Source: Chloroflexota bacterium | GTDB lineage: Bacteria; Chloroflexota; Dehalococcoidia; Dehalococcoidales; UBA2162 | DNA length: 35,487 nt | Reading direction: 5' to 3' | Assembly (NCBI GenBank): GCA_016199495.1 | Contig: JACQGQ010000073.1 | Location: 1 to 35,487, forward strand | Shown: piece by piece, positions 1 to 35,487 of the stretch | How the letters are laid out: each line of letters starts with the position of its first letter | Numbering within the stretch: the first letter of the stretch is position 1 | The notes under the pieces: model-generated | The model's database searches: none | What the model was told of the DNA's origin: nothing | The model's input: the letters and a program-made list of their open reading frames with translations, nothing else | Made by a program: the position numbers and the translations under genes

Positions 1-71
1 ATCAACTGTTTTCGGACAGCCTCATTAGGTGTATAAGAGAGGCTTAGCCCCTCTTGAACTCTCCTTCCTGC

Positions 72-1685
72 CTAGCGAGGTTTAACCGAGACCTCGTTCA
101 GCCTGGCCAAGCCCATTGGATTAAGGTTGTAACCGCTAACATAGGGCTTGACCAGGATATAGTTCTCCCCAAACCACAAAGGCAGGCTGGCGGCATTCTC
201 AACCAGCTTTTGTTCCGCCTGTTGATACAGCGCCAGGCTCAATTTACTGTCGGGTTCGACGCCGGCTCTGTCAAGCAAAGCATCCACCTCGGGGTTACTA
301 TACTCACCATAGTTACTATCGGAGCCGCTATGAAAGAGAATATCCAGGAAGTTCTGCGGGTGTGGGTAGTCGGCAATCCAGCCTATCTCAAACATCTCGT
401 CCTTCTCTTCTTTGAGGTTATAAAAGAACCGGGATGGCTCGAGCTGCCTTACTGTTACCTCTACCCCCAGATTCTGTCGCCACTGGTGAATGATAGCTTC
501 CAGCTCCTGAGATATTAAGCCACCCCAACCCGAGGTGGTAATGGTGATTGGCGGCAGTTTAGAGACATCACCATACCTGGATTCTCTGATTAACTGCCTT
601 GCCTTAGCTACATCATAGTTCAGTCCGGGCAAATCTTCATTGAAACCGGGCATACCGGGGGGCAAAATACCGTCGGCCGGCTGCGCCATATTCCTGACTA
701 CCAGAGAAACCAATTTATCTTTATCTATCGCCTGAGAGAAGGCGCGGCGGATATTGACATCATCAAATGGAGGCTTGGTCGCATTGAAGCCGATATAGTG
801 AAAGCTTAGCTCGGGGACTATTATCAGCTCGCGATAAAAGGGGCCGGCTTTGTCGGTAACTTTATCGATGTAGTCAATATAGACATCGGTGATATCGATT
901 TTACCGGTCTCATACAGATTCATCGGCACACCGCTTAATATCTGAAAAACAACCGAATCAACCTCAGCCCGCTTGCCGTAATAAATTTCATTCCTCTCCA
1001 AGACAAGACGGCTATTATCATCCCCCTCTCTTAATCTAAAGGGACCGCTGCCATTGGGACGGCGCCACCACTCTCGGCCCGATTCCACATTGGCTCTATC
1101 GACGACAAAGGCAGTGGGATAGGTCAGCTTGGATAAGAAATAGGACTTGGGTGCGTCTATCGTTACTTCAAGGGTATAATCATTGATGACCTTGATGCCA
1201 CCAATCTCCCTGTTGCCACCGGCTAATGCTTCCCTTACCCCAACGATATCACCTAGGTAGGTAGAGGCGGTTAGCGAGCCAGTAGCCGGGTCAGAGGCGC
1301 GCTCCCAGGAATACTTAAAATCTCTGGCTTTAACCTCGCGACCGTTATGAAATCTGACACCGCGCCGTAAATAGAAGGTATAGGTTCGGCCATCATCACT
1401 AACGCGCCACTCCCGGGCTATATCCGGGGCTGGTTCCAGATTATCATCGAGACGAAGCAAGCCGCCAAATAGCTGCATGATATATTGGTGGGAGCGGGCT
1501 TCTCCGGAGACAGCCGGGTCAAGCGTGTGCGGGTAGTCGCTGTCATAGAGATTAAGGACCTGCTCTTCGGCAACCGGGGTGGGGACTTCTGCTGGCGCCA
1601 GACGGCAACCGCCGGGTAAGGAGAACACCAGCAGGCTGCCGACGACTACTATGGAAAGAACTATATTGATGATTCTTTTTGACAT
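72..1685 (-). CDS. Peptide/oligopeptide ABC transporter substrate-binding lipoprotein (SBP family 5, OppA-like)
   Basis: 537-aa ORF. N-terminal signal with lipobox-like LPGGC; SBP_bac_5-like text (LDPAVSGEARSHQYIMQLFGGLLRLDDNLEPAPDIAREWRVSDDGRTYTFYLRRGVRFHNG). Confidence 0.92.
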   Translation of the reverse strand: MSKRIINIVLSIVVVGSLLVFSLPGGCRLAPAEVPTPVAEEQVLNLYDSDYPHTLDPAVSGEARSHQYIMQLFGGLLRLDDNLEPAPDIAREWRVSDDGRTYTFYLRRGVRFHNGREVKARDFKYSWERASDPATGSLTASTYLGDIVGVREALAGGNREIGGIKVINDYTLEVTIDAPKSYFLSKLTYPTAFVVDRANVESGREWWRRPNGSGPFRLREGDDNSRLVLERNEIYYGKRAEVDSVVFQILSGVPMNLYETGKIDITDVYIDYIDKVTDKAGPFYRELIIVPELSFHYIGFNATKPPFDDVNIRRAFSQAIDKDKLVSLVVRNMAQPADGILPPGMPGFNEDLPGLNYDVAKARQLIRESRYGDVSKLPPITITTSGWGGLISQELEAIIHQWRQNLGVEVTVRQLEPSRFFYNLKEEKDEMFEIGWIADYPHPQNFLDILFHSGSDSNYGEYSNPEVDALLDRAGVEPDSKLSLALYQQAEQKLVENAASLPLWFGENYILVKPYVSGYNLNPMGLARLNEVSVKPR

Positions 1686-1775
1686 TTAGCTTTATAACAG
1701 AATATATACCTAATATAGCACAGACCTTCCCTGCCTGCCTACTGACCGGGGTGGCCGCTTTACTGCCTTATGAAC

Positions 1776-3074
1776 TTATGGTTCCGGCTTAGCCTTTGGG
1801 GGTTTGGCCAGTAACACCAGGGGTATTGCCGGCAATGTCGCCAGGGCAAATATCTGCCAGGCAAGGCGGTAGCTTCCGGTAATATCGAAAATCCATCCGG
1901 CAATAACCGGGCTGGCCAGCCCACCCAGCATACTTATGGCCATCATCAATCCCATAATGCTACCAAAGTTGCTTGTGCCAAAATAATCCCCCTGCAGGGC
2001 TGGCCTCAAGGGTATTGGTCCGCCATAGCCGGGACTATAGATGAGCAAGAAGGGTACAATAAGCCACACTCGGGCGGCATCTATGAAGGAGAAAATGAAA
2101 AGCCCGCCAGTTTGAAGGAGGAGTGATATGGCGATAAGGTATCTTTTATTGGTGAAATCGCCAAGAAAACCAAAACCCAGTCGGCCAATCAGGCTGGATA
2201 GGGTCATACCGGCAACGGCGCTAGCCGCTATCGTTGTCGGCACCCCCGCGTTTTCCAGATAGGGTACGATGTGCACCATCACGGCGCTTGTTCCTATATT
2301 TTGAAAGAAAAAGACGAGGGCAAGCAGCCAAAAAGCTCGTGTCCTTAGTGCTGCCTTAACCGTAAAATCTGTGGCTAAAGAATCTGGAGCTTGCCCCACT
2401 ATTTCACTCGATGAGCGGCTGTTCGGCACATTGACTGCCTCATTTATTGCGCTCCTGGTTTCGCCATCGGGAAGATAACCGTAGTGACCGGGTTTATGTC
2501 TCATCAATGAACTGAGGGGTAGGCCAATGACCCAGGCGGCAATCCCCATGATAATCAGGCTCGTTCTCCAGCCGAACTGACTGATGGATAGGGCGACTAA
2601 CGGCACCAGAGTGCCGCTGGCGCCAAAACCGACATACATGAAAGTCATGGCCCGGCTTCTTTTCTTGATGAACCAGTTGGCGACGGCTACGTTCATCGCT
2701 ACAAAGGAACCAAAGCTGATGCCGATAGCGATAATCAAGAACGAGCCATAAAATGCCCACAGGGAGTCAACGCGGCTCATCCATAAAAAGCCGAGACCAA
2801 CGACACTCCAGCCGGAGAGCATCAGCTTCCTCGGTCCTACCCTATCAACCAGGAAACCGACGAGCGGGCCCGAAATACCCCCTTCGAGCCTCTGCAGGAC
2901 AAAGGCGACAGATGTAACGGTTGCCGTCCAGTGGAAGGTAGCCCTTATCGGGTTAAAGAAAACGCTAAAGCCATAAAAGAATGTGCCGCCGACAAAGAGA
3001 TTGATGGTGGCGGAGGCCAGTACTATCCACCAGCCGTAGAAGATTTTTCTCTTTTTGGGCATCACTGTCGGCAA
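1776..3074 (-). CDS. MFS transporter, monocarboxylate/oxalate-formate-like (paralog 1 of 3)
   Basis: 432 aa, multi-TM, 'KKRKIFYGWWIVLASATINLFVGGTFFYGFSVFFNP' N-terminus and 'GFLVDRVGPRKLM' MFS loop motif. Confidence 0.9.
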   Translation of the reverse strand: MPTVMPKKRKIFYGWWIVLASATINLFVGGTFFYGFSVFFNPIRATFHWTATVTSVAFVLQRLEGGISGPLVGFLVDRVGPRKLMLSGWSVVGLGFLWMSRVDSLWAFYGSFLIIAIGISFGSFVAMNVAVANWFIKKRSRAMTFMYVGFGASGTLVPLVALSISQFGWRTSLIIMGIAAWVIGLPLSSLMRHKPGHYGYLPDGETRSAINEAVNVPNSRSSSEIVGQAPDSLATDFTVKAALRTRAFWLLALVFFFQNIGTSAVMVHIVPYLENAGVPTTIAASAVAGMTLSSLIGRLGFGFLGDFTNKRYLIAISLLLQTGGLFIFSFIDAARVWLIVPFLLIYSPGYGGPIPLRPALQGDYFGTSNFGSIMGLMMAISMLGGLASPVIAGWIFDITGSYRLAWQIFALATLPAIPLVLLAKPPKAKPEP

Positions 3075-3217
3075 CCTTTACCTGTCTCTGACTAGAGGCT
3101 TTTGTCGCTGGGGTCTGGGAGTCATGTCTGCAGGACGAGCACCGTCACGAATGGACGGAATAACTCTTGCGCTATAGAATAGCGGAATATGCCGAAATTT
3201 ACAATCTGGGAAGCTGA

Positions 3218-3306
3218 GATTGTTTAGTAACCTATCCCCCCGGCCCCCTTCCCTTAAAGGGAAGGGGAAAAAGGGGGTGAGGGTGTTAGTCATTGAGCAA
3301 AAACTC
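3218..3306. repeat. Dispersed hairpin-rich intergenic repeat, copy A
   Basis: gattgtttagtaacc left end shared with copy B; cccttcccttaaagggaagggg hairpin; tagtcattgagcaaaaact right end resembling copy D. Confidence 0.6.
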
Positions 3307-3311
3307 CCAAC

Positions 3312-3330
3312 CCCGTATTAAATACGGGGG
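3312..3330. terminator. Perfect short hairpin (ccccgtatt-a-aatacgggg)
   Basis: 9-bp stem with 1-nt centre, intergenic, next to repeat copy A. Function as a terminator is not established. Confidence 0.35.
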
Positions 3331-3448
3331 AAGCTAAAACCGAGGCTTTTGAAGATTAAACAGCCTCGTTAAGAAGTGGGCGGTGATAAGCTGTGATTTC
3401 CCGGGGGAGTTTGCTATACTTATCGCAGTAATTGAATCAGGAGAGGCG

Positions 3449-4261
3449 ATGTCTTACCAGGCGGACTTATCGTTCCTGGACCGGGCGGAAATCCTGGAGA
3501 TTATCTTTCCGGTCGTTTATTCCCCTTTTTATTTGCCCGATGACGCCCGCTTTTCTCCGGCGGCTGTGCCCGCTTATGCCATCGAGGTTGAAGAGGGCAT
3601 TAAGATTGGTTGCGGATTCTGGATTAGTGGTCAGGAATGCCCTTCCGTCCTTTATTTTCATGGCAACGGGGAAACGGTAGCCAGCCATGACTGGATTGCT
3701 CCCCTTTACCATGAAAGAGGTATAAATCTTTTTGTGGCTGATTATCGGGGCTATGGTGACAGTGATGGTAAGCCAACCATTGCTAACATGATTGGCGATG
3801 CTCATACTATCTTCCAGGGATTCAAGGAGATAATCGAGCAGGAAGGCTTTAAGCAAAGCCTTTTCATCATGGGACGTTCCCTGGGTAGTGTCTCTGCCAT
3901 CGAGCTTGCCTTTAATTATCAGGATGAAATTTGTGGCTTGATTATTGAGAGTGGGGCGGCTAACAATTTCCGTCGCCTCTGGGATTACCTGGGGGTTGCC
4001 GACAAAGAAACCATTTTCAGTGAGGAAAGCCTCTTCTTAAACAAGGTCAAGATGAGACAGGTTCGGCGGCCGACCCTTATCATTCACGGCGAGTACGATG
4101 AGATGATCACGATCGACGAGGGGAAGGAGCTTTACCAGAGTTCGGGAAGCCGGGACAAAGAAATCCTGATTGTTCCCGGGGCTGGCCATAACGATATCAT
4201 GCTGGTGCAGCCGAGCCTGTATTTCGACACAATTGAGAAGTTTATCAAAACCTATGGCTAG
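3449..4261 (+). CDS. Alpha/beta hydrolase (serine hydrolase fold)
   Basis: ORF 3383..4261; ATG at 3449 is preceded by SD 'aggagag'. Nucleophile elbow GRSLGS, 'LYFHGNGETVASHDW', 'HGEYDEMI', 'GAGHND'. Confidence 0.87.
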   Translation: MSYQADLSFLDRAEILEIIFPVVYSPFYLPDDARFSPAAVPAYAIEVEEGIKIGCGFWISGQECPSVLYFHGNGETVASHDWIAPLYHERGINLFVADYRGYGDSDGKPTIANMIGDAHTIFQGFKEIIEQEGFKQSLFIMGRSLGSVSAIELAFNYQDEICGLIIESGAANNFRRLWDYLGVADKETIFSEESLFLNKVKMRQVRRPTLIIHGEYDEMITIDEGKELYQSSGSRDKEILIVPGAGHNDIMLVQPSLYFDTIEKFIKTYG

Positions 4262-4292
4262 ATAAGTAAAGATAGCCAGGGAGGATGAAAAC

Positions 4293-5138
4293 ATGGAACA
4301 GCTAATTGGCAGAGCCGCCAGGGATTTAGTTGATGCCCAATATGCGATTGCCCTGACCGGAGCCGGTATTTCAACCGAGTCCGGGATTCCTGATTTTCGG
4401 GGGCCTTCCGGTGTCTGGACGAAAAACCCTGAAGCCGAAAGAAGAGCCTACCTGGGCTACCAGAGATTTATGGCAGACCCCAAGAAGTGGTGGGAGGAAA
4501 GGTTAGCCAATCCCGGTTTGTTAGGAGACCTGGGCGCCGTCATGCCCAACGCTGGCCATTATGCTCTGGTTGAACTTGAGCAGTCAGGTATCATTAAATG
4601 CGTCATCACCCAGAATGTCGATGCCCTTCATGAAAAAGCGGGGACGAAGAGGCTCCTCGAATATCACGGCAGTACCGCCAAGCTAAGGTGCGTTGCCTGC
4701 GGCTTAAGGTTCAGGCGAGATGAATTTGATTTGTCAAGGCTATTAGAGGAAAAGCAATTGCCTCCCCATTGCCCCACGTGCCGGGGAGTAGTAAAATCCG
4801 ACGGCGTTTCCTTCGGCGAACCAATTCCCGGTGACGTGGCTCATCAAAGCCTGGAAGAAGCCGGGAAGTGCGATTTGATGCTCATTTGCGGCACTTCGGC
4901 GGTGGTTTATCCCTTTGCCAATTTGCCGCGAATAGCCCGTGAGAGAAGAACGGAGATGGCAAGAAAAACGGGAACGGGCATATCTGCCGTGAGAAAAGTC
5001 GCGGCAGTAACCATAATCGAGGTCAATGCTGACCCGACACCTTTAACCGAGGAAGGGGTTTCCGATTACCTGATTCAGGGGAAGACCGGGGAGATTTTAC
5101 CGGCGATAGCTGCCGCGGTAAAGAGGCTGAGAAAATAA
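4293..5138 (+). CDS. Sir2-family NAD-dependent protein deacylase
   Basis: ALTGAGISTESGIPDFRGPSGVW, TQNVDALHEKAG, EYHGS, Zn cysteines CVAC/CPTC, GTSAVVYP. Confidence 0.95.
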   Translation: MEQLIGRAARDLVDAQYAIALTGAGISTESGIPDFRGPSGVWTKNPEAERRAYLGYQRFMADPKKWWEERLANPGLLGDLGAVMPNAGHYALVELEQSGIIKCVITQNVDALHEKAGTKRLLEYHGSTAKLRCVACGLRFRRDEFDLSRLLEEKQLPPHCPTCRGVVKSDGVSFGEPIPGDVAHQSLEEAGKCDLMLICGTSAVVYPFANLPRIARERRTEMARKTGTGISAVRKVAAVTIIEVNADPTPLTEEGVSDYLIQGKTGEILPAIAAAVKRLRK

Positions 5139-5171
5139 GCGTCTGGAGTCTCAGGGTCAGCCAAGCGGGCT

Positions 5172-5765
5172 ATGGAAGAGGGCGAAGGCATGGAGCAGCC
5201 AGCCACGGAAGTGAACATTAACCAGGCTAAGCTGGTTATCATCCAGGGAGATATTACCCGTCAAGCTACGGAGGCAATTGTTAATGCGGCCAACTCAAGC
5301 CTGATGGGGGGTGGTGGTGTCGATGGTGCCATTCACCGCGCCGGTGGCTCCACCATCCTGGAGGAATGTCGGCAAATCGTCTCCCGGCAGGGGCGATTGC
5401 CTGCGGGTAAAGCGGTCATTACCAGCGGCGGAAATCTCACAGCCAGGTTTGTTATTCATACCGTCGGGCCTGTCTGGCGTGGGGGTAATCAGGGAGAGCC
5501 GGAGCTACTGGCCAGTGCCTATCGGGAGAGCCTCAGAGTGGCCGCTGCTAATAATTTAGGCAGTATTTCCTTTCCGTCAGTAAGCACCGGCGTTTACGGT
5601 TATCCCGTGGCGGCAGCGGCCAGGGTGGCTCTGGGCACGGTGGCTTCATTTCTCCAGGAGCGGCCTACCTCAATCAAAGAAGTAGTTTTTGTGCTCTTCG
5701 ACCCGGTTACTTTTGAAAAATACTTGTCGGTGCTCGGGGAGATAGCCGGGGGGGTGAGAAAATGA
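5172..5765 (+). CDS. Macrodomain protein (ADP-ribose / O-acetyl-ADP-ribose binding, MacroD-like)
   Basis: IIQGDITRQATEAIVNAANSSLMGGGGVDGAIHRAGG, SFPSVSTGVYGYP. Start may be the second ATG at 5190. Confidence 0.94.
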   Translation: MEEGEGMEQPATEVNINQAKLVIIQGDITRQATEAIVNAANSSLMGGGGVDGAIHRAGGSTILEECRQIVSRQGRLPAGKAVITSGGNLTARFVIHTVGPVWRGGNQGEPELLASAYRESLRVAAANNLGSISFPSVSTGVYGYPVAAAARVALGTVASFLQERPTSIKEVVFVLFDPVTFEKYLSVLGEIAGGVRK

Positions 5766-5860
5766 AATACCCCGGCAAGCTGGTGGACATTCTCGGAACT
5801 TTTTATAAAGTCTTGTCACTTCTGGCTAAGGGCTACCCCCTGTTACCTGGGATTGTTTAG
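5762..5860 (+). pseudogene. Short ORF (MKYPGKLVDILGTFYKVLSLLAKGYPLLPGIV*) overlapping the macrodomain stop (ATGA) and ending inside repeat copy B
   Basis: Direct translation. The stop is the TAG in the repeat end 'gattgtttagtaacc'. Possible remnant of a truncated gene. Confidence 0.35.
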
Positions 5861-6050
5861 TAACCCCTCACCCTTAATCCCTCTCCCCTTATGAAGGGGA
5901 GAGGGAAGAGATTTTAGAGAGGGGCGAAGCCCCTCTCTTAGACCCCATGTCGGGGAAGCCCGAAGGGGGCTAACGCCCCCTTCGGAAACCCTAATTCTCC
6001 CCCTTCCCTTAAAAAGGGAAGGGGGCAGGGGGATAGGTTATTAAACGGCC
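5851..6050. repeat. MITE-like inverted-repeat element, copy B
   Basis: Left end gtttagtaacc and right end ggttattaaac are imperfect inverted repeats. Interior has stacked hairpins, including perfect 10-bp cgaagggggc-taac-gcccccttcg (5961-5984) and gaggggc-gaa-gcccctc. Confidence 0.65.
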
Positions 6051-6079
6051 TCTATTACCCGGGATAGCCCTTCTCTCTG

Positions 6080-6733
6080 ATGACCAGTGTTCGCTGCCCA
6101 CAGCACGACAGCGCCGAGATAAGGTATAATCGATTGGGTCTAATCAGGTCGGTAAAGGTTTTTGCCATGCACCATGCGCTGAAGCTATACAGTCGATACC
6201 AGCAATCAGTTCTCCGGTACTATATCTTCCAGGCTAAGTGGGCCAGGTTACCCTTGGTCGGGAAGATGGTCAGAAGGGTCGCCAATCTCTACGGCAAAAA
6301 GGCGCATGGCGCCTACCTGCTCACCCATGATGAGGCTAATGAGATAGTAGACATTGCCGAAGGGCTGGCTCTGGGTCCCTGCGCCTGCCGGACCGTGTTC
6401 CCTAATTGCGATAGCCCGATAAGTGCGGAGATAATGGTCGGGCCCAGCCGAAACATTTTCCTGGACGAGAAAGCGCACGATTATCGGGAGATAACGAAGC
6501 AGGAGGCCAGGGACATCTTGAGGCAATGCCACCAGAGTGGACTGATACACACCATCGTCAAATGCCGGCAGGGTTTCTACGCGATCTGTAACTGCTGCGC
6601 CTGCTGTTGTGTCCCGCTGAGGCTTAACCGGCAATACGGCATAGGCAAGGCTTTCAGCCGGGACAACGGTATCGTTCAGCAGTTTAAGGAGCAACTCCGA
6701 GGGGGAGCGAAGCCGCCAATACCTTTGAGATAG
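6080..6733 (+). CDS. Cys-rich 4Fe-4S ferredoxin-like protein
   Basis: 217 aa with GPCACRTVFPNC and CNCCACCCVPLRL cysteine clusters. Start uncertain (weak SD at 6080). Confidence 0.7.
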   Translation: MTSVRCPQHDSAEIRYNRLGLIRSVKVFAMHHALKLYSRYQQSVLRYYIFQAKWARLPLVGKMVRRVANLYGKKAHGAYLLTHDEANEIVDIAEGLALGPCACRTVFPNCDSPISAEIMVGPSRNIFLDEKAHDYREITKQEARDILRQCHQSGLIHTIVKCRQGFYAICNCCACCCVPLRLNRQYGIGKAFSRDNGIVQQFKEQLRGGAKPPIPLR

Positions 6734-6785
6734 GTTGGTTTAGCTGAGACAGGATGGCGGAATGTTCAGCCCCTGATTGGTGCCT

Positions 6786-7382
6786 CTAACCAGCGGCAAC
6801 TTCTACCCGTGTCAGGTATTTGACAATAGCTTCCTCAAGTTCTGCCGGTTTGAAGCCGCGCGGGCCGATTGCTCCCGGATAAACTACTCGTCCATCCAGC
6901 CCGATGAGATAGAGACGGGTCGGGTGGGCAGCATACGTCTGGTTGACGGTATCACCCATCTCGTCCACGTAAGTCGGAATCTCGTACTTCAAATCAGTCT
7001 GGCAGCGGTCGGCGAGCGAGCGTCGTTCCTTAATCGTTTTCGGGTCATACACTGCTGGTGCCGTGGTCTCTGGCAGCCGCCACCCATCCAGGGGGTGAGC
7101 TTCTCGAATATAAATATCGAGGAATTGGATGCGGTCGTGATAGCGCACATAGAGGTCGTGGAGACTGACCGTCCCCTTGACGTAAGGCGGTCAGGTATAG
7201 CTGCCGAAGATGAGTGCCACCGGCTTTTGGCCGCGAAAGTCGGAGAGGCGAACGGGGTTCTCGCCGTTGACGTCATACAGCTCGAAATCCGGGGCAATAT
7301 CCCCCTCTTTGGGGGCAAGAGCATCTAACCGCTCCTGTTCCGCCTTACGTTCTCTGCGGTATTTATCGACATCGAATGCCAT
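6786..7382 (-). CDS. Predicted selenoprotein: iodothyronine-deiodinase-like / thioredoxin-fold protein with in-frame TGA (Sec) at complement 7191..7193
   Basis: ORFs 7191..7382 and 6786..7148 are in the same frame. Read-through gives ...PVALIFGSYT-U-PPYVKGTVSLHDLYVRYHDRIQFLDIYIREAHPLDGWRLPETT... GSYT[U/C]PP and YIxEAHxxDGW are deiodinase-family signatures. SD gaggagg precedes the ATG. Confidence 0.88.
7160..7176 (-). promoter_or_regulatory. Candidate bacterial SECIS hairpin
   Basis: RNA GGGGAC-GGUCA-GUCUCC: 6-bp stem (one G-U) with GGUC in a 5-nt loop. The loop G lies 20 nt after the UGA, similar to the GGUC loop of E. coli fdhF SECIS. Confidence 0.75.
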
Positions 7383-7487
7383 GTTAACCTCCTCTATTAG
7401 TGCCCTTATTAGTGCCCTTGTTTTCCGGGCAAATCGACTATGGCAGAATGATACACCCCGGGTAGCTTTTTGTCAAAATCAGGCTGA

Positions 7488-8303
7488 CTACTTCTTCAGC
7501 ACTTGATAGAGGCGCGCCACGTTCAGGCGCTGTCGCTGCTGTCCCATCGGCGTGTTCTTGCCCTCCCGGGTGTAGGGGTCAATGAAGGGGAGCTTATCTT
7601 GAGCTTCTTCCAGGCTCATCCCCTGGTTCATCGCCGTTGTCACCATATCTATCCAGGCCTGAATGATGGCCGATTGCTGCGGCAGGTAGCTTCGGTCGCA
7701 GAGTTCGCCGTGGCCGGGAACGAGCACGTCAGCCTCCATTTCTTGAAGTTGTTTCAGCGAATCCAGCCATCCGTAAGGCACAGCCTCTCGCAGGGCACTT
7801 GGTACTTTGTAAAAAATGTTGTCCGAGGTGAAGACGACCCTCTCCTCGGGGATATAAACCGCCACCTGGTACGGGGTATGACCGGGGAGGTGAGTGAGCC
7901 GGAAGGTGTGGTCGCCGACGTAGAGGGTCAGCCGTTGAGAAAGGGTGATAGTGGGGGGACGATAGCGGTAATTCTTGACCAGTGCCAGGCTCTCCGGGGC
8001 GGTCTGCCGGAGGCGTTCCTTTAGCTGGGCGACTGAGGCCGCCAGGACGGCTTCTCTGGTGCCTTCATGAGCTATCACCGTGCCCTCAAAAAAGTAGTTT
8101 CCGGTGATGTGGTCGCCGTGAGGCTCGGTGTTTATCAGGTAGCGAACGGGGCCATATTGGGCAATCTCATCCCGCCACTTGATGGCGTCGGCCGGCATCT
8201 GGGGAGTGTCAATCATCACCACCCCCTCCCTGGTGACGACAAAGCCGACATTGCAGCCCTGGAATCCGGTTTCGGCGTAGACATTAGCGGTAATCTTTTG
8301 CAT
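7488..8303 (-). CDS. MBL-fold metallohydrolase (tandem paralog 1)
   Basis: NTEPHGDHITGN, LPGHTPYQVAVY, VPGHGELCD. Confidence 0.9.
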   Translation of the reverse strand: MQKITANVYAETGFQGCNVGFVVTREGVVMIDTPQMPADAIKWRDEIAQYGPVRYLINTEPHGDHITGNYFFEGTVIAHEGTREAVLAASVAQLKERLRQTAPESLALVKNYRYRPPTITLSQRLTLYVGDHTFRLTHLPGHTPYQVAVYIPEERVVFTSDNIFYKVPSALREAVPYGWLDSLKQLQEMEADVLVPGHGELCDRSYLPQQSAIIQAWIDMVTTAMNQGMSLEEAQDKLPFIDPYTREGKNTPMGQQRQRLNVARLYQVLKK

Positions 8304-8404
8304 TATCTTCTCCTTTCAGTGGGCAAGAGCACCACCAGACGGGGCTGCCTTATGCTCGCCGGGCTTGCTCAGGGCTAACCCGGTCTAAAGGTTAGCCCTG
8401 GCGG

Positions 8405-9217
8405 CTACTGGAGCACTTCATAAAGGCGAGCCACGTTCCAGCGCTGTACTTGCTGTCCCATTGGCTCGCTGCCCCCTTCCATAGGGTAGCGGTCAAGGAA
8501 GGAAATCTTGTCTTGAGCTTCTTCCAGGCTTATCCCCTGCTTAATCGCCGCCTTGACAGTATCTATCCAGTCCTGAACAAAGGCACGCATCTCTGGAATA
8601 TAGCTTCGGTCGCAGAGCTTACCGTGACCGGGAACGAGCACATCGGCCTCCAGTTCTTCGAGTAGCTTCAACGAATCCAGCCACTGGTAAGGCAGAGCCT
8701 GGTGCAGCCAGGCCTGTACCTTGTAAAACACGTTATCCGAGGTGAAGACGACCCTCTCCTCGGGGATATAAACTGCCACCTGGTATGGGGTATGACCGGG
8801 GATGTTAATCAATTGAAAAGTGTGCTCGCCGACGTAGAGGGTCAGCCGTTGGGAAAGGGTGATGGTGGGGGGACGATAGCGGTAATCCTTGAGCAGGGCC
8901 AGGCTCTCCGGGTCGGTTTGCCGGAGGCGTTCCTTTAGCTGCTCCACAGAGGCCGCCAGGATGGCTTCTCTGGTGCCCTCATGCCCCACCACCGTGCCCT
9001 CGAAAAAGTAGTTTCCGCTGAAATGGTCGCCGTGGGGCTCGGTGTTTATCAGGTAGCGAACGGGGCCATATTGGGCAATCTCATCCCGCCATTTTATGGC
9101 GTCGGCTGGCATCTGAGGGGTGTCAATCATCACCACCCCTTCCCTGGTGACGACAAAGCCGGGATTACAGCCGCGAAACCCGGTTTCGGCGTAAACGTTA
9201 GCGGTAATTTTTGCCAT
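8405..9217 (-). CDS. MBL-fold metallohydrolase (tandem paralog 2)
   Basis: Near-colinear with the adjacent ORF: same N-terminus ITANVYAETGF.GCN.GFVVTREGVVMIDTPQMPADAIKWRDEIAQYGPVRYLINTEPHGDH. Confidence 0.9.
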   Translation of the reverse strand: MAKITANVYAETGFRGCNPGFVVTREGVVMIDTPQMPADAIKWRDEIAQYGPVRYLINTEPHGDHFSGNYFFEGTVVGHEGTREAILAASVEQLKERLRQTDPESLALLKDYRYRPPTITLSQRLTLYVGEHTFQLINIPGHTPYQVAVYIPEERVVFTSDNVFYKVQAWLHQALPYQWLDSLKLLEELEADVLVPGHGKLCDRSYIPEMRAFVQDWIDTVKAAIKQGISLEEAQDKISFLDRYPMEGGSEPMGQQVQRWNVARLYEVLQ

Positions 9218-9250
9218 TGTCTCCTCCTTTCCAGGTTATATCAGGATTGG

Positions 9251-10303
9251 TCAGTTTGACCGGGCGGTAACCCGTTTCTGGTATTCCCTTTTTTCTACCT
9301 GATACCATTCGGCCCGCTCGGCGATGATATCGATAATAGGCAGACCGTAAGGGCATTTTGGTTCGCACAGGCCACAGGCAGTACAATAGGCTGCCTTTTC
9401 CAGCGCCTCGGCGAGCATGCCTGAGAATAAACGCTCGGGTGGCAGACGCCTGGCGAAGCTGCCGCTGGTCATCACCGTGGCTATCGGTATTTCCTCGGTA
9501 CAGGGCTGGCAATAATCACAGCGGCGACAAAATCTGGTGCCCAGTTCCTCTCGCAGTCGCTGCATCTGGCTCTGTTCCGCCTCGGTCATTTGCCATGGCC
9601 CCTCCAGCACCTGGACAATCTCTTCTATCTCCTCTATTTTCTCGATACCCGGTATCGGAACGATATCCGGAAACTGGAAGAGATACTTGAAGGCGATGGT
9701 GATATTGTCCAGCATGCCTCCGGCCAGTGGTTTCATGACGATGTAGCCGACATCATGCTCCCGGCACAGGGGCAAAAGCTCGTCGGCGGCTTCGCAGGTA
9801 ATAAAATTAAAGGGGAACATGATGGTCTCGAAGCGGTCTGATTTGACCAGCTCTTTAGCCATGTCCAGCGAGTGGGAGGTAACGCCAATGTGTTTTACGA
9901 CCCCGGCTCTTTTGGCTTCTTCGACGGCGGCCAGGGCACCATCAGGCGCCAGTATTCGCTCGAAGCTGTCGGAATCGGCGACATTATGGAACTGGTAAAG
10001 GTCTATGGATTCGACGGCAAGTTGTTTTAGACTTAGTTTCAGGTGTGTTTCCGCCCCTTCACGAGTTCGGGACTGGGTCTTGGTGGCGATAAAAACCCCC
10101 TCTCGCCGCCCCGAAATCGCTTTGCCGATGCGCTCCTCGCTGTTGGTATAGGCATTAGCGGTATCGATATAATTGATGCCCAGTTCCAGGCACCTCTTGA
10201 CCACGGCCACGGCCTCATCTTCGGAAACCCGTTGAATTGGGATACCGCCGAGGCCCAGCCTGGATACCATCATCTCGGTCTTGCCCAATCTTATCATCTC
10301 CAT
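9251..10303 (-). CDS. Aldo/keto reductase with C-terminal 4Fe-4S ferredoxin-like cysteines
   Basis: AKR text GKTEMMVSRLGLGGIPIQRV, IGVTSHS; C-terminal CRRCDYCQPC and CTACGLCEPKCP. Confidence 0.93.
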   Translation of the reverse strand: MEMIRLGKTEMMVSRLGLGGIPIQRVSEDEAVAVVKRCLELGINYIDTANAYTNSEERIGKAISGRREGVFIATKTQSRTREGAETHLKLSLKQLAVESIDLYQFHNVADSDSFERILAPDGALAAVEEAKRAGVVKHIGVTSHSLDMAKELVKSDRFETIMFPFNFITCEAADELLPLCREHDVGYIVMKPLAGGMLDNITIAFKYLFQFPDIVPIPGIEKIEEIEEIVQVLEGPWQMTEAEQSQMQRLREELGTRFCRRCDYCQPCTEEIPIATVMTSGSFARRLPPERLFSGMLAEALEKAAYCTACGLCEPKCPYGLPIIDIIAERAEWYQVEKREYQKRVTARSN

Positions 10304-10722
10304 GACTTCCCCTCCTGCTCTTTGATAGTGTCTTTCATTACCTGATAGAACTCTTCTGGCTCTTTATCGAGCGATAGTTTCTCCATGGGACACATATCTG
10401 GCTCATCAGGTTTTTGAATGTAGGACACGATTTCGCTGATATGGTATTTGATGTCGTATTTATCTAGTGTCTTGATGGCCGGCAAACTGGCTAACGGGCT
10501 GTAAACCTCCCGGCCGCCAGCCTTGACCGATAGTAAAGCGGCCGCATTGCCCATTATCTTGTCAAAGATTACTACCGGCTGACGTTGCGGTACAAACCGG
10601 GTAATGTATTCCAGTAAGGCCAGCAACCTGTCTTTATTTGAGGAAAAGGTCAGATGCTCACCTTGATAGACGCGCAGGGTATCACCCCCGCTCAGGAATT
10701 CGCTGAAAAATTGATGGTACAT
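10294..10722 (-). CDS. DUF1893-like small protein
   Basis: 142 aa, VIFDKIMGNAAALLSVKAGGREVYSPLASLPAI; overlaps the AKR start by 10 nt. Confidence 0.65.
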   Translation of the reverse strand: MYHQFFSEFLSGGDTLRVYQGEHLTFSSNKDRLLALLEYITRFVPQRQPVVIFDKIMGNAAALLSVKAGGREVYSPLASLPAIKTLDKYDIKYHISEIVSYIQKPDEPDMCPMEKLSLDKEPEEFYQVMKDTIKEQEGKSWR

Positions 10723-10728
10723 CCCGGG

Positions 10729-11325
10729 TTAGATACTCCCCGGTGTTTTTGTCGCCAGCTTCCCCAGCAGCCAGATAGCCCCCGGTATCAAAGCCAGCTG
10801 CAGGGCGATACCTGGTCCTCCCTGTTTAATCACTGACCAGACGGCGGAGAAAGGACTGGCGGCTGAGCCGAGAGGAAGGTAGGCTTCTCCGGTAATAAGA
10901 GATATGGCGAAAATGGCGAGCAATAGGGCGAGACGCCCGGCTATCATAGCAGCCAATAGCGACCATATCACCCGTAGATTAAACCTTTCTCGCAGTATTC
11001 CGGCGACCAGACCGTAGGCCGAGAGTTCAACTATTATTTGCGGCAACAGCCTCAGCAGCGGCAGTCCCGATACGGCATAACTGGCCAGAGGGGTAAGGAA
11101 GCCAACGATTAAACCTGCCCGCCAGCCAAAGAGTAATCCGGCGGCGAAGACAAAGATATGCATTGGCAGGAAGGTCGGGCCAGCGAGATGAAACTGGTGG
11201 AAAGTCCAGGGTACGGCAACGCTTAATAAAGTGAAAACAACGGTAAAAATATAGCTACGAATCTCAGTGTACTTTAGTATCAGCGGAAAAGGCTGAGGCT
11301 TGGAAATAGCAATTCTATTAATCAC
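10729..11325 (-). CDS. Hydrophobic membrane protein, ECF transporter S-component-like
   Basis: 198 aa, several TM segments, 'HLAGPTFLPMHIFVFAAGLLFGWRAGLIVGFLTPLASYAVSGLP'; GTG start. Confidence 0.65.
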   Translation of the reverse strand: MINRIAISKPQPFPLILKYTEIRSYIFTVVFTLLSVAVPWTFHQFHLAGPTFLPMHIFVFAAGLLFGWRAGLIVGFLTPLASYAVSGLPLLRLLPQIIVELSAYGLVAGILRERFNLRVIWSLLAAMIAGRLALLLAIFAISLITGEAYLPLGSAASPFSAVWSVIKQGGPGIALQLALIPGAIWLLGKLATKTPGSI

Positions 11326-11407
11326 GATTGGCCTCCTTACATTTAGTGTATTGATAACCTCTCACCTCTACTTCTCATCGTCCCGACGGCTATCAACTAT
11401 GATGATA

Positions 11408-11436
11408 ATGATAACTCTGTGTTCGGTGGCTGTCAA
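11408..11436 (-). promoter_or_regulatory. Promoter for the minus-strand ECF/DUF1893/AKR/MBL/deiodinase-like run
   Basis: On complement: TTGACA - 17 nt - TATCAT. Confidence 0.6.
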
Positions 11437-11438
11437 GC

Positions 11439-11466
11439 TTGAAGAGGTTCTATAATGTTCTATAAT
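11439..11466 (+). promoter_or_regulatory. Promoter for the amidase gene
   Basis: TTGAAG - 16 nt - TATAAT; the -10 lies in a tandem gttctataat x2 repeat. Confidence 0.5.
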
Positions 11467-11485
11467 GATGGCTAAGGAGGATTCG

Positions 11486-12898
11486 ATGGATAATAAGGAA
11501 ATTTGCTTTATGTCTGTGGTGGAAATGGTAGAGGCGATAAAGACCAGGCGCCTCTCTCCGGTGGAAATAATGGAGGCTATTCTGTCTCGCATCGAGCGGC
11601 TCAACCCTGAAGTCAACGCCTATTGCACCCTGCTGGCTGACAGCGCCCGCAGGCAGGCCAGGGAAGCGGAAACTATGGTAATGCAGGGCAAGGAACTCGG
11701 AGCGCTTCATGGTGTCCCGGTATCAATCAAGGACTTGATATTTACCCGGGGCATTCGCACTACGGGTGGTTCCAGGATATACGCAAATTTCATTCCGCAA
11801 CAAGATGCCATCGTCGTGGAACGACTGAAAGCAGCTGGCGCCATTGTTATCGGTAAAACAAACACCTCTGAATTCGGCTGGATGGCACTCACCGATAACC
11901 GGCTTTTCGGGGCGACCCGTAACCCGTGGAATTTAGAGTTTAATGCTGGAGGCTCCAGTGGTGGGGCGGCAGCCGCAGTGGCTTCAGGTATGGGCCCGCT
12001 GGCTATCGGCAGCGATGGCGGTGGTTCAGTACGCATCCCGGCCAGTTTCTGCGGTGTTTTCGGATTCAAGCCATCCTTTGGCCGCGTGCCTCAGTACCCG
12101 GGCTTCCCGGGGTGGGAGGCTCTGGCCCACACTGGCCCCATTACCCGCACTGTCAGGGACGCAGCTCTGGCGATGGAGGTCATCGCCGGCAGGGATGATA
12201 GAGACCGGTTTTCTTTGCCGGATACAGGATTACACTATTTACCCTTTCCCGGTGCTGACCTTGAGGGATTAAGAATAGCCTGGAGCCAGGACCTGGGCTA
12301 TGCTACGGTTGACCCGCAGGTGTTGAAAATAACGGAAGCGGCCGTCAGGGCTTGGGCTGGTTCGGGTGCCAGGGTAGAAACAGCCAGTCCCGATATCAGC
12401 AACCCCGAAGCTGCCTTCTCGACCGTAGTCGGCGTTGAGCTAGCCGCGGCCTTACTGGAAAAAATGGAGGAGTGGGGCGAGCAGATTGACCCGGGTCTGG
12501 TTCGTTTTATCGAGCGGAACAAGGGTAGACCAGCCACCGAGTATGTCAGGGCGCGCCGGCAACAATGGGAGGTTTGTCCTGGCATCGGGTCGTTCTTTGA
12601 AAAGTATGACCTGCTGCTGACGCCAACGGTGGCGGTACCACCTTTGGCGCTTGGTAAATTTGTCGTCAGAGAAATTGCCGGGAACAAGGTACCACCCCTT
12701 GGCTGGATGCCATTTACCTACCCATTTAATATCACAGGACAGCCAGCGGCTTCGCTCCCCTGTGGCTGGACGGATGATGGCTTACCCGTTGGCCTTCAGA
12801 TTATTGGGCGGCGCTTTGATGATGTTACCGTACTAAGAGCGGCGGCTGCTTTTGAGCGAGTCTTACCCTGGGCTGGCCGGCGCCCGCCGCTGGAGTAA
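11486..12898 (+). CDS. Amidase (amidase signature family)
   Basis: GGSSGGAAAAVASGMGPLAIGSDGGGSVRIPASFCGVFGFKPS. ATG at 11486 is preceded by SD aaggagg. Confidence 0.95.
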   Translation: MDNKEICFMSVVEMVEAIKTRRLSPVEIMEAILSRIERLNPEVNAYCTLLADSARRQAREAETMVMQGKELGALHGVPVSIKDLIFTRGIRTTGGSRIYANFIPQQDAIVVERLKAAGAIVIGKTNTSEFGWMALTDNRLFGATRNPWNLEFNAGGSSGGAAAAVASGMGPLAIGSDGGGSVRIPASFCGVFGFKPSFGRVPQYPGFPGWEALAHTGPITRTVRDAALAMEVIAGRDDRDRFSLPDTGLHYLPFPGADLEGLRIAWSQDLGYATVDPQVLKITEAAVRAWAGSGARVETASPDISNPEAAFSTVVGVELAAALLEKMEEWGEQIDPGLVRFIERNKGRPATEYVRARRQQWEVCPGIGSFFEKYDLLLTPTVAVPPLALGKFVVREIAGNKVPPLGWMPFTYPFNITGQPAASLPCGWTDDGLPVGLQIIGRRFDDVTVLRAAAAFERVLPWAGRRPPLE

Positions 12899-12929
12899 AA
12901 AGCGTCTCCACTAAAATGACTGCACAGAC

Positions 12930-12965
12930 AAAAAAGTGGAGAGCACTTTGTGAGTGCTCTCCACT
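12930..12965 (-). terminator. Strong intrinsic terminator
   Basis: On complement: AGTGGAGAGCACT-CACAA-AGTGCTCTCCACT (13-bp perfect stem) followed by a T tract. Confidence 0.85.
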
Positions 12966-13196
12966 ATCTAGTTAAGTCTCTCCGAACCCAGCTCACTTGC
13001 GGTGTTCACCACTGCAGCAGGTCTCTCTTTTACGAGACTGACCTCTAACTCACTTCATCGAGCCAGGCTCAGTTTCCGTGTGCCCTGCTCTCAGGCAGGG
13101 CTTCAACTGTCTACTTGCCATACTCTCAGTACTGCATGAAGCCTCATGACCCGCCTCCAGAAGCCAAGATTCGAGTGGTATCATGTCACTTCTTAT
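12930..13196 (-). ncRNA. Candidate independently transcribed structured ncRNA (~265 nt, family not recognised)
   Basis: No convincing ORF between the convergent-facing amidase and the enoyl-CoA hydratase 3' end. Strong promoter upstream, multiple hairpins, strong intrinsic terminator downstream. Confidence 0.6.
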
Positions 13197-13201
13197 CTTT
13201 A

Positions 13202-13230
13202 ATTAAAGCACAGAGAGTTTAGTTTGTCAA
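13202..13230 (-). promoter_or_regulatory. Promoter of the candidate ncRNA
   Basis: On complement: TTGACA - 17 nt (aactaaactctctgtgc) - TTTAAT. Confidence 0.75.
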
Positions 13231-13304
13231 ATTTTGGCTTGCTTCCATCTCATTAGCCCTCTACAGGTGAAGAAGGCCCTCTCTGTGTCCGTCAGGAAAA
13301 CGGC

Positions 13305-14105
13305 TTATTTCGGGCCAGCGCGCTTAAAAACGGGCCGCCGCTTCTCGCGGAAGGCCTTACCTGCCTCCCGAAAATCATCGGTATTGGAGCCTACCCCCTG
13401 GGCCAGTTGAGTATCCTCCATCGCCGACCAGAAGTCCATATTCAGTTGCTTCAGCAGGGAGAGCTTCATGAGGCGCTGGATAATGGGCGGTCCCTGGCAG
13501 ATACGCAGTGCCAGCTCTCGGGTGGCTTTTTCCAGTTCGGCGTTGGGCACCACCCGTCCCACTAACCCCATCTCTAGTGCCTTTGCTGCCGAAAGCCGTT
13601 CTCCCAGGAGTATCATCTCCATCGCCTTCTCCCGCCCCAGGGCCCGGGGCAAAAGGTAGAGTTCTCCCTCATCCGGGAGGAAGCCGTTGACCAGGCTGGC
13701 CTCGGTGAAGATTGCCTGGTCCGAGGCAATACGGAGGTCGCAGACCAGGGCTAGCGTCAGCCCGCCACAGGCTGTCATGCCGTTGATAGCGGCGATGGTG
13801 ATTTTGTCCAGCCGCCACAGGTTCCAGGCGAGGAGGTGAATGCCCTCGCGCAGGTCAATGACGCCGCCGATAGCCTTGCCGGCGTAGGGCCGGATGGGTC
13901 TTTTGATGTCGGCTCCGATGCAGAAGCCCCGCCCCACCCCCGTGAGCACCAGCACTTGAATGGCATCGTCCTTGCGCACGTCGTCGATGGCGGCAAGCAT
14001 CTCATCCACCATCGCCTCAGTATAGGCGTTCAGGACTTCGGGGCGGTTCATCGTAATTTTAGCCACATTGCCTACCTTTTCGTAGATAATGCTTTCAAAG
14101 GCCAT
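13305..14105 (-). CDS. Enoyl-CoA hydratase/isomerase family protein
   Basis: KITMNRPEVLNAYTEAMVDEM, GVGRGFCIGADIKRP, AAINGMTACGGLTLALVCDLRIAS. Confidence 0.93.
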   Translation of the reverse strand: MAFESIIYEKVGNVAKITMNRPEVLNAYTEAMVDEMLAAIDDVRKDDAIQVLVLTGVGRGFCIGADIKRPIRPYAGKAIGGVIDLREGIHLLAWNLWRLDKITIAAINGMTACGGLTLALVCDLRIASDQAIFTEASLVNGFLPDEGELYLLPRALGREKAMEMILLGERLSAAKALEMGLVGRVVPNAELEKATRELALRICQGPPIIQRLMKLSLLKQLNMDFWSAMEDTQLAQGVGSNTDDFREAGKAFREKRRPVFKRAGPK

Positions 14106-14194
14106 AGCTAAACCTCCCTTGTGTAAATGGTCACCTGAAGAACGAAACGGGTTTTTCTTTTCCCGGGACCAATAACCGGCCTGACACTCGTCCC

Positions 14195-14398
14195 CTAGTC
14201 CTTTTCAGGGTTTATTATGAGACAGGGTATTATGGTACAGTACTCACAGTTCCCCCCGCATTTGGGTTCCTCGCTGCCATTACCTCGTATTCCGGCAGAA
14301 GCTCCTCCAGCCCCGATGGTAAAGTCTTTGGCTGGCTCTCGAGATTCAGCCACCGAGCCGGTTTTGGCTGGCTCGGTAATGCTGCGTTCCTCGTCCAT
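14195..14398 (-). CDS. Small Cys-rich protein (67 aa)
   Basis: ATG preceded by 'aaaggag' at optimal spacing; C-terminal EEPKCGGNCEYCTIIPCLIINPEKD. Confidence 0.55.
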   Translation of the reverse strand: MDEERSITEPAKTGSVAESREPAKDFTIGAGGASAGIRGNGSEEPKCGGNCEYCTIIPCLIINPEKD

Positions 14399-14439
14399 TT
14401 GAAATCTCCTTTCCCTGCACGTTGCAAATCTCAGAGATA

Positions 14440-15960
14440 TTATACCATAGTTCTTGGTCGGTACTGAATGGCTTCAGCCAGGTGATAGGCTTTGATAATG
14501 TCGGCGTTCTCCAGGTCGGCGATAGTTCGGGCTAGCTTGAGTATTCGGTGGAAGGCGCGGGCCGAGAGGTAAAGCTGTTTCATGGCCGCTTTCAAAAGGC
14601 TCTGGGCTGATTCTTCTGTCTGACAAAACTCTCTGACCTCGGCTGGTGTCATTTCGCTGTTGCAGGTTAGTTTGGTGCCGCTGAAGCGGTCATACTGCCG
14701 GGAGCGGGCGGCTTTAACCCTGGCTCGGGCTTTCTCTGATTTCTCTCCCAGCCGGTCATCAGCTAGTTTTTCGTAGTCAATATGGGGTACCTCAACAAAG
14801 ATATCAACCCGGTCGATAAATGGTCCACTGATACGCCGCTGATAGCGGGCAACCAGGCTGGGAGGACAGGTGCACGGTCGAAAAGGGTCACCATAGTAGC
14901 CGCAGGGACAGGGATTCATGGCACCTACCAGCATGAAATTGGCCGGGAAGCTGACACTACCTTGAGCCCGGCTGATGGTGATGACCTTGTCTTCCAGGGG
15001 TTGCCGTAATGTCTCCAGTAATGAGTGCCCGAACTCGGGAAGCTCATCAAGAAAGAGAACCCCGCGGTGGCTAAGGCTTATTTCGCCCGGTTTCGGCCAG
15101 TGTCCGCCACCGACCAGGCCCGCGTTGGAAATAGTGTAGTGAGGGGAACGGAAGGGTCGTTGTCTCATCAGTGGTGTGTCCGCTGGCAGCAGGCCACTGA
15201 CACTATAAATTTTGGTAACTTCCAGGGCTTCCTCGTTAGTCATTAGCGGTAGTATTGAGGGGAGCGAGCGGGCGAGTAGCGTTTTACCGCTGCCCGGTGG
15301 CCCCATCATGACGACATTATGTCCTCCAGCGGCAGCTACCTCTAAGGCTCGCTTGACATGCTCCTGCCCTTTAATGTAAGCCAGGTCGGTAATTGAGGAA
15401 GGCGGCGGGCTGTATTCGTCGCTTTCTCCAGGGTGATATTCCGGGGCTGGTATTTCTCCGCGCAGGTAGCTAACCAATTGACATAATGAGTTAACCGGGA
15501 TGATTTTGGCACCTTCGATTAAGGCGGCCTCTTTGGCGTCAGTTTCCGGCACAATCACCGTGGAGAATCCTTGCTCGTGAGCCAGGGCAACCATCGGTAA
15601 GACGCCGTTGGTATGACGCAAACTGCCATCCAGTGATAGCTCGCCGAGGAGGAGGGTTTGAGAAACATCGGCGTATAATTGCTCTGAGCTGAGAAGAATA
15701 CCCAGGGCAATGGGTAAATCATAAGACGGGCCCGCTTTCTTGAGGTCGGCCGGGGCAAGGTTAACGATAATGCGCTTCATCGGGAAGGTGAAGCCGGAGT
15801 TGCGGATGGCGGCTCTGACCCGTTCCCTGGCTTCCTGGACGGCGGCATCAGGTAAGCCGACAACGGTAAATGAGGGCAGTCCGGGGGACATATCAGCCTC
15901 GACCTCAACAATCGCCCCTTCCAGCCCGACGATAGCGCAGCTTATTACCTTGGCTAACAT
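14440..15960 (-). CDS. YifB family Mg chelatase-like AAA ATPase (ComM-like)
   Basis: GLEGAIVEVEADMSPGLPSFTVVGLPDAAVQEARERVRAAIRNSG, GPPGSGKTLLARSLPSILP, FLDELPEF. Confidence 0.96.
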   Translation of the reverse strand: MLAKVISCAIVGLEGAIVEVEADMSPGLPSFTVVGLPDAAVQEARERVRAAIRNSGFTFPMKRIIVNLAPADLKKAGPSYDLPIALGILLSSEQLYADVSQTLLLGELSLDGSLRHTNGVLPMVALAHEQGFSTVIVPETDAKEAALIEGAKIIPVNSLCQLVSYLRGEIPAPEYHPGESDEYSPPPSSITDLAYIKGQEHVKRALEVAAAGGHNVVMMGPPGSGKTLLARSLPSILPLMTNEEALEVTKIYSVSGLLPADTPLMRQRPFRSPHYTISNAGLVGGGHWPKPGEISLSHRGVLFLDELPEFGHSLLETLRQPLEDKVITISRAQGSVSFPANFMLVGAMNPCPCGYYGDPFRPCTCPPSLVARYQRRISGPFIDRVDIFVEVPHIDYEKLADDRLGEKSEKARARVKAARSRQYDRFSGTKLTCNSEMTPAEVREFCQTEESAQSLLKAAMKQLYLSARAFHRILKLARTIADLENADIIKAYHLAEAIQYRPRTMV

Positions 15961-15972
15961 AGTTCAGCTTAC

Positions 15973-16007
15973 ACTATATCACAAACCTGTGGCAAGGTGG
16001 AATGTGG
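15973..16007 (+). repeat. 35-bp perfect direct repeat, left copy (flanks the MTase/PLD cassette)
   Basis: actatatcacaaacctgtggcaaggtggaatgtgg, identical to 18581..18615. Confidence 0.95.
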
Positions 16008-16120
16008 TAACTTTGGAGTGGTAAATAATACTATTTTGACCAACAGTTTCTCTAAGCTTGTTTTTTCTGTGGAGATAATGTTAAAATCGAGTAATTAGCA
16101 ACACACATGAGGTGTGAGTT

Positions 16121-17095
16121 TTGAAAAACGAACTTAATGACCTAACTAATACCGAGTGGATGATAAGTACAAAAAGCGTCTGGCTAGAAGATGAGAGCAG
16201 AGCTAGAATAATACAAGACGTAGCTTTAAGATTTCAGGAGTGGCTTAAAAAGCAGGAAGATAAAGATATATTATTGGAACGGCTGGAACAACCGCTGCCA
16301 AGCGTCTTACTTAGCACTCCCCCGCAGCGTGATGACCTGAAGATTCAACATCCGGCAACATTCGCTGAGAGTGATATAGCTAGGTTGATTTTGTTCTTTA
16401 CTAAAGAAGGTGAACTTGTACTCGACCCTTTCTTGGGGTCTGGGAGTACTTGTATTGCAGCGATAGGAACGGGAAGGCGGTCTATTGGTGTTGAACTAGT
16501 AGATAAGTGGGCAGGCCTTGCACAGGAAAGGATTAATCGACTTAAGTACACTTTTCAACTTCCTCTTTTGCCGGATAACGGCAACTCTCAGCAAACACAC
16601 CTAGAAGCAACTGTTTTAAGAGGTGATGCGCGTGTCGTATTGAAGAGCATGGAAACGGAATCAATAGATTTCATAGTAACAAGTCCACCGTATTGGGGGA
16701 TTCTCAACAAGAGGGCAGACCACAAAGTAAAAGCAGAAAGACTAAGCAAGAATCTTCCGACACGCTATAGTGACCAACATGAAGATTTAGGGAACATCAC
16801 TGAATATGATGAGTTCATTAGTTCAATCGGTGTTGTCATGCGTGAGTGCTTCAGGTTACTGCGACCCAAAAAGTATGCTTGCATAATAGTCTCCGATTTT
16901 AGGCATAAGTCCCGTTTCGTGGCGCACCATACAGATATTAGTAGGGAAATGGAGAAGCAAGGATATAGTCTGGAAGGTATTACTATATTAGTCCAGAATA
17001 GTAAGAGTCTCTATCCTTATGGTATTCCGTATGCTTTCGTTTCGAATGTTCATCATCAATATGTGCTCGTATTTCGTAAACCTTCAGTTACTTAA
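16121..17095 (+). CDS. DNA methyltransferase (N4-cytosine/N6-adenine type)
   Basis: HPATF...LVLDPFLGSGSTCIAA (SAM-binding motif I) followed by IDFIVTSPPYWGIL (motif IV); TTG start after gaggtg SD. Confidence 0.88.
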   Translation: MKNELNDLTNTEWMISTKSVWLEDESRARIIQDVALRFQEWLKKQEDKDILLERLEQPLPSVLLSTPPQRDDLKIQHPATFAESDIARLILFFTKEGELVLDPFLGSGSTCIAAIGTGRRSIGVELVDKWAGLAQERINRLKYTFQLPLLPDNGNSQQTHLEATVLRGDARVVLKSMETESIDFIVTSPPYWGILNKRADHKVKAERLSKNLPTRYSDQHEDLGNITEYDEFISSIGVVMRECFRLLRPKKYACIIVSDFRHKSRFVAHHTDISREMEKQGYSLEGITILVQNSKSLYPYGIPYAFVSNVHHQYVLVFRKPSVT

Positions 17096-18489
17096 GAACG
17101 CTTAGTCAAATAACTTCTCTGTGCTGTTTTACTTTTAACAAGCCTAAGCTCCTTTGTGTTCCCAAGCGCAACCATTAGTTCCACTATCTTGCCCCTGTAC
17201 TTGCCATACGCTATAGAGTTTCTATAAGTATTGAGTAAACCATGTAGCTGCCCTTGAGCCCAGTTGTAAAATTTTAGTCGTTCCTCACGCGGTAAGCTAC
17301 GATACATGTTCATTATTTCCACGCGGTTCTCAATTTGTGTTTGGTTGTATGTGTGGATGACAAATAAGTCAAGCTCATCTTGGTATATCCGATTATCAGG
17401 CATGCGAGACAATAACTCAAGTAGAAATGGATAGAAATATATGTTACCATGCGGCCAAGATATATCCATTAGAGAGCGACTTAATGCTTCTCTCATTTCG
17501 GAGTCATGAATGGCCGCGCCCAATTCTACTCCACGTTCAGTTAGGGTTATTCGTCCTCGCGTTTTTTCTTCCAGAAACCCTAGATGTACCAAATAGTTTT
17601 TCTGTTGTCTGATAAAGAGGTCTCTAACATGGGCCTTAGTGTGTTTTGAAGCGTAGGTTACCCTCGCGTTCTTGATTATGAAATTGGCATTATTGATTCC
17701 TAATTTTGTCGTACTTACATCAACATATTCATCTTTTTGATACTGTGGGATTTTCTCAATGGCCCTTATGACTCTGCCTAGTTCCTCTAGTTTGTCAATT
17801 ATTACCACCCCTTGGCTTGGCAGCAAATACCAACCTCTCCATTTCTCAATCCGTCTCGTTATCTTAGGTTGCTCTATGTAGTTCATCCAACCATTCACAA
17901 AGCCTTCCAATTGTTTGTAGTTAGTGCTATGGTCCGGCTTCCCGCTCGGCCTAATAGTGTATCTAATCTTATTTTCGTTCTCAATATTCTTGTAGCTTTC
18001 AATATAATCTTCGTCAATAGTTTCCGAAGAATCCTTGACCGTCTGCCACAATTCAAGGCAGCTCCGGACTTCCTGCTGGCTACCTTCAATCAAAACAGCG
18101 GCCTCAACATTATCTTTAAGCCCGGAAACGCTGAGGTTAGGAGAGCCAACACAAACTACACAGTTACCGTCGGCATAATCTATGATCCAAAGCTTTGGAT
18201 GATAGCCTCTTCTCTTCGTGCCTCGAAAAACAGATAGTGAGCAATTAATGTCGAGTAACTTCTGCAGTGCCTCACTCTCTGATATGCCCATATCATCACC
18301 AAATATTATGTCTACCGGGACCTTGTGAGAAATCAATTTTTGCAGATCTTTCTGTAACAGGACTACTCCCGACTTCATCAGAAATGACACTGCAAGCCTA
18401 ACCTTGAGGACGTTCTTCTTTGTCAGTTTGCTATGAAGCTGCTCAAATATGTTGACCGAAGTTTCGTTTGACAAAAAAGTGATATTCAT
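17092..18489 (-). CDS. Phospholipase D-like nuclease, probable restriction endonuclease
   Basis: YHPKLWIIDYADGNCVVCVGSPNLSVSGLKDNVEAAVLIEG (single HxK...GSxNxS motif), winged-helix-like segment RGRITLTERGVELGAAI; converges on the methyltransferase gene. Confidence 0.8.
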   Translation of the reverse strand: MNITFLSNETSVNIFEQLHSKLTKKNVLKVRLAVSFLMKSGVVLLQKDLQKLISHKVPVDIIFGDDMGISESEALQKLLDINCSLSVFRGTKRRGYHPKLWIIDYADGNCVVCVGSPNLSVSGLKDNVEAAVLIEGSQQEVRSCLELWQTVKDSSETIDEDYIESYKNIENENKIRYTIRPSGKPDHSTNYKQLEGFVNGWMNYIEQPKITRRIEKWRGWYLLPSQGVVIIDKLEELGRVIRAIEKIPQYQKDEYVDVSTTKLGINNANFIIKNARVTYASKHTKAHVRDLFIRQQKNYLVHLGFLEEKTRGRITLTERGVELGAAIHDSEMREALSRSLMDISWPHGNIYFYPFLLELLSRMPDNRIYQDELDLFVIHTYNQTQIENRVEIMNMYRSLPREERLKFYNWAQGQLHGLLNTYRNSIAYGKYRGKIVELMVALGNTKELRLVKSKTAQRSYLTKRS

Positions 18490-18580
18490 ATTATTTCTCC
18501 TCCTCCTTTATTTTAGTCTTGCTTGCAGCCACTTGCGTTGTCTTCTCCAAATCTGCCTTGGCTAACCCAATTTAGCCAAT

Positions 18581-18615
18581 ACTATATCACAAACCTGTGG
18601 CAAGGTGGAATGTGG
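18581..18615 (+). repeat. 35-bp perfect direct repeat, right copy
   Basis: Identical to 15973..16007. The flanking 11-mer ccttggctaac is also conserved at the same offset (15948 and 18556). Confidence 0.95.
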
Positions 18616-18917
18616 CTGTAGCCGGGGTGGGGACAGACTTTATAACAAGGCTTAAAGATGGAGGTAATGATTTAGCGGTTATCTGCCTTGCCAGTACTAT
18701 TGTACTATCGTAAATGTCCTAAAGTACTATTCAGGTGATACTAATGAACTATTGGTAAAAGCGGGGACAGGGTTTACTATTAGTCTAGAGAAGTACAAAT
18801 CTACCTGGTTTGTGTTGACAAGCAACTAAAGTCTGAGCTAAGAGGAGCGCTATCCCTATTTCGAATAATCAGGAAGACGGATATATCGGTGCTGAAGAGA
18901 AAGACAATGAAGACCGC

Positions 18918-20522
18918 TTGGGTCAGAAGTTATACTGGAAAAGATTGCCAGGAGGTGGGAACATGGTGGTACAACGAGAAATTTTAGAAAGCCTTCAACC
19001 CCTGTCAGGCGTGCCCAATATCAAACGCGAGGTTTTAGAACTGGTCCCGGAGGCGACCGCCCGGAAGTTTAATGTGATACCTCTGGAGGTCAACGGTAAA
19101 GTCCTGCGTTTAGCCATGACAAACCCGAGCGATATCACAGTTGCCGATACACTGAGTGCGCTCACCAACCTGTGTGTCGAGCCCGTGGCAGTCAGTGCTG
19201 AGAAGATTCAGGAGGTGCTCGATTTTTACTATAAGTCCTCTGAGGAAGATTCTAGCGAGGACTCCTATCAGGAAATAGAGAGGCAGCTCTCCAGAATTAA
19301 GTCACCCAGTATCATAGATGGGGAACAAACTATAGTAATAGGAGAAGATGATTCGCCGATAATCAGGGCTTTCTCGCTTATCCTGGAAGATGCGGTGAGA
19401 GCTGGTGCTTCTGACATTCATTTGCAAACCCAAAAACATGAACTACTGGTGCGCTACCGTATCGATGGTGTTCTTCACGATGTCCTCAGCTTACCTCTGC
19501 ACACAGCCAGGTTACTTATCTCCAGAATTAAAATCCTGGCTAACTTGAATATTGCTGACCATCATCATCCTCAGGACGGGCAGTTAGCTATTGAAAGAAA
19601 CGGGCCGAACGGGCACAAGAAGAGAATAGATATTCGTGTGGCTACTATGCCCTCGGCACATGGCGAAACAGCCGCCTTACGGCTCCTTGATAACTCTAAA
19701 GTTGTCATAGACTTAACCGAATTGGGATTCCGTGCGGAGAGTCTAGCACAGTATCGGGAGATGCTCCGGGCTCCTTATGGTATGATATTGGTCAGTGGTC
19801 CTACTGGTGCTGGCAAAACGACCACTCTGTATGCTTCACTCAATAGTCTCGACTACTGGCAGAGGAATATTATCACTATTGAAGACCCGATAGAATACGA
19901 GTTTTATCACATTACCCAGATGCAGGTTAACGTACAGGCCGGGTTGACTTTTGCTAAGGGGCTCAGGTCCACATTACGGGCTGACCCTGACGTGATACTA
20001 ATTGGCGAGATACGCGATGCCGAAACAGCCCAGATTGCTATGCAGGCAGCTCTCACCGGGCACCTGGTACTATCTTCAATCCATGCCAATGACGCCGTAA
20101 GCGTGGTTTCTCGCCTGCTTGATTTGGGAATCGAACCGTTTTTAATATCCTCGGCGCTTGTTGGCGTTGTTTCGCAGCGTATGGTACGAAAAATTTGCCC
20201 CAATTGCGCTCGGAACGTCAAGGTTTCTCTGGTAGAGCAGATGGCTTATGCCGCGGACTGTGCTGAGGAACGGTCTGAATTCCTTTATGGAGCCGGTTGC
20301 GAACTATGCAACTCTGGCTACCGGAAAAGAACCGCCCTTTTTGAAACAATGCGTATCAGCGATAAAATAAGAACCATCATTGTGAATCGGGGTTCCATGC
20401 CCGAGCTAAAAGCTCAGGCTCTCAAAGAAGGGATGATACCACTAAGAAAGGATGGCATGCTGAAGGTGAAGGAAAATATAACCACCCCTTCAGAAGTACT
20501 GCAAAATGCTTACTCAATATAG
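18918..20522 (+). CDS. GspE/PilB-family secretion/pilus assembly ATPase
   Basis: MshEN-like N-terminus; GPTGAGKTTTLYASL, LIGEIRDAETAQIAMQAALTGHLVLSSIHANDA; CPNC/CELC zinc site. Start ambiguous (TTG 18918, ATG 18963, or further upstream). Confidence 0.93.
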   Translation: MGQKLYWKRLPGGGNMVVQREILESLQPLSGVPNIKREVLELVPEATARKFNVIPLEVNGKVLRLAMTNPSDITVADTLSALTNLCVEPVAVSAEKIQEVLDFYYKSSEEDSSEDSYQEIERQLSRIKSPSIIDGEQTIVIGEDDSPIIRAFSLILEDAVRAGASDIHLQTQKHELLVRYRIDGVLHDVLSLPLHTARLLISRIKILANLNIADHHHPQDGQLAIERNGPNGHKKRIDIRVATMPSAHGETAALRLLDNSKVVIDLTELGFRAESLAQYREMLRAPYGMILVSGPTGAGKTTTLYASLNSLDYWQRNIITIEDPIEYEFYHITQMQVNVQAGLTFAKGLRSTLRADPDVILIGEIRDAETAQIAMQAALTGHLVLSSIHANDAVSVVSRLLDLGIEPFLISSALVGVVSQRMVRKICPNCARNVKVSLVEQMAYAADCAEERSEFLYGAGCELCNSGYRKRTALFETMRISDKIRTIIVNRGSMPELKAQALKEGMIPLRKDGMLKVKENITTPSEVLQNAYSI

Positions 20523-20723
20523 CAGAATAGGATGGCACACAACTTGGGTATGTCACTTCGTGACTAACCTCTAACGTGTCCAACTATTCTTTAAATCCTT
20601 TCATTGGTTGTCTGTAACCGGGCAATTTCAGACGCGGGAGCTTCAGTGCAGTGCTCTCTCGAGAGCCGGCCAATGTCTCAGCATATAGACATATAGAGAT
20701 GAATCCTTACCGGCGGAATGTGG

Positions 20724-21473
20724 TTACGACTTGGCTGCCGGGGAGTAGCCCAATTTGTCGACCAGCCAGCCCTTGAGCCGGTCGGCTAGCTCCTGATGGC
20801 ATTCCCTGAGGAAGTGGCCGCAGCCCTGGTAGATTACCAGTTCTTTGGGTTCCCTGGCCCACTGGTAGATGTCTTCCGAGCAGCGGACGGGCAGGTTTCG
20901 GTCTCGCTCCCCGTGAATTAGCAAGAGCGGCCTCGGTGATAGCTCGTGCACCCGATGGGCGCCAAAGGTCTGGCTGGCCAGCCCCACCACCGCCTTCACC
21001 TGGTGGCTCATCGTGCCGGCCATGATGACCACGGCCCCGCCGAAGGAATGGCCGACCAGGGCAACCTTATCCACCCCTTTTTGCTGGAAAAAATCAACGC
21101 CTACCAGCACATCGAGGACGCACTGGTTGAAATCCCCGGGCAGACGGTAATCGAGGCGCAGCGAGCTGAGCCCCTGGTAGATGAGCTGCTGGCTTAACGT
21201 GTCAAAAATGCCGAAAGAGGGACCGTCAAGCCCGCCCCGAGAGCCACAGACCCAGACCACCCCGCTGGCGCCCGCGGCCGGGTGAAATATCGCCTCGATG
21301 TCACCACGGGCGGTAGTGAGGGTGACACGCGCCTTGGCGCCGCTCAGGGGCTGACTCTCTACCCTGACGAGCTCAAGCTTGCTTTTGTTGTCCACTCTTG
21401 TCCGCCTGCTGGCATCGGATGAATCATTCATAAGTTTCAAAGGATAGCATGTCCTGGTGCCGTTTGGCAACAC
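20724..21473 (-). CDS. Alpha/beta hydrolase (dienelactone-hydrolase-like)
   Basis: VALVGHSFGGAVVIMAG, LLIHGERDRNLPV, GCGHFLREC. Confidence 0.85.
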   Translation of the reverse strand: MLPNGTRTCYPLKLMNDSSDASRRTRVDNKSKLELVRVESQPLSGAKARVTLTTARGDIEAIFHPAAGASGVVWVCGSRGGLDGPSFGIFDTLSQQLIYQGLSSLRLDYRLPGDFNQCVLDVLVGVDFFQQKGVDKVALVGHSFGGAVVIMAGTMSHQVKAVVGLASQTFGAHRVHELSPRPLLLIHGERDRNLPVRCSEDIYQWAREPKELVIYQGCGHFLRECHQELADRLKGWLVDKLGYSPAAKS

Positions 21474-21604
21474 AATCCGGATAAAAAACCTGGGGGGTGA
21501 GATTATCCCGGTCAGAAAATCTAACGGGGTTGATAAGCAATCTCAACCGGCTGCTTGTGCATTACGTCTAAAATAGCTATCAGCCGGAGCTTACGGGGAC
21601 AATT

Positions 21605-22930
21605 TTAAGAATACCTCTTAGGAGGGGTGGGGCGTGGTATAAAGAGGAAGAGTACTCCGGAAAGGACAATCATGACGAGGAAGATGTAGAAAGCCCGACT
21701 GTAGCTTTGCGAAACATCGTAGAGGTAACCGGCTAAAATTGGCGCTGTCACCGCGCCTATCATAGATAGGGGCATCGTCAACCCGCCGATGGTGGCGAAA
21801 TTACGGCGGCCAAATAGGTCGGCCCTCAGGGCAATGGTCAGAGGGATTACCCCCCCATAGCTTAGTCCATAGATGACGATGTAGAGATATAACAATGGTA
21901 AGGTATTAGCCTGAATAAAGATAAATACTCCGGCACCCTGCACGAAGCAAAGCAGTGCCAGGAGAATCTTTTTACTGAACCGGTCACCCAGCCAGCCGAA
22001 CAGTAATCGGCCAGGGATACTTATCAATATCATCAGTCCCAGCACCGCTGAGGCGGTTTGGTAGGAAATACCCATATCCACCAGGTGGGGAATCTGATGT
22101 ACCACGATGGCGCTCAGGATAAATGACCTCAACATCATAGCGATAGCATAGGTCCAGAAGGAGCCTGTTTTCAGTGCTTCCCGAACGGTGAAATCGACTT
22201 CTTCGGTAGTGAATTCCGTTTCTAGAGACAGACTTTCCTGTGTGCCCGGTTGGCCATCGGGCTGTAATCCCATTTCTTCAGGGCTGTTTTTAATCAGCAG
22301 GCTCAGGGTAAGGGGGATTGCCAGCGTCGCCAGCCCGATAAAGATGACTGCCCACCGCCAGCCAAACTGAGTAATGAGAAAGGCAATCAGGGGTAGGAAT
22401 AGGGCGCCACCAATACCGTTACCTGAAAGTAAGATGGCGAAGGCACGTCCTCTTTTTCTAATAAACCACCGGGCCACGGCCGCTTGGGGGGCATTATTGT
22501 AGCCCAGGCTAAAGCCCATAGATAGGAGTAGACCAAAGATAAGGTACAGGCTCAAAAGACTGTTGACTAGCGATAGTGCCATAAAACCAATACCAGCGAT
22601 TGTCACGCCGATGAGCAGTATCCTTCGGGGGCTGAACTTGTCAACCAGCCAGCCAGCAATTGGTCCTTGAAGTCCCCCCTCTAGCCGGGATAGTGAAGAG
22701 ACACCGGCCATGGCTGCCCGTGGCCAACCAAATTCGGCAATCATGGGGTTGAAGAAGGCGCTGAATCCGTAGAAAATTGTACCGGCACCAAAAGCGCCGA
22801 TTACGGTACCTGCTACCACCACCCACCACCCATAAAAAACCTTCTTACTCCTGGCTTTCACCTGACTGATAATGTCTAAATTCAACGGGTTCTTTCTCCT
22901 GAGTAAGAACAATCTGCCTGGGTAACACAA
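21605..22930 (-). CDS. MFS transporter (paralog 2 of 3)
   Basis: KVFYGWWVVVAGTVIGAFGAGTIFYGFSAFFNPMIAEFGWPRAAMAGVSSLSRLEGGLQGP; parallels ORF 1776..3074. True start probably internal. Confidence 0.9.
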   Translation of the reverse strand: MCYPGRLFLLRRKNPLNLDIISQVKARSKKVFYGWWVVVAGTVIGAFGAGTIFYGFSAFFNPMIAEFGWPRAAMAGVSSLSRLEGGLQGPIAGWLVDKFSPRRILLIGVTIAGIGFMALSLVNSLLSLYLIFGLLLSMGFSLGYNNAPQAAVARWFIRKRGRAFAILLSGNGIGGALFLPLIAFLITQFGWRWAVIFIGLATLAIPLTLSLLIKNSPEEMGLQPDGQPGTQESLSLETEFTTEEVDFTVREALKTGSFWTYAIAMMLRSFILSAIVVHQIPHLVDMGISYQTASAVLGLMILISIPGRLLFGWLGDRFSKKILLALLCFVQGAGVFIFIQANTLPLLYLYIVIYGLSYGGVIPLTIALRADLFGRRNFATIGGLTMPLSMIGAVTAPILAGYLYDVSQSYSRAFYIFLVMIVLSGVLFLFIPRPTPPKRYS

Positions 22931-22993
22931 GGGCTACGGGGTCTTGCCAGCCACATTTGCTAATAGTCAAGGGAATAAATGAAATCCCCTAGC

Positions 22994-23039
22994 ACTATAT
23001 CATAAATCTGTGCGCTGCGGAATGTAGTTACGGCTTTGG
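22994..23039 (+). repeat. Diverged third copy of the actatatca... element
   Basis: actatatcataaatctgtgcgctgcggaatgtagttacggctttgg, similar to 15973.. and 18581.. Confidence 0.7.
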
Positions 23040-23197
23040 GGAGGGAGACGGGGTGGGCTTGTTTCTGCCCTTGTTACGCTTTAGCTTTAGATGCTAAAAT
23101 GAAATGGCAGGATAGGGGTTTTCTGCCGGCAAACAATGCTGGCAGAAGAATTTTGTCGGCCTACCTTCGAAAAGATGGCGGCCAGATAGGGTGAAAA

Positions 23198-26056
23198 ATG
23201 CCGTTAGATGCCATAGTGGTCAAAGGGGCGCGTGAGCACAACCTCAAGAACGTAGATGTGGTTATCCCGCGGGATAAGCTGGTAGTTATTACCGGTGTTT
23301 CCGGCTCAGGGAAGAGTTCGCTGGCGTTTGATACCATCTACGCCGAGGGGCAGCGCCGTTATGTGGAATCTCTCTCCGCCTATGCCCGCCAGTTTCTGGG
23401 CAGGATGGAAAAGCCCGAGGTCGATTATATTGAAGGGTTAAGCCCGGCCATCTCGATTGACCAGAAGGGTGCCAGTAGGAATCCACGTTCGACAATGGGT
23501 ACGGTAACCGAGGTCTATGATTACCTGCGCCTGCTTTTTGCCAGGGTGGGTCACCCCCATTGCCCCAGGTGCGGGCGAGAGATTGCCAGTCAAACAGTGC
23601 AGCAGATTGTCGATGCTATTCAGGCTCTACCTGAAAACACGCGGATTATGGTGATGGCACCGCTGGTTAGAGACCGCAAGGGTGAATACCAGGTGGTCTT
23701 TGATGATTTGCGTAAGGCGGGCTACGTCAGAGTGCGGGTCGATGGGCACATCTATGACCTGTCTGAGGAGTTGCAACTTGATAAGAATAAAAAGCACTCC
23801 ATCGAGGTGGTCGTGGATAGATTAGTCGCCGGGGAAAACGGTAGCCAGAGCCGCCTGGCTGATTCAGTGGAGACGGCGCTCAAGCTTGGCGCCGGTGTGG
23901 TGCTGGTGTCTATTGTTGATGGCGAGGAGTTGCTCTTCTCGGAGCATTTTGCCTGTGTCTATTGCGGGATTAGCCTGGGTGAGATTGCTCCCAGAACATT
24001 TAGCTTTAATAGCCCTCATGGTGCCTGTCCTGCCTGCACCGGCCTCGGTATTAAGCTGGAGATAGACCCTGAGTTGATTATTCCCAACAAGGAACTCTCC
24101 ATAGCTGAGGGGGCAATACATCCCGGCTGGTGGTTCTCCTGGCATGCCCATGAGCTGGAGGTATTGGCCAGGCGGTATGATTTCTCAACGTACCAGCCGG
24201 TTAAGGAGTTGAGTGAACATCACCTTAAACTGGTGCTCTATGGGGAAGAGGGGAAGCTGGTGAAACACAGGAATCGTTACGGTCGGGTCAGGGAACATTT
24301 CACCGGCTATGAGGGGGTGATTCCCTATTTAGAACGCCTCAGTCGGGATACGCAGTCGGAGCGCACCCGGGTTGAGATTGGGCGCCATATGACGTCGACA
24401 CCATGCCCGGTTTGCCAGGGTAAGCGCCTTAAACCGGAGTCACTGGCGGTAACTATCGACGATAAAAATATCGTTGATGTTAGCTCACTGTCAGTTACTC
24501 AGGCATTGGAGTGGGTATCGGTTCTGGGCAGTGATGGTAACCAGGCTATCCTTACCGAGCGTGAGCAGATGATAGCTCACCAGATTCTGAAAGAGATTCA
24601 AGCTCGTCTGGGTTTTCTCATGAATGTCGGTTTGAGCTATCTTACCCTTGACCGTCCTTCAGCTACCCTGAGTGGTGGCGAGGGGCAACGAATTCGCCTG
24701 GCTACCCAGATTGGCAGCGGGCTGATGGGTGTCCTTTATATTTGCGATGAGCCGACAGTGGGTTTACACCCGGCCGATGGCTCCCGTTTGATTGAGACCC
24801 TGAAGAAGCTGAGGGATTTGGGGAATACCGTATTGACGGTGGAACATGATGAAGCGATGATGCGGGCGGCCGACCATATTATCGATATGGGGCCCGGGGC
24901 CGGGGAGCATGGCGGGCAAATTGTCGCCGCGGGGACGGTTACCGATATTATGAACTCAAGGGAGTCAATAACCGGTCAGTATCTCAGCGGGGTGAAGCAA
25001 ATCCCCCTGCCGCCGCAGCGCCGCCCCGGCTCGGGCGAGGAGATAGTCATCAAGGGAGCCAGGCAAAATAACCTGAAGAATATCGATGTCCATATCCCCC
25101 TGGGTAAATTTGTGGCTATCACCGGGGTTTCCGGTAGTGGTAAGAGCAGTCTTATCGATGAAGTTATGTCTAAGAAGCTGGCACAGCTCCTTTACCGGTC
25201 GAGGGAGAAGGCCGGTGCTTGTGACGGTATTAGCGGTGTCGAGCATATTGATAAGGTGGTCAATATCGACCAGTCGGCTATCGGGCGTACCCCTCGCAGT
25301 AATCCGGCTACCTATAGCGGCACCTTTACCCCTATCCGTGAGCTTTTTGCCACTGTTCCTGAAGCCCGGCTGCGGGGCTATGCTCCCGGCCGCTTCTCGT
25401 TCAATGTTAAGGGTGGGCGCTGTGAAGCTTGTGGCGGGGAGGGTTTTATTCAGATTGAGATGCAGTTTTTGCCTGATGTGACCGTCCCCTGCGAAGTCTG
25501 CCAGGGAAAGCGTTACAACCGTGAGGCCCTGGAGATTAAATTTAAGGACAGAAATATAGCCGAGGTGCTGGCTATGTCGGTCGAGCAAGCCCTAGTTTTC
25601 TTCGAGCATTTCCCCAGAGTCAGGAGTAAGCTGGAGACCCTGCGTGATGTCGGACTGGGCTATATTCGTTTAGGTCAGCCAGCGCCGACTCTTTCCGGTG
25701 GCGAGGCGCAGAGGGTAAAACTGGCGACCGAGCTAGCGCGGCGGTCTACCGGACGGACACTCTATATTCTTGATGAGCCGACTACCGGCCTTTCCTTTGC
25801 GGATGTGGCCGCTCTCCTCGGGGTACTACAGCGACTGGTTGATGCTGGTAACACGGTGATTGTCATTGAACATCACCTCGATGTGATTAAGAACGCCGAT
25901 TATATTATTGACCTCGGTCCCGGTGCCGGTGACGAGGGCGGCTATGTGATTGCTACCGGGACGCCTGAGGAGATAGCACAACAGAGCTCTTCAGCTACCG
26001 GATGGTATTTGAGCCGGCTACTGTCTAAGAATGTGGAATATGCTTTGACTGGTTGA
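23198..26056 (+). CDS. uvrA: UvrABC system protein A
   Basis: [69 protein letters not shown]; two ABC domains and Zn-binding CxxC motifs. Confidence 0.98.
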
Positions 26057-27360
26057 GTATTGCCTGGCTGGGTATCATCCCTGTTCTGGTAAGCTGCTTC
26101 CGATTGGAGATAAATTTGCCTGACAAAAGACCCGCTGGATTTTTCTATGGTTACGTTGTCGTTGTCGCTGGTCTGGTTGCTTCGGTGTTGCTGGTGGGGG
26201 CTTATACTTCTTTCGGCGTCTTCTTTAAGCCTTTGGCGTCTGAGTTTGGCTGGATGAGGGCGACCACCTCGGCGGCGACATCGATTGCCTCTCTGGTAAT
26301 GGGCTTTTCCGGTATTCCTGCCGGTAGATTAACTGATAAATATGGTCCCCGGATGGTCCTGGTAGCTTGTGGCTTAATTATGGGTTCGGGTATTTTACTA
26401 ATGTCGCAGGTTAATGCTCTCTGGCAACTATATCTCTTCTACGGGGTAATGGTTGGTGCCGGCATGAGTGCTGCCGACGTACCGATAGTAGCCACCGTAG
26501 CCAGATGGTTCGTCAAAAAACGGGGGATGATGATTGGCATTACTAAAGTCGGGGCTGGTATCGGCATTATGGTCGTGCCTTTGTTGGCCAACTGGCTCAT
26601 CTCCGGCTATGGCTGGCGCCAGGCTTATCTCATTATCGGCGCCATTACCCTGGTGGGGATTGTATTAATGGCGCTGCTTTTTAAGCGTGACCCGGGCCAG
26701 ATAGGGGCGCTGCCGGATGGCGCTACCGAGCTAGCGGCCGCCGGGTCGACTATTAAAACTCGCCAGTTTTCGGTGAAGGAGGCAATGGCTACCCGGCAAT
26801 TCTGGATATTTTCCGCAGCCTGGTTCAGCTTTATGTTTTGCATGCAGGTAGTCATGTTGCATATTGTCCCCCACATTACCGACATTGGTATTTCGCCGAC
26901 GATAGCGGCCACCATCGTTGGTGTCATTGGCGGCTTTAGTATTCTCGGCCGGTTTGGCTTGCCCAGTCTGAGCGACAGTTTAGGGACGAAAGCGACGTAT
27001 CTGATTTCCTTTTCTCTTTTAGTCATCTCTCTTGTCTGGTTACAGTTCGCCACCGAGGCCTGGATGTTTTATCTTTTTGCCGCCATCTACGGGACAGCCC
27101 ATGGTGGTAGTTTTGCCTTACTTTCCCCGATGCTGGCCGGGTTGTTCGGGCTGCAATCACTCGGTGCCATACTTGGTGTTACCCTCTTTGCCGGTACCTT
27201 CGGCAGTTTTATCAGCCCGCTGCTCGCCGGCCGGATATTTGATATAATGGGTAATTACCGGCTAGCTTTTTTAATTCTGGTCGTGTTCAGCGTTATCGGA
27301 CTGATACTAATCTCTCTCCTGGCATCGCCCCGCAGCAGAGGAGGCAGAAATGACTCGTGA
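26053..27360 (+). CDS. MFS transporter (paralog 3 of 3)
   Basis: [55 protein letters not shown]. Start probably near 26116. Confidence 0.9.
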
Positions 27361-27901
27361 AGAAGCACTCGACTCGGTTAGAGCTAACGTGGACAATGAA
27401 AATCTGGTGAAGCATATGTTAGCTACTGAGGCAATCATGGAGGCATTGGCGGGGCGGCTTGGTGAGGATGAGGAGGAGTGGGGGCTGGCCGGTCTGCTGC
27501 ACGATATCGATGTGGAACTTACCGGGGGGGACATGACTAACCACAGTAAGCTGGGGGCTGACCTGGTGAGAGAAATGGGAGTTAGTGAGGCGGTAGTGCA
27601 CGCTATCCTCTGTCATAATGAAGCCCACGGTATTCCCCGGGAGGCCAAACTCGATAAGGCACTATTTTGTGCTGACCCGCTGACGGGTTTAATCACGGCG
27701 GCGGCTCTGGTGCGGCCCGATAAAAAGCTGGCTGGTATCGAGGCTAACTCGGTCAGGAAAAGATTTAAGGAAAAGAGCTTTGCCGCCGGTGCCAGCCGGG
27801 AGCAGATGGCTAGCTGTAGTGAACTCGGGCTTGAGCTGGATGAGTTCATTGAGTTGGGCTTAAAAGCAATGCAGGGAATTGCCCCTACCCTAGGTTTATA
27901 G
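27350..27901 (+). CDS. HD-domain (HDIG-type) phosphohydrolase
   Basis: VKHMLATEAIMEALAGRLGEDEEEWGLAGLLHDIDVELTGGDMTNHSKLGADL; overlaps the MFS stop by 11 nt. Confidence 0.88.
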   Translation: MTREEALDSVRANVDNENLVKHMLATEAIMEALAGRLGEDEEEWGLAGLLHDIDVELTGGDMTNHSKLGADLVREMGVSEAVVHAILCHNEAHGIPREAKLDKALFCADPLTGLITAAALVRPDKKLAGIEANSVRKRFKEKSFAAGASREQMASCSELGLELDEFIELGLKAMQGIAPTLGL

Positions 27902-27907
27902 ATTTTA

Positions 27908-28130
27908 TTGACCTCACCCCCTTAATCCCCCTCTCCTTCAAAGGAGAGGGGGAAGAAAAAGAAAGAGGGGGCTTCGCCCCTCTTAGACTCTCTCCTGGTT
28001 CGAATCCAATGTGGGCTACCAAAATATCTTAGAGTAAAAAACCGGGCGTTAAGAGGGGCGTCAGCCCCTCTTAACATATTTCTCCCCCTTCCCCTTCAGG
28101 GGAAGGGGGACACAGGGAGATGGGGTTCCC
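27908..28130. repeat. Hairpin-rich intergenic repeat, copy C
   Basis: cctcacccccttaatccccctctcc...; perfect 12-bp stem gttaagaggggc-gtca-gcccctcttaac (28048-28075); ends with ccccttcaggggaagggg. Confidence 0.6.
27993..28022 (+). other. Degenerate tRNA 3'-end-like fragment inside repeat C
   Basis: cctgg-TTCGAAT-ccaat-gtgggct-A-CCA has T-arm/acceptor/CCA spacing but only 3 of 5 T-stem pairs, and no 5' tRNA half is visible. Confidence 0.4.
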
Positions 28131-28135
28131 ACAAA

Positions 28136-30706
28136 TTAACTTACTTCAATGGTTGAGCCTGCGGCGGTCTTGATAACATCAATGCGGTTGGGGAAGGTGT
28201 CCCTGAACTCCTCGATATGAGTGATGACCAGTATCTTTTCAAAGTCATCCTGGATGGAGATTATCGCCTCTCTAAGCTTTTCCAGACCGCTGCTATCTTG
28301 AGTGCCGAAACCTTCGTCGATAATCAGCGTGCGCAGTGGTGCCCCGGCCCGTCTCGCCAGTAGTTTGGACAGGGCGATGCGAATGGCGAAGTTGATACGG
28401 AAGGCTTCGCCACCGCTAAACATCTCGTAATTTCGTGTGCCTAACTCGTCAGAGATATTGATATCCAGGGTTTCAATAACCTCTCCTTTTTTCGTGGGAC
28501 GCTGTGTTTCGATTTTGACGTGCATTCTATTATCAGTCATGCGTCCCAGCAATTTATTGGCTTCAGCTTCAATTTCGGGACGGGCGCTATCAATGAGCAG
28601 GGCTTGTATGCCCCCTTTGCCAAAAGCCTGAGCCAGCTCCCGATAAATTTTCTCCTCCCTGGCGGCTTGAGCCAGGGATTTTGCCTTTTCACCCCTTTTT
28701 ATCTCCAGTTCAGCGCAGCGTTCTAGCTTTCCCTTGACACTGCCCACTATCTCCTGGGCTTGTTTTTGCTGCCGGCTCAGTATCTGGTGCTCGGCTTCAG
28801 CCCGGGCTAGTTCAGCAACGAGCTGGGGCAGTGAGCTTAGTGCTAGGGTTAGCTCCTGCCCTTTTTGGTTATCAGCCTCGAGGCTGTGGCCCAGTTCTTG
28901 AGCAGCTTGCTCGGCTCTAGCCGCCGCCTCTTTTGCCTGATTGATGAGCCTGTCGGCTTCTACCAGCCTTCGTTTGGGGTTTTCATATTGCTCGAGACTG
29001 GTCAGACGGTGGCGCAGCTGTTCGTGCTGCTGGGAGTCGTAGTTAAGTTTACCCAGTTCCCCGTCCAGTTGCTGCAGCGCCGCCTGCTCACTAATGGCGA
29101 AATCTTTTTTCGCCAGGCGCTCTTCAATTTCAGCCAGTAGTTTCCTGGTTTGGCTGAGCTGGTTACCCGCCAGTTCAGCCTGGTCAATCTCCCGACTGAT
29201 GAGGCTGATTTTACTCTGTGCCGAAGTTCTATCTTGTTTGAGCCGGGCTTCTACCCGGGATATTTCACTTTCTATTGACCTGAGCTCGATATTCTGCTGG
29301 GCCAGTTCGCTTTGCGCCGACTTTAGAGAGTCGGCTTTGCCGTGCTTAGCGGCGGTGTATTTTGTCTCAATGAGCTTGAGGCCGTCGCTACCCAGTTCCG
29401 TCTCACATAGGGGACATCTGGCGCCACTTTCGCCCAGCAGGAGGTTAAGTTTTTCTGCTATCTCAGCTATCTCTTCTTCCAGTCGGGCTTGGCTGGATTC
29501 CAGGGCGTGGACCTGGGTTCGTAGTTCCTGGCTGCTCTGCCTTTGCTGCCGGAGTGTTTCTTCTTCCTCAGCCAAACGGCCTAATTCAGTTTGCACCTGT
29601 TGCCATTCGTTCTTAAACTGGGGTACTTTCTGGCGGCTGGCTTCCAACTCGCCGATTTTGTTTTCCGCCAGGGCGTGCTCTTTAAGCAGGGCTTGACTGG
29701 CCCGGACAATAGTCATCTCCAGGCGGTGTTTGCCTTCATTTAGTTCGCTGCTTAGTCTGAGCTTTTGGTCAAGTTCGTCTTTTAACTTTTTGGCGCCGGT
29801 AAACTGAGCATAGCCATCTTCTATCGCGGCACGCTGGGCAATTAGCTCCTCGTACTCCTTGATTTGAGCATGGTGTTGTTGGCTCTGGGCGTCCCAGCGT
29901 GCCAGCGCTCTGGCTGTTTCGGCCAGGTGTTCCTCCAACTGAGCTAGTTGCCACTGCTTGTTTTTCAGCAGTTCTTTTTTCTGCCGCAGTTCGTTTAGTC
30001 CGGATTCCTGTTGACTGATTACTTTGTCTACGGAGGAGAGCTGATTCTGTGCCTGCGCCAGCTCAGCCTCGTAGGTCGGCTTCCGGGCTAATTCATCGCT
30101 AATATCCTTGATAGCACTTTCAGCCAGAGCCTTCTCCGTTTCCTGCTGCTTCGCCAGTTCCCTGGCTTGTTCTTCAAGCTCGTCGTAGCGAGAAAGCTCC
30201 AGGATGTTGGCTAACACCTCTTTGCGTTTACCGGGGGGTTTTTGCGTGAACTCGTCGGCGTGACCCTGGCGCAGGAAGGCACTGTTAATGAAGGTATCGT
30301 AATCCATGTGCAGCAGGGCGACAATTTTCTGTTCTGTCTGTCTTATGCCATCGCCGGAGATTACTTTGAAGCCATCGCCGCTGGCGATGAGCAAATCAAG
30401 ACTGCTCTGTCCCGATGCCCGGCGTCGTTTCGGTTTAGCGTGCTTGCGGATGACGCGGTAGGCTTGCTGCCCGACGGCGAAGTCAAACTCCACCGCCATT
30501 TCTGTCTGACCGAGGTGAATGAGGTCGTCGTCACTCTTAGCCCTGGTTTTGCCCCACAGTGCCCAGGTCATGGCGTCAATCAGAGCCGACTTACCGTTGC
30601 CATTGTTGCCACAGATGCTGGCGACGTGGATGCCGCTAAAATGGAGTGCGGGCACATTATCCCCGTAGGGCATGAAATTACGCACGGCTAACTTAATGGG
30701 AATCAT
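28136..30706 (-). CDS. sbcC: SbcC/Rad50-like SMC-family exonuclease subunit
   Basis: N-terminal GNNGNGKSALIDAMTWALWGKTRA, zinc-hook CPLCETELG, C-terminal SGGEAFRINFAIRIALSKLL and LIIDEGFGTQD. Confidence 0.95.
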   Translation of the reverse strand: MIPIKLAVRNFMPYGDNVPALHFSGIHVASICGNNGNGKSALIDAMTWALWGKTRAKSDDDLIHLGQTEMAVEFDFAVGQQAYRVIRKHAKPKRRRASGQSSLDLLIASGDGFKVISGDGIRQTEQKIVALLHMDYDTFINSAFLRQGHADEFTQKPPGKRKEVLANILELSRYDELEEQARELAKQQETEKALAESAIKDISDELARKPTYEAELAQAQNQLSSVDKVISQQESGLNELRQKKELLKNKQWQLAQLEEHLAETARALARWDAQSQQHHAQIKEYEELIAQRAAIEDGYAQFTGAKKLKDELDQKLRLSSELNEGKHRLEMTIVRASQALLKEHALAENKIGELEASRQKVPQFKNEWQQVQTELGRLAEEEETLRQQRQSSQELRTQVHALESSQARLEEEIAEIAEKLNLLLGESGARCPLCETELGSDGLKLIETKYTAAKHGKADSLKSAQSELAQQNIELRSIESEISRVEARLKQDRTSAQSKISLISREIDQAELAGNQLSQTRKLLAEIEERLAKKDFAISEQAALQQLDGELGKLNYDSQQHEQLRHRLTSLEQYENPKRRLVEADRLINQAKEAAARAEQAAQELGHSLEADNQKGQELTLALSSLPQLVAELARAEAEHQILSRQQKQAQEIVGSVKGKLERCAELEIKRGEKAKSLAQAAREEKIYRELAQAFGKGGIQALLIDSARPEIEAEANKLLGRMTDNRMHVKIETQRPTKKGEVIETLDINISDELGTRNYEMFSGGEAFRINFAIRIALSKLLARRAGAPLRTLIIDEGFGTQDSSGLEKLREAIISIQDDFEKILVITHIEEFRDTFPNRIDVIKTAAGSTIEVS

Positions 30707-30769
30707 TGACGCAACTCCTCGATAACCGTCTTAGTTTATTTATTTTAGCATAGTCAGGAGATTATTTAT

Positions 30770-30880
30770 CCACCTTATCTCCTTTCCTTTGGATGGGGGG
30801 ATATTAAAAAAGAGGGGCGAAGCCCTTTGTAGACATCCCCCCTCTAGTATTTCTCTGATAGTCATTGACAAAACTAGTTT
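30770..30880. repeat. Intergenic repeat, copy D (diverged)
   Basis: ggggggatat...acatccccccctc with internal gaggggcgaagccc; terminus tagtcattgacaaaact resembles the copy A terminus. Confidence 0.45.
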
Positions 30881-30977
30881 ATCTATCTAAAGTGTCTATT
30901 AGTGAGAGGCAGGATATCAAAAAGCGGAGCTTTATTTCTTGAGTCTGGGATAGGTTCTTTGATAATCGGAGGTGCCA

Positions 30978-32027
30978 ATGGAAAGGAAGAAAAGGATTGG
31001 GATTCTGACTGGAGGTGGCGATTGCCCGGGGCTTAATGCGGCCATCAGGGCGATGACAAAAACAGCCATCCAGGAAGGCTATGAAGTAATCGGAATTCGT
31101 AATGGCTGGAAGGGTTTTATTGATGATGAAAACGAGGTATTGGATAGAATTAAAACTTCGGGAATTATTGACCGGGGAGGAACAATCCTGGGAACTTCAA
31201 GGTTCAGTCCTTTCCAAACTGAAAATGGCCGGCAACAAGTTTTCGATGGATTTGAGCAGCTAGGATTAGAGGCGTTGGTGGTTTTGGGGGGAGAAGGGAC
31301 GCTGGCGGTCACCAGTAAGCTATTTAAAATGGGTCTTCCCGCCATCGGAATACCTAAAACCATTGATAATGATGTCAAAGGGACTGATTTCACCATAGGC
31401 TTTCAAACTGCTGTCCAGATTGCTACCGATGCTCTGGACAGGCTGCGTTCTACTGCGGAAAGCCATCACCGTGTCATGCTTCTCGAAGTAATGGGCCGCC
31501 ACGCCGGCTGGATTGCTACTTATGCCGGTATGGCTAATGGCGCCGATGCCATCTTAATTCCTGAAATTCCTCTGGACGAGGAGAAGCTGGAAGAATTCTG
31601 CCAGATGCTGACACGCAGAAATAAAAAGGGTATAAATTTTACTATTGTCGTCGTCGCCGAAGGAACAAAATTAGAAGGGAAAACTAGAGAAAGGCGTAGC
31701 TCCGGTGTCCCGGGGAATGAAAAGGCACCTGGATTGGGTGGGATAGCTAGTGTTATCGGGGAGATAATTGAGCAAAAAACAGGCTTGGAGACCAGGGTTT
31801 CTTCCTTGGGCTATGTGCAACGGGGAGGGACGCCGGTGGCTTACGACCGCAGTCTGGCAACAGCTTTTGGCGTGAAATCGGTCAGGTTGATAGAAGAAAA
31901 AAGGTATGGAGAGATGACGGCTCTGAAAGGCAATAGAATTACCAGCGTCCCTTTAGAACTGGTGGCCGATGGCATAAAAACGGTAAACCTGAATATCTAT
32001 AAAGTGGCCGAGATATTTTTTGGTTAA
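30978..32027 (+). CDS. pfkA: 6-phosphofructokinase
   Basis: ILTGGGDCPGLNAAIRAM, VLGGEGTLAVTSKL, PKTIDNDVKGTDFTIGFQTA, EVMGRHAGWIA; ATG after SD cggagg. Confidence 0.94.
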   Translation: MERKKRIGILTGGGDCPGLNAAIRAMTKTAIQEGYEVIGIRNGWKGFIDDENEVLDRIKTSGIIDRGGTILGTSRFSPFQTENGRQQVFDGFEQLGLEALVVLGGEGTLAVTSKLFKMGLPAIGIPKTIDNDVKGTDFTIGFQTAVQIATDALDRLRSTAESHHRVMLLEVMGRHAGWIATYAGMANGADAILIPEIPLDEEKLEEFCQMLTRRNKKGINFTIVVVAEGTKLEGKTRERRSSGVPGNEKAPGLGGIASVIGEIIEQKTGLETRVSSLGYVQRGGTPVAYDRSLATAFGVKSVRLIEEKRYGEMTALKGNRITSVPLELVADGIKTVNLNIYKVAEIFFG

Positions 32028-32077
32028 GCAGTAAAAGACTGACTGGCAACCCGCCTGGGTAAAAAAGATTATTTATC

Positions 32078-32160
32078 TACCTCACCCCCTCGTTCCCCCT
32101 CTCTTACCTACACTCCCCTTCCCCTTAGTAAGGAGAAGGGGATACAGGGGATAGGGTCTC
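32078..32160. repeat. C/T-rich intergenic repeat, copy E
   Basis: cctcaccccctcgttccccctctc...ccccttccccttagtaaggagaaggggatacaggggatagg. Confidence 0.5.
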
Positions 32161-32168
32161 TGAAGCGC

Positions 32169-33614
32169 TCACTCCAGATAGTCCTTGAGTTTGCGGCTGC
32201 GGGAGGGGTGGCGTAGCTTGCGCAGCGCTTTAGCTTCAATCTGGCGAATCCGTTCTCTGGTTACATTGAACTCCTGCCCGACTTCCTCCAGGGTGCGACT
32301 TCGTCCATCCTCAAGCCCGAATCTTAGTCGGAGTACCCGCCGTTCACGATGGGTAAGGGCGGAGAGCACATCGTCGATTTGTTCCTTGAGCAATTGTTTA
32401 GAGGCGGCATCAACCGGGGGTAAAGCATTGCGGTCCTCAATGAAGTCACCCAGGTTACTATCTTCCTCCTCACCGATAGGTGCCTCCAGTGATACTGGCA
32501 GTTGTGCTACTTTGACTACCTCTCTCACCTTCTCCGGGGATAGTTCCATTCTCTGGCCAATTTCCTTGGAGCTCGGCTCTCGTCCATATTCCTGGGCTAA
32601 GCGGCGACTTACCCTCAGTAGTTTATTGATGGTTTCAATCATATGAACCGGCACACGAATAGTACGAGCCTGGTCAGCTATCGCCCGGGTAATTGCCTGA
32701 CGAATCCACCAGGTGGCGTAAGTGCTGAATTTATAACCTCGGTGGTGGTCGAATTTCTCGACAGCTCTGATTAACCCGATATTCCCCTCCTGAATAAGGT
32801 CAAGGAGAGACATGCCCCGTCCCACATGTTTTTTGGCGATGCTGACTACCAGGCGCAGGTTGGCTTCAATGAGATGCTTTTCTGCCTTTTGAGACTCCCG
32901 TTCAATATTAGCCAGGTAAGCCTTGATTTGCTTTTCATAAATCTGGATAGAATTAATGAAAGCCTCCTCGGTCACCAGATTTTCCATATCGGCCAGTGAG
33001 GTGCTATCAGCGATAGCCGCGAGGACTTGCTCTGGTAGCAGGCTGCAATTTACTGACAGATTGATAAGAATCTGCTCTGTTTCAGGCATGGGTTTATCTA
33101 TCTTGTAAGCCATTGCCTGCACCAGTTGCTGGTTGATGACGCCTTCAATACTGCCCCGCAATTCATGATTAGAGATGCTCTCCATAAAGCTGTCCGAAGA
33201 TGTTAAATTGAGTTGTTCCTGGAGAAGATGGATGATAGTCGCCGCCTGCCCGATTTCTTTGAGCGCCGTCAGTACTATCTCCGTGGCTGAAGGATATTCT
33301 CCGTGTCTCTCTAAGTAGTCTTGCCTAATCTCCTTGATACGTTTCGCCGCCTCTATTTTTTTGGCTAAGTCCTTTTCATTTTCGGCAGTAAGCAGATGCA
33401 CTTTACCGATTTCATGAAGGTACAAGCGAACCGGGTCATCGGCAACTTCCTGCGTTTCTACTTCTAGTGGTTCCAGTGGTTCCAGCGGCGTTTCTAATTC
33501 TAAATCCTCAGGGGATTTAAGCTCATCGTCGATCTCATCAGTGGCAGACGGCCCATCATCGTTCTCATCGTCAGCTAAAAATTGTTTCGGGTCATCGAAG
33601 TGTTCTAAGGTCAT
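32169..33614 (-). CDS. rpoD: RNA polymerase primary sigma factor (sigma-70/SigA)
   Basis: [97 protein letters not shown]. Confidence 0.98.
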
Positions 33615-33617
33615 TTT

Positions 33618-35369
33618 CTATCTCCTTTGTTCCCAATCTCGGCTAGCTTTTTGAGTAAAGACTTCCCTCAGTTGAGTGCTTACTTCTATACCTTGCTCCT
33701 TGAGCTTGGCCATCTCGGCAACCGTGCCGCCCGTCTCTGCTTCTAAGGTTAGTGCCGCCCCTTTCTTTGTCTCCAAAGCTCGGAGGAACTTTTCCCGCAG
33801 GCGGAGGACACAGTTAGCATATTTCTGCTCTATCCGGTTGGAGGGTATCTTCTTGTTAATTAAGGCATCAAGGTGCTCCCAAATGGTCGTGTCAAGCCAG
33901 GCCTTCAGTGATGATAGGTCATCAGTCTGCTGCCAGGCGGTAAAGACTTCACGGTTTTCACTATTTTCAAAGTATTCGGCTAACAGACCTTCATTCTTGT
34001 TTTTAAGCTGGAGGTGTTGCAGTAGCAAGGCGAGGCAATATTCTTCAAGGGGGCTGGAATGGAGCGAATGCACAACCCGTGCCACCGCTGCTGACTTTGG
34101 CTCTTTAACTTTTTGCCTGGTTAGATACCCTTGTAGGGTTGACTCTAACTCTAATTTCTTATAAGCGTGTCCGCTCAACTCTGCCAGCTTTGTCAGATAG
34201 CGGTCTCTACGTAAATCATCCTTTATCATGGCGATGATAGGCAGCAGTCTATCGATAGCTAAAGATTCGTCCCTGGTGAAGGTATAATCAACTACCGGTA
34301 AGGCACCATCGACCATAGCCTGCCAGGTTTGGCTATCCTCTCGGATAACATCATCGGGGTCTTTGCCTTTTGGCAAAATAACAAATTTGACCTCGATATC
34401 AAGGCTATTTTCATAGTTAATGCTACGCAGGGTGGCTTCTTCACCGGCGGCATCGGCGTCAAGGGCGAGGGCAATTTTCCCGGCATTACTCAGTTTCTTG
34501 AGGAAGGTTAGCTGTTTCTCGGTAACGGCGGTTCCCATAGTCGCCACGACATTGGTAAAACCATTCTGGTGGGCGGTAATAACATCGGTGTAGCCCTCGA
34601 CAATCACGGCTTGATTTTGCTGTCTGATAGCTGGCGCCGCCAGATTTATGCCATAAAGACTACTGCTCTTATCAAAGGCTGGCGTCTGCGGTGAGTTGAG
34701 GTATTTAGGTAGCGAGTCATCAAGCACCCTGGCGCCAAAACCTGTAGTATGGCTCCGGCTATCATTTATCGGGAATATCAGGCGATGGCGAAAGCGGTCA
34801 TGAGTTTTTCCGTCCTCCGTTTCTACCAGTAAGCCAGCTTCAAGCAGTTCGCTCTCGGCATAGCCCCTCTCCAGCAGGTATTGCTTTAACGCCTCCCAGC
34901 TATTCAGGCTGAAGCCCAGTTGAAAGTCGCTAACGGTTTTTGCCGAGATACTGCGGCTAGCTAGGTAATTTCTCGCCTTTTCTGCGGCGGGAGAGTTGAG
35001 GAGCAAATTATGGAAATACTGGGCGGCGGTTTCATTAGCTTGATATAGTCTCTCCCTCTCGTCTTTCCTGGCATCCGGTTCAAATCTTGATGGAATAGTA
35101 ACCCCCGCCCTTTGCCCCAGAAGACGTAGCGTCTCCCCAAAATCAATACCCTGTTTTTTCATAACAAAAGAAAAGACATCGCCACCGCTATTACAGGCAC
35201 CAAAGCAGTGCCAACTCTGCTGTTCGGGATAGACGAAAAAGGAGGGGCGCTTTTCACTGTGGAAGGGACACAGGGCAGTCAGGTTTCGCCCGGCCTTCTT
35301 TAAGGAGGTGTACTGGCTGACAATGTCAACAATGTCTGTCTTCTGCTTTATTTCGTCGATAACACTCAT
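33618..35369 (-). CDS. dnaG: DNA primase
   Basis: IKQKTDIVDIVSQYTSLKKAGRNLTALCPFHSEKRPSFFVYPEQQSWHCFGACNSGGDVFSFVMKKQGIDF; Toprim EGYTDVITAHQNG. Confidence 0.98.
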   Translation of the reverse strand: MSVIDEIKQKTDIVDIVSQYTSLKKAGRNLTALCPFHSEKRPSFFVYPEQQSWHCFGACNSGGDVFSFVMKKQGIDFGETLRLLGQRAGVTIPSRFEPDARKDERERLYQANETAAQYFHNLLLNSPAAEKARNYLASRSISAKTVSDFQLGFSLNSWEALKQYLLERGYAESELLEAGLLVETEDGKTHDRFRHRLIFPINDSRSHTTGFGARVLDDSLPKYLNSPQTPAFDKSSSLYGINLAAPAIRQQNQAVIVEGYTDVITAHQNGFTNVVATMGTAVTEKQLTFLKKLSNAGKIALALDADAAGEEATLRSINYENSLDIEVKFVILPKGKDPDDVIREDSQTWQAMVDGALPVVDYTFTRDESLAIDRLLPIIAMIKDDLRRDRYLTKLAELSGHAYKKLELESTLQGYLTRQKVKEPKSAAVARVVHSLHSSPLEEYCLALLLQHLQLKNKNEGLLAEYFENSENREVFTAWQQTDDLSSLKAWLDTTIWEHLDALINKKIPSNRIEQKYANCVLRLREKFLRALETKKGAALTLEAETGGTVAEMAKLKEQGIEVSTQLREVFTQKASRDWEQRR

Positions 35370-35439
35370 TTTGTATACTATCTCAGCTTTATTTTGCTGA
35401 TAATGTCCCTACTATTATTATACCATTTATCCCGGTTGA

Positions 35440-35487
35440 GGTTATTTGGGGTAACCCCATCCCCCTCTATCCCCCTTCCCCTTATCA
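35440..35487. repeat. C/T-rich intergenic repeat, copy F (cut by window end)
   Basis: ggggtaaccccatccccctctatcccccttccccttat, similar to copies A-E. Confidence 0.4.

Follow-up and report, generated by a model that had tools for sequence, protein, structure and literature searches.

A free-standing RNA gene of Dehalococcoidales with a conserved 14-codon open reading frame and a possible ribosome-pausing nascent peptide

A self-contained transcription unit

The window, meaning the whole 35,487-nucleotide stretch of a Chloroflexota bacterium that was analyzed, carries a compact minus-strand transcription unit between genes read as encoding an amidase and an enoyl-CoA hydratase. Its features are a promoter, a Shine-Dalgarno sequence, a 14-codon open reading frame (ORF), a GC-rich hairpin, a three-way-junction fold, and an intrinsic terminator (Table 1). 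An earlier note on this DNA had described a structured noncoding RNA at this position, bounded by TTGACA and TTTAAT boxes 17 bp apart and by a 13-bp terminator hairpin with a T tract, and both ends of the unit were confirmed on the minus strand. Nearly all free-standing homologues have TTGACA, with a spacer that is mostly 17 bp, and this recurrence shows that the box in the window is no chance match. The promoter scanner had passed over the TTTAAT promoter solely because it required the second base of the −10 box to be A. Conservation in the homologue alignment extends over the −35 box, the body, and the terminator, the last kept with many compensatory changes, and the strong sigma-70-type promoter is predicted to yield a transcript of ~265 nt.

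Table 1. Positions of promoter, ORF, structural, and terminator features within the window
Feature	Positions	Strand	Evidence or remark
−35 box TTGACA	13225..13230	−	Near-invariant among free-standing homologues
−10 box TTTAAT	13202..13207	−	T-rich/A-rich −10 boxes at the equivalent place in homologues
5' end segment GAAGUGACAU	13183..13192	−	Can pair with ORF codons 2 to 4 (or, in certain lineages, with a GCUUC immediately 5' of the Shine-Dalgarno sequence)
Shine-Dalgarno GGAGG	13154..13158	−	In 61/65 homologues; search pattern did not contain it
Micro-ORF, 14 codons plus stop (ATG...TGA), MRLHAVLRVWQVDS then stop	13103..13147	−	Amino acid constraint
Hairpin GCCCUGC-CUGAGA-GCAGGGC, starting 7 nt past codon 13	13082..13101	−	Covariation
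Closing helix of three-way junction (13 bp), 5' strand CUGAGCCUGGCUC	13060..13072	−	Double changes at 8/13 pairs
Junction hairpin AGGUC..UCUC/GAGA..GACCU	13019..13044	−	Double changes at 9/9 pairs
Junction hairpin GCAGUG-GUGAA-CACCGC	12999..13015	−	Double changes at 4/6 pairs
Closing helix, 3' strand GAGCUGGGUUCGG, conserved GUGAG-YYGGGUUCGAG	12982..12994	−	Conservation, covariation
Intrinsic terminator, 13-bp stem (12965-12935) plus T tract to 12930	12930..12965	−	

The nearest upstream and downstream genes of the named loci fell into orientation classes of 14, 12, 12, and 12, with no gene consistently downstream; flanking orientation is therefore random and the RNA gene stands alone. The same counts ruled out that the free-standing form is a cis-acting leader of one fixed downstream gene, and about half of the free-standing copies have no codirectional gene downstream at all.

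A plain DNA search among related genomes recovered homologues in 35 of 101, the window's own genome included. With a covariance model, the element was found in 85 of 156 sampled Dehalococcoidales (Chloroflexota) genomes, representing 48 of 85 genera, and in a sample of the class 43 of 393 genomes matched, other orders among them. A search of 85,462 species with a DNA pattern derived from the peptide returned 57 stretches from records labeled almost all as Dehalococcoidales, Dehalococcoidia, or Chloroflexota. No copy was found in family f9, represented by near-complete genomes of 1.4 to 2.1 Mb, or in the viral contigs searched. Carriers are mostly metagenome-assembled draft genomes (MAGs), and two with outlying labels were set aside: L088 (JABMRW010000038.1, "Deltaproteobacteria") is a mislabeled MAG, the same contig position being present in genome G105, which is placed in Dehalococcoidales, and L094 (JAPKYM010000075.1, "Bathyarchaeota") is a 2-kb contig that is probably contamination, with a peptide resembling the Dehalococcoidia copies. 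In one draft genome, the copies G005:C39 and G005:C90 share the same ORF sequence and the same match score, through recent duplication or as an artifact of assembly.

At the Rfam 15 gathering threshold, no family matched the element in the window or 14 homologous loci, and at a lax threshold the window gave terminator noise only, so the RNA is not known from Rfam. The earlier note had recognized no signature of RNase P, tmRNA, signal recognition particle (SRP), or 6S RNA, and none of these matched in the window. A divergent, lineage-specific version of one of these housekeeping RNAs would fit the finding that most carrier genomes have one copy of similar size, and the Rfam 6S model had no match in any of 25 carriers. 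However, tmRNA scored above the cutoff in 20 of 25 carriers, RNase P was found in 4 of 8 and small SRP RNA in 2 of 8, and all three lie elsewhere in one carrier (G067); the presence of these canonical genes refutes those identities. The 6S model (RF00013) had no match in the window, where the fold is a three-way junction accompanied by an ORF, unlike the 6S rod with its central bubble, and the element was not found in about half of the genomes of the order. A housekeeping identity is accordingly very improbable. In open-license papers, no relevant report of the VWQVD motif and nothing on small RNAs of the class was found, and the conserved micropeptide RNA appears not to have been described before. 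With strong covariation, no Rfam family, and conservation across the class, the earlier suggestion of an undescribed, lineage-specific RNA held.

The 14-codon ORF and its variants

The earlier note had seen no credible ORF in the body of the RNA, a statement contradicted by the ORF, its Shine-Dalgarno sequence, and conservation at the protein level. Alignment of its homologues points to the 5' third of the RNA being an ORF of the translated type under strong amino acid constraint. Among 65 nonredundant pattern-matched copies, V9, Q11, V12, and D13 were invariant, encoded by all four Val codons, both Gln codons, and both Asp codons. Position 10 was W in 62 copies, R in 2, and F in 1, and R at this position also occurred in several copies reached only by the RNA model. 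For the ORF, the synonymous fraction was 0.50 to 0.53, versus 0.19 to 0.21 in column shuffles (0/300 and 0/500).

Because the 65-copy set had been selected by a pattern containing the motif, the coding test was repeated on 29 of the 30 loci recovered by the plain DNA search (the extraction rule excluded L019, which reads MKLYMWYGVRQVDR followed by a stop). In these loci, codons 8 to 13 had a synonymous fraction of 0.79, versus a column-shuffled value of 0.22 (0/500); neither frame +1 nor frame +2 rose above the null, and no constraint was found in codons 14 to 20 (96/500). The coding constraint ends at codon 13.

The N-terminal MRLH is constrained in part at the RNA level, because the 5' end of the RNA pairs better with codons 2 to 4 of its own genome: the pairing score was 13.1, versus 11.9 when partners were shuffled among genomes (0/300), relatedness being uncontrolled in this comparison. 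L012, for instance, pairs GAAGC with GCUUC, and at the same place L016 pairs GAAACC with GGUUUC. The segment before the Shine-Dalgarno sequence gave no significant pairing with the 5' end overall (28/300). A CAUGA-GGCU-UCAUG hairpin drawn by the earlier note sits within codons 1 to 5 and has weaker support than the pairing of codons 2 to 4 with the 5' end.

A second form, type B, is also free-standing and has the same fold, with a stop at codon 15 and the endings GVW[LF]FP[SN], GRWNFPS, or GVWLFPI (L210, L212, L214, L221, and L223). Genomes G010, G047, G136, and G015 hold both types, and their QVD-type copy (QTD in G015) has R, not W, at position 10. A natural length variant, L208 (G035:C148), reads MTKPQKLFGVWQIDS, with Asp at codon 14 rather than 13 and Ile in place of Val. 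Apparently decayed copies, with an in-frame stop before codon 13, were seen at L227 (G114:C137), at L141 near position 5353, and at G081:C65 and G081:C83.

Fold, hairpin, and leader copies

Folding of the body beat 200 dinucleotide shuffles (z = −4.4), and covariation among related genomes was strong. In a 45-sequence alignment, the named fold had 129 cells with changes on both sides of a pair, versus 42 in shuffled alignments and at most 43 in slid controls, and double changes occurred at 25 of 35 pairs. For the long-range closing helix that had been suggested from the single sequence, the 3' strand stood and the 5' partner did not; the true 5' strand had been taken for a separate GAGC-CUG-GCUC hairpin. 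The small hairpin on the CACC side is real by covariation, in the form GCAGUG/CACCGC, as is the GCCCUGC-CUGAGA-GCAGGGC hairpin just past the ORF, with 95.9% of cells paired and double changes at four of seven pairs. The CUGAGAG repeat shows no conservation and seems to be coincidental.

SgrS/SgrT and RNAIII/delta-haemolysin are autonomous small RNAs with their own promoter, terminator, and small ORF. The present element shares this autonomous architecture and a small ORF with coding constraint, and it may likewise be a dual-function small RNA, its fold acting in trans on mRNAs or a protein while translation of the ORF modulates or supplements the effect. A free-standing gene with its own promoter and terminator and randomly oriented neighbors agrees with such a role, as does the covarying three-way junction, and pairing of the 5' end with codons 2 to 4 could gate initiation. 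In contrast to those RNAs, the peptide here is shorter and far more constrained and has paralogous leader forms, which drop the junction and keep the ORF and hairpin; a dual-function role is rather unlikely.

These leader forms consist of the ORF and hairpin only, lacking both junction and terminator, and occur as additional copies in genera g28, g47, g15, g51, g72, and others, sometimes repeated in tandem at intervals of ~3.5 kb. In most cases, the next gene begins about 100 to 190 nt beyond the copy. By a simple coding-sequence (CDS) rule and a crude hydrophobicity rule for signal peptides, the next CDS had a signal peptide in 20 of 28 scored leaders, versus 79 of 428 neighborhood genes; in several of the other eight (such as L147, L151, and L157, judged by eye), the longest-ORF rule had passed over a nearer signal-peptide CDS. 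Pfam matches in genes after leaders were above threshold for matrixin (E value of 2e-9) and DUF6345 (1e-30) and just below it for Peptidase A4 and Trypsin. The leader peptides remain constrained, codons 5 to 13 having a synonymous fraction of 0.61, versus 0.21 (0/500). A TTGACA promoter was present in just 2 of 27 leader copies, leaving promoter donation unsupported. At L138, L141, and L144, tandem operons each have their own GVWQVD leader, then an exported-protein gene (several are peptidase-like), often followed by a lipoprotein gene. Such operons would represent an expanded secreted-protein regulon in two genera. At L072, group II intron RNA matches (4221-4454 and 5688-5776) lie a few kilobases upstream of a GVWQVD leader copy.

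Since the junction is lost from leaders and the ORF and hairpin are retained, comparison of the two forms indicates that selection centers on the ORF rather than on the fold. A purely noncoding structured RNA, as first proposed, would account for the strong, covarying fold and the autonomous promoter and terminator but not for the codon-position pattern, the frame specificity, the conserved Shine-Dalgarno sequence, or an ORF that leader copies still conserve without the fold, and it is hardly credible. The structured, undescribed, and lineage-specific character of the RNA and its own promoter and terminator thus survive from that proposal, and its noncoding character does not, given the ORF constraint and paralogues that retain ORF and hairpin only.

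Possible ribosome pausing and comparison with known systems

The GC-rich hairpin starts 6 to 7 nt past codon 13 in 60 of 65 copies. The stop is at codon 15 in 41 of the 65, and the remainder run on, many into the hairpin loop, with peptide tails that vary from 14 to more than 30 amino acids. With codon 13 paused, the hairpin start would lie near the mRNA entry of the ribosome, and from this spacing the constrained part of the peptide ends where the ribosome would meet the hairpin. The geometry of ORF and hairpin suggests ribosome stalling.

The reading we prefer, tentatively and with somewhat less than even confidence, is that the gene, a free-standing one, encodes a short regulatory RNA that is translated and whose nascent chain makes the ribosome pause at codon 13. 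A ribosome would bind the Shine-Dalgarno sequence and make M-R/K-L-H-x-x-x-G-V-W-Q-V-D; once Asp13 had reached the P site or its vicinity, the growing peptide would pause the ribosome before the hairpin at its fixed distance. This pause, perhaps dependent on a cue, could alter how the three-way junction downstream folds or how stable it is. In leader copies, the same pause would control the downstream exported-protein gene. Constraint that stops at codon 13, the fixed distance of the hairpin, freely varying synonymous codons with no residue repeated, and reuse of the module in leaders favor this reading, and the varying tails are more easily explained by a peptide that acts within the ribosome than by one that is released. 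For the free-standing copies without a codirectional downstream gene, about half, a pause would have no obvious cis target. Attenuation by tRNA starvation, as in the leader peptides of amino acid operons, is unlikely because synonymous codons are free and no residue is repeated, and no fixed downstream gene was found.

A released 14-amino-acid micropeptide could instead be the product, binding a cellular target or serving as a signal, in which case the fold at the 3' end would lend stability to the mRNA. Strong amino acid conservation and the Shine-Dalgarno sequence favor this, the stop at codon 15 that is common in free-standing copies fits it as well, and the GVWLFPS sister type is likewise 14 amino acids long. 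However, the C-terminal extension is unconstrained and variable in length, in leaders especially, the peptide has no export signal, and release leaves the fixed hairpin distance and the use of the ORF in leaders unexplained. Such a product is unlikely, yet it and a dual-function small RNA are serious rivals to pausing at codon 13. A bolder version of pausing is quite doubtful: the RNA, carrying a ribosome stalled on the invariant 13-residue chain, might work in trans, sensing ribosome state or acting as a sponge for it, the module having been copied repeatedly into exported-protein leaders and the GVWLFPS sister type sensing something else.

Among known arrest peptides, one close resemblance is to ErmBL, in which Arg7, Val9, and Asp10 are critical and Asp10 occupies the P site (PMC4935803). 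The order and spacing of [R/W]10-Q-V12-D13 match those of ErmBL R7-x-V9-D10 (PMC4935803). By this comparison the match is one of resemblance, not membership: it covers four residues in an unrelated context, W is commoner than R at position 10, and a terminator follows the element, with no erm-type gene downstream and no resistance or other fixed target gene. As in ErmBL, TnaC, and ErmCL, arrest leader peptides that sense drugs or metabolites, a short ORF precedes an RNA hairpin and the residues nearest the catalytic center are the most constrained, whereas the main form here is free-standing with a terminator and the leader forms precede exported-protein genes. The idea of a regulatory nascent chain with a link to protein export is shared with the Sec/YidC-related arrest peptides SecM, MifM, and VemP (surveyed in PMC7897499 and PMC10987492). 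Unlike those, the present peptide has 13 to 14 residues and no signal or membrane segment, and the genes downstream encode cargo (peptidases and lipoproteins), not export machinery. The cyanobacterial downstream-peptide motif and Yfr6 offer a further parallel, with a ~250-nt RNA, a structured part, and a short conserved ORF of unknown role (PMC2864571). The conserved structure there, however, is 5' of the ORF and riboswitch-like, whereas the covarying structure here is 3' of the ORF, in an element from another phylum that has no Rfam match.

The element is a gene conserved across the class that annotation has missed doubly, as an RNA without an Rfam family and as a protein of 14 codons. In leaders, the pause would control exported-protein genes, and in the free-standing RNA, folding or stability. 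If pausing is true, uncultured sediment bacteria would contribute a short arrest motif that occurs naturally as two sequence types (QVD and LFP) and is linked in some genera to exported peptidases; the question raised would be what role a leader peptide has in an RNA that leads nowhere.
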